This document shows positions 1 to 45,099 of a stretch of DNA of 45,099 nucleotides, in pieces (position 1 is the first letter of the stretch; each line of letters starts with the position of its first letter). A program made the position numbers and the translations under genes. Location: assembly GCA_003241895.1 (NCBI GenBank), contig QBLY01000022.1, positions 1 to 45,099 on the forward strand, in the 5' to 3' direction. Origin of the DNA: Lysobacteraceae bacterium (GTDB taxonomy: Bacteria; Pseudomonadota; Gammaproteobacteria; Xanthomonadales; Xanthomonadaceae). The notes below the pieces were generated by a model, which was not told the DNA's origin, did not search any database, and saw only the letters and a list, made by a program, of their open reading frames with translations.

Positions 1-1243
1 CCCCTGCCCCACCCGGCGACACCCGCGCATCCAGGCTCGCCTGCGCATCTGCGCCCGCCTTGGGCAGCGGATCCACCGCGGCCAGCTTGTAGGCCTCGCG
101 GAACGGCAGCCCCGCCACGGCCAGCTCCACGGCCTTGTCGGTGGCGTACATGCCGTCGTCGAAGGCCTTGGCCAGGCGGTCGGTGTTCCAGGCCATGCCG
201 CGCAGCAGGTTCGGCAGCAGGGCCAACGCGCCGATGCCGCGGCCGAAGGCGTGCACCAGGGCGCCCTTGGTGAACTGCAGGTCGCGGTGGTAGCCGGTGG
301 GCAGGGACAGCAGCTGTTCGAGTTCGGTGCGCGACGCGGCGACGCTGGCGTAGGTGGCGCGCATCAGTTCAACCAAATCGGGGTTGCGCTTGTTGGGCAT
401 GATGGAGCTGCCGGTGGTGTACTGCGGCGGCAGCTTCACGAAACCGAATTCGGCGGTGGTGAACAGGCTCAGGTCCCAGGCCAGGCGGCGCAGGTCGAGC
501 ACGGCGGCGCCCAGGGCGTCCACGGCGGCGATTTCGAACTTGCCGCGGCTCAGCTGCGCGTAGATCGGGCTGACCTGCATGCGGGCGAAGCCCAGCTCTT
601 TCGTGCTGCCCTCGCGGTCCAGCGGCAGGTTCACGCCGTAGCCGGCGGCCGTGCCCAGCGGGTTGGCGTCTATCCAGTCGTGGGCCTGCCCGGCGCGCAC
701 GGCGTTGTCTATGAAGGCCTCGGCGAAGCCGGCCCACCACATGGCGGTGGACGACACCACGGCGCGCTGCAGGTGGGTATAGCCGGGCATGGGGATGGCT
801 TCGGCCTCGGCGCGCTGCAGGCAGACTTCCGCCACCTCGCGGCACACGGCCTGCACTTCGCCCAGCTGGCGCTTGAGCCACATCCGCGTGGCCACCAGCA
901 CCTGGTCGTTGCGGCTGCGGCCGGTGTGGATCTTGCGGCCGGCGTCGCCCAGGCGTTCGATCAGGCGCGATTCGATGGCGGAGTGGCAGTCCTCGTAGCG
1001 TTCGTCCAGCACGAAGGCGCCGGTCTTCAGGTCGTCCGACAGCACCGTCAGCTCACTGCACAGCGCTTCGCACTCTTCAGCGGTGAGGATGCCGATGCGC
1101 GCCAGCCCGCGCGCGTGCACGGCCGATGCGGTGATGTCGTCCTGGATGAACTCGCGGTCCAGCACCACGTCGTCGCCGGCCAGGAAGGCCTGGATGCGCG
1201 CGTCCACTTCAACGCCGGGTTTCTGCCACAGCAGGTCGCTCAT
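1..1243 (-). CDS. argH: Argininosuccinate lyase, C-terminus cut by window edge
   Basis: Cytosolic lyase that splits argininosuccinate into arginine and fumarate, the last step of arginine synthesis. The reverse-strand frame starts at the ATG at 1243-1241 ([18 protein letters not shown]) and stays open to position 1. The fumarase/aspartase superfamily signature [15 protein letters not shown] lies around 365-410, and the last visible codons read [18 protein letters not shown], typical of the ArgH C-terminus; a family length near 430 residues implies only about 15-20 residues lie outside the window. The start overlaps the argC stop as ATGA, so the two are translationally coupled. Last visible gene of the arg operon. 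Identity is very secure; only the end is missing. Confidence 0.95.
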
Positions 1244-2190
1244 GTCGGGATTCCCATGGTTTCGGGCAGGCCAAAGGCCAGGTTGAGGTTCTGCAGCGCC
1301 TGGGTGGCGGCGCCTTTCAACAAATTGTCGAGGGTGGACACCACCACCAGCCGGCGGCCGTGCGCCGACAGCGTGAAGCCGCCCACTTCGGCATGGTGCC
1401 GGCCTGCGATCTGGCTGACCCAAGGCGCCTCGTACTGCACCTGCACCATCGGCTCGTCGGCATACCGGCGCAGATAGGTTTCGCGCACTTCGTCCAAGTC
1501 GTGGGATCGCGACAGGTGCAGGTTGGCCGTGAGCATGATCCCGCGGAAAAACGGCGCCACGTGCGGAATGAACTCGACGGCGTGGCCCAGTTGGCGGGTC
1601 ACCTCGGACTCGTGCACGTGGCCGGTGAGCGAATAGGGCACCAGGTTGTCGCGCAGCTTTTCCGGGTTGTTCTTGTCCGACGGCGTGGTGCCGGCGCCCG
1701 AATACCCGGACACGCCGAAACACTGCACCGGGGCCGCCAGCTGGTCGAGCATCGGCGCGATCGCCAGCTGCATCGCGGTGGCGTAGCAGCCGGGGTTGCT
1801 GATGCGGTGTGCGCCGTGGGCCCGGCCGCGGGTGATCTCGGGCAAGCCGTAGTGCCAGCCCTGGTTGAATCGATAGTCCGCCGACAGATCCAGCACCACG
1901 GTGGCCGGCGCCTGCGCGTCCACCTGGGCGACAAACGGCGCCGCCATGCCGTTGGGCAAGGCCAGCACCAGCGCGTCGGCGCCCTGCCCTGCGGCCTGTT
2001 CGGCGTTGAGGTTCACGTAGCGAAGGTCATCGGTGACCGAGGGCTCGTGGTCCGCCAGGCGCTGGCCATCGCGCTCGCGCGAGGAAACGAAGGCGAGCGT
2101 GAAGCGCGGGTGCGCCGCCACCAGCTTGATCAGTTCGGTGCCCACGTAGCCGCGGGCGCCGACCAGCCCCAGGCGGATAGGCGCACTCAC
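1240..2190 (-). CDS. argC: N-acetyl-gamma-glutamyl-phosphate reductase
   Basis: Reduces N-acetylglutamyl-5-phosphate to the semialdehyde with NADPH (third step of arginine synthesis). 316 residues, start GTG at 2190-2188 overlapping the stop of the upstream acetyltransferase gene (GTGA). The N-terminus has the Rossmann pattern [13 protein letters not shown] at residues 8-20, and the catalytic cysteine sits in SNPGCYATA (Cys135). Length and motifs match the ArgC family. It overlaps argH by 4 bases at its 3' end. Xanthomonads place argC after argB in the same operon, as here, but in this window a GNAT gene separates the two. No anomalies in frame or codon use. Confidence 0.96.
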
Positions 2191-2786
2191 GCGCGCGCTC
2201 CGCGGGCCAGGGTGTAGTCAAGATGGGTGCGCACGGTGGGCCACTCGCTATCAAGGATGGAATAGACGCGCGTGTCGCGCAGGTGGCCGTCGGGCATGCG
2301 CATCTGGCGGCGCAGGGTGCCGTCGTAGTGCGCGCCCAGCCGCTCGATGGCGGCGCGTGAGGCCAGGTTCAAACTGTGCGTGCGGAACTCCACCGCCGCG
2401 CAGCCCATCACTTCGAACGCGTGGCCCAGCAGCAGGCGCTTGGCCTGGGTGTTGAGCGGCGTGCGCTGGGCGCGCTTCGCGTACCAGGTGAAACCAATCT
2501 CGAGCCGGGGAATCTCCGGCTCCATGCGGAAGAAGCGGGTGCTGCCCACCGCCTGGCCGGAACCATCGCGCACCAGAAACGGCATCGCCGTACCGGCGTC
2601 GCGGTCCGCCAGCGCGCGGGCGAGGTAATCGCCCACGGTGTTGGGGCCGGGGATAGTGGTGTACCACAGCTTCCACAGCTCGCCGTCGGCGGCGGCGCGC
2701 ACCAGCGCGTCGGCATCGGTGGCCTGCAGCGGCTCCAGCGTGGCGTGCTCGCCGGCAAGGGTGGGCTGGTCGGTCCAGTGGCTCAT
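2187..2786 (-). CDS. GNAT-family N-acetyltransferase (RimJ/RimL-like) inside the arg operon
   Basis: Predicted acetyl-CoA dependent N-acetyltransferase of 199 residues; substrate unknown. The start chosen is the ATG at 2786-2784 ([19 protein letters not shown]), two bases after the argB stop, because the open frame further upstream only overlaps argB. The body shows the RimJ/RimL order: an N-terminal strand with a [12 protein letters not shown] pattern, a central [19 protein letters not shown] acetyl-CoA region, and a C-terminal [19 protein letters not shown] segment typical of this subfamily. Its stop overlaps the argC GTG start, so it is co-translated with arginine genes. It is not the NAG synthase, because that activity is already fused to ArgB. 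A role in protein or small-molecule acetylation linked to arginine metabolism is inference from position only. Confidence 0.85.
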
Positions 2787-2788
2787 GG

Positions 2789-4096
2789 TCAGCCCTTCAA
2801 CGTGGCCGGCCGGGTGATGCAGTGATCCACCGCGTAGCGGATCTGCTCCCAGCCGTCCAGCCCGTACCAGAACACGTTCCACTTCTCGCCCTTCAGGCAG
2901 CCGTCGGCTTCGTCGAAGTAGAAGTCGTTCACGGCGTTGCCGGCGCGGGCGCGCCAGAACAGCTGGTTCATCTCGCTGCGCATCACCTGCCAGGCGGCGC
3001 GGCCCAGGCCTTCGCCCTGCGCGTCGTCGCTCACGGCAAACTTGTCCAGGTGCGGGATACCGTCCTCGAGCGTGATCAGCAGCGCGGCGCGGTAGTGTTC
3101 GCTCACGTACGCCTTGTACAGGTTCGTCTTCTGGAAATAGTCCGGCGCCAGCTTGCGGCCGAAGCCCGACTCCACCAGCGACTTCAAGCGCTTCAGGTCA
3201 AGCTTCTTCCACGACGTCACCGTCAGCACCTTCTCGCCCCGGCGCACCAGCGTGCCCGAACCGCGGTGGGTGAACAGCTCCTTCGCCAGCTGGTCGGGCC
3301 GCGTGATGGACACCGAGCTTGAGGGCGGCAGCTCCATCAGCAAATCGTGGATCTGTTCGATCTTCACCTTCATGCCCGAGTGCAGCCAGGGCTGGCGCAG
3401 CAGCTCGTCGTATTCGGTGCTCAGGTTGATTGAATCAATCACCTGGTTGTCGCCGTCCAGCAAACCGCCGGTGCCGGTGAGGAAGATGATCTTGTAGGGC
3501 TGCAGCGTCTTGACCAGTTCGTTGGCGGCCCAGTCGGCGTTGATGTTGAGGATCTGGCCGCCGGCGGTTTCACCCAGCGAGGCAATCACCGGGATCGAGC
3601 CGACCTTGATGGCGGCCTTGATGCTGGCCACGTGCACCGCGTCCACTTTTCCCACCAGCCCGTACTTTCGCTTGGACAGATAGTCGCATTCGAACACGCC
3701 GGCGGTGATGGACGTGGCGCGCACGTCCTGCGCCTGCAGCGCCTCGACCAGCCGCAGGTTCTCCTGCTGCGACACCTGGCGCACGATGGACAGGCCGGCC
3801 GCGTCGGTAAAGCGCAGGCCGTCCACGGTTTTCTTGTCGATCTTGGCGGCCTTCATTCGCTCGTCCACCTGTGGGCCGGCGCCGTGGATCACGATCGGCG
3901 TCAGACCCACCTGCTGCAGGAACGACAGCGACGACACCAGCGCGTCCAGGTCGTCGCGCAGGATCGCGCCACCCACCTTGACCACGGCGAAGCGCTCGGC
4001 GTCGAGCTGGCTGAAGCGCTTGAGGTATTGCTGGATCTCTTTCGCGCTGGCCATGTTGGACAGCAGGCGAACGATCGTGGTGCGCATCTCAGACAT
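2789..4096 (-). CDS. argB: Bifunctional N-acetylglutamate kinase/synthase (NAGS-K)
   Basis: 435-residue fusion carrying both opening reactions of arginine synthesis. Residues ~35-280 are an amino-acid kinase domain: [13 protein letters not shown] (Lys40 and glycine loop) and [14 protein letters not shown]. Residues ~295-435 are a GNAT-fold synthase domain with an acetyl-CoA loop at [11 protein letters not shown] and the [21 protein letters not shown] stretch known from the xanthomonad/Maricaulis-type and vertebrate-type NAGS. This explains why no separate argA is needed. Start is the ATG at 4096; an in-frame Met at residue 15 ([11 protein letters not shown]) is an alternative. A 30-base gap separates it from argE and 2 bases from the GNAT gene. 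Feedback inhibition by arginine is expected for the family but not visible here. Confidence 0.95.
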
Positions 4097-4126
4097 GGAA
4101 GGATCCGGTGAGGTGGAAATACGCCT

Positions 4127-5224
4127 TCATTTCGATTGCATCAGGCGCTGGTAGTGGGCGGTCACGGAGGCAAGCTGGTCCAAAGCGACCCATTCGTCGG
4201 CGGTGTGGGCCTGGGCGATGTCGCCCGGGCCGAAGACGAAGGCGGTCATGCCGGCCTGGGAGAACAGCGAGGCTTCGGTCCAGAAGTCCACGGCGTTGCC
4301 GATCGGCAGGCCGAGTTCGTCGGCCAGGTCGCGTGCGGCCAGCCGGCGCTCCTCGGCGCGCGCCACGTCGCCCGAAGGAAGCGATGGGCCGGTGAAGGTT
4401 TCTTCGTACGAGCCCAGCATCCCGGCGGGCGCGAAGCTGCGGAAACGTTCATGCAGTTCTTCGCGCGACTGCGAGGGCAGCGGCCGGAAGCCGAAGCGCA
4501 GCTCGGCGCTGGGCGCGATCATGTTGGCCTTGATGCCGCCTTCCACCCGGCCGATGTTGAAGCGCAGGCCGGTCAGGCCGCCGAAGCGCAGGTGGTCCTG
4601 CGCCTCCACGAAGTCCAGCGCCCGGCCACCCCAGCGCATGGCCGCATGCAGGGCGCTGGTGTCGCGCGCGTGCTGGCCCGAAGCGTGGCCGGCTTCACCG
4701 CGGAACTGCATCATCACCGAGCTGATGCCGCGGTGCGCCAGCACCGCTTGGCCCATCGTCGGTTCGGACACGATGGCTTCGTCGAACCCGTGTCGGCTGG
4801 CCAGGAAGGCGGCGATGCAGCGGGGGTCGTTGGCCTCTTCGTCGGTGGTGAACAGGAAGGCGACGTCGCCGGTGGTCACGCGCGCTGCGGCAACGAGGCC
4901 CGCGGCGGCGCCCTTGATGTCGCAGGCGCCCAGCGCAATGGCGCGGTCGGCGGTGACGCGCAGCTTGTGCGGGTCGGCGCTCCACGCGGGCGACGACGGC
5001 ACGGTGTCCAGGTGCACGTTGAACAGGCGCTTGGGCGCGCCGCGGACGGCGAAGAAGGAAACGGCACCGGCGCCATGGTCGGTGACCGTGATTGCAAAGT
5101 CCGGCAGCTGCGAACGCAGGTAGTCGAAGATGCCGCCCGTGCCGATCTCGCGCGGCGGGTTGCGGGTGTCGAACGACACCAGCTTTTCCAAGTGAATGAG
5201 AACCTCGGGCAGCAGCTCGCTCAT
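4127..5224 (-). CDS. argE: M20-family N-acetyl-citrulline (acetylornithine-type) deacetylase
   Basis: Zinc amidohydrolase of 365 residues. In xanthomonads, where carbamoylation acts on acetylornithine, the ArgE homologue removes acetate from N-acetylcitrulline to give citrulline; the same role is inferred here because the neighbouring transferase is of the AOTCase type. Metal and catalytic motifs of peptidase family M20 are visible: FNVHLDTVPSS (His and catalytic Asp), ALGACDIKGAAAG (bridging Asp), TTDEEAND (general base Glu and ligand Glu), and VSEPTMGQAV. Start ATG at 5224, one base after the argG stop, so translation is probably coupled. Activity on acetylornithine as well cannot be excluded from sequence. 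Confidence 0.93.
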   Translation of the reverse strand: MSELLPEVLIHLEKLVSFDTRNPPREIGTGGIFDYLRSQLPDFAITVTDHGAGAVSFFAVRGAPKRLFNVHLDTVPSSPAWSADPHKLRVTADRAIALGACDIKGAAAGLVAAARVTTGDVAFLFTTDEEANDPRCIAAFLASRHGFDEAIVSEPTMGQAVLAHRGISSVMMQFRGEAGHASGQHARDTSALHAAMRWGGRALDFVEAQDHLRFGGLTGLRFNIGRVEGGIKANMIAPSAELRFGFRPLPSQSREELHERFRSFAPAGMLGSYEETFTGPSLPSGDVARAEERRLAARDLADELGLPIGNAVDFWTEASLFSQAGMTAFVFGPGDIAQAHTADEWVALDQLASVTAHYQRLMQSK

Positions 5225-5225
5225 G

Positions 5226-6428
5226 TCAGTCCTTCCGGTTCACTTCGGCCCACAGCGTGCTGCTCATGCCGAACAGGCGGATGAAGCCCTCGGCTTCGGC
5301 CACGCCCCAGTCGGCCGACTGCGCGTACGTGGCGCCCTTGGCGTTGAGCAGATGCGGCGAGCGCACGGCCACGGCGTCCACGCGGGCGCCCTGGGTTTCG
5401 ATCACCACTTCGCCGTTCACGCAGGCCTGGCTGGAGCGCAGGAAAGCCTCGAGGTCGGTCTTGAGCGGGTCGTTGTAGAAGCCTTCGTAAACCAGCTCCA
5501 CCCACTTGCGCGCCACTTCGGGCTTGAAGCGGTTCTGGTGCTTGGTGAGCACCGCCTCTTCCAGCGCGCGGTGCGCGGTGAGCAGCGCGGCCAGGCCGGG
5601 GGCTTCGAAGATGATGCGGCCCTTGAGGCCGATGGTGGTGTCGCCGGTGTACATGCCGCGGCCCACGCCGTACCTGGCGAACAGGCCGTTAAGCTTGGCC
5701 AGCAGCGCCGCTCCGGGCATCGCGACGCCGTCCAGCGCCACCGCCTCGCCCTGCTCGAAGCGCAGCGTCACGCGCAGCGGATCGGCCGGCCATTCGGCGC
5801 GCGGCGCGCACCAGCCGCGGGCGCCCTCGCCCGGCGCTTCCCAACGGTCAATCTCGCCGCCCGACATCGTCAGGCCCAGCAGGTTCTCGTTGATAGTGTA
5901 GGCCTTCTGCTTGGCGCGCACTTCGAAACCGCGCTCCTCCAGGTAAGCCTGCTCATACGCGCGGGTCTGGGTGTGCTCTTTCTGGATCTCGCGGATCGGC
6001 GCGACGATCTCGTAGTCACCGGCCGACTTCACCGCCAGGTCGAAGCGCACCTGGTCATTACCCATGCCGGTGCAGCCGTGGCCGATCACGCGAGTGCCGA
6101 GTTCGGCGGCGCGCTTCAAGGCGGCGTCCACGATCAGATAACGGTCCGACACCAGCAGCGGGTACTGGCCCTGGTAGCCCTCGCCCGCCATCACGAAGGG
6201 CTTCACGAAGCCGTCCCAGATCGCCGGGCCGCCGTCCACGGTGACATGGCTGGCCGCGCCCAGCTCCGCCGCGCGCGCCTCGATGTAGGCGCGCTCCTCG
6301 GCATCCACGCCGCCGGTGTCGGCGAACACCGTGTGCACCGCCCAGCCGCGCTCCTGAAGCCACGGAATGCAGAAGCTGGTGTCGAGGCCGCCGGAGAAGG
6401 CGAGGACGATGTCTTTCTTGTCGGTCAT
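5226..6428 (-). CDS. argG: Argininosuccinate synthase
   Basis: Joins citrulline and aspartate using ATP to form argininosuccinate. 400 residues, the normal bacterial length. The N-type ATP pyrophosphatase P-loop is [15 protein letters not shown] at residues 6-20, and [16 protein letters not shown] is the conserved substrate/ATP region. It starts with ATG at 6428, 18 bases after the argF' stop, and ends one base before argE. Second gene of the arg operon. No frame or motif defects seen. Confidence 0.97.
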
Positions 6429-6446
6429 GTCGGCAGATTCCAGGAA

Positions 6447-7451
6447 TTATTGGTTGGCGAGCGCGGCCATGATCGCTTTCTGCACGTGCAGGCGATTCTC
6501 GGCTTCCTCGATGGCGATGCAGGCGGGCGAATCCATCACGCCGTCGGTGGCTTTCACATTGCGGCGCAGCGGCAGGCAGTGGCTGAAGACGCCGCTGTTG
6601 GTGAGCGCCATCTTGGCTTCGTCCACGATGAAGTGGCGGTGGGCTTCGCGGATGGGCTTCTCGGCGTCCCAGCGGCCGAAGTACGGCAGCGCGCCCCAGC
6701 TCTTGGCGTACACCACGTCGGCGCCAGTGTAGGCCTGGGCGATGTCGTGGCTCACCTGCAGCGAGCCGCCGCTTTCACGCACGTTGTCGGCGGCCCAACC
6801 CATGTAGCGCTCGTCGAGCACGTAGTCGGGCGTGGGGCACAGCAGGGTCACGTCCATGCCCATGCGCGTGGCGATGGTAAGCGCGGAGTTGGCCACCGCG
6901 GTGTTCAGCGGCTTGGGGTGGTAGGTCCAGGTAAGCACGAACTTCTTGCCCCGCAGGTCGGGCGTCTTGAAGTGCTCCTGCAGCGCCATCACGTGCGCCA
7001 GCTCCTGGCAGGGATGGGTGATGGTTTCGAGGTTGATCACCGGCACGGTGGAGTACTTGGCGAAACTGCGCAGCACCGTATCCTCGCGGTCCACCGACCA
7101 GTCCTGGAACTTGGGGAAGGCCCGCACGGCGATCAGGTCGGCGTAGCGCGACAGCACCCGCGCCACTTCAGCGATGTGTTCCTCGGCGTCGCCGTCCATC
7201 ACCGCGCCCGGGTTGAACTCAATCGGCCAGGCGTCCTTGCCGGGCTGCAGCACCACCGCGTGGCCGCCCAGTTGGAAGGCACCCAGCTCGAAGCTGGTCC
7301 GCGTGCGCAGGGAGGGATTGAAGAACACCAGGGCGATCGCCTTGCCCTTGAGCTGGTCGCCCAGCTTGGAGCGCTTGAACTTCGCGGCCTGCCCCAGCAG
7401 CGCGTCCAGCTCGGGGCGGGTCCAGTCCTGGGTGTTGAGGAAATGCTTCAT
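6447..7451 (-). CDS. argF': N-acetylornithine carbamoyltransferase (AOTCase)
   Basis: Transfers carbamoyl from carbamoyl phosphate to N-acetylornithine, giving acetylcitrulline. 334 residues from ATG 7451 (MKHFLNTQDWTRPELDALL); an upstream in-frame Met at 7490 is rejected because it lies in the terminator-like leader. Carbamoyl-phosphate motif NPSLRTRTSFE (residues 45-55), HPCQE at 146-150, and a late HCLPLRR are all present. The residue equivalent to Xanthomonas Glu92, which separates acetylornithine from succinylornithine enzymes (Pro there), is Glu90 in the GDAEEHIAE segment, supporting AOTCase. First structural gene of the arg operon; an AGGA ribosome site lies about 10 bases upstream. 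Confidence 0.95.
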   Translation of the reverse strand: MKHFLNTQDWTRPELDALLGQAAKFKRSKLGDQLKGKAIALVFFNPSLRTRTSFELGAFQLGGHAVVLQPGKDAWPIEFNPGAVMDGDAEEHIAEVARVLSRYADLIAVRAFPKFQDWSVDREDTVLRSFAKYSTVPVINLETITHPCQELAHVMALQEHFKTPDLRGKKFVLTWTYHPKPLNTAVANSALTIATRMGMDVTLLCPTPDYVLDERYMGWAADNVRESGGSLQVSHDIAQAYTGADVVYAKSWGALPYFGRWDAEKPIREAHRHFIVDEAKMALTNSGVFSHCLPLRRNVKATDGVMDSPACIAIEEAENRLHVQKAIMAALANQ

Positions 7452-7488
7452 TCCGTGGTTCCTGATCGGTGTCGGGGTGGCCGAAAAC

Positions 7489-7515
7489 AAAAAAGCCCAG
7501 CGCTGGGCTGGGCTT
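7489..7515 (-). terminator. Intrinsic terminator in the arg leader, candidate attenuator
   Basis: On the minus strand an 8-bp stem AAGCCCAG/CTGGGCTT (7515-7508 with 7500-7493) closes a 7-base loop and runs into six consecutive T. It lies between the leader peptide and argF', 38 bases before the argF' start. The 5' arm CCCAGC (7512-7507) is also complementary to GCTGGG at 7553-7548 inside the last codons of the leader ORF, so an antiterminator can form. It may alternatively be only the terminator of the upstream envelope-protein gene. Confidence 0.75.
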
Positions 7516-7544
7516 GTCCGGTGCAGAGCTTAATGACGTCCGGG

Positions 7545-7649
7545 TTACCCAGCTGGCGTTGAGGTTTCCGGTCGGCGCGCACGCGAGGTCATTCCCGCCG
7601 CCATGTAGGCAGAGGTCAGGATGTCGGCATTGGCGGCGCAGGTCGTCAT
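7545..7649 (-). CDS. Candidate arginine leader peptide (34 codons)
   Basis: Short minus-strand ORF from ATG 7649 to TAA 7547-7545. It begins MTTCAANADILTSAYMAAG and ends MTSRARRPETSTPAG. The notable feature is R-A-R-R at residues 23-26 (codons CGT GCG CGC CGA, 7583-7572). The segment GCTGGG (7553-7548), which can pair with the terminator 5' arm, overlaps the last two sense codons immediately before the stop. A ribosome stalled at the Arg codons would leave it free, and one at the stop would cover it. This is the geometry of classical transcription attenuation. The ORF is inferred; no strong Shine-Dalgarno is visible and the ATG lies close to the predicted transcription start. In-frame Mets at residues 16 and 20 are alternative starts. 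Confidence 0.45.
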   Translation of the reverse strand: MTTCAANADILTSAYMAAGMTSRARRPETSTPAG

Positions 7650-7658
7650 TTCCACGTG

Positions 7659-7687
7659 AGTATGCCGGCGGTGGGGCCGGCCTGCAA
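7659..7687 (-). promoter_or_regulatory. Candidate promoter of the arg operon
   Basis: Minus-strand hexamers TTGCAG (7687-7682) and CATACT (7664-7659) are separated by 17 bases. The -35 starts just past the stop codon of the upstream glycine-zipper gene. The predicted transcription start falls about 3 bases before the leader-peptide ATG at 7649. Confidence 0.4.
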
Positions 7688-7688
7688 C

Positions 7689-8276
7689 TCAGCGGGCTTC
7701 GTTGCCGGCGTCGTCGGGCATCACCGACACCCGGATGCGCAGGCGGTTGCCCGGGTCGTAGGGCAGGCGCGAGACGTACTTGTCGCCCTTGTACATGTAT
7801 TCGACGTCGTAGCCGACCACCACCGGGTCTTCGCGCTCCACTTCGACCAGGCGGCAGCCGCCGCGGTTGGGCTGGCCGTCCACCCGGTTGCGGGCGATGT
7901 TGTTGCCCACCACGCCACCGGCCACCGCGCCGGCCACGGTGGCGGCCTTGCGGCCGTCGCCCTTGCCGACCTGGTTGCCCAGGGCCGCGCCGACGATGGC
8001 GCCGATCACGGTGCCGCCGGTGGTCTGGCCCGACTGGCGGTATTCAACGCCGTCGCAGCGCTCTTCCGAGGTGCGGGTGCGCTGGACTTCGACCACTTCG
8101 TCCGCGCGCAGCACCTGAGCGTAGCCGTAGCTGACGTTTTCCGGCATCGGGGACACCTGGTAGCCCTCGTGCTGGTACTGATCGCCGGCGTACTGGGCCA
8201 GGGCCGGGCCGGAAAGCGCGATCAGGGCCAGGGGCAGCAGGCGCAACGACAGCAGGCGGGTTGCAGGGTTCATCAA
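7689..8276 (-). CDS. Exported glycine-zipper 2TM domain protein
   Basis: 195-residue predicted envelope protein. A signal peptide is visible at residues 1-27 ([20 protein letters not shown], cleavage before QYAGDQY). The middle contains a glycine-zipper segment, [18 protein letters not shown] followed by [18 protein letters not shown], typical of the Rick_17kDa_Anti/Gly-zipper 2TM family that inserts in or associates with membranes. The flanks contain [10 protein letters not shown] and GGCRLVEVE, leaving two cysteines that could form a disulfide. Function of this family in xanthomonads is not established. The gene is divergent from cysS and directly upstream of the arg promoter. The start could be Met1 or Met2. 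Confidence 0.85.
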
Positions 8277-8401
8277 ATCACTCCGTACGGGGATGGCAGG
8301 GCGGCGCGACCTTCACGGCCCCTTGCCGGAACCGGGACCGCCGCCGTTGCCGACGCGGGGATTCAAGCATCCAGCGGCTGAACCCAAGCCTAAGATTTTC
8401 G

Positions 8402-8430
8402 TTAAACGGGGTCGCCGGGCTTGCTAGACT
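8402..8430 (+). promoter_or_regulatory. Candidate cysS promoter
   Basis: A TAGACT -10 element (8425-8430) is preceded at 17 bases by TTAAAC (8402-8407, a weak -35). The cysS ATG follows 25 bases after the -10. The same GCTAGACTCG core recurs at 45070-45079 near the right window edge, suggesting a local housekeeping -10 style. Confidence 0.35.
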
Positions 8431-8455
8431 CGGGCTTTGGCTTCGCACTTACGCC

Positions 8456-9826
8456 ATGGACCTGCGTCTTTACAACAACCGAACCCGGCAACTCGAGTCC
8501 TTCGAACCTCAGGACCCGCAGCGCGTCACGATGTACGTTTGCGGGCCCACCGTCTACAACTACGTGCACATCGGCAATGCCCGCCCCCCCGTGGTGTTCG
8601 GGGTGCTGGCCAACCTGCTGCGCCGGCACTACGCGCGGCTGGTGTACGCCCGCAACATCACCGACGTGGACGACAAGATCAACCACGCCGCCCGCGACCT
8701 GGGCGTGCCCATCAGCGTAATCACCGACAAGTACGCGGCGGCCTACCACGACGACATGGCCCGGCTGGGAGTGGCCCCGCCCGACGTGGTGCCCTACGCC
8801 ACGGCGCATATCCCGCACATCATCGCCATGATCGAGCGGCTGATCGACAGCGGCCACGCCTACGTAGCCGAGGGCCACGTGCTGTTCTCGGTGGCCAGCT
8901 TCCCCGACTACGGCAAGCTTTCGCGCCGCGACCCGGACGAAATGCTGGCCGGCGCCCGCGTGGAAGTAGCCCCCTACAAGCGCGACCCCGGCGATTTCGT
9001 GCTGTGGAAGCCGTCCACGCCCGACCTGCCCGGCTGGGACTCGCCCTGGGGCGTGGGCCGGCCCGGCTGGCACATCGAGTGCTCGGCCATGGCCGAGGCG
9101 CACCTGGGCGACACCATCGACATCCACGGCGGCGGCGTGGACCTGCAGTTCCCGCACCATGAAAACGAAGTGGCGCAGAGCACGTGCGCCCACGGCGGCC
9201 AGGTGTTCGCACGGTTCTGGCTGCACAACGGCATGCTCAACCTGGGCGGCGCGAAGATGTCCAAGTCGGTGGGCAACGTCAGCCTGGTGCACGACCTGCT
9301 GGACCAGCACCCGCCCGAGGCCCTGCGCTATGCCCTGCTGTCGGCGCACTACCGCCAGCCGCTGGACTGGTCTGAAGGCCTGATCGAGCAGTGCGTGCGC
9401 ACGCTGGACCGCCTCTACGGCACCCTGCGCGACCTGGCCGACGTGCCGGTGATCGAGCCCCAGGTGCCGTTCGAAGTGGAGTCGGCGCTGTGCGACGACC
9501 TCAACACGCCCGCGGCGCTGGCCGAACTGGCGCGCATTGCCGGTGAAGCGCGCAAGGCCACCAGCCCCATCGCCCGCGCCAGCCTGAAGGCCGAGCTGCT
9601 GGGCGGCGGCCAACTGCTGGGCCTGCTGCAGCAGGACCCGGCGGCGTGGTTCAGCCGCGGCAGCGTGGACGGCGACGACGCCCGCATCCAGGGCCTGGTG
9701 AACGAACGCGACGCCGCCAAGCGCGCCCGCGACTTCATCCGCGCCGACGCCATCCGCCGGCAGCTGGCCGGGGAAGGCGTGCTGCTGGAAGACACCGCCC
9801 AGGGCGTTCGCTGGAGGCGCGGCTGA
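8456..9826 (+). CDS. cysS: Cysteinyl-tRNA synthetase
   Basis: Charges tRNA-Cys. 456 residues from ATG 8456 ([16 protein letters not shown]); the longer upstream open frame lacks family similarity. Class I signatures are HIGN at residues 38-41 and KMSKS at 267-271. The catalytic zinc site is assembled from Cys29 ([10 protein letters not shown]), a Cys in HIECSAMAE and a His/Glu in [10 protein letters not shown]. Length fits bacterial CysRS. Its TGA overlaps the sufE ATG (TGATG), linking cysteine charging and the sulfur-transfer protein in one transcript. Confidence 0.97.
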
Positions 9827-10263
9827 TGCGTCCCACCGAAGCAACGCCCGCCGAGGCGCAGGCCGTCATCGCCGAAGAGTTTGGTTTCTTCAGCGATTGG
9901 TCCGAGCGCTACCAGTACCTGATCGACCTGGGCCGCAAGCTGCCGACCTTCCCGGAGGCATTGAAAACCGAGGACAACCGCGTGCTCGGCTGCCAGTCCA
10001 TGGTCTGGATCGTCGCCGAAGGCAACGCCGATGAGCTGGAGTTCCACGCCATCAGCGACTCCACCATCGTCTCGGGGCTGATCTACCTGGCCCTGCGCGT
10101 GTATTCGGGCCGCAGCGCGGCCGAGATCCTGGCCACGCCGGCCGACTACATCAACGCCATCGGCTTGGCCAAGCATCTTTCGCCCACCCGCACCCAGGGC
10201 CTGGCGGCCCTGCTGCAGTTCATCCGTGAAACCGCACACCGGCAAGCGCCGGCCCAGGGGTAA
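9826..10263 (+). CDS. sufE: SufE-type cysteine desulfuration protein
   Basis: 145-residue sulfur acceptor that takes persulfide sulfur from a SufS-type cysteine desulfurase for Fe-S cluster assembly. The acceptor cysteine is Cys56 in the conserved VLGCQSMVW motif; the C-terminal half shows the family pattern GLIYLALRVYSGRSAAEIL followed by INAIGLAKHLSPTRTQGL. Start ATG 9826 overlaps the cysS stop. No sufS or sufBCD is in the window, so the partner desulfurase must be elsewhere. The next gene begins 5 bases after its stop. Confidence 0.94.
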   Translation: MRPTEATPAEAQAVIAEEFGFFSDWSERYQYLIDLGRKLPTFPEALKTEDNRVLGCQSMVWIVAEGNADELEFHAISDSTIVSGLIYLALRVYSGRSAAEILATPADYINAIGLAKHLSPTRTQGLAALLQFIRETAHRQAPAQG

Positions 10264-10267
10264 ACCG

Positions 10268-12010
10268 ATGCTGCCTACCCGCCGCCTGCTGGCGATCGCC
10301 CTGGCCGCCATGCTGGCGATACCGGCCGCACTGCCGGCGCAGGAATCGTCGCTGGTGCCCACGTTCGACGACATGCCCGCCAATGCCCAGCGCATGGCGC
10401 CGGTGGTTGCCCGCTTCCGCGCCGACCTGGAAAGCCTGCAGCGGGTGCACGACGTCACCGCGGGCGTGCAGCGCGAAGCGGCCCTGCGCAGGCTGTACCT
10501 GGGCTGGCAGGCGCGCCTGGCCGAAATGGACATTGCCGGCCTGGCGCTGGAAGACCAGGTGGACCACGCCCTGCTCCAGCGCGACCTGGCCTATCGCCTG
10601 ACCCAGCTGGATTTCGAACGCGACCGCTACCGCCAGGCCGCGCCGCTGCTGCCCGGCGTGGACGGCCTGATCGCCCTGGCCGAAGCGCGCCGCGCCCTGT
10701 CCTACCCCGACCCGCGCGCCAGCGCCGACCAGCTCGACCGCAGCCGCCGCGCGCTGGCCGCGCTGCAGGTGCGCCTGGAAAAAGACCCCAAAGCGCTGGG
10801 CACCTCGCCCATCCTCGCCTTCCGTTCCGCACGCCTGCTGGACGGCGTGCGCGCCGACCTCCAGCAGTGGTACGGCTTTTACGCCGGCTACGACCCGCAG
10901 TTCAGCTGGTGGGCCAAGCAGCCCTACGAAGCGCTCGACAAGCAGATGGAAGCGCACGCCAAGCTGCTGCGCGACAAGCTGGCCGGCGCCGACGACCCGG
11001 AAACCATCATCGGCGACCCGATCGGCCGCGACGCGCTGTTGGCCGACCTTCGCCACGAGCTGATCGCCTACACCCCCGAACAGCTGATCGCGCTGGCCGA
11101 GCGCGAGCTGGCCTGGTGCCAGCGCGAAATGGAAAAAGCGGCGGCCGAAATGGGCCAGTCGGACTGGCGCGCGGCGCTGGAAACCGTCAAGTCGCGCCAC
11201 CCTGCCCCGGGCGACCAGCCCAAGCTGGTGGTGGAGCTGGCCGACGAAGCCATCCACTACCTGGAAGCCAACGCCCTGGTCACCGTGCCCGAACTGGCCA
11301 AGCGCGACTGGCGCATGACCATGCTCACGCCCGAATACCAGCTGCAGGCGCCGTTTTTCCTGGGCGGCCAGGACGTGTGGGTGGCCTACCCCACCGACAC
11401 CATGCCGCACGACAAGAAGCTGATGGCGCTGCGCGGCAACAACCGCCACTTCTCGCGCGCGGTGGTGCACCACGAACTGATCCCCGGCCACCACCTGCAG
11501 TACTTCTACAACGCCCGCTACCAGCCGCAGCGCGAACTGTTCGACACGCCGTTCTGGGGTGAGGGCTGGGCGCTGTACTGGGAGTTCCGGCTGTACGAAC
11601 GCGGCTTCGCCCAGACGCCCGAAGACCGCATCGGCATGCTGTTCTGGCGCAGCCATCGCGCCGCCCGCATCCTGTTCTCGCTGGGCTTCCACCTGGGCAA
11701 GATGACGCCCGACCAGGCGGTGGAACTGCTGGTGGAACGCGTGGGCCATGAACGCGAGAACGCCCGCGCCGAAGTGCGCCGCAGCTTCGCCGGCGACTAC
11801 GGCCCGCTGTACCAGATCGCCTACATGGTCGGCGGCCTGCAGTTCCAGGCCCTGCATCGGGAAATGGTGACCAACGGCAAGATGACCGAGCGCCAGTTCC
11901 ACGACGCCATCCTCAAGGGCGGCCCGATGCCGGTGGCCGTGGTGCGCGCCCGGCTGCGCGGCGACTCGCTGGCCAACGGCCTGCCCGCCGACTGGAAGTT
12001 CTACGACTAA
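10268..12010 (+). CDS. Exported DUF885 family metalloprotease
   Basis: 580-residue protein from ATG 10268, five bases after sufE. Residues 1-25 form a signal peptide (LLAIALAAMLAIPAALPAQ). The DUF885 zinc motif is HHELIPGHHLQYF, with the HE..PGH core at residues 402-408; downstream FWGEGWALYWEFRLYE provides the conserved Glu-rich helix, and ARAEVRRSFAGDYGPLYQIAYMVG near the C-terminus is also characteristic. This family is predicted to be gluzincin-like periplasmic peptidases; no substrate is known for this member. Proximity to sufE is probably incidental to function. Confidence 0.88.
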   Translation: MLPTRRLLAIALAAMLAIPAALPAQESSLVPTFDDMPANAQRMAPVVARFRADLESLQRVHDVTAGVQREAALRRLYLGWQARLAEMDIAGLALEDQVDHALLQRDLAYRLTQLDFERDRYRQAAPLLPGVDGLIALAEARRALSYPDPRASADQLDRSRRALAALQVRLEKDPKALGTSPILAFRSARLLDGVRADLQQWYGFYAGYDPQFSWWAKQPYEALDKQMEAHAKLLRDKLAGADDPETIIGDPIGRDALLADLRHELIAYTPEQLIALAERELAWCQREMEKAAAEMGQSDWRAALETVKSRHPAPGDQPKLVVELADEAIHYLEANALVTVPELAKRDWRMTMLTPEYQLQAPFFLGGQDVWVAYPTDTMPHDKKLMALRGNNRHFSRAVVHHELIPGHHLQYFYNARYQPQRELFDTPFWGEGWALYWEFRLYERGFAQTPEDRIGMLFWRSHRAARILFSLGFHLGKMTPDQAVELLVERVGHERENARAEVRRSFAGDYGPLYQIAYMVGGLQFQALHREMVTNGKMTERQFHDAILKGGPMPVAVVRARLRGDSLANGLPADWKFYD

Positions 12011-12059
12011 CGCTTCAGCTGGCGTGTGTTCTACTTCCTGAACCAACAAGGAGACTGCA

Positions 12060-12350
12060 ATGAGCGAGCTACGCCTGCAACTCACCGCCAGTGAAGACGA
12101 CACGATGCAGATCATCAACCGGCTATCGGCGCTGGGCGGCATTGAGTCGGTGGAGGAGATCGCCGACCTGATGCCGCACATGGACGATCCCGATTCCAGC
12201 TCCGCCGGACTTCCCGATGACATGGGGCCGGGCACGCACCTGATCCTGATCAACGCCGAAACCGACGACGACATTCGCCGGGCGCTGGAAGTGGCCGAAA
12301 GCAGCGCCCGCGCCCTGGGCATCGTGCTGGAAGTGGTCGTCAACGAATAG
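12060..12350 (+). CDS. Conserved small protein of unknown function, upstream of trmY-like gene
   Basis: 96 residues, start ATG 12060 with a good AAGGAG ribosome site 8 bases upstream. I do not recognise the family. The predicted pattern is beta-alpha-beta / beta-alpha-beta (LRLQLTA, a helix around MQIINRLSALG, IESVEEIADLM; then THLILINAET, a helix over DDIRRALEVAESSARALG, IVLEVVVNE), compatible with a ferredoxin/ACT-like fold. An acidic, Ser-rich linker with MPHMDDPDSSSAG sits between the halves. No signal peptide or membrane segment. It precedes the methyltransferase gene by 8 bases, so the two are probably cotranscribed and may work together. Confidence 0.75.
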   Translation: MSELRLQLTASEDDTMQIINRLSALGGIESVEEIADLMPHMDDPDSSSAGLPDDMGPGTHLILINAETDDDIRRALEVAESSARALGIVLEVVVNE

Positions 12351-12358
12351 GTTTTGAC

Positions 12359-12952
12359 ATGCGAACCTTTGTACTGCGGGCGCGCGCGGCGCCCACGGAC
12401 AGCCAGAAGCTGCTGGCGTCCGTCGGCCAGGAAGCCCACGCCGAAATCCTGGCGCATACGCTGATGAACGCGATCTTCCTGGCGCAGTCGCATCGCCCCG
12501 ATGTGACGGTTTACCTGGTGCTGGAAAGCACGCAGGACTTCTCGCGCACGATCAAGTTCGACGCCGCCGCCATGCACGAGATCGGCGGCTTCGACGAACG
12601 CGCGCTGCTGGGCAAGGTGGCCAAGGCCCTGGACGCGTCCAGGGGCATGGGCAAGGAACAGACGCGGCCGGTGGAATCAGGCGTCAGCGTGCACACGATG
12701 AGCTTCGAGCGGCTGGTGCAGGGCCTGGCCGAGGACCACCAGCTGTTCGTGATGGACCGGAAGGGAACGTCCATCCGTGAGCAGGCGTTCGAGGGCAACC
12801 CCTGCTTCCTGCTGACCGACCACATCCCGATGCCCAAGAAGACCTTCCACACGCTCGAACGCCTGGGCGCGAAGAAGATCACGCTGGGCCCGAAGATGCT
12901 GTTCGCCTCCCAGTGCGTGGTGCTGATCCACTACGAACTCGACCAGCGATAA
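12359..12952 (+). CDS. trmY: TrmY-like SPOUT RNA methyltransferase
   Basis: 197-residue homologue of archaeal TrmY, which N1-methylates pseudouridine 54 of tRNA; a bacterial group exists (the Vibrio VCA0634 type). Alignable hallmarks are the N-terminal MRTFVLRARA strand, SVHTMSFERLVQGL in the middle, and the C-terminal knot region: FLLTDHIPMPKKTF, KKITLGPKMLFASQC and VVLIHYELDQ, where archaeal enzymes have GDHIG, ISLSPLELHANHC and IHNVLD. The C-terminal Cys before the IH strand is kept. Bacterial tRNA normally has m5U54, not pseudouridine 54, so the actual substrate is uncertain. Weak AGG ribosome site; cotranscribed with the 96-residue protein. Confidence 0.85.
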   Translation: MRTFVLRARAAPTDSQKLLASVGQEAHAEILAHTLMNAIFLAQSHRPDVTVYLVLESTQDFSRTIKFDAAAMHEIGGFDERALLGKVAKALDASRGMGKEQTRPVESGVSVHTMSFERLVQGLAEDHQLFVMDRKGTSIREQAFEGNPCFLLTDHIPMPKKTFHTLERLGAKKITLGPKMLFASQCVVLIHYELDQR

Positions 12953-12990
12953 CGCAAGCCACCCAGCCGCCGGCAGCGCGGCGCGCAGGT

Positions 12991-13023
12991 AAAAAAAGGC
13001 TCATCCCAACTGAGGGATTAGCC
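12991..13023 (-). terminator. Intrinsic terminator of a minus-strand transcript
   Basis: On the minus strand GGCTAATCCC and GGGATGAGCC pair (one mismatched base) around a short TCAGTT loop and are followed by seven T (12997-12991). No annotated coding gene ends here on the minus strand, so it must terminate a non-coding transcript. On the plus strand the hairpin lacks a T-tract, so it is not a strong terminator for the trmY-like gene. Confidence 0.8.
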
Positions 13024-13320
13024 GGCCTTGCTTCTGGCGCCTGTGACGGTTGGTTCCTTCCCGAGTCATTTTTCCGCCGACCGGGTTTGGTTGACTCGTC
13101 GCACGCTTCGAGCCAGGGCCTGGCCTAGCGCGGCGCGTCCCTTCGGACACTTTTAGGTGGAGTCAGCGCAAGCCCGAGTGTGCGGGCCAGTCCCGAGTCC
13201 TCGTCCTTCCAATGTTGGGAAAAGAGCTACTGCATTGCAGGGCGGAGCTGCCGCGAAGCGACGTTGTGCGGCTTTTCGTGGACCCGGCCAAGCCGATACT
13301 CCCCTGACTTGGGAGAAGAA
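12991..13320 (-). ncRNA. Candidate structured RNA / interspersed element downstream of dksA
   Basis: The 422-base gap between the trmY-like gene and dksA contains no convincing protein gene. On the minus strand it begins just beyond the dksA terminator and ends at its own terminator. In between are many short self-complementary blocks: CTCCC/GGGGAG near 13315-13298, GCCGC/GCGGC near 13272-13250, GCCCG/CGGGC near 13187-13172, GTCC/GGAC near 13149-13138, GCCAG/CTGGC near 13124-13110 and GAGTCA/TGACTC near 13097-13063. The last reading frame is open but its stop lies inside the terminator hairpin and it has no ribosome site. I could not match it to 6S, tmRNA, RNase P or SRP RNA. From memory only, similar strings recur as spurious small ORFs in Lysobacter-like genomes, suggesting a multicopy element. 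The 5' end is a guess. Confidence 0.45.
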
Positions 13321-13322
13321 CC

Positions 13323-13348
13323 AAAAAAAGCCCCGCGAATGCGGGGCT
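13323..13348 (-). terminator. Intrinsic terminator of dksA
   Basis: A minus-strand stem AGCCCCGC/GCGGGGCT with an ATTC loop is followed by seven T, 27 bases past the dksA stop. The plus-strand reading gives a weaker CTCTTCTTT tail, so it may also act in the other direction. Confidence 0.88.
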
Positions 13349-13374
13349 CTTCTTTGGACCAGGAACCGGCGGGC

Positions 13375-14358
13375 TTATTCGCCCATCTGCTTCTGGCGAT
13401 GTTCCCAGCGTTCCTGGGCATCGATGGTGCGTTCGGCGGTGAGGCGGGCTTCGAGTCGGTCGAGGCCGATTTCTTCGCCCGTGTCCACGCAGTAACCGTA
13501 GCTGCCGTCCTCGATGCGCTTGAGCGTGCTGTCGATCTTGCTGATCAGCTTGCGGTAGCGGTCGCGGGTGCGCAGCTCGAGCGAGTTCTCCGATTCACGG
13601 CTGGCGCGTTCGGCTTCATCGCCGACGTCGCGCACCTCTTCCTTGAGGTTCTCGATGGTCTGCTTGGACTCGTCGACCAGGTCGGCCTTCCAACTCAGCA
13701 GGCGCTGGCGGAAGTACTCAAGCTGCATCGGGCCCATGTATTCCTCTTTCGGGCCGGGCTTGTAGCCCGCCGCAAGCGCCACGCGCACCCGTGCCGGAGC
13801 CGGCTTGATGCGCTCGGGACGCGGGGCGGTCGGCTTGATGTAGCCGGCACGCACGCCCGGCTCACGCCGCGGCGGCGGTGCCGCGACCGGCTTGGCCACC
13901 ACTGGCGGCGCCTTGCCGGCCGAAGCGGACTTGCCCTTGCCGGCGGGTGCCGGTGCGGACTTGGCCGGGGCCTTGGCAGGCACCTTGGACGCCGGCGCAG
14001 GCTTGGCCGCCGGCTTGGCGGCCACCTTGGCCACCGGCTTGGCAGCCGGCTTCGCCGCGACCTTGGCCACGGGCTTGGCGGCCTTGGCCACCGGCTTCTT
14101 GGCCACGGGCTTGGCAGCGGCCTTCTTGACCGGCTTGGCGGCTGGCTTGGCGACCTTTTTGGCCGGCTTCGGCGCGGGTTTCGCCTTGGCGGCGGGCTTG
14201 GCAACCTTCTTGGCGGGCTTGGAAGGCTTCACGGCCTTCTTCGCGGGTTTGGGGGCCGTCTTGGCTTTGGCAGCGGGCTTCTTTGCCGGCGTGCTGGCCT
14301 TGACGGGTTTCTTGGAGGCCGGCTTGACGGCCTTCTTTGCGGGTTTCTTAGCGGCCAC
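13375..14358 (-). CDS. dksA: DksA-type transcription factor with long Lys/Ala/Pro-rich N-terminal tail
   Basis: 327 residues, about twice the usual DksA. Residues 1-~165 are a basic K/A/P repeat tail resembling histone H1-like C-termini. Residues ~210-327 are the DksA core: a coiled coil ([18 protein letters not shown] onwards), the tip motif DVGDEA matching the DxxDxA that enters the RNA polymerase secondary channel, then [18 protein letters not shown] and [18 protein letters not shown]. Only one cysteine (Cys290) of the four-Cys zinc finger remains, as in zinc-independent DksA2-like proteins. Start GTG 14358 with an AGAGGA site about 10 bases upstream. With ppGpp it is expected to modulate rRNA and amino-acid operon promoters. 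The tail may bind nucleic acid, which is inference. Confidence 0.9.
13870..14355 (-). repeat. Degenerate K/A/P-coding repeats in dksA
   Basis: Imperfect repeats of codons for AAKPVAK / KPAAKP / PAKKVAKP units; the block GGCCACCTTGGCCACCGGCT recurs with small changes several times on the plus strand. Low-complexity DNA of this sort tends to vary in length between strains. Confidence 0.7.
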
Positions 14359-14399
14359 TAGGGCAATTCCTCTCTTTCCTTGAGGCTCAAAGGCGGCGT

Positions 14400-14429
14400 G
14401 TTATAGCCTAGTACCTTATCCAGCGGCAA
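14400..14429 (-). promoter_or_regulatory. Candidate dksA promoter
   Basis: Minus-strand TTGCCG (14429-14424) and TATAAC (14405-14400) are separated by 18 bases, about 40 bases before the dksA GTG. This places it in the divergent gap to yidD, just outside the yidD start. Confidence 0.4.
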
Positions 14430-14433
14430 CCAT

Positions 14434-14700
14434 ATGCCGGCTGCTCCTCCGGCGCAATCAGTGAAAAAGCCAGTCATCCTGCTGCTGCGTGGCTACAAAA
14501 GGGTCATAAGCCCCCTTCTTGGCCAGCGCTGTCGCTTTTATCCCAGCTGCTCGGAGTACACGATGCAGGCCGTGGAGCGCTTCGGCGTGGTCCGCGGCGG
14601 CTGGTTGGGCGCCAAACGCATCGCTCGCTGCCACCCGCTGAATCCGGGGGGCGTGGACTTCGTTCCCGAAACCTGGCCTGAACGCAAGGCGCCCGAATGA
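14434..14700 (+). CDS. yidD: Membrane protein insertion efficiency factor YidD
   Basis: 88-residue member of the YidD/Haemolytic family, which assists YidC-mediated insertion of inner-membrane proteins. The conserved pattern [20 protein letters not shown], then [15 protein letters not shown] and [12 protein letters not shown], is complete, including the three cysteines. In many gammaproteobacteria it lies between rnpA and yidC; here it is detached and divergent from dksA. The start ATG 14434 gives a short non-conserved N-terminal extension of about 10 residues before the family begins, so Met1 is plausible but not certain. Confidence 0.92.
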
Positions 14701-14776
14701 CCCGGATCCTCAGGAAAGTCGACCGCTGCGCGCCGGCCTTGCGCGCGCCCTTGGCGATGCCGCAGGGGCTGGAGCG

Positions 14777-15604
14777 ATGAGCTGGCTGCTGTCGGCCCTG
14801 CTGGCCATGGCCTCGGGAATGGCCGCAGCGGCCCCGGCCGACGACGCGCGCGTGGTGTTCCCGCAAAGCGTGGCCCAGGGTGCGCTGGTGATCGGCAAGG
14901 TGCCGCCGGGCAGCGAGGTCGAGCACGGCGGCCGCAGGCTGCGCGTGACCGCCTATGGCAGCGTGGTCTTCGGCGTGGGCCGCGATGCCACTGGGCCGCT
15001 TCTGGTGGCCGTGCGTCGCCCTGACGGCGGCACCCAGGCCGTGGGCATCGCGGTGACCGCGCGGGACTGGCCCATCGAGCGGGTCAACGGCGTGCCGCCC
15101 AAGACCGTGTCGCCCCCGCCGGCGATCGCCCAACGCATCCGCCGCGAACAGGAACAGGTGGTCCAGGCCCGCGAGCGCGACGACGCCCGGGCCGATTTCG
15201 CCCAGAGCTTCGCGTGGCCGCTGACCGGCCGCATCAGCGGGCGCTTCGGCAACCAGAGGGTCTACAACGGTTCGCCCGGCAGCCCGCATTCGGGCATGGA
15301 CATCGCCGCGGCCACCGGCACGCCGGTGCGGGCGCCCGCCGCCGGCGTGGTCACGCTGGTGGCGCCGGACTTCTACCTCACCGGCGGCACGCTGTTGATC
15401 GACCACGGCCACGGCATCAGCTCGAACTTCCTGCACCTGTCGCGCATCGACGTGAAGCTTGGCGACCGGGTGGAACAGGGCCAGGTGATCGCCGCGGTGG
15501 GCGCCACCGGGCGCGCCACCGGCCCGCACCTGCACTGGGGCATGAGCTGGTTCGACGTGCGGATAGACCCGCTGCTGGTGCTGGAGCGAACCGCCAAGCC
15601 CTGA
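14777..15604 (+). CDS. Exported M23 (LytM) peptidoglycan endopeptidase
   Basis: 275-residue periplasmic peptidase. Residues 1-19 form a signal peptide (LLSALLAMASGMAAAAPA). A beta-rich N-terminal region and a short charged helix around AQRIRREQEQVVQARERDDA precede the M23 domain from ~residue 145. Zinc ligands are visible in SPHSGMDIAA (His, Asp) and in GPHLHWGMSW (HLH), so the active site is intact, unlike LytM activators such as EnvC. Likely cleaves peptide cross-links in murein. A GGAG site precedes ATG 14777. 76 bases separate it from yidD. Confidence 0.9.
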   Translation: MSWLLSALLAMASGMAAAAPADDARVVFPQSVAQGALVIGKVPPGSEVEHGGRRLRVTAYGSVVFGVGRDATGPLLVAVRRPDGGTQAVGIAVTARDWPIERVNGVPPKTVSPPPAIAQRIRREQEQVVQARERDDARADFAQSFAWPLTGRISGRFGNQRVYNGSPGSPHSGMDIAAATGTPVRAPAAGVVTLVAPDFYLTGGTLLIDHGHGISSNFLHLSRIDVKLGDRVEQGQVIAAVGATGRATGPHLHWGMSWFDVRIDPLLVLERTAKP

Positions 15605-15679
15605 ACCGCGCCCCTGCGGACCCTCAGGCCCGCGGCTGCTTGAAGGCGACCGGTGGGGCCAGAAGGCCCGGCATCAGAC

Positions 15680-16672
15680 TCAGCGTGCAGCCATGCCGTC
15701 AGGCAGCGCGGTGTAGCCACCCGGGACGCCCTTGGTGGCCACGGCCACGGCGTCGTGGGCATGCAGGCTTTCCAGGTGGGTGGCGCGCAGCCAGAAGTCG
15801 CTGATGCGCTCGTCGGACTCCAGCGCGGCCTTCATGCGGCGGGCGGCGTCTTCGCAGAACATCAGGTTCTGGCCGTTGAGCAGGGCGAAGGCCTGCTCGT
15901 CCACGCGCTTCACGGCCGTTTGCACCGGCGTCTTGAGCGCGCCCTCGATGCGGTCGATGGTTTCAACGATCGGGAAGCTCTGGAACGACGGCACCAGCCG
16001 CAGCTTCACCGACGCGATGGAGCGCTGCCCGTGCGGGGTGGCGCGGATGCCCTGCTCGGTGCCCAGCCACGCCAGCACGGCGTCGCGGTCCACCGGCTTG
16101 CCGGCGGCGAAGTCGGCATCGAACTGTTCCTGGATCAGCTGGCGCGCCAGCGCCGCCGAACACGGGCAGGTGCTGGAATACGCGGCTTCCAGGCCGAGCT
16201 CGAGCGCGAACTGGCCGCGGTCCATCACGCCGGTGATGGTGACCGGGTAGCTTTTCCAGCCGCTGTTGTCGCTGGCAAGCGCCTTGCGCCGCACCAGGTG
16301 GTCGAACGAGACGCTGACCATGGCGCGGTCGGACAGGTCGGCATGCGATTCAAGGAAGTCCTTCAGCAGGCGCCGGATGCTGGCCGGGGTGACCGGTTCG
16401 CTCGACAGCGCCTTGTCCACGTGCAGGTACAGGCGCGACATGTGGATGCCGCGCGCGTCGCCGCGCTTGAGGTTGACGAAGGCGTTGACGCGGGCGCCGC
16501 TGCTGACCGTGCGGCCTTCGTCGGCCTGCATCAGTACGGGCATCTCGATCTCGCCCATGCCGACCCAGTCGAGCGCGCCGGCCTGGGCCAGGTGCGGCTC
16601 GGCGGCGACGTCGGGCAGGACGCGCGCGGTGTTGTCGAGGTTGCTGGGGGCCAAGTCGGCGCTCCTGTTCAA
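15680..16672 (-). CDS. folE2: GTP cyclohydrolase FolE2 (type IB)
   Basis: Converts GTP to dihydroneopterin triphosphate, the entry to tetrahydrofolate. 330 residues, slightly longer than the usual ~300. The metal-binding STCPCSAALARQLI motif (Cys169 and Cys171), GIHMSRLYLHVD, and the C-terminal ATHLESLHAHDAVA are diagnostic for COG1469 rather than the FolE (type IA) family. FolE2 can use metals other than zinc and is often Zur-controlled; I saw no Zur-like palindrome in the 83 bases upstream. It stands apart from its neighbours, with an M23 gene converging on it. Confidence 0.95.
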   Translation of the reverse strand: MNRSADLAPSNLDNTARVLPDVAAEPHLAQAGALDWVGMGEIEMPVLMQADEGRTVSSGARVNAFVNLKRGDARGIHMSRLYLHVDKALSSEPVTPASIRRLLKDFLESHADLSDRAMVSVSFDHLVRRKALASDNSGWKSYPVTITGVMDRGQFALELGLEAAYSSTCPCSAALARQLIQEQFDADFAAGKPVDRDAVLAWLGTEQGIRATPHGQRSIASVKLRLVPSFQSFPIVETIDRIEGALKTPVQTAVKRVDEQAFALLNGQNLMFCEDAARRMKAALESDERISDFWLRATHLESLHAHDAVAVATKGVPGGYTALPDGMAAR

Positions 16673-16755
16673 TGTCTTGCCAAGCTAGATGAGGTCGGGT
16701 GGAGCCTACGTCAAGTGGGCGTCGGGCGCCCCCGGGAGGCCCGCAACGATGCGTT

Positions 16756-17520
16756 TCAGGCGCCCCGGGCGATGCGCCAGCCGCGCCACACGGTCAGCGG
16801 CGCTGCCGGCGGCGAGAAGCCGCGGCCGGCGGCCAGCTTCGCCAGGCGTGCCCGGTCGAAGCCGGTGCGCAGGCGTCGGAACAGCGGCGCGGACGCCGGC
16901 GCGGGCGGCAGTGCGGCCAGCAGTTCGCGGGCCCAGTCGCGCAGCACCGCCTCACCCTCGCCCGCCCCGACCTGGGCGACGGTGCGGCCGTGGCGGGCCA
17001 GCAGGTTCAGCGGCAGCCGCGCCTGGTCCGGCGTCGCCAGGCCCTGCGGCAGGCGCTGCAGCAGCAGGTGCACGGCCATCGCGGCGGTGTCGCCGGGCAG
17101 CGGCGCGTCGAACAGCCCGGCCTCCACTTCGGCCAGCGCCAGCGCCAGCGGCTGCATGTGCGCCAGCGCGTCGCGACCGTCGCCCGGGCGTTCGTCCACC
17201 TGGGACTGCTCGATCAAGCCACGCGCCAGCCGCGTCCAGGGCAAGGCCGGCGCGGCGATGTCGACGCTGATCGGATGCCGGCCCCGTCCCTGCGGCAGGT
17301 TCGCCAACTCTTCGGCCCACCACTGGCACTTCACGGCGGTGACGCGGGCGTCGCTGAGCTCGAACGCGGCCTCGCGCAGTTCGTGCACCAGCGCACCCCA
17401 GGCGCGGAAGCGCGGGCGCTGGTGGGGCGGGCAGAACACTTCGGCCAGGGCCATTTCCGGCTCGCGCCGGTGCCACTTGGCCACGAAGTGGGCGATGGCG
17501 TCGTCGGGCGGGGTGCTCAT
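16756..17520 (-). CDS. Squalene/phytoene synthase-like protein lacking Asp-rich motifs
   Basis: 254 residues from ATG 17520, which overlaps the phosphatase stop (ATGA). Fold similarity to the SQS/PSY superfamily rests on the AWGALVHELREAAFELSD segment followed by KCQWWAEELANL, and on the length and helical character. Neither of the two DxxxD aspartate-rich motifs needed to bind prenyl diphosphates is evident: the first region reads RAWGALVHELREAA and the second LPLNLLARHGRTVAQ. It is therefore more likely a non-catalytic relative, such as the NDUFAF6-type proteins involved in respiratory complex I assembly, than a terpenoid synthase. Operon with ubiG (quinone synthesis) fits a respiratory role; this is inference. 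Confidence 0.75.
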   Translation of the reverse strand: MSTPPDDAIAHFVAKWHRREPEMALAEVFCPPHQRPRFRAWGALVHELREAAFELSDARVTAVKCQWWAEELANLPQGRGRHPISVDIAAPALPWTRLARGLIEQSQVDERPGDGRDALAHMQPLALALAEVEAGLFDAPLPGDTAAMAVHLLLQRLPQGLATPDQARLPLNLLARHGRTVAQVGAGEGEAVLRDWARELLAALPPAPASAPLFRRLRTGFDRARLAKLAAGRGFSPPAAPLTVWRGWRIARGA

Positions 17521-18185
17521 GCCGACAGCAGGCCAGGCGTTGAGAGGATTTCGCGGGCGTTTGCGAACGCGTGGTCGGCGCCCCAGGTGGACGGGTCGTC
17601 GTGCGGCTCGCGGTAGCCCCACAGCGCCGCCACCGACACCATGCCGGCGGCGCGCGCGGCCTGCACGTCGCGCAGGTCGTCGCCCACGTAAATCACTTCC
17701 GACGGCGCCAGGTCCATCTGTTCGCAGGCCAGCAGCAGCTGGTCGGGCTCGGGCTTGTGCCGGGGCAGCGTGTCGCCGCCGATCAGCACCGCGCTGCGGC
17801 GGCTCCAGCCGAAGCCTTCAACCACGGCGCGCGCCAGCGCCTCGGGCTTGTTGGTAACGATGCCCCAGCGCAGGCCGCGCGCCTCCAGGCCGTCCAGCAG
17901 GTCGGCCACGCCGTCGAACACCACGCTGTCCACGGCCAGCGCCTGCGCGTAGTGGGCCAGGAACGGCGCCAGCAGCGGCGCCCGGTCGTCGTCGGAAAGC
18001 TGCGGCAGCGCCGCCGCCAGCATCGCGCGGCCGCCCTTGGACACCACCTCGCGCAGGCGCGACAGCGGCACCGGCACGTGGCCCAGGTCCACCACCACGC
18101 GATTGATGGCGTTGCAAAGGTCGGGGGCGCTGTCCACCAGGGTGCCGTCCAGGTCGAACAGCACCGCGCGCCGCGCCGCGGGCAT
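17517..18185 (-). CDS. mupP: HAD phosphatase, Gph-like; probable MupP (MurNAc-6-phosphate phosphatase)
   Basis: 222-residue HAD-superfamily hydrolase. Motif I is LFDLDGTLVDS, motif II IVTNKPEAL, motif III the Lys in PRHKPEPDQ, motif IV YVGDDLRDVQAA; a helical cap lies between I and II. By sequence alone it would be called phosphoglycolate phosphatase. The gene order deaminase-ubiG-phosphatase is the one in Pseudomonas, where the phosphatase is MupP of the anabolic peptidoglycan-recycling route, so MupP is the better call. Start ATG 18185 overlaps the ubiG stop (TGATG); a Met six codons earlier is possible. Its stop overlaps the following gene. Confidence 0.8.
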   Translation of the reverse strand: MPAARRAVLFDLDGTLVDSAPDLCNAINRVVVDLGHVPVPLSRLREVVSKGGRAMLAAALPQLSDDDRAPLLAPFLAHYAQALAVDSVVFDGVADLLDGLEARGLRWGIVTNKPEALARAVVEGFGWSRRSAVLIGGDTLPRHKPEPDQLLLACEQMDLAPSEVIYVGDDLRDVQAARAAGMVSVAALWGYREPHDDPSTWGADHAFANAREILSTPGLLSA

Positions 18186-18892
18186 CAGGCCTTCACCGCG
18201 CACGCCAGGTAATTGATGGCCGTGGGACCGCCGACCCAGGCCTTGCGGCGGATCGGGTCGTAGGCCAGGCCGCTGACGTCGCTGGCCTGCAGGCCGGCTG
18301 CGCGCAGCCAGGCCGCGAGTTCGGACGGCTTGATGAACTGCTTGTAGTCGTGCGTGCCCTTGGGCAGCAGGCGGGCGAGGTATTCCGCGCCGACGATGGC
18401 CACCGCGAACGCCGCCGGCGTGCGGTTGAGCGTGGACAGGAACAACTGGCCGCCGGGCTTGAGCAGCGTTGCGCAGGCGCGCACCACGGCGGCGGGATCG
18501 GGCACGTGTTCGAGCATTTCCATGCAGGTGATGCCGTCGAACGAAGCCGGGGCTCCGGCAGCGAGGTCTTCCACCGACTGCAGCCGGTAGTCCACGGTCA
18601 GCCCCGACTCGAGCAGGTGCAGCTTGGCCACGTCGATCAGCTCGGGCGCCAGGTCGAGCGCGGTGACCTGCGCGCCTTCGCGGGCCAGCGCTTCGCTCAG
18701 CAGACCGGCGCCGCAGCCGACGTCGAGCACGCGGGCCCCCGCCAGCGGCAGGCGGTCGCGCACGTAGCCCAGGCGCGCCGGGTTGAGTTCATGCAGCGGG
18801 CGCTGCGGGCCCTGCGGGTCCCACCAGCGGCTGGCGAGCGCGCCGAACTTGTCGAGCTCGGCCTGGCTGGCGTTGGCGACGGGCGCGCTCAT
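18185..18892 (-). CDS. ubiG: Ubiquinone biosynthesis O-methyltransferase UbiG
   Basis: SAM-dependent enzyme that performs both O-methylations of ubiquinone synthesis. 235 residues from ATG 18892 ([19 protein letters not shown]), which overlaps the deaminase stop as ATGA. The N-terminus has the UbiG signature [20 protein letters not shown]; motif I is [17 protein letters not shown], and [20 protein letters not shown] is motif III. The C-terminal [16 protein letters not shown] also fits. Membrane-peripheral by family. Middle gene of a tightly overlapping operon. Confidence 0.96.
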
Positions 18893-20235
18893 GCAGGCAC
18901 CTTGATGCCGGCGATGCGGTTTCGCCATTGGCGGGTCTTGGCGCGGATGGCGGGGATGTCCATGTCCACCAGCACGCCGGCGTCGAGCTTGCGCACGCCG
19001 CCGATCCACACGTCCGACACCTGGTGGCGTCCGGTGGCGTAAACCAGCTGCGAAATGGCGTGGTACATCGGCTGGGTCTCGAGCGGGTCCATGTCAACGC
19101 AGGTAAGGTCGGCGAGCTTGCCCGGTTCGATCGAGCCGGTGCGTTCGCCCAGGCCCATCGCCCGAGCGCCGCCCAAGGTTGCCATGCGCAGCGTGGTGGC
19201 CGCGTCGAGGGCCGAGGCGTCGCCAGACACGCCCTTGGCCAGCAGCGCCGCGGTGCGCATCTCGCCGAACATGTCCAGGTCGTTGTTGCTGGCGCAGCCG
19301 TCGGTGCCCAGCGCCAGGTTCACGCCCGCGCGCTGCAGCTTGTGGGCCGGGCAGAAGCCCGAGGCCAGCTTGAGGTTGGATTCCGGGCAGTGCACCACCG
19401 ACACGCCGCGCTCGGCGCACAGGGCGATCTCGGCGTCGGAGAGGTCGGTCATGTGCACGGCCATCAGTCGGTCGTTCACCAGGCCCAAGCGATCAAGGCG
19501 GGCCAGCTGGCGCGAACCGTGCTGCTTCATCGCCTCGGTGTTCTCGTGCGCGGTTTCGTGGATATGGCAGTGCACCACCAGGTCGAGCTGGTCGGACAGC
19601 ATGCGGATGCGCTCCAGCGCCACGTCGTTCACGGTGTAGGGCGCATGCGGCACGAAGCAGATCGACACCAGCGGATGGCGCCGCCAGTTGTCGTGCACCT
19701 CCAGGCCCTTCTCGAAGTACTCGTCCTGCGTGCGCGCCCAGGCGGTCGGGAAGTCGATCACCGGCAGGCCCACCAGCGCGCGGAAGCCCAGCCGCGAATA
19801 CGTGGCCGCCTGCACGTCGGGGAAGAAATAGTTCTCGGCGCAGCTGGTGGTGCCGCCGCGCACCATCTCGGCGACGGCCAGCTCGATGCCATCGGCGACG
19901 AACTCGGGACCGATCACCTGGCCTTCGATCGGCCAGATGTGCTGCTGCAGCCAGGTCATCAGCGGCAGGTCGTCGGCGACGCCGCGCAGCAGGGTCATCG
20001 GGTTGTGGCAGTGGGCGTTCACCAGCCCCGGCACCAGCACCGAGCCGGGACGGCTCACCACTTGCGCGGCCTGGTACTGCGCGCGGGCCTCGGCCCGCGG
20101 CAGGATCGCCACGATCACGCCGGCGCTGACCGCCACCGCGTGGTCTTGGAGCACCACGCCGTGCGGCTCCACCGGCACCACCCAGCCCGCTTCGATCAGC
20201 AGGTCGCAGGCCTGGGGTGCCGCCGTGACCGGCAC
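18889..20235 (-). CDS. TRZ/ATZ family amidohydrolase, probable methylthioadenosine/S-adenosylhomocysteine deaminase
   Basis: 448-residue metal-dependent deaminase. Metal ligands are in [16 protein letters not shown] (His75, His77), [13 protein letters not shown] and [17 protein letters not shown]; the substrate-binding Glu is in the HET stretch. The Pseudomonas aeruginosa counterpart in the same ubiG context (PA3170) deaminates 5'-methylthioadenosine to methylthioinosine, so that activity is the best guess; adenosyl-homocysteine or a pterin is possible. Start GTG 20235 lies 4 bases after the efp stop, and the end overlaps ubiG. No mtnA or methylthioinosine phosphorylase gene is present in this window. 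Confidence 0.88.
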
Positions 20236-20239
20236 GGGC

Positions 20240-20806
20240 TTACTTCACCCGGCCGACGTACTCGCCGGAGCGGGTGTCGACCTTGATGATCTCGTCCTGG
20301 TTGACGAACAGCGGCACGCGCACCACCGCGCCGGTCTCGAGCCTGGCCGGCTTGCCGCCGCCGCCCGAAGTGTCGCCGCGAACGCCCGGGTCGGTCTCGA
20401 CGATCTTGAGCTCGACGAAGTTGGGCGCCTGCACCGCGATCGGGGTGCCGTTCCAGAGCGTCACCACGCAGGGCTCTTCGCCCTTGAGGTAGTTCCTGGT
20501 GTCACCGACGCCGGACGCGTCGCACTGCACCTGTTCAAACGATTCGGCCTGCATGAAGTGCCAGTACTCGCCGTCGGTGTAGAGGAACTGCATGTCGGTG
20601 TCCATCACGTCGGCCGCTTCCAGGCTGTCGGTGGCCTTCATGGTCAGTTCGACCGTGCGGCCGGACTTGATGAAGCGGTACTTGATGCGGGTGAAGGCCT
20701 GGCCCTTGCCGGGCTTGACGTACTCGGTGTCGGTGATCACGCACGGCTCGCCGTTGATGATGATCTTCAATCCGTTCTTGACGTCGTTCATGCCGTAGCT
20801 GGCCAT
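20240..20806 (-). CDS. efp: Elongation factor P
   Basis: Translation factor that rescues ribosomes stalled at polyproline. 188 residues from ATG 20806 ([15 protein letters not shown]) with an AGGAG site 6 bases upstream. The modified residue is Lys34 in VKPGKGQAF, identical in context to the E. coli Lys that is beta-lysylated, which matches the adjacent divergent epmB gene. The KOW/OB domains are complete ([40 protein letters not shown]). The longer open frame upstream of 20806 is not conserved. First gene of a probable five-gene minus-strand operon. Confidence 0.97.
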
Positions 20807-20837
20807 GCTTGCTCCTGGGTGAAGGGCCGGGCCACCC

Positions 20838-20865
20838 CGGACAGGGGCGGCGGCGCGGCTACAAT
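20838..20865 (+). promoter_or_regulatory. Candidate epmB promoter in the efp-epmB divergent gap
   Basis: CGGACA (20838-20843) and TACAAT (20860-20865) are separated by 16 bases, about 43 bases before the epmB ATG. The region is short (102 bases between starts), so the two divergent promoters must overlap. Confidence 0.4.
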
Positions 20866-20908
20866 GGGTGGAATCTCCGGGCCCCCGGGGGCCCCGTCCT
20901 AGCCCGAC

Positions 20909-21931
20909 ATGATAACCGCCCAACCCCCCTCATCGCAGCAAGAACCGCGCCACGCCCCGGTCCGCTGGCAGCAGCTTTGGCGCGACGCCATCCGCGAGCC
21001 CGCCGAACTGCTGGACCTGCTGGGCCTGCCCGACCTCGCGGCGCGGGTGTCGGCAACGGCCACGGCCCAGTTCGCCATGCGGGTGCCGCGCGGTTTCGCG
21101 GCGCGCATGCGCCACGGCGACCCCGACGATCCGCTGCTGCGCCAGGTGCTGCCCCTGGACGACGAGGACCGCGTGGTGCCGGGCTTCGACCTGGACGCCG
21201 TGGGCGACCTGGACGCCAGCGGCGGAGCCGGCATCCTGCATAAATACGACGGCCGCGCCCTGCTGGTGGCCACCGGCAGCTGCGCCATCCACTGCCGCTA
21301 CTGCTTCCGCAGGCACTTCCCCTACGGCGAACAGACCGCGGCCGCCGGCCAGTGGCGTGCGTCGCTGGACTACCTGGCGGCCGACGCCAGCATCAGCGAA
21401 GTGCTGCTGTCGGGCGGCGACCCGCTGTCGCTGTCCACCCCCAAGCTGGCCGAGTTCACCGACGCCCTGGCCCGCCTGCCCCACGTGCGCCGGCTGCGCC
21501 TGCACACCCGCCTGCCGGTGGTGCTGCCCGAGCGGGTGGACGCCGAGCTGCTGGCCTGGCTGGCCGGCCTGCCCCAAAGCGTGGTCGTGGTGATCCACGC
21601 CAACCACGCCAACGAGATCGACGCCCCGGTGGCCCGGGCCATGGCCCGGCTGCGCGACGCCGGCGCCACGCTGCTCAACCAGGCGGTGCTGCTGCGCGGG
21701 GTCAATGATTCGGTTGCAGCGCTTGCCGCGCTGTCGGATCGGCTGTTCGACGCCGGGGTGCTGCCCTACTACCTGCACCTGCTGGACCGCGTGGCCGGCA
21801 GCGCCCATTTCGAAGTGCCTGCGGACGAGGCCCGGCGGCTTCACGAAGAACTGTCGGCCCGACTCCCAGGCTACCTGGTGCCGCGCCTTGTCCGGGAGGT
21901 GGCCGGGGCCCCGGCGAAACTCCCGGTTTGA
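20909..21931 (+). CDS. epmB: EF-P beta-lysine 2,3-aminomutase EpmB
   Basis: Radical-SAM enzyme that converts L-lysine to (R)-beta-lysine for attachment to EF-P by EpmA. 340 residues; the [4Fe-4S] ligands are Cys125, Cys129 and Cys132 in [29 protein letters not shown] and [11 protein letters not shown] are hallmark lysine-aminomutase segments, and [19 protein letters not shown] near the C-terminus holds the PLP lysine region of KamA relatives. It lies divergently from efp, its substrate's gene. EpmA is not in the window. Followed at 76 bases by fimX. Confidence 0.95.
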
Positions 21932-22007
21932 ATGGTTTTCCCGAGTACACTTTTGGTATTGTCTCAATCCCCCCTTGCAAGCCTTTGAATAAAAAGGACC
22001 CCCCTCG

Positions 22008-24083
22008 ATGGCACAGCAGGAAGCCGTTCTCCGCCTGCTCCTGGTCGAAGACCAGTTGGAAGACGCCGAGCAACTGATCAGCCTTCTCCGCAATGGCGGC
22101 ATCGCGGTCCGTCCGCAGCGCCCCGAGGACGAGGCCGACCTGGTCCGCATGCTTGAGTCTCAGAGCATCGACCTGGTGCTGGCCGCGGCGAACGCGGACT
22201 ACCTGCCGCTGGCCACCGTCGTGCAGCGCGTCACCGCCACCGGCAAGGACATCCCCATCGTGGCGTCCACCGCCGTGCTGGACGAAAAGACCGTGCTGGA
22301 CGCGCTGGCCGCGGGCACCCGCGACATCGCCCTGCGCACCCGCCCCGAGCACGTGCAGGCGGTGGTTCGCAATGAGTTCGCCGCCCTGCTCGCCCGCCGC
22401 GCGCTGCGCCACCTGGAAGCGTCCCTGCGCGAAACCGAGCGCCGCTGCGACGCCCTGATCGCCTCGTCCCGCGATCCGATCGCCTACGTGCACGAAGGCA
22501 TGCACATCCGCGCCAACGATGCCTACCTGGAGATGTTTGGTTTCGAGGACTTCGACGAGATCGAGGGGCTGTCGGTGCTGGACCTGATCGACTCCAAGCA
22601 TGCCGACCTGTTCAAGCAGGTGCTCAAGAAGATATCCAAGGGCGAAACGCCGCCGCGCCAGCTCAACCTGCAGGCCCAGCGCGCCGACGGCAGCAGCTTC
22701 GACGCGGTGATGGAGTTCACCAGCGCCACCTACGAGGGCGAGTCCTGCCTGCAGATCGTGTTCCGCCAGCAGACGGTGGACTCGGAGATGGTCAAGGAGC
22801 TGGACACGCTGCGCCAGCGCGACTCGCTGACCGGGCTGTTCAACCGCCAGCACTTCATGACCGAGCTGGAGGCGGCGGTGGTCAAGGCGGCCGAAGGCAA
22901 GGGCCAGCAGGCCTTCCTCCTGGTGGAACCCGACCACTACGAAAACATGGTCGGCGAAATCGGACTGGCCTCGGCCGACGACCTGATCAAGGGCTTCGCC
23001 GAGCGCCTGCAGGGCGCGCTGGACGCCAACACCATCGCCGCGCGCCTGAGCGACCATGGCTTCGCCGTGCTGTGCCTGGGCCACGACCACAAGGGCAGCC
23101 TGGCGCAGGCCGAGCGCATCCGCCACGCGTTCCACGGCCACATCCTGGACCTGGGCGAGCGTTCGGTGAATCCCAGCGTCAGCATCGGCGGCGTGCAGGT
23201 GGGCGAGCGCATCGCCAGCGTGTCACAGGTGATGAGCAAGTCCAGCCAGTGCCTGGCCTCGTGCATCGGCATGGGCGGCAACCGGGTGGAGATATTCGAC
23301 CCGGCGGCGCGCGACCGCGCCGAGGAAGAGCGCATCCAGGCCTGGGTCGAACGCATCCGCGAGGCGATCGCCGGCGACCAGTTCACGCTGCACTACCAGC
23401 CGATCATCAGCCTGACCGGCGCCGAAGAAGAGAACTACGACGTCTACCTGCGCATGAAGGGTCCGGGCGGCGAAGTCATCCCGCCGCTCACCTACCTGGC
23501 CATCGCCGAGGAACACGGCCTGCTGGACGACATCGACCGCTGGGTGATCAAGCGCGCCGTGGCCGTCATCGGCGAGCGCATGAAGGCGGGCAAGCACACC
23601 AACCTGTTCGTGAAGGTCACGCCGGCTTCGCTGGTGGAAGGCGGGCTGGAGGCTTTCATCGCCGAGCAGTTGGCCGACCACGCCGTTCCCGGCGACCGGC
23701 TGGTGCTGCAGATCCCGGAGTCGAAGGTGTTCACCCACCTCAAGGCCGTCCAGGCCTTCCAGGCGGCCGTGGCGGCGCTGGGCTGCCGGGTGGCGCTGGA
23801 ACAGTTCGGCACCGGCCTGAACTCCTTCCAGATGCTCAGCCACTTCGACCCCGCCATCCTCAAGATCGACCGCAGCTTCATCACCGAGATGGGCAAGAAC
23901 GCCGAGGTGCAGCAGCAGGTGCGCGACATCGTCAGCAAGGCCCACGCCGCAGGCAAGCAGACGGTGGCGGAATTCGTGTCCGACGCCGCGACCATGAGCG
24001 TGCTGTTCTCGATGGGCATGGACTTCGTGGAAGGCAACTTCCTGGCGGCACCCGGGCCGACGATGAGTTACGACTTCGGCTGA
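22008..24083 (+). CDS. fimX: FimX-type degenerate REC-PAS-GGDEF-EAL c-di-GMP receptor
   Basis: 691-residue regulator of type IV pilus assembly and twitching. Residues ~8-125: receiver-like domain with [11 protein letters not shown] where the phospho-acceptor Asp would stand, so probably not phosphorylated. ~140-255: PAS. ~265-430: GGDEF domain with [11 protein letters not shown] in place of the active signature. ~435-690: EAL domain with YDVYLRM instead of EVLLR and [12 protein letters not shown] instead of DDFGTG, so catalytically dead but suited to c-di-GMP binding, as in Xanthomonas FimX, which acts with PilZ and PilB. Start ATG 22008 with an AAGGA site. The neighbourhood, beside epmB/efp, appears conserved in xanthomonads from memory. 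Confidence 0.88.
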
Positions 24084-24104
24084 GCCCTGGGGTAATGGCG
24101 CAAG

Positions 24105-24132
24105 AAAAAGCCCGCCATTCGGCGGGCTTTTT
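24105..24132. terminator. Bidirectional terminator between fimX and htpX
   Basis: AAAAAGCCCGCC/GGCGGGCTTTTT with a 4-base loop. T-runs on both strands let it serve the converging fimX (plus) and htpX (minus) genes. Confidence 0.92.
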
Positions 24133-24153
24133 CGCGGCGGGTGCCGGCGCGCT

Positions 24154-25053
24154 TCAGGTGCGGACGGTGGCCGACGCGGCCGGGGCGTCGCGCAGCGCCT
24201 GGATGCGCTCGGCCAGCGGCGGATGGCTCATGAACAGGCGCTTGAAGCCGCCGCCGACGCTGCCCGAGATGCCGAACGCGCGCACCTGGCTGGGCAGCGT
24301 GCTCTGGCCGTAGGTGCTGGCCAGCTTCTGCAGCGCGGCGATCATCTTCTCGCGCCCGGCCAGGTTCGCGCCGCCGGTATCGGCGCGGAATTCGCGCCAG
24401 CGGCTGAACCACATCGCGATGATGGACGCCAGCGCGCCAAACACCATGTCGAGCACGAACACGATGGCGTAGTAGGCGATGCCGCCGCCCTCGCGGTTTC
24501 CGGTCAGCCACGAGTCGATGATGCGGCCGACGATGCGCGCCATGAAGATGACGAAGGTGTTCAGCACGCCCTGGATCAGCGCCATGGTCACCATGTCGCC
24601 ATTGGCGACGTGGCTGACCTCGTGCGCCAGCACGGCCTCGGCCTCGTCGCGGTTCATGGCCCGCAGCAGGCCGGTGGACACCGCCACCAGCGAGTTGTTG
24701 CGGCTGGGGCCGGTGGCGAAGGCGTTGATCTCGGGCGCGTCGTAGATGCCGACCTCGGGCATCTTGATGCCCGCCGTTTCGGCCTGGCGGCGCACCGTGT
24801 TGTAAAGCCAGGTCTCGGCCTCGTTGCGCGGCTGGGTGATCACGTGCATGCCGGTGGCGCGCTTGGCCATCCACTTGGAAATGGCCAGCGATATCAGCGA
24901 GCCGCCGAAGCCGAAGATGGCCGCGAACACCAGCAGCGTGCCGTTGTTGCCCAGCGTGATGCCGAACACGCCCTGCAGTACGCTCAACACGATACCCAGC
25001 AGGACCATCACGGCCAGGTTGGTGGCAAGGAACAGTGCGATACGCTTGAACAT
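24154..25053 (-). CDS. htpX: Membrane zinc metalloprotease HtpX
   Basis: 299-residue M48 protease of the inner membrane that degrades misfolded membrane proteins. Two N-terminal hydrophobic helices (residues ~4-29 and ~38-57), the zinc motif HEVSH at 144-148, a third hydrophobic stretch around [20 protein letters not shown], and the third ligand Glu in [16 protein letters not shown]. Start ATG 25053 ([12 protein letters not shown]) with AGGA upstream; an in-frame Met nine codons earlier is rejected. A sigma32-like promoter precedes it, consistent with its heat-shock role. It converges with fimX. Confidence 0.95.
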
Positions 25054-25103
25054 GACGGGTTTTCCTGGGTTGAAGAACACTGCGATTCCGCAGACAACGG
25101 GTT

Positions 25104-25132
25104 AAATGTACGCTCGGCAGGTGAATTTCAAG
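25104..25132 (-). promoter_or_regulatory. Candidate heat-shock (sigma32-type) promoter of htpX
   Basis: Minus strand: CTTGAAA at 25132-25126, a 13-base spacer, then CGTACATTT at 25112-25104, close to the CTTGAAA / CCCCATnT pattern. The predicted start is about 45 bases upstream of the htpX ATG. The site lies just before the divergent gluQRS start. Confidence 0.5.
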
Positions 25133-25137
25133 TCGCC

Positions 25138-26043
25138 ATGACCCCCAACCCTCGCCCCCGCGGACGTTTCGCGCCCTCGCCCACCGGCGCCCTTCACCTG
25201 GGCTCGCTGGTGGCCGCGCTGGGCAGCTGGCTGATGGCGCGGCACCGGGGCGGCGACTGGCTGGTACGCATGGAAGACCTCGACCCGGCGCGTGAAGTTC
25301 CCGGCGCGGCTGAACAGCAGATTCAGGACTTGGCGGCCTTCGGCATGACATCGGACGCGCCGGTGCTGTGGCAAAGCCGGCGCGGCGATGCGTATGCCGC
25401 CGCCCTGCAGCGGCTGGTCGCGGCGGGCCTGGCCTTCGAATGCCGCTGCAGCCGCAGCGACCTGGCCGCCACCGGCGGCATCCACCGCCGGTGCGTGGCC
25501 GGCAACCGCCAGCGCCCGGCCGCCATCCGGCTGAGGGTTCCCGACCAGGTGGTCGAATTCAACGATGGCCTCCAGGGTCGGCAGGCGCAGTCGCTGGCCA
25601 CCGACGTGGGCGACTTCGTGCTGCGTCGGGCCGACGGTCCGTGGGCCTACCAGCTGGCGGTAGTGGTGGACGACGCCGCGCAGGGCATCACCGACGTCGT
25701 GCGCGGCGCCGACCTGCTCGACTCCACGCCCCGGCAAATTCTCCTGCAGCGCCAGCTCGGCCTGCCAGAGCCCGCCTACGCGCACCTGCCGCTGCTGGTG
25801 GACGCGCACGGGAACAAGCTGGGCAAATCCCTGGCTTCGATGCCGGTGGATCCCACCGCGCCCGGGCCGGCGCTGTTGGCGGCATGGCGGTTCCTGGGCC
25901 AGCCCGGGCAGCCGTTCGCAGGCACCGGCGCGGTCGAAGCCGCGCTGGCGCGAGCCCTCGCAGACTTCGATCCACGCCGTATCCCTCCCGTTCTCCACGC
26001 CACTCTTGATGAACCCGTTAGCGGGACTGTCGGCCCAACGTAA
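25138..26043 (+). CDS. gluQ: Glutamyl-Q tRNA(Asp) synthetase
   Basis: Truncated GluRS paralogue that attaches glutamate to queuosine 34 of tRNA-Asp. 301 residues from ATG 25138. HIGH-like motif is [11 protein letters not shown] (His20), KMSKS-like motif is NKLGKSLA. The zinc knuckle is CRCSRSDL with a later HRRC. It lacks the anticodon-binding domain of full GluRS, as expected for GluQ-RS (YadB). The much longer open frame that starts upstream is antisense to htpX and not real. In E. coli this gene follows dksA; here they are about 11 kb apart. Confidence 0.95.
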
Positions 26044-26146
26044 GCCCCGGCCGGCAGCGGCCACGCTTGCTTGCGCGACGGGCCGCGCTGGGTGATGCTT
26101 CAGGCCCCATCGTCGCCGCGTCGGCGCGAACGTACCGGTGCCCTAC

Positions 26147-26656
26147 ATGCCGCAGGTCCGCATCATCAAGAAGTACCCGAATCGCCGCCTCTACGACACG
26201 GAGATCTCGAGTTACATCACCCTGGAAGACGTTCGCCAGCTGATCGTGGACCGCGAGGAATTCGTGGTCCGCGACGCCAAGTCGGGCAACGACCTCACGC
26301 GCAGCGTGCTGATGCAGATCATCGCCGAGCACGAAGAGCACGGGCAGCCGATCTTCAGCGCCGAGATGCTGACGCAGGTGATCCGCTTCCGCGGCGATTC
26401 GCTGCAGGGCGTGATGGGCAATTTCCTGGAACGCAGCCTGCAGTTCTTCCTCGACCAGCAGCAGCAGTTCCGCGGCCAGATAGGCAGCCTCGTGGGCCAG
26501 GCACCCTGGACGCTGCTCAACTCGCTGGCCGAACGCAACATGGAGCTTTGGCGTTCATTCCAGCAGGGGCTGGGCGGCGGCGCGCCGCCTGCGGCCAAGG
26601 CCCGCGCCGCCAAGGCGCGTGCCGGCAAAGTCAGCAGCAAGGCCAAGACCCAGTGA
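26147..26656 (+). CDS. phaR: Polyhydroxyalkanoate synthesis repressor PhaR
   Basis: About 169 residues. N-terminal DNA-binding PHB_acc_N domain: RIIKKYPNRRLYDTEISSYI is near-identical to the family, followed by the PHB-binding repeat segment (MLTQVIRFRGDSLQGVMGNF). The C-terminus is an A/K-rich tail. PhaR represses phasin genes until it binds PHB granules. I chose ATG 26147; a GTG at 26138 gives three more residues, and neither has a clear ribosome site. The stop overlaps the phaB GTG start (GTGA). Confidence 0.9.
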   Translation: MPQVRIIKKYPNRRLYDTEISSYITLEDVRQLIVDREEFVVRDAKSGNDLTRSVLMQIIAEHEEHGQPIFSAEMLTQVIRFRGDSLQGVMGNFLERSLQFFLDQQQQFRGQIGSLVGQAPWTLLNSLAERNMELWRSFQQGLGGGAPPAAKARAAKARAGKVSSKAKTQ

Positions 26657-27411
26657 GCGCCGCCATTCCCGCCGCGCCGCGCGTGGCCCTGGTTACCGGC
26701 GGCACCGGCGGCATCGGCCGCGAGACTTGCCGCCAGCTCGCGATCGCCGGCCTGCGGGTTGTCGCCGCCGACTTGCCCGGTGACGAGGCGCGCCAACACG
26801 ATTTCGCCCAGGCCATGCAGGGCCACGACGTCAGCTTCGTGGCCATGGATGTCACCGACCCGGCCGGCTGCGAACGCGCCATCGCGGCCATCGGCGCCAG
26901 CCACGGCCCCGTGGACGTGCTGGTGAACGGCGCCGGCATCACCCGCGACGCCGTGCTGCGCAAGATGAGCCGCGAACAGTGGGACCAGGTGCTGTCGGTG
27001 AACCTCGACAGCGTTTTCACCCTGTGCAAGCTGCTGGCCGAAGGCATGTGCGAGCGCGGCTACGGCCGCATCGTCAACATCAGTTCGGTCAACGGCCAGA
27101 CGGGCCAGTTCGGCCAAACCAACTACGCCGCGGCCAAGGCCGGCATGCACGGCTTCACCATGGCGCTGGCGCGGGAAGTGGCGCGCAAGGGCGTCACCGT
27201 CAACTCGGTCAGCCCGGGCTACATCCGCACCGCGATGACCGCCGCCATCCCCGAGGACGTGAAGCAGCAGGTGCTGGCGATGGTGCCCACCGGCCGCATC
27301 GGCGAAGCGGCGGACGTGGCGCGTGCGGTGGTGTTCCTGTGCGCCGAGGACGCGGGCTACCTCACCGGCGTCAACCTGCCGGTCAACGGCGGCTTGTTCA
27401 TCAGCTTCTGA
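26653..27411 (+). CDS. phaB: SDR-family acetoacetyl-CoA reductase
   Basis: 252-residue short-chain dehydrogenase, NADPH-dependent 3-ketoacyl-CoA reduction to (R)-3-hydroxyacyl-CoA. NADP loop VTGGTGGIGRE near the N-terminus, NGAG, catalytic Ser in INISSVNGQTGQFGQ, and YAAAKAG (Tyr, Lys). The QTGQFGQTNYAAAKAG run is characteristic of PhaB rather than FabG. Start GTG 26653 overlaps the phaR stop, so the regulator and the enzyme are one unit. No PHA synthase (phaC) or thiolase gene is nearby, so the rest of the pathway would have to be encoded elsewhere. FabG-like activity is a possible alternative. Confidence 0.88.
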   Translation: MSAAIPAAPRVALVTGGTGGIGRETCRQLAIAGLRVVAADLPGDEARQHDFAQAMQGHDVSFVAMDVTDPAGCERAIAAIGASHGPVDVLVNGAGITRDAVLRKMSREQWDQVLSVNLDSVFTLCKLLAEGMCERGYGRIVNISSVNGQTGQFGQTNYAAAKAGMHGFTMALAREVARKGVTVNSVSPGYIRTAMTAAIPEDVKQQVLAMVPTGRIGEAADVARAVVFLCAEDAGYLTGVNLPVNGGLFISF

Positions 27412-27418
27412 GCGCGGC

Positions 27419-29317
27419 TCAGAGGTCGCGCACCACCCGCAGCCCCAGGCGCGCATGCGTGGTCGCCGCCAGCGTGGACTGGCGGTAGGCCGAGCGCGCA
27501 CGGTCCAGCGTGCTGGCCCAGGAAGCGCCGCGGATCACCCGCTCCTCGCAGCCCGGATTGACCCAGGCGGTGCCGTCGCCGGGGGCACGGCGGTAGCTGT
27601 CGTGCCAGCAGTCCTGCACCCACTCCGACACGTTGCCCACCAGGTCGAAGGTGCCCAACGGCTCCGCCGGATAGCTGCGCACCGGCGCCGGACCCCAATG
27701 GCCGTCGCTGTAGCCCTTGATGGCGTTGGACCAGCGCCGCTTCAGGCGCGATTGGTCACCGTCGCCAGTGAGGTTGCCCATCACCCGGGTGGGACTGCCG
27801 TCGCCCCAGGCATAGGCCTCGGTGCGGCCGCCGCGCAGCGCATATTCGAACTCGGCCTCGCTGGGCAGGCGGTAGCGCTGGCCGGTCTGCGCCGACAGCC
27901 AGGCCACGTAGGCCTCGGCATCCTCGAACGCCACGTGCACCACCGGCAGCGTGGGGCCGGCCGGGTTGCCGGCGTGGTCGCTGCGCCAGTCCACGCCGGA
28001 GTGTTCGCTCATGGCGCCGCCGCGCTCGTCGTAGACGGTGGAGCGGCCGCGGCGGGTAGCCAGGCTGCGGTAGCCGGTGGCCTTCACGAACTGCGCGAAA
28101 TCCGCGACCGTGGTTTCATTGCGCGCCATGGCCAGGCCGCGCTGGAAGACGACGCCGTGTCGCGGGCCTTCGTTGTCCTGCCGGCCCTCTTCTTCTTCCG
28201 GCGAACCCATGAGGTATTCCCCGTGCGGCAGCACCACCATTTCCGGGCCCTCGCCGCCGGCGGCCAGCGGTTCGCGGAAGACTTGTCCGGGGCGGAAGCG
28301 GCCGTAGTGTCGCGCCAGCTCGATGCGCTCGCTGAGCGCGTCCAGGCCGCGGGCCTGCAGTGAAACGCGCTCGGCCTCGGCCAATCGGCCGGCGGCCAGC
28401 TCAAGGTCCAGCGCATCCACCGCCGCATGGCCCTGCTCGAGCAGCTGCTCGGTGCGCGCCTGGCGCAGCTCAACGATACGCGCCGCCATGTCCTGCAGCG
28501 CCGGGGAGGCCGCAAGGATGCGCGCGGCTTCGGCCTGCAGCCGCTCTGAGCCGGCGTAGTCGCCCTGCTGGGCCGCCGACAGCGCGCGGTTGAGGTGATC
28601 GGCCTGCAGCCGCGTCAGCCCGTCGCTGGCGGGAATGAAGTCGGGATAGGCCTGCAGCGCCTCGCGGAACGCCACCACCGCGCCTTTGCCTTCGGGTTTG
28701 AAGATGCGCCCGGCGGCGAAGCGCGCCTCGCCCCGGCGCACCAGGGCCTGGGCACGGGTGGCGGCTTCGATCGCCTGGCGATAGGAGGCCAGGCCTTCAT
28801 GCTGCGGGCTGGCGCGGGCGATGACCCGTTCGATCCGCTGCCCTTCGGCGATCCGACCTTCGGCCAGCGCGGAGCGGCCCTGCACCAGCAGCAGCCCGAC
28901 GATGGCGTCGACGCCGGCCGCGGCCTTGGCCTGTGACGGGTCGGTGGCGAGCACGCCCAGGTAAAGCTCGAGGGCGCCGGGGCCAGGGGCTTGATCGGCT
29001 GCCTCGTCCAATCCGGCCGGAAGCGTCGGCGCCTCGGGCGTCAGCAGCTGACCCGCGTCCACGGCCTGCGCCGCCGCGCGCAGGGTCGCGCTGAACTGAT
29101 TGGCAGGCACGGCGTCGATCACCGGGGTCCAGGGCAGCACTTCCGCCACCGGGGCCGCCGGTTCGACCTCGACATCCGCCTCCAGCTCGGCCGGATCGAC
29201 GGTTTTCGGTGCCCGGACCTCGGCAACCGGGTCGCCGTCCGCGCGGCCACCGCAGCCGGCCAGCAGGGCGCCGGCCAGCAGCACGAGGAGGATCAGGATT
29301 CTCGGGTGCGTGGTCAT
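27419..29317 (-). CDS. Lipoprotein with C-terminal SUMF1 (FGE-sulfatase) domain
   Basis: 632 residues from ATG 29317. Lipoprotein signal ILILLVLLAGALLAGCGG with the lipobox Cys about residue 22. Residues ~90-370 are helical, TPR/coiled-coil-like, Ala-rich repeats. From ~385 the SUMF1 fold appears: PEMVVLPHGEYLMGS, YRLPSEAEFEYALRGG, NVSEWVQDCWHDSY and RVIRGASWASTLDRARSAYR. The cysteine pair used by true formylglycine-generating enzymes in the last segment is absent (here Ala/Arg), so it is not a sulfatase activator; the fold is often used for binding. Converges on phaB 7 bases away. A role in the envelope is inferred from the lipobox. Confidence 0.85.
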   Translation of the reverse strand: MTTHPRILILLVLLAGALLAGCGGRADGDPVAEVRAPKTVDPAELEADVEVEPAAPVAEVLPWTPVIDAVPANQFSATLRAAAQAVDAGQLLTPEAPTLPAGLDEAADQAPGPGALELYLGVLATDPSQAKAAAGVDAIVGLLLVQGRSALAEGRIAEGQRIERVIARASPQHEGLASYRQAIEAATRAQALVRRGEARFAAGRIFKPEGKGAVVAFREALQAYPDFIPASDGLTRLQADHLNRALSAAQQGDYAGSERLQAEAARILAASPALQDMAARIVELRQARTEQLLEQGHAAVDALDLELAAGRLAEAERVSLQARGLDALSERIELARHYGRFRPGQVFREPLAAGGEGPEMVVLPHGEYLMGSPEEEEGRQDNEGPRHGVVFQRGLAMARNETTVADFAQFVKATGYRSLATRRGRSTVYDERGGAMSEHSGVDWRSDHAGNPAGPTLPVVHVAFEDAEAYVAWLSAQTGQRYRLPSEAEFEYALRGGRTEAYAWGDGSPTRVMGNLTGDGDQSRLKRRWSNAIKGYSDGHWGPAPVRSYPAEPLGTFDLVGNVSEWVQDCWHDSYRRAPGDGTAWVNPGCEERVIRGASWASTLDRARSAYRQSTLAATTHARLGLRVVRDL

Positions 29318-29405
29318 CAGGCCCCGATGGTACCGGAGGCTGAAACGACATGGGCAGGCCGAAGTTGGGCTAAGGTGCCGGCTTCCACCCACCGCAGCCA
29401 TCCCC

Positions 29406-30494
29406 TTGAGCCTCTGGATCGATACCCCGCAAGCCCTGTCCGAACGCCTTGCCCGCTGGGCCGGCGAGCCCCTGGTGGCGCTGGACACCGAGTTCATCCG
29501 TGAACGCACCTTCTACCCGCAGCTGGCCCTGGTGCAGCTGGCGGTGCCGGGCGACATCCTGCTGGTGGACCCGCTGGTGCCCGGCATGGACGACGCGCTG
29601 CGGCCGCTGCTGGTGGACCCGGCCGTGACCAAGCTGATGCACAGCGCCAGCGAGGACCTGCAGGCGCTGATGCGCGGCTGCGCCGCCCTGCCCGCCCCGC
29701 TGTTCGACACCCAGGTGGCTGCCGCTTTGATTGGCCTGGGCGCAGGCCTGGGCTACCAGAAGCTGGTGGAACAGGTCACGGGCATCGCCCTGGCCAAGGG
29801 CGAGACCCGCTCGGACTGGCTTCGCCGCCCGCTGAGTGCCTCGCAGCTCGAGTACGCCGCCGACGACGTGCTGCACCTGCACGCGGTGCATTCGCTGCTG
29901 GACCAGAAGCTGGGCGAGCTGGGCCGCCACGACTGGCTCAACGCCGACGCCGAGCGCTCCCTGCGTGGCGCCGCCCAGGAAGGCGAGGAGCCGTGGCCGC
30001 ACCTGGCCGTGCGCAGTGCACAGGGCCTGGACGCCGACGGGCAGGCCCGCCTGTGCCGCGTGCTGCGCTGGCGCGACATCGAAGCCCGTCGCAGCGACAA
30101 GCCCAAGAGCTGGATCATCGACAACGAACTGGCCGTGGGCCTGGCGCGCCGCCCGCCGCGCGACTTCGGCGAATTCAACGCCGTGCTGGACCGCCACCCC
30201 AAGTCGCCCCGCAAGTCGCGGGCCGAACTGTGGGCCGTGGTCGAGGCGCCGCTTTCCGACGCCGACCGCCAGATCCCGCTGCAGCGCATGGATGCCTACG
30301 ACAAGCAGACGCTCAAGGCAATGCAGGAAGCCGTGGTGTCGGTCGCACAGGCAAACGGCTTGCCCGAAGGCCTGCTGTGCGCCCGACGCCACCTCGAGGC
30401 GCTGCTGGAGGGCCGCGGCTGGCCCGACGCCCTGGCCGGATGGCGCCGGGAGCTTCTGGAGCCGGCCCTGGCGCCGTTTTTGCCCAACGGCTAG
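29406..30494 (+). CDS. rnd: Ribonuclease D
   Basis: 3'-5' exoribonuclease for tRNA 3' maturation. 362 residues. DEDD motifs: [29 protein letters not shown], and [18 protein letters not shown]-terminal HRDC-like helical region follows ([20 protein letters not shown]). The apparent start is a TTG at 29406-29408; no in-frame ATG exists close upstream, and the next Met is inside the DEDD domain. It ends 41 bases before a tRNA gene whose transcript it could mature. Confidence 0.92.
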
Positions 30495-30520
30495 CCACGG
30501 GCACGGGGCATCCGTATAAT
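30492..30520 (+). promoter_or_regulatory. Promoter of tRNA-Ala
   Basis: Perfect TATAAT at 30515-30520 with TAGCCA (30492-30497) 17 bases upstream. The tRNA 5' end is 15 bases beyond the -10; the C/G-rich discriminator is typical of stringent tRNA promoters. Confidence 0.7.
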
Positions 30521-30535
30521 TCGCGGACCTTCTGT

Positions 30536-30611
30536 GGGGGGGTAGCTCAGCTGGGAGAGCGCATCGTTCGCATCGATGAGGTCGTGGGTTCGATCCCCAT
30601 CCTCTCCACCA
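30536..30611 (+). tRNA. tRNA-Ala (anticodon CGC)
   Basis: 76 bases, CCA encoded. Acceptor GGGGGGG pairs with CCTCTCC, giving the G3-U70 wobble pair that defines alanine tRNAs. U8 A9, a D-arm GCTC/GAGC, the anticodon stem CATCG/CGATG with loop TTCGCAT (anticodon CGC at 30569-30571), and a T-loop GTTCGATCC are all present. Decodes GCG, a frequent codon in this GC-rich genome. Confidence 0.96.
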
Positions 30612-30618
30612 AGTTTCC

Positions 30619-30650
30619 AAAGGCCGGGCTTCATGCCCGGCCTTTTTTTT
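30619..30650 (+). terminator. Intrinsic terminator of tRNA-Ala
   Basis: AAAGGCCGGGC/GCCCGGCCTTT with a short TTCAT loop, then eight T. It begins 8 bases after the tRNA CCA end. Confidence 0.93.
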
Positions 30651-30748
30651 GGCTCTTCTTCGGGTAAAGATCAGGAACCGGTGGCAGCAGCCGTGAAACG
30701 CCAGGAACAGGGTCGCCAGCTGACGACCCTTGCTTGAGGGAATCCGCG

Positions 30749-31666
30749 ATGAAGGGAAAGACGCCCACCGAAACGTTCGACTGCGTGATCGTAGGCGCGG
30801 GTCCGGCCGGATTGGTCGCTGCGATCTACCTCGCCCGCTTCCGGCGCTCGGTGCTGGTGATCGCGGACGGGACCTCGCGAGCGAGGCATATCCCGCGATC
30901 CCACAACATCCCGGGCTTCCCCGAGGGGATCCCCGGTCCGGATATCCTTCGTCGGCTCCGGCGCCAGGCGAAAGACGCAGGGGCAGCCATGCGCAAAGAC
31001 CGCGTGGACAAACTGAGCCATGTCCCAAAGGGCTTCAAGGTCGGTATTGGCGGAACGCACGTCCTGGCGGCAACCGTGATCCTGGCCACGGGATCGAGCG
31101 ACCACCGGCCGATTCCCGGCTTGTCGTCAAAGATGACGTGGGACGGGAAGGTGCGCTGGTGCCCGATCTGCGATGGCTATGAATCGATGGACCGTCGCAT
31201 CGTACTTGTCGCCGACAGCGCCCACGGCTCGGACCATGCACTGTTCGTCCGGACGTACACCTCGGACCTGACGCTGGTTGTGGTGCCCGGCGGAGTACCC
31301 ATGGCTGGACCGGACCGCCGGCAACTTTCGCTTGCGGGCATCCGGTTGATCGAGGATTCCCCCGTCAAAGTCGTCGTGGGTGCGGACGAAGGTGTGCTCA
31401 AGCTGAGCGGCGGCGAGTCCTTGCCGTTCGATGTGCTGTATCCGATGACGGGATCGCATGGCCGCTCGAGCCTCGCGCGCGCACTTCATGCGCGCTTTAC
31501 CCGTTCCGGGGACTTGCGGGTCGATGCCCACCAGCAGACCTCGGTCAAAGGGCTCTACGCGGCCGGCGACATCGTCTCATCGCTCAAACAGATCAGCGTC
31601 GCCTTCTCCGAAGGGGCCAAGGCAGCCACGGCGATCCACCGGTCTCTGCCGCCGAATTTCCGCTGA
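30749..31666 (+). CDS. Thioredoxin-reductase-like NAD(P)/FAD oxidoreductase
   Basis: 305 residues from ATG 30749 with a GAGGG site about 9 bases upstream. FAD loop CVIVGAGPAGLVAAIYLAR (residues 12-30), redox pair WCPICDGYE (Cys138, Cys141), and the second FAD segment KGLYAAGDIVSSLKQISVA. The pyridine-nucleotide loop that in TrxR reads GGGDSAxEEA is degenerate here (RRIVLVADSAHGSDHALFV). It therefore resembles TrxR but probably does not reduce ordinary thioredoxin the same way. Arg codons CGA and AGG and other less biased codons differ from neighbouring genes, and it stands alone between a tRNA and the thr operon, so horizontal gain is possible. Confidence 0.85.
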   Translation: MKGKTPTETFDCVIVGAGPAGLVAAIYLARFRRSVLVIADGTSRARHIPRSHNIPGFPEGIPGPDILRRLRRQAKDAGAAMRKDRVDKLSHVPKGFKVGIGGTHVLAATVILATGSSDHRPIPGLSSKMTWDGKVRWCPICDGYESMDRRIVLVADSAHGSDHALFVRTYTSDLTLVVVPGGVPMAGPDRRQLSLAGIRLIEDSPVKVVVGADEGVLKLSGGESLPFDVLYPMTGSHGRSSLARALHARFTRSGDLRVDAHQQTSVKGLYAAGDIVSSLKQISVAFSEGAKAATAIHRSLPPNFR

Positions 31667-31690
31667 GAGCAGGGTTGCCCCTCCAGCCGC

Positions 31691-31720
31691 TTGACAGCGC
31701 GCGCGGCCGCCCGGCACAGT
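31691..31720 (+). promoter_or_regulatory. Candidate thr operon promoter
   Basis: A perfect TTGACA at 31691-31696, 18 bases, then CACAGT at 31715-31720 (a weak -10). Transcription would begin at or within a few bases of the leader ATG at 31727. Confidence 0.5.
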
Positions 31721-31726
31721 CGAGGC

Positions 31727-31801
31727 ATGTCCCGGCACCTCACCACCACGACCATTACCACCACTACCCTCGCGGTGGTGCGGTCGGTCTTGCCTGGATA
31801 A
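31727..31801 (+). CDS. thrL: thr operon leader peptide (24 residues)
   Basis: ATG 31727 to TAA 31799-31801, preceded by GAGG. The peptide is MSRHLTTTTITTTT followed by LAVVRSVLPG, with eight Thr codons in nine positions and an Ile between them, plus Leu and Val codons downstream. This is the classical Thr/Ile-sensing leader seen in E. coli thrL, though the sequence differs. Ribosome stalling at the Thr codons is expected to control the RNA switch that follows. Coding of a stable peptide is not implied. Confidence 0.9.
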   Translation: MSRHLTTTTITTTTLAVVRSVLPG

Positions 31802-31884
31802 CAAATCCACCCACGGCCCCGCACCTCGACAGAGGCGGGCCGGCATCTCCCTCCCCTGAAACGCTGCGCGGCCTCCTCCGGAGG
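31758..31884 (+). promoter_or_regulatory. thr translational attenuator (mutually exclusive leader RNA structures)
   Basis: Five alternating segments can be traced. (1) CACCAC in the Thr codons, 31759-31764, pairs with (2) GTGGTG at 31775-31780. (2) GGTGCGG at 31777-31783 is the exact complement of (3) CCGCACC at 31819-31825. (3) within 31815-31835 folds with (4) GAGGCGGGCC up to 31841. (4) GAGGC at 31832-31836 is complementary to (5) GCCTC at 31871-31875. (5) CCTCC at 31872-31876 pairs with the thrA Shine-Dalgarno GGAGG at 31880-31884. No U-run follows the 3:4 hairpin, so the output is most likely translation initiation. Base pairing was checked by eye only. Confidence 0.7.
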
Positions 31885-31888
31885 TTGC

Positions 31889-34384
31889 ATGAACGCGTTG
31901 ATGCTCGAAGAAAAACCCACGTCGCCCGCTGCCCTGCGCACCCGCGCGCACAAGTTCGGCGGCAGTTCGCTGGCCGACGCCGCGCGGATCCGGCACGTGG
32001 CCGACCTGCTGCTGGCCGCCGACGAACCCGGGCAAGTCACCGTGGTGTCGGCCATGCAGGGCGTCACCGATGCCCTGATTGGACTGGCCGACGCCGCCAC
32101 CGCCGCCCGCGACTGGCGCCCTGCCCTGGTCGCCCTGCGCCAGCGCCACCTCGAGACCGCCCGCGCCCTGCTCGGCGACGACGACGGCGACCTGCACGCT
32201 TGGCTGAACGCGCAGTTCGAACAGCTGGCCGCCCTGCTGCAGGCCACCGCCGTGCTGGGCGCGCCCGGACGGCCGGCCTTCGAGCGCATCCAGGGCCTGG
32301 GCGAAGTGTGGTCGGCGCGGCTGCTGTGGGCGCACCTGTGCTCGCGCGGCGCCGACTGCGCGCTTCTCGATGCCCGCGAGGTGCTGCGCGTGCGGCACGA
32401 AGAGCTGGGCGTAGCCGTGGATTGGCCCGCAAGCCGCGACAACCTCAAGCGCTGGCGCACGGCCAATCCGCAGCCCCGCGTCGTGGTGACGGGCTTCGTG
32501 GCCGGCGGCGAGGACGGCCTGCCGACGGTGCTGGGCCGCAACGGCAGCGACTATTCCGGCGCCATCTTCGCGGCGCTGTTCGAAGCCGACGAACTGCATA
32601 TCTGGACCGACGTGGACGGCGTGCTGTCGGCCGACCCGCGGCTGGTGCCCGAGGCCGTTCCGCTGCCGGCGCTGAGCTATCGCGAAGCCTGCGAGCTGGC
32701 CTACTTCGGCGCCAAGGTGATCCACCCCCAGACCCTCACGCCGGCCATGGCACGCGGCATGCCGGTGCAGATCCGGAACACCTTCCGCCCGCAGGTGCCG
32801 GGCACGCGCATCGCCCTCGATGGCGGTCCCGGCGGGCCGGTGAAGGGCCTCACGCTGAGCAGCGACCTGGCCCTGGTCAGCCTCGAAGGCGCCGGGCTGA
32901 TCGGCGTACCGGGCACGGCCGAGCGCGTGTTCGCGGCGCTGCACGCGGCGCGCATCTCGGTGGTGATGATTTCGCAGGGGTCGTCCGAGCATTCGATCTG
33001 CTGCGTGGTGCGCAGCGGCGAAGCGGTGGCTGCGCGCGTTGCGCTGCTGCGCGCGTTCGACCGCGAACTGGCCGCGGGCCAGGTGCAGGGTGTGCAGTTG
33101 ACCGACGGCGTGAGCGTGCTGGCGGCCGTGGGCGACGGCATGGCCGGCACGCCAGGCGTGGCGGCGCGGCTGTTCGGAGCGCTGGCGCGGGCGCGGGTAA
33201 ACATCCGTGCCATCGCCCAGGGCGCCTCGGAGCGCAACATCTCGGTGGCGGTGGCGGCGCAAGACGCCACCCGCGCGCTGCGGGCCGCGCACGCCAGCTT
33301 CTGGCTTTCACCCCAGACGGTTGCGCTGGCCGTGATCGGGCCCGGCAAGGTTGGCGCGGCCCTGCTCGACCAAGTGGAAGCGGCCCTGCCACGCCTGCGC
33401 GAGGCTGCGGGCCTGGACCTGCGGCTGCGCGCGCTGGCCGACAGCCGCCGGCTCTGGCTGGGTGAGCATGGCGCGCCGGGGACCTGGCGCGAACACCTCG
33501 CCAACGCTGCCGACGGTGACCTTGATGCGCTGGCGCCGCACCTGCTGGGCGCCCACCTGCCGCACTGCGTGATCGTGGACTGCAGCGCCAGCGACGCCAT
33601 CGCCGAACGCTACGCGGGCTGGCTGGCCGCCGGCATCCACGTGATCACGCCCAACAAGCACGCCGTCGCCGGGCCGCTGGCCCGCCGCCAGGCCATTGCC
33701 GCCGCCAGCGAGGCCAGCGGCGCACGGCTTCGCTACGAGGCCACCGTCGGCGCCGGCCTGCCCGTGATCCAGACCCTGCGCGACCTGTTGGACACGGGCG
33801 ACGAACTGATCGCGGTGGAAGGCATCCTGTCGGGCACCCTGGCCTGGCTGTTCAACCGCTACGACGGCTCGCAGCCGTTCTCGGCGCTGGTGCGCGAAGC
33901 CCACGCGCTGGGCTACACCGAGCCCGACCCGCGCGAGGATCTTTCGGGCCAGGACGTGGCGCGCAAGCTGGTGATCCTGGCGCGTGAGTCGGGCATCGCG
34001 CTGTCGATGGCCGACGTGCAGGTGGAAGGGCTGGTGCCCGAGAGCCTGCGCGGCGGGTCTCGCGAAGACTTCATGGCCTCGCTTGCAGACTTGGACCAGG
34101 CGATGGCGAAGCGCCTGGCCGATGCCGGTTCGCGCGGCCAGGTGCTTCGCTACGTCGCGCGGCTCGGGCACGATGGCCGGGCCAGCGTGTCGCTGGTGGA
34201 ACTGCCGCGCGACCACGCCTTCTCCCACCTTCGACTGACGGACAACATCGTGCAGTTCACCACCCACCGCTACCGCGACAATCCGCTGATCGTGCAGGGC
34301 CCTGGTGCCGGGCCCGAAGTGACCGCGGCCGGCGTGTTCTCCGACCTGCTGCGGCTGGCGTCGGCGCTGGGGGCGCGGCTGTGA
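31889..34384 (+). CDS. thrA: Bifunctional aspartokinase / homoserine dehydrogenase
   Basis: 831 residues. Residues ~15-290: aspartokinase ([46 protein letters not shown]). ~310-460: two ACT regulatory modules ([44 protein letters not shown]). ~470-831: homoserine dehydrogenase, with NAD loop [15 protein letters not shown] and the catalytic segments [10 protein letters not shown] and [19 protein letters not shown]. Carries the first and third steps of the aspartate route to threonine. Start ATG 31889 with a GGAGG site that is itself sequestered in the leader. Ends overlapping thrB. Threonine inhibition is expected from the family. Confidence 0.97.
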
Positions 34385-35310
34385 GTCCGCCCGCCAGCGC
34401 GCGCGCCTTCTCGCCGGCCTCGGTGGGCAACGTGGGCGTGGGCTTCGATATCCTCGGCCACAGCCTGGAGGGCCCGGGCGACATCGCCACCGTGCGCTGC
34501 ATCAGCGAGCCGGTGGTGCGCATGGCGGCGATCCGCGGCGGGGTGGCAGGGCTGCCGATGCAGGCCGAGCACAACACGGCGGGCGCGGCGTTGATCGCCT
34601 TGCGCGACGCGCTGGGGCTTTCCTGCGGATTCGAGATCGAACTCGACAAGGGCATCGCGCTGGGCTCGGGCCTGGGTGGCTCGGCGGCATCGTGCGTGGC
34701 CGCGCTGGTCGCCGCGAACGCGCTGCTGGACGCGCCGCTGGCGCGCGAGGCGCTGTATCGGTTCGCGATGACCGGCGAAGCCGTGGCAAGCGGCGGGCTG
34801 CACGGCGACAACGTCGGGCCGATGCTGGTCGGCGGCCTGGTGCTGGCCACGGCCGATCGCCTGGTGCCGATCCGCGTACCGGCGCACTGGCACTGCGCCG
34901 TGGTGCGGCCGCACTTCGCGCTGGAAACACGGGTGGCGCGCGCCGCCCTGGCGGCGCCGTTCGCGCTGCATGAGTTCGTGACCCAGAGCGCGGCCCTGTC
35001 GCAGGTGCTGCTGGGCTGCGAACGTGGCGACGCGGCGCTGGTGCGCGCCGGGCTGCACGATCACCTCGTGGAGCCGCGGCGCGCTTCCCTGATCCCGGGC
35101 TTCACGGGCGTGAAGCAGGCGGCGCTGGACGCCGGCGCGATGGGCGCCAGCATTTCCGGAGCCGGGCCGAGCGTGTTCGCCTGGTTCGAGGACCGGGCGT
35201 CGGCGGTGACGGCCGCGGCGGCGATGGTCGCCGCGTTTGCACAAGCGGGACTGGGCAGCGATCCGCACGTTTCGCCGGTATCGGGTCCGCGCGCGGAGGT
35301 GCTGGCATGA
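34381..35310 (+). CDS. thrB: Homoserine kinase
   Basis: GHMP-family kinase, phosphorylates homoserine with ATP. 309 residues from GTG 34381, which overlaps the thrA stop (GTGA). The ATP loop is [14 protein letters not shown] at residues 91-104; [16 protein letters not shown] near the start and [16 protein letters not shown] near the end are the other two GHMP motifs. Ends overlapping thrC by four bases. Confidence 0.97.
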
Positions 35311-36626
35311 AGTTCCCGAGCACGCGCGGCCTCGCCGCACCCGCCGGGCTGGGTGAAGCCCTGGCCGCAGGCCTGGCGCCGGATGGGGGCCTGTATGTGC
35401 CGGAAGCCCTGCCGCGGTTTTCGCCGTCGGATTTCGACGGGCAAGACGATCTGCCTTCGGTGGCGGCGCACCTGCTGCGGCCGTTCTTCTCCGGCGATCC
35501 GCTGGCCGGCGCGCTGGACGCGATCTGTCGCGAGGCCTTCGCGGTGGAGCCGCCGCTGCGCGGATTCGGCGCTGCCGGCGACCTTGTACTCGAGCTTTTC
35601 CACGGCCCCACCGCCGCCTTCAAGGACTACGGCGCGCGCTTCCTTGCCGCCTGCCTTGCGGCGCAATCCTCCGGCGATGCGCCGCTGACGATCCTGGTCG
35701 CCACCTCCGGGGACACGGGCGCGGCGGTGGCGGCGGCCTTCCACAGGCGGCCCGGGTTCCGCGTGGTCATCCTGTATCCCGACGGCCGCGTGTCGCCGCG
35801 GCAGGCGCACCAGCTGGGCTGCTTCGGCGACAACGTGCAGGCCCTGCGGGTGCAGGGCAGCTTCGACGACTGCCAGCGCCTGGCGAAGGCGGCGCTGGGC
35901 GACGCCGCGCTGCGCCGCGACGTGCCGCTGAGTTCGGCCAACAGCATCAGCCTGGGCCGGCTGCTGCCGCAGATGACCTACTACGCCTTCGCCAGCCTGC
36001 AGCACTGGCGCCGGCATGGGCGGCCGCTGTCGTTCGTGGTGCCCACCGGCAACCTGGGCAATGGCCTGGCCTGCCTGCTGGCCCGTCGCATGGGCCTGCC
36101 GATCGGCGATATCGCCCTGGCCAGCAACGCCAACGCGGTATTGCCGGAATTCTTCGACGGCGGCGACTATCGCCCGCGCGCCAGCGTGGCCACCCTGGCC
36201 AACGCCATGGACGTGGGCGCACCCAGCAACTTCGAGCGGCTCAGCTGGCTCTACCCCGACCCGGCGCAGCTGCGCGACGTGGTGCGGGCCGCATCGGTGG
36301 CCGACCCACAGATCGAAGCCACGGTGCGCGACGCCCAGGTTCGGCTGGGTGAAACCCTGTGCCCGCATACGGCCACGGCGGCCTGGCTGCTCGGGCAGCT
36401 TCGGGCGCAGGGCCTGGCCGGGGACGCCTGCATCGTCGGCACGGCCCATCCGGCCAAGTTCCCCGAGGTGGTGGAGCCGCTGGTGGGCGGGCCGGTACCG
36501 CTGCCCGAGGCGCTGGCGGCCATGCTCGCCCGGCCCAGTCACGCCGAGCCCATGGCGGCGGACGAAGCGACCCTGGCGGCCCTCCTGCGCCGGGGGCCGG
36601 AACCCGGGCCGGGGTTTCTGCGATAA
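35307..36626 (+). CDS. thrC: Threonine synthase
   Basis: PLP enzyme converting O-phosphohomoserine to threonine. 439 residues. PLP lysine is Lys106 in [31 protein letters not shown] is the phosphate-binding loop, and [18 protein letters not shown] plus [11 protein letters not shown] are further family blocks. The N-terminal MKFPSTRG follows the proteobacterial type. Start ATG 35307 overlaps the thrB stop as ATGA. Last gene of the thr operon; a tRNA-Arg follows 11 bases beyond. Confidence 0.97.
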
Positions 36627-36637
36627 TTCTCGGGCTT

Positions 36638-36714
36638 GGCCCCGTAGCTCAGCTGGATAGAGCGTCCCCCTCCTAAGGGGAAGGTCGTACGTTCGAATCG
36701 TATCGGGGCCGCCA
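36638..36714 (+). tRNA. tRNA-Arg (anticodon CCT)
   Basis: 77 bases, CCA encoded. Acceptor GGCCCCG/CGGGGCC, D-arm GCTC/GAGC, anticodon stem TCCCC/GGGGA with loop CTCCTAA (anticodon CCT at 36672-36674), T-loop GTTCGAATC. Reads the rare AGG codon. A GATAAT element at 36622-36627 overlaps the thrC end and may be its -10. tRNA-Arg(CCT) is a frequent integration site in bacteria, but no integrase or repeated att half is visible here. Confidence 0.96.
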
Positions 36715-36721
36715 TTTTTCC

Positions 36722-36748
36722 TGGCCGCAACCGGCCAATTGCTTTTTT
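36722..36748 (+). terminator. Intrinsic terminator after tRNA-Arg
   Basis: TGGCC/GGCCA stem around GCAACC, followed by ATTGCTTTTTT. It ends only about 11 bases before the aldehyde dehydrogenase start, so readthrough or a hidden promoter is needed for that gene. Confidence 0.65.
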
Positions 36749-36758
36749 GGAGCCCGCC

Positions 36759-38291
36759 ATGACCCATCCCGTTCTTACCGCCCTCGGCCTGTCCGACAAC
36801 GAATCGGGCACCTACCTGGGCCACGGCGAGTGGTCCAAGACCCGCGACGCCGGCGTCATCGAGCCCGTCAACCCGAGCAGCGGCGAAGTGCTGGGCCGCG
36901 TCCATGCCTCGTCCCAGGCCGACTACGACCTGATCCTCGAGCGCGCCCAGGCCGCCTTCAAGGTGTGGCGCACCACCCCGGCGCCCAAGCGCGGCGAAGC
37001 CATCCGCCTGTGCGCCGACGCGCTGCGCAAGCACAAGGACGCGCTGGGTTCGCTGGTGGCGCTGGAAATGGGCAAGTCCAAGCCCGAGGGCGACGGCGAA
37101 GTGCAGGAAATGATCGACATCGGCGAGTTCGCCGTCGGCCTGTCGCGCCAGCTCTACGGCCTCACCATGCACTCCGAGCGCCCGGGCCACCGCATGTACG
37201 AGCAGTACCAGCCGCTGGGCATCGTCGGCATCATCAGCGCCTTCAACTTTCCCGTGGCCGTGTGGGCCTGGAACAGCTTCCTGGCCGGCGTCTGCGGCGA
37301 CATCTGCATCTGGAAGCCGTCGCCCAAGACCCCGCTGTCGGCCATCGCCTCGATGAAGATCTGCAACGAAGCCCTGCGCAGCGCCGGCTTCCCGGACATC
37401 TTCTTCCTGTTCAACGACGGCGGCACCGACCTGGCGCAGACCTTCGTGGACGACAAGCGCGTGGCGCTGGTCAGCTTCACCGGCTCCACCAAGGTCGGCC
37501 GCATGGTCGGCGAGCGCGTGGCGCGCCGCATGGGCCGCTCGCTGCTGGAGCTGGGCGGCAACAACGCCATCATCGTCGACCCCACGGCCGACCTGAAGCT
37601 GGCCATCCCCGCCATCGCCTTCGGCGCGGTCGGCACGGCCGGCCAGCGCTGCACCACCACGCGCCGCCTGTTCGTGCATGAGTCCATCTACGCCGACGTG
37701 CTGGCCAAGCTGGTGGCGGCGTACAAGCAGGTGGAGAAGAAGATCGGCGACCCGACCGACGCGGCCAACCTGATGGGTCCGCTCAACAGCACCGACGCCG
37801 TGGACGCCTACCTGGATGCCGTCGCGAACGCCAAGGCTGCCGGCGGCACCATCGAATCGGGCGGCGCGCGCATCGACCGTCCGGGCAACTTCGTGCTGCC
37901 CACCATCGTCACCGGCCTGCACAACAGCGCCCAGGTGGTGCAAACCGAGACCTTCGCGCCGATCCTCTACGTCATGCCCTACAAGACCCTGGACGAGGCC
38001 ATCGAGCTGCAGAACGCGGTGCCGCAGGGCCTGTCGTCGTCGATCTTCACCACCGACCTGCGCGCGGCCGAGCAGTTCCTGGCCTCGACCGGTTCGGACT
38101 GCGGCATCGCCAACGTGAACATCGGCACCTCGGGCGCCGAGATCGGCGGTGCCTTCGGCGGCGAGAAGGAAACCGGCGGTGGCCGTGAATCGGGCTCCGA
38201 CGCGTGGAAGGTCTACATGCGCCGCCAAACCAACACCATCAACTATTCCAACTCGATGCCGCTGGCCCAGGGCATCAAGTTCGACCTCTGA
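36759..38291 (+). CDS. amaB: ALDH7-type aldehyde dehydrogenase, probable L-piperidine-6-carboxylate (alpha-aminoadipic semialdehyde) dehydrogenase
   Basis: 510 residues from ATG 36759 with a TGGAG site. Aldehyde dehydrogenase motifs: [13 protein letters not shown] (NAD fold), LELGGNN (Glu264) and [15 protein letters not shown] (Cys298). The sequence is of the ALDH7A1/AmaB class: [20 protein letters not shown], the C-terminal [18 protein letters not shown] and [17 protein letters not shown] are typical. Expected role is oxidation of alpha-aminoadipic semialdehyde in lysine catabolism. No other lysine-degradation gene is next to it, so the precise aldehyde is inferred from family. Confidence 0.88.
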
Positions 38292-38300
38292 GGAAGCGCC

Positions 38301-38654
38301 ATGTCCGAGTCCCTGCCGCCGCCTGCCCCTCCCGTCCAGGCGCCGCCCCCGGCGCCCGTGTATCCGGTTCGCCCAACCAGTGGGCTGGCCATCACCAGCC
38401 TGGTGCTGGGCCTGCTTGGCTGGACCCTGCTGCCCTTCCTGGGCAGCTTGGGTGCGGTGATCTGCGGCCACATGGCGCGGGCCGAGATCCGCCGCAATGC
38501 CGCCACGATGGACGGCGATGGTTTTGCCATCGCCGGACTGGTCCTGGGCTGGTCGCTGATAGTGATCACCCTCCTCTCGCTGGTAGCCGTGGTGATGTTC
38601 TTTGGAGGGCTGGCGGTGCTGCTGGGCGTCCTGGGCGTAAGCGGACAACTCTGA
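38301..38654 (+). CDS. DUF4190 domain membrane protein with proline-rich N-terminus
   Basis: 117 residues, GAGGAAG site upstream. The N-terminal [18 protein letters not shown] carries two PPP runs, then the DUF4190 pattern: [15 protein letters not shown] (TM 1, ~27-50), a short [10 protein letters not shown] loop, [21 protein letters not shown] (TM 2), and a third hydrophobic segment. Function unknown for the family. The PPP runs are the kind of sequence that needs EF-P, whose gene lies elsewhere in this window. Confidence 0.85.
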
Positions 38655-38667
38655 GCTTGCCGACCTG

Positions 38668-39705
38668 ATGTATTCCCTCGCACGCCCTTTCCTTTTCCAC
38701 CTTGATGCCGAGCGCGCGCACGACCTGGGCCTGCGCTCGCTCGAGCTGGCCTACCGCACGGGCATGAGCCCGCTGCTGGTGCGCCGCCCCAAGCCGCTGC
38801 CAACCAAGGCCTTCGGGCTGGACTTCCCCAATCCGGTCGGCTGTGCCGCCGGGCTTGACAAGAACGGTGCCCATGTCGACGCGCTGCTGGCGCTGGGCTT
38901 CGGCTTCGTGGAGGTCGGCACCACCACGCCGCGGGCGCAGGAAGGCAATGCCAAGCCGCGCATGTTCCGGCTGCCCGAACACAACGCGGTGATCAACCGG
39001 CTGGGCTTCAACAACGACGGCGTGGACGCGATGGTGCGCAACGTCGGCAAGGCGCGCCGCCTGCGCGGCCTGCTGGGCATCAACATCGGCAAGAACAAGG
39101 ACACGCCCAACGAAGACGCTGCCCGGGACTATCTTTACTGCCTTGAGCGCGTCTATCCGCTGGCGGACTACATCACCGTCAACATCTCGTCGCCCAACAC
39201 CGCCGGGCTGCGCGAACTGCAGGAAGAACAGCAGCTCAAGCAGCTGGTCGGCACGCTGCGCGAAGCGCAGGAAAAACTCGGCGCCCAGCACGGCAAGCGC
39301 GTGCCGATGCTGGTCAAGATCGCCCCCGACCTTTCCGACGAAGACATCGAGGCGTGCGCGCGGGTACTGGGCGACCTGGGGGTCGACGGCGTCATCGCCA
39401 CCAACACCACCGTCGACCGCCTGCCGATCGAGAACCACCGCATGGCCCGCGAAGCCGGCGGGCTGTCGGGCGCGCCGCTGTACGGCAAGTCCACCGCGGT
39501 GATGCGTCGCCTGCGTGCGCGGCTGCCCGACCACATCCCGATCATCGGCGTGGGCGGCATCCTCAGCGGCGCCGATGCGGCCGGCAAGATCACTGCCGGC
39601 GCACAGCTGGTGCAGTTCTACACCGGCCTGATCTTCCGCGGCCCCGACCTGGTGGCCGAATGCGTGGACGCCATCCGCCGCCGGCGCGAGGGCGGCCAGG
39701 CATGA
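38668..39705 (+). CDS. pyrD: Dihydroorotate dehydrogenase (quinone), class 2
   Basis: Membrane-associated FMN enzyme of pyrimidine synthesis. 345 residues. N-terminal helix region [19 protein letters not shown] mediates quinone/membrane contact. FMN and orotate motifs: [44 protein letters not shown] and [15 protein letters not shown] (catalytic Ser), IATNTTVDR, and [21 protein letters not shown] overlap with murB at the 3' end. Confidence 0.97.
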
Positions 39706-40751
39706 GCGGCTACCAGCTGGCGGAGGACGTGTCCCTCGCCGGCCGCAACACCTTCCGGGTGCCGGCGCGCGCCGCGATGATGGCCGACGTGTCGCGCGCC
39801 GACGCGCTGGCCGAACTGTTCGAATTCGCGTCACTGCGCGACGGGCCCGTGCTGGTGCTGGGCGAAGGCAGCAACCTGCTGTTCGCCGCCGATTTCCCGG
39901 GCGTGGCGATCTGCCTGACCATGGCCGGCGTGCGCATCACCCAGGACGACGGCGACACCGCGCTGGTGCGCGCCGAGGCCGGCATGAACTGGAACGACCT
40001 GGTGTCGTGGACCCTGGCGCGCGGCTTGGTCGGGCTGGAAAACATGGCGCTGATCCCCGGCACGGTCGGCGCGTCGCCGATCCAGAACATCGGCGCCTAC
40101 GGCGTTGAAGTGGGCGAGTTCATTGAAACCGTCGAAGCCTTCCAGCGCGACACCGGGCAGGTCAAACGCCTGGCCCGCGAGGACTGCGCGCTGGGCTACC
40201 GCGACAGCCTGTTCAAGCGCGAACCCGAACGCTGGGTGGTGACCGCGATGGAGCTGCGGCTGCCGCGCCGTCGCGAGCTGCGCCTGGACTACGCGGGCGT
40301 GAAGGAAGAGCTGGCGGCCATGGGCGTGGACGCGCCGCGCGCCATGCACGTGGCCGAGGCCATCAGCCGCATCCGCACCCGCAAGCTGCCCAACCCGGCG
40401 GTGCTGGGCAACGCCGGCAGCTTCTTCAAGAACCCGGTGGTTGACGCGGCGTTGGCCGACGAACTCAAGGCTGCGCACCCCACCCTGCCCGTATTCCCCG
40501 GCCCCGACGGCCAGCGCAAGCTCTCCGCCGCGTGGCTGATCGAGGCCTGCGGATGGAAGGGTTTCCGCGAAGGCGACGCCGGCGTTGCGCAGCAGCATGC
40601 GCTGGTGCTGGTGAACCACGGCCAGGCCAGCGGCCCGCAGCTGCTGGACTTGGCGCGACGCGTCGCCGGCTCGGTGCGCGAGCGTTTCGGCGTATCGCTC
40701 GAGCCCGAGCCGCGCATCATCGGCGCACGTTTCGACGACACCGGCGCGTGA
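39702..40751 (+). CDS. murB: UDP-N-acetylenolpyruvoylglucosamine reductase
   Basis: FAD/NADPH enzyme of peptidoglycan precursor synthesis. 349 residues from ATG 39702, overlapping the pyrD stop. FAD motif [48 protein letters not shown], and the catalytic Ser in [10 protein letters not shown]. The C-terminal [12 protein letters not shown] with [14 protein letters not shown] completes the type I MurB pattern. The stop overlaps the transporter GTG start (GTGA). The open frame continuing upstream is in the pyrD antiphase and not real. Confidence 0.97.
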
Positions 40752-41677
40752 GCGCAGCGATCCCCGCTACGCCCGCCGCGGACGTCAAGCGCGCGGTGCT
40801 GCTGATGACCGCCAGCACGGTGATCTTCGGCTGCATGGCGGTGTGCATCCGCCTGGCGTCTAAACAGCTGCACCCGTTCGAGATCGCCTTCTTCCGAAAC
40901 TTCTTCGGCTTCATCTTCATCCTGCCGATGCTGGCGCGGCACGGCCCGTCGCTGCTGCGGACCAGCAAGCTGCGGCTTTACGTGGGCCGTTGCCTGATCG
41001 GCATCGTTTCCATGCTGGCGGGCTTCTGGGCCATCGTGAACCTGCCGCTGGCGCAGGCGATCGCCCTGTCCTATTCGACGCCGCTGTTCGTGACCATCGG
41101 CGCCGTGCTGGTGCTGGGCGAAGTGGTCCGGGCACGGCGCTGGACCGCCGTGATCGTCGGGTTCCTGGGCGTGATGCTTATCGTGCGCCCAGGCAGCGAC
41201 GCGTTCACGGCCGGCAGCCTGGTGGCGGTGACGGCGGCATTGGCCAGCGCCAGCGCGGCGATCAGCATCAAGTTCCTGTCGCGCACCGAGCATCCCGACG
41301 CGATCGTGCTCTACACCACCATGCTGTGGGTGCCGATGTCGCTGGTGCCGGCGCTGTTCTACTGGGAGACGCCGGTGGGCATCACCTGGCTGTGGATCAT
41401 CCTGGCGGGCGGCCTGGGCACCACCGCGCACATGTTCTGGACGCGCGCGCTGAAGCTGGGTGACGCCTCGATGCTCACGCCGATCAGCTTCCTGCAGGTG
41501 CTGGTGGTGGCGGTGTTCGGCTACTTCCTGTTCGGCGAACTGCTGGACCGGTGGACCGTGCTGGGCGCCGCGATCATCTTCGGTTCGAACGTGTACATCG
41601 CGCGGCGCGAGGCGCGGCTGGCGCGCCAGGCCGTCACCGATCCCGACATCAACCCCGAGACGCCGTCGCTGCGCTGA
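40748..41677 (+). CDS. EamA/DMT-family transporter
   Basis: 309 residues from GTG 40748. About ten hydrophobic segments, in two five-helix EamA repeats: AVLLMTASTVIFGCMAVCIR, FEIAFFRNFFGFIFILPML, LIGIVSMLAGFWAIVNLPL and so on, with the second repeat after VAVTAALASASAAISIKFLS. The LAQAIALSYSTPLFVTIGAVLVLGE block is typical of drug/metabolite exporters. Substrate not predictable. Cotranslated with murB through a GTGA overlap; converges with the kinase gene 6 bases away. Confidence 0.88.
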   Translation: MSAAIPATPAADVKRAVLLMTASTVIFGCMAVCIRLASKQLHPFEIAFFRNFFGFIFILPMLARHGPSLLRTSKLRLYVGRCLIGIVSMLAGFWAIVNLPLAQAIALSYSTPLFVTIGAVLVLGEVVRARRWTAVIVGFLGVMLIVRPGSDAFTAGSLVAVTAALASASAAISIKFLSRTEHPDAIVLYTTMLWVPMSLVPALFYWETPVGITWLWIILAGGLGTTAHMFWTRALKLGDASMLTPISFLQVLVVAVFGYFLFGELLDRWTVLGAAIIFGSNVYIARREARLARQAVTDPDINPETPSLR

Positions 41678-41683
41678 CGCGCC

Positions 41684-44416
41684 TCAGTCTTCTTCGTCGC
41701 GGATCTGCCGGGCCAGTGATTTTCGGCGCGGGTCGAGATCCGCTTCGGGAAGCGCCAGCAGCGGCGCGATATAGGTCTCCCGCAGCTGCCGGGCGCCCGC
41801 CTGGTCGCCGGTGGCGCGAAGCACCGGTATCAGGTCCCAGGCGGCCGACACCGTGTCGGGATGTTGCGCGCCCAGCGCGTCGAGCCGCAGCGCCAGCAGT
41901 TCCTCCAGCAGCGGCCTGGCGGCGCCGGGTTGGCCCAGCGCCACCAGCGAGGAGGCGTTGACCGCCAGCGCCGCGTGCAGCTGCGGATGCTTGGGCCCAA
42001 GCACTTCGCGCGCCAGCGGCAGGGTGCTGCGCACCAGCGCCAGGGCCTCGTCGTAGCGCCCTGCGCGATTGAGCGAGCCCGCGTGGTTGACCAGGATGAA
42101 CACTGTGTCGGGGTGGCGTGGCCCCAGCACCCGGGTACGCCCCTCGATCACCACGTCCTCCAGCGCCAGGCCCTCTTCCACCGAGCCGCGGCGCGCCAGC
42201 AGGGCGGCCAGGTTGAGCCGCGAGCGCATGGCGTCGTTGGAATCGGTGCCCAGCACGCGCACCCGGGCATCAAGCACCTGGCGCATCTTCGCCTCGGATT
42301 CGTCCAGCTGGCCCAGGTCCTGCAGCATGTTGGCCAGGTTGGCACGCTGGCTGAGCGTGGTCGGGTGCTCATTGCCCAGCCGGCGCGAATAGATGTCCAC
42401 CAGGCGACCCTGCAGCTCGGCCGCCGCCGGGGCATCGCCGGAGATAACGCGAAGGATCGCCAGGTTGCTCATCGAAGCCAGGGTGTCCTCATGCTCGGGA
42501 CCCAGCACCTGGGCGCGCAGCGGATAGAGTTTCTCGAAGATCGCCCGGCCTTCGGCCGCGCTGCCCGTGCGGCCCAGGTTGATGCCGATGTTGTTGAGCG
42601 CCTTCAGCGTGAACGGATGGTTGTCGCCGAGCGCGGCGGCGGCGCGCGCGTGCAGCGCCTGCTGCATCGCCAGTGCCTTGGCGCGATCACCCAAGCCGCC
42701 CTCCGCCTCGGCCAGGGCCAGCTCGAGCCCCAGGCGCTGCTCGCCGTCGGTGGGCAGCGCCTGCGCGTTGGCAATGGCCGCCTCCAGCAGCGCGTACGCC
42801 TGCTTCGGTCGGGCGCCCTGCAGCATGGCGTCGGCCTGCAGCGCACGCGCGCGAAGCGTGGCCGGGTCGGCGGGGCCCAGCGTGTCTTCGCGGAACTGCG
42901 CCACCTTGGCAAAGCCCTCCTCGCCCTGCGCGTAAAGGCCCAGCGCGACATGCACCTCCGCCACCGACTCGCGCAGTTCGGCGGCCAGCCGCGGCTGGTC
43001 GGCGAAATCGCTATCAATGGCCACCAGGGCACTGGCCAGGATGTTGCGGTCGATCAGCGTGCGCGCCAGGTCGGTGGCGCTGGTGCGCGCCAGCAGGCCC
43101 TCGTAGACCGTGGCCTGGCCCGGGGCGGACACGGCCCACTGCTCACGCAGGCCACCGGCCAGGCCCACGCCCATGGCCTCGATGTCGATGCCGCGCAGCA
43201 TGCGTTGCTGGAACGCGACCACGCGGCCCAGTTCGGCGCTGCGCTGTTCGGCCAATGCGCGCTGCTCGCGCGCCTGCTGCAGGCCGTAAAGTGACAGGCC
43301 CAGGCCCGCGAGCACGGCCACCGCGATCGCCGAAGAGGCCAGCACCGCCACGCGATGCCTTCGAAGGTAGGTGCCCAGCACGTAGCGCCGGGTCTGCGGC
43401 ACTGCCGTGAGCGGGCGCTGGTCGAGGAAGCGGCGCAGCTCCTCCGCCAGCTCGGCGGCCGAGGCGTAGCGCTGCGAACGGTCGCGCTGCATCGCCTTCA
43501 TCACCACCCAGTCCAGCTCGGCCCTGAGCAGCCGCCGCAGCTTGGGGCGACTCAGGCCCAGCTGTTCGGCACGCGCATCGATGCTGCCCGGGACGGCCGT
43601 GGCGATCTGTTCCGACGGCGCGCGCAGGGACGTGCTCACCGTGTGGATGGCGATGCTGGTGTCCATGCCCTGCCCCGGGCGTCGGCCGGCCAGCAGTTCA
43701 AACAGCAGCACGCCCAGGGAATAGACGTCGCTGCGTGTGTCCACTTCAACGCCGGCCTCCAGGCCGGCCTGTTCAGGGCTCATGTAGTCGGGCGTGCCGG
43801 CGCGTTCAAACTCGTCAGCGGCCGCGCCGGCGGCCAGCGAGCGGCTGGCGGCGGTGGCGATGCCGAAGTCGATGATCTTGGGCAGGGGCCGGCCGTCCAC
43901 CGCCGACACCAGGATGTTGCCGGGCTTCAGGTCGCGGTGGATGACGCCCTTCTGGTGGGCGTGCTGCACCCCTTCACAAACGCGGATGAAAAGCTCCAGG
44001 CGCTCGCGCAGCGGCAGCCGGTGCTGTTCGCAGTAGCGGGTGAGCGGCTCGCCCTCGATGAACTCCATCGCGAAATACGGGAAGCCGTCCGGCGTCGCGC
44101 CAGCGTCGAAGACCTGGGCGATGGCCGGGTGCTTCATCTGCGCCAGCAGCTGGCGCTCGACTTCGAAATAAGCCAGGTGGCGGGCGTCGAGGCGGCGCGC
44201 GTGCAGCAGCTTCAGGGCGACCGTGCGGCGGACCGGTTCGAGCTGTTGGGCGCGGTAGACCTCGCCCATGCCGCCGCGCCCCAACAGGGATTCGATGCGG
44301 TAGTGGCCCAGCCGCGTGCCCGGGGGCAGCGCTGCCCCGGCGCCGGCGCCAACGCTGCCCTGGCGGGTGGGCAGCGCTTCGGTGGGCGACAGGTCGTCCT
44401 GGTCTTGGGCGGTCAT
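41684..44416 (-). CDS. Membrane-anchored Hanks-type Ser/Thr kinase with C-terminal TPR repeats
   Basis: 910 residues. Cytosolic kinase domain at ~38-330: glycine loop LLGRGGMGEVYRA (45-57), ATP Lys69, HRDLKPGNIL with HRD at 160-162, DFG at 183-185, and GTPDYMSPEQA activation segment, so it should be active. One TM at ~356-378 (VAVLASSAIAVAVLAGLGLSLYG). The remaining ~530 residues are TPR/kinesin-light-chain-like repeats with recurring LGPEHEDTLASMSNLA-type units, expected outside the inner membrane. Ligand and substrate unknown. The next minus-strand gene upstream is a small secreted protein; no ECF sigma gene is visible. Confidence 0.9.
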   Translation of the reverse strand: MTAQDQDDLSPTEALPTRQGSVGAGAGAALPPGTRLGHYRIESLLGRGGMGEVYRAQQLEPVRRTVALKLLHARRLDARHLAYFEVERQLLAQMKHPAIAQVFDAGATPDGFPYFAMEFIEGEPLTRYCEQHRLPLRERLELFIRVCEGVQHAHQKGVIHRDLKPGNILVSAVDGRPLPKIIDFGIATAASRSLAAGAAADEFERAGTPDYMSPEQAGLEAGVEVDTRSDVYSLGVLLFELLAGRRPGQGMDTSIAIHTVSTSLRAPSEQIATAVPGSIDARAEQLGLSRPKLRRLLRAELDWVVMKAMQRDRSQRYASAAELAEELRRFLDQRPLTAVPQTRRYVLGTYLRRHRVAVLASSAIAVAVLAGLGLSLYGLQQAREQRALAEQRSAELGRVVAFQQRMLRGIDIEAMGVGLAGGLREQWAVSAPGQATVYEGLLARTSATDLARTLIDRNILASALVAIDSDFADQPRLAAELRESVAEVHVALGLYAQGEEGFAKVAQFREDTLGPADPATLRARALQADAMLQGARPKQAYALLEAAIANAQALPTDGEQRLGLELALAEAEGGLGDRAKALAMQQALHARAAAALGDNHPFTLKALNNIGINLGRTGSAAEGRAIFEKLYPLRAQVLGPEHEDTLASMSNLAILRVISGDAPAAAELQGRLVDIYSRRLGNEHPTTLSQRANLANMLQDLGQLDESEAKMRQVLDARVRVLGTDSNDAMRSRLNLAALLARRGSVEEGLALEDVVIEGRTRVLGPRHPDTVFILVNHAGSLNRAGRYDEALALVRSTLPLAREVLGPKHPQLHAALAVNASSLVALGQPGAARPLLEELLALRLDALGAQHPDTVSAAWDLIPVLRATGDQAGARQLRETYIAPLLALPEADLDPRRKSLARQIRDEED

Positions 44417-44497
44417 GCTGGCCTCTGGCGGCGGTCCCGGGGTGGAAAGCAGGCGGCCGCCGGGGCGGGCCGCCTGCGCGGGGCCAGGCGCGAAGGC

Positions 44498-44971
44498 TTA
44501 CAGCGCGTCTTCGTCGCCCGACAGCTGGATTTCCTTGTTGTCCGCGGTCTGCGCCGCGATGTCCATCGCCGACTCCAGCTCGGAAGCATTGACCGAATCG
44601 GGAAGCTTGATCACGAAGTAGAGCACCTCACCCTGCAGTTCCCAGCTGCCGATCTTGTTGCTGCGGCTTTCGGCCATCAATTCAATCGCCTTCGGACCGG
44701 TGATGCCGTTCTTGGCGGCCGGCGCAAACACTTCACGCACCTTGAAGCCGCCCACCGACTGGGTGCTGCCGGAGACGAACACCAACTGCGTGCGATTCTC
44801 GGACTTGTACGAATAGGTGACCTTGTAGTCACCGTCGGCGTCCACTTCATACTTGACGCCGCGCGCGTCGAGCCGGGTCTTGACAGAAGCGTCGGCCGCG
44901 CACGGGGTGGCGTAGAACACGGTGCCGGCCAGCAGCAGCGGCACGAGGATGAGGCGGGCGTTCTGGCGCAT
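44498..44971 (-). CDS. Small secreted protein of unknown function, possibly YbjN-like
   Basis: 157 residues from ATG 44971 (MRQNARLILVPLLLAG); the further upstream frame is not used because it has no similarity and no signal. A signal peptide with the hydrophobic run LILVPLLLAGTVFYA and cleavage near CAADASV is visible. The mature part, about 130 residues, has alternating strands and helices, VKTRLDARGVKYEVDADGDY followed by VTYSYKSENRTQLVFVSG, with a faint resemblance to the YbjN family that I cannot confirm. The tail is acidic (LSGDEDAL). It lies just upstream of the kinase, on the same strand with an 81-base gap, so they might be linked. Confidence 0.7.
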   Translation of the reverse strand: MRQNARLILVPLLLAGTVFYATPCAADASVKTRLDARGVKYEVDADGDYKVTYSYKSENRTQLVFVSGSTQSVGGFKVREVFAPAAKNGITGPKAIELMAESRSNKIGSWELQGEVLYFVIKLPDSVNASELESAMDIAAQTADNKEIQLSGDEDAL

Positions 44972-45071
44972 GGTCGTCCTTACTGTCGGGAAAGCCTGAT
45001 TCTGTAACCGGCGACCCCTCCACGTCCATGACCGGTTCCCGACCCCCGGGGCCAGCGACCCCGGCATCGGC

Positions 45072-45077
45072 TAGACT
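45072..45077 (+). promoter_or_regulatory. Isolated -10-like element near right edge
   Basis: TAGACT within GCTAGACTCG, the same context as the cysS -10, facing right. A gene may start just beyond the window. No clear -35 was found. Confidence 0.2.
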
Positions 45078-45099
45078 CGAAGCGCCCCCGAGCCCGACC

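Follow-up and report, generated by a model that had tools for sequence, protein, structure and literature searches.

A candidate ribosome-mediated attenuator with translational output upstream of thrABC in the Lysobacterales

In the threonine (thr) leader of Escherichia coli, a stalled ribosome frees segment 2 of the transcript, and the helix between segments 2 and 3 (2:3 in the following) is the antiterminator, i.e. the ON state. The enterobacterial thr attenuator is represented in Rfam by RF00506 (Thr_leader), which comprises a leader peptide with Thr codons, the structure 1:2 / 3:4 and a U-run directly 3' of hairpin 3:4. In translational attenuators of the ermC type, the Shine-Dalgarno sequence (SD) is closed in a hairpin whose opposite arm has a competing partner, and the choice is controlled by the ribosome on the leader ORF, with an antibiotic as the inducer. 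The LEU element of actinobacterial leuA likewise combines an amino acid leader peptide and a biosynthetic gene with alternative structures that involve the SD; according to the excerpt of PMC1262725, its pseudoknot has the SD paired at the base with the very Leu codons, and a Rho-type output is considered there for terminator-less Cys leaders of Mycobacterium. The excerpt of PMC7270179 describes, in the same order as our leader, a SAM-I riboswitch of the Xanthomonas campestris met operon, which acts mainly at translation through an anti-SD/SD switch and without a Rho-independent terminator; unlike our leader, it senses SAM and initiator tRNA directly, and that excerpt mentions no leader peptide. 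The mycobacterial Cys-rich uORFs from a study of leaderless transcripts (excerpt of PMC4633059) resemble our leader as small, end-product-rich ORFs before a biosynthetic gene, but they belong to Actinobacteria, concern Cys, are speculative as regulators and show no homology. Among the matches listed in our literature search, no title or abstract start dealt with translational attenuation by threonine or with the thr leader in this order. Xanthomonas thr attenuators may be included in a comparative study of proteobacterial attenuators by Vitreschak and co-workers from 2004.

The leader described here precedes thrABC in a 45,099-nucleotide stretch of a Lysobacteraceae bacterium (contig QBLY01000022.1), referred to as the window (Table 1). 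On re-reading, all letters and positions given in an earlier note on this sequence, i.e. the Thr-rich leader and the motifs GGTGCGG, CCGCACC, GAGGC, GCCTC, CCTCC and GGAGG, proved correct. Hairpin 3:4 spans 31815-31841. The SD-sequestering pairing proposed in that note is present as well, in a hairpin bigger than described: GCGGCCTCC (31868-31876) and GGAGGTTGC (31880-31888) form nine pairs around a TCC loop. Of 200 dinucleotide shuffles of 31727-31920, 2 equal or exceed the native sequence in fold stability (z -2.5), and the leader structure exceeds chance, being kept in relatives with coevolving helices.

Table 1. Features of the thrABC leader region in the window
Feature	Position	Strand	Remarks
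Predicted -35, TTGACA	31691..31696	+	36 nt 5' of the leader ATG
Weak predicted -10, CACAGT	31715..31720	+	
Thr-rich leader peptide ORF	31727..31801	+	product MSRHLTTTTITTTTLAVVRSVLPG, then stop; putatively leaderless
Segment 1, Thr codon run with one Ile	31742..31768	+	partner: segment 2
Segment 2, core GGTGCGG (31777-31783) and leader tail	31777..31797	+	partner: segment 3
Segment 3, GGCCCCGCACC	31815..31825	+	switch hub; alternative partners 2, 4, 5; includes CCGCACC (31819-31825)
Segment 4, CAGAGGCGGGCC	31830..31841	+	partners 3 or 4'; includes GAGGC (31832-31836)
Segment 4', CCCTCCCCTG	31849..31858	+	pairs with segment 4, competing with 3:4
Segment 5, anti-SD, GCGGCCTCC	31868..31876	+	includes GCCTC (31871-31875) and CCTCC (31872-31876)
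thrA SD GGAGG (31880-31884) and spacer	31880..31888	+	closing arm of hairpin 5:SD
thrA, bifunctional aspartokinase - homoserine dehydrogenase	31889..34384	+	ATG at 31889
thrB, GHMP-family kinase, homoserine kinase by context	34381..35310	+	GTG start; 4-nt overlap with thrA stop
thrC, threonine synthase	35307..36626	+	ATG start; 4-nt overlap with thrB stop

Of 134 leaders, 132 carry a TTGAC motif 35-43 nt 5' of an in-frame ATG, 63 of them at exactly 36 nt. A strict consensus promoter scan of the window region returned no promoter; judging from the spacing, the transcription start would lie near 31727 and thus coincide with the leader ATG, and the leader ORF itself seems to be leaderless.

In two overlapping sets of fetched relatives, a Thr-rich leader lies 5' of thrA in 74/80 and 92/100 loci; it was not seen in 3/80 (L068, L075 and L079) and 8/100, respectively. 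The gene thrA is itself patchy within the genus. At loci without the leader, local SD pairing ranges from 0.32 to 0.93 at SD-bearing starts, and several starts have no SD. The window leader aligns to RF00506 across its full length (consensus 1-118), with segments 2, 3 and 4 on the consensus, albeit with 21.2 bits (E 0.074), far below the gathering cut-off of 55 bits. It shares the Thr-codon leader peptide and the 1:2 / 3:4 structure with this family; unlike RF00506, it has no U-run directly 3' of hairpin 3:4, adds segments 4' and 5 and the SD hairpin, and would be leaderless. Compared with the E. coli thr leader, the leader extends past segment 2, and in 62/70 leaders its stop ends 25 nt past the start of this segment. 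None of 229 sampled gammaproteobacterial genomes reaches the cut-off in an RF00506 search; weak matches occur in 71 of them, and many of these are probably plain terminators. A comparable His leader was not seen among the matches listed for the window's genome.

Cognate and non-cognate pairing of alignment-based segments was compared across 129 sequences in 31 clusters. At the cluster level, which covers 18 segment pairs, coevolution is found for 1:2 (24/31 clusters; 76/129 sequences), 2:3 (26/31), 3:4 (24/31), 4:4' (26/31) and 5:SD (22/31, p 0.002), and these results withstand correction by 18, that for 5:SD only just (~0.04). Paired alignment cells amount to 96.0% for 2:3 (39 sequences) and 89.1% for 3:4. 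The alternative pairings 2:3 and 3:4 and the hairpin 5:SD of the earlier note are thereby supported, and the helix 4:4', which that note lacked, is also present in the predicted fold of the window. The helices 1:2, 2:3, 3:4 and 4:4' are mutually exclusive and link up into a single chain of alternatives. A scan over window pairs, uncorrected and with a best p of 2e-4 among 816 pairs, only ranks pairs and proves none; it places the pairing of the segment 2 tail second and 4:4' third, and includes no LEU-like pair of Thr codons with the SD among those with p<0.05. Discarded as conserved helices in the cluster test were 4':5 (cognate pairing better in just 9/31 clusters), 4':SD, 2:5 and, though long in some Lysobacter, segment 2 with thrA codons. 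Coevolving helices and the fixed leader spacing (62/70) would be unexpected in a relic; a decayed attenuator, with sensor remnants by chance and a constitutively low thrA, thus appears very improbable, even if the loci in which no leader was seen (8/100 and 3/80) and the patchiness of thrA would agree with it.

Concerning the output, no terminator-like site was found in 31500-32100 of the window; the same genome has a hairpin with a U-run at 30619-30652, about 1.1 kb upstream of the leader. Between segment 4 and 20 nt past the thrA ATG, a conserved U-run was not found across 134 leaders, with five T within some 8 nt in 8 and T-runs of at least four in 5 of them, which upholds the earlier remark that there is no T-tract. 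Since no terminator is recognisable and a hairpin hides the ribosome-binding site, the leader probably regulates protein synthesis, not transcription. Ordinary transcriptional attenuation could still occur at hairpin 3:4, which is strong and coevolving, if the terminator were independent of a U-run; we consider this improbable, since a conserved T-rich tail is missing, the same genome has U-run terminators, and 5:SD, 3:5 and 4:4' would be left unexplained. The missing U-run, the alternatives 2:3/3:4 and the hairpin 5:SD, all helices of which coevolve, make a translational output the likelier one, and we have moderate confidence in this level of control. The X. campestris met operon riboswitch, with its mainly translational action and no Rho-independent terminator, agrees with such an output. 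In this respect, the earlier proposal of a translational, not transcriptional, attenuator is supported, but its route for opening thrA is not.

According to that proposal, Thr starvation leads to 2:3, upon which segment 4 captures segment 5 and the SD opens. In the window itself, constrained folding lends this some support: if segment 2 is free, the stretch from the SD to the AUG can be opened via a 4:5 fold for 7.9 kcal/mol, versus 13.9 with the ribosome at the stop (8.2 versus 12.8 in the relative L004), and the window, L004 and L005 keep this direction with a larger ribosome footprint. The gain, however, shrinks to 1.2 in L005 and 0.6 in L006, and the best SD-open fold of the window lies 8.5 kcal/mol above 4:4' plus 5:SD. 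Furthermore, whereas 2:3, 3:4 and 5:SD covary, 4:5 (GAGGC:GCCTC) is the one pairing of that note that does not: the cognate pairing beats the non-cognate in 51% of 71 sequences and in 16/31 clusters (p 0.92), and 4:5 helices of at least six pairs are rarer than expected from shuffles (29/129 versus 47.6), i.e. depleted across the order. The models thus indicate that 4:5 is favourable only for the window and the relatives closest to it; as a conserved mechanism, the scheme is not borne out, and we hold it to be quite unlikely.

By sequence complementarity, the anti-SD segment 5 matches segment 3 in most relatives. Helices 3:5 of at least six pairs occur in 89/129 relatives versus 25 in shuffles, and 88.6% of the 3:5 cells are paired versus 37.5-54.0% for slid versions (39 sequences). 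At one position, C-G is replaced by U-A (five) and U-G (six); the compensated form GCTCCGC:GCGGAGC is found in 8/136, and GGCCCGC:GCGGGCC, GGCCCG:CGGGCC and GGTCCCG:CGGGACC in one each, the latter in L219, where segments 3, 5 and the SD are altered together. At the cluster level, 3:5 does not coevolve (15/31, p 0.54). Within-column shuffles of the 39 sequences come near the observed pairing (87.4% versus 88.6%, reached by 25/500), 16/500 match its covariation score, and both-sided change is seen at one pair only, as in the shuffles. In the window and L004-L006, 3:5 is interrupted by a mismatch.

Our preferred reading, to which we assign a probability of about 0.4, is that the leader is a ribosome-mediated thrABC attenuator with translational output, which would have arisen from a classical thr attenuator via loss of the U-run and in which 3:5 would open the SD. 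In the default state, 5:SD would be closed and thrA off, as would be thrB and thrC through their 4-nt overlaps. Opening would require that segment 3, held by neither 2 nor 4, pairs with segment 5 around a folded 4:4'. The decision would fall at segment 2: as long as 2:3 stands, segment 5 would be left with the SD as its sole partner, and a ribosome that stalls where the Thr run ends would cover segment 2, thereby freeing segment 3 for 5 and opening thrA. The conserved pairings thus give the opposite of the earlier sign, in which 2:3 opened thrA; it would close thrA, because segment 5 then has no partner but the SD. This would be the logic A:B + C:D / B:C of ermC, with segments 2, 3, 5 and the SD as A, B, C and D, and as in ermC-type attenuators, the SD is sequestered in a hairpin, here by prediction and coevolution; segment 3 is a candidate for the competing partner of the opposite arm, and the ribosome on the leader ORF would be in control. 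Unlike in these, the inducer would be uncharged Thr-tRNA in place of an antibiotic, the operon is biosynthetic, and the hub is also contested by two additional segments, 4 and 4'. We are more tentative about the sign, i.e. that a ribosome over segment 2 leaves thrA open. It is conceivable, if somewhat doubtful, that an attenuator of the order Lysobacterales changed from transcriptional to translational control and that 2:3, its oldest helix, was thereby inverted from an antiterminator (ON) to a lock (OFF), with 3:5 as the new ON helix and a leaderless leader peptide.

Folding models agree on the closure of the SD. It is locally paired (P>0.5) in 132/134 leaders versus 71% of 670 shuffles, and with a mean equilibrium unpaired probability of 0.14-0.20, it stays mostly paired in all modelled ribosome states, so that the switch as originally drawn is not reproduced. 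Masking segment 2 shifts the predicted ensemble in favour of 3:5: helices 3:5 of more than 3 bp form in 3/71 leaders with segment 2 free, in 20/71 with it masked and in 28/71 with the ribosome at the stop, the mean length of 5:SD being 6.8, 5.3 and 4.8 bp, respectively; 3:4 (>3 bp) is commoner than 3:5, with 53/71 masked and 47/71 at the stop. The opening cost is 11.9 kcal/mol with segment 2 free versus 9.2 with the ribosome at the stop; 89/129 follow this direction, and the opposite one is taken by more than 1.5 kcal/mol in 8/129, including the window, L004 and L005. The difference of 2.64 is only modestly larger than the 1.82 obtained when segment 2 and the tail were shuffled as a control, and it flips with a larger footprint, and we dropped the opening cost as proof of the sign, as the shuffle control and the larger footprint removed the effect. 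In 64/70 leaders, the start of the last Thr codon lies 2-11 nt 5' of segment 2, close enough for a ribosome stalled there to reach this segment, given the size of its footprint. In 48/70, the first Thr codon of the run lies at -26 to -38 relative to segment 2, and most Thr codons would be too far upstream for masking it.

This distance, together with the coevolution of 1:2 and the sensor homology to E. coli, favours the classical sign, which could be coupled to a Rho-dependent output. A stall would then give 2:3 and 4:4' and no exposed C-rich RNA; with no stall, 3:4 would form, C-rich 4' would be exposed, 5:SD would block thrA translation and Rho would end the transcript. Such a mechanism would account for the single chain of coevolving alternatives 1:2, 2:3, 3:4 and 4:4', for the homology of the sensor to Thr_leader and for Thr codons that lie mostly upstream of segment 2. 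However, its antiterminated state leaves 5:SD closed (>3 bp in 65/71), so that thrA would stay untranslated, and it gives 3:5 no role; we therefore regard it as rather unlikely.

If the preferred reading, that of a translational attenuator opened by 3:5, is true, the leader would be a worked example of a textbook transcription attenuator that has lost its terminator and still regulates, now by way of the ribosome-binding site, and over 100 genomes would be available for comparison. It would combine an amino acid sensor with apparently leaderless initiation, and the element covers thrABC of Stenotrophomonas, Pseudoxanthomonas, Lysobacter, Dokdonella and relatives, whose leaders score below the cut-off of the Rfam model in the genomes tested.

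Ribosome-mediated attenuation takes a conserved variant form in the thr leader of the window, and its output is probably translational; none of the papers listed by our literature searches describes it. A 24-residue leader peptide, MSRHLTTTTITTTTLAVVRSVLPG, ends 87 nt ahead of the thrA start and is accompanied by a series of segments with the potential to pair with one another (such pairings are written 2:3 and so forth), up to the thrA Shine-Dalgarno sequence (SD). The operon genes overlap by 4 nt at both junctions, thrA/thrB and thrB/thrC.

Features of the thr leader and operon in the window
Feature	Position	Description
Segment 1	31742-31768	Thr-codon run
Segment 2	31777-31797	core GGTGCGG, 31777-31783
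Segment 3	31815-31825	
Segment 4	31830-31841	
Segment 4'	31849-31858	
Segment 5	31868-31876	anti-SD; hairpin of 9 pairs with SD arm
SD arm	31880-31888	
thrABC operon	31889-36626	
thrA	start 31889	fused aspartokinase - homoserine dehydrogenase
thrB		GHMP-family kinase; homoserine kinase from context
thrC		threonine synthase

The operon is flanked by two tRNA genes, and behind each of them lies a hairpin with a T-rich tail (30536-30652 and 36638-36737, gene and hairpin together). Within the genus, thrABC seems patchy, with a close ThrA relative in only four of 16 other sampled genomes and weak matches in the remaining ones. A variable N-terminal extension precedes the HKFGG motif of ThrA (31889-31960; relatives L004-L083) and comprises tens of residues in some Lysobacter; we know of no such extension in E. 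coli ThrA. At the hisG locus of the same genome, an upstream ORF ends just before hisG; by eye, its product resembles a TrpR-type repressor, and no His leader is seen.

The window probably belongs to an Arenimonas genome, the closest named locus (L004, Arenimonas sp.) having a 96% identical ThrA. Among the best 80 of 102 loci with related ThrA, a script detected a Thr-rich leader in 74. The upstream region is truncated in two of the six exceptions (L033 and L047), the downstream part of the element being still visible in L033; in L076 the element is visible with a leader that the script did not recognise, and at L068, L075 and L079 it was not seen. In a second set of 100 loci, the script parsed 81, inspection by eye added 11, and the element was not seen in eight. 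The sets overlap and yield 134 distinct sequences among 156 regions, the window counted; most tests used 129, excluding L043, L046, L048, L050 and L059 for a badly aligning leader tail. Genome-wide, a sequence model of the element, applied with strict filters that make its counts lower bounds, matched at least 28 of the 121 genomes sampled from the order, spanning four families (one through a single weak match), and at least three of 185 across the class, all in the window's own family.

The Rfam family Thr_leader aligns full length to 31725-31844, at 21.2 bits and thus below its cut-off of 55, but its consensus carries a U-run and the window has none at the aligned position. The earlier note was right that a T-tract is missing: 31500-32100 contains no terminator-like site, and in the region from segment 4 to 20 nt beyond the ATG of thrA, only 8/134 relatives have five T within some 8 nt and 5/134 a T-run of at least four, at least L057 and L148 having theirs in the SD spacer. 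An ordinary hairpin with a U-run does occur in this genome, at 30619-30652. The element thus has its sensor in common with the enterobacterial attenuator, but not the terminator. The leader anatomy resembles the classical thr attenuator: Thr codons are frequent at about -39 to -7 nt relative to segment 2, the first of the run lying at -26 to -38 in 48/70 leaders and the last starting 2-11 nt before segment 2 in 64/70, and 1:2 coevolves. In 62/70 leaders, the distance from the start of segment 2 to the end of the stop codon is exactly 25 nt; in the window, this stop falls in the loop of the extended 2:3 helix.

TTGAC is found 35-43 nt upstream of an in-frame leader ATG in 132/134 loci (35 nt in 3, 36 in 63, 37 in 38, 38 in 22, 39 in 1 and 43 in 5). 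If promoter function and start site are judged from this spacing, transcription would begin on the ATG or only a few bases away from it in 127/134 (TTGAC at 35-39 nt), so that almost all of the relatives studied appear to have a leaderless Thr leader ORF (31691-31727 in the window). A strict promoter scan found no promoter. In L017, L018, L020 and L061, the spacer before segment 5 holds a -10-like TAGAAT box, possibly an internal second thrA promoter.

For 18 segment pairs, we compared duplex energies within genomes with those between unrelated genomes (<65% identity), averaged in 31 clusters. Cognate pairing was better for 2:3 and 4:4' (26/31 each, p = 5e-6), 3:4 (24/31, p = 2.5e-5), 1:2 (24/31, p = 8e-5; only 76/129 sequences) and 5:SD (22/31, p = 0.002). 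No cognate advantage was seen for 2:5 (13/31), 4':SD (15/31) or, by cluster, 3:5 (15/31, p = 0.54), and 4':5 went in the wrong direction (9/31, p = 0.012). An uncorrected scan of 816 window pairs ranked 3:4, a tail extension of 2:3, and 4:4' highest (best p = 2e-4), with 5:SD and 1:2 among the better-scoring pairs. The earlier note, whose quoted sequence letters are all correct, had proposed 2:3, 3:4 and 5:SD, which thus covary, and an opening of the SD through capture of segment 5 by segment 4, which does not: 4:5 reached 16/31 clusters (p = 0.92), and helices of at least six pairs occur in 29/129 sequences versus 48 expected from shuffled segments. A previous comparison, in which L043, L046, L048 and L050 were left out and 71 of 75 sequences used, put 4:5 at 51% and 2:3, 3:4, 4:4', 3:5 and 5:SD at 77-87%. 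In the window itself a 4:5 fold is possible, but the best SD-open fold lies 8.5 kcal/mol above the alternative, and the advantage of the 4:5 fold is weaker in L005 and L006; the SD also stayed mostly paired in all ribosome states folded (mean unpaired 0.14-0.20). The observation is confirmed and its interpretation partly supported, and the SD probably opens by another mechanism.

In the more distant family of L215-L219 and L221, segments 2 and 3 are both altered (e.g. GGGTCGGGG with CCCCGCCC), which to the eye looks like a wholesale 2:3 compensation, and the members that were read have a GTG start codon in thrA. In eight Lysobacter loci (L057, L060, L062, L064-L066, L070, L083), segment 2 (GCGGACG) complements thrA codons 2-4 (CGTCCGC) and is directly followed by an additional Thr codon; pairing of segment 2 with thrA is unsupported across the order by the coevolution test.

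A candidate partner of segment 5 is segment 3. Pairing of 3:5 coevolves by sequence (96/129), not by cluster. In a 39-sequence alignment, it is paired in 88.6% of cells (25/500 within-column shuffles as high), compared with 96.0% for 2:3 (1/500) and 89.1% for 3:4 (6/500); the shuffles approach it (87.4%), and no more than one pair is changed in both arms, which is also the case in shuffles. Three results nevertheless support it: helices of at least six pairs occur in 89/129 versus 25 expected from shuffled segments; sliding the partner lowers pairing to 37.5-54.0%, and at one position C-G is replaced five times by U-A and six times by U-G; and, among 136 sequences, compensated variants exist, GCTCCGC:GCGGAGC in eight and, with a one-base deletion on both sides, GGCCCGC:GCGGGCC and GGCCCG:CGGGCC in one each. 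L219 is a further compensated variant, in which segments 3, 5 and the SD arm are altered together. The register of the best helices is not uniform; ten of the 136 have GGCC:GGCC alone, similar to the window, where a mismatch interrupts 3:5.

Two candidates thus compete for the anti-SD, namely the SD and segment 3, whereas segment 3 has three possible partners, 2, 4 and 5; therefore, the SD would be open only with segment 3 off both 2 and 4, a switch logic of the ermC type in which 4:4' would favour release of segment 3 from segment 4. In folding, 3:5 exceeded 3 bp in 3/71 sequences with segment 2 free, 20/71 with it masked and 28/71 with a ribosome placed on the stop codon of the leader; in the latter two states, 3:4 was still commoner (53/71 and 47/71). 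A stall early in the Thr run would leave segment 2 free, so that by this logic starvation would close thrA, a response that is biologically senseless in a biosynthetic operon. We favour that stalls late in the run, masking segment 2, would be those that matter; the alternative is a Rho-dependent output other than translation initiation. The computed opening-cost difference goes in one direction in 89/129 and in the opposite in 8/129, the window among them, yet it is near the shuffle control and varies with the assumed footprint, so these model energies do not settle the direction of the switch. In the enterobacterial attenuator, 2:3 is the ON helix; if the output is translation, it would be the OFF helix here.
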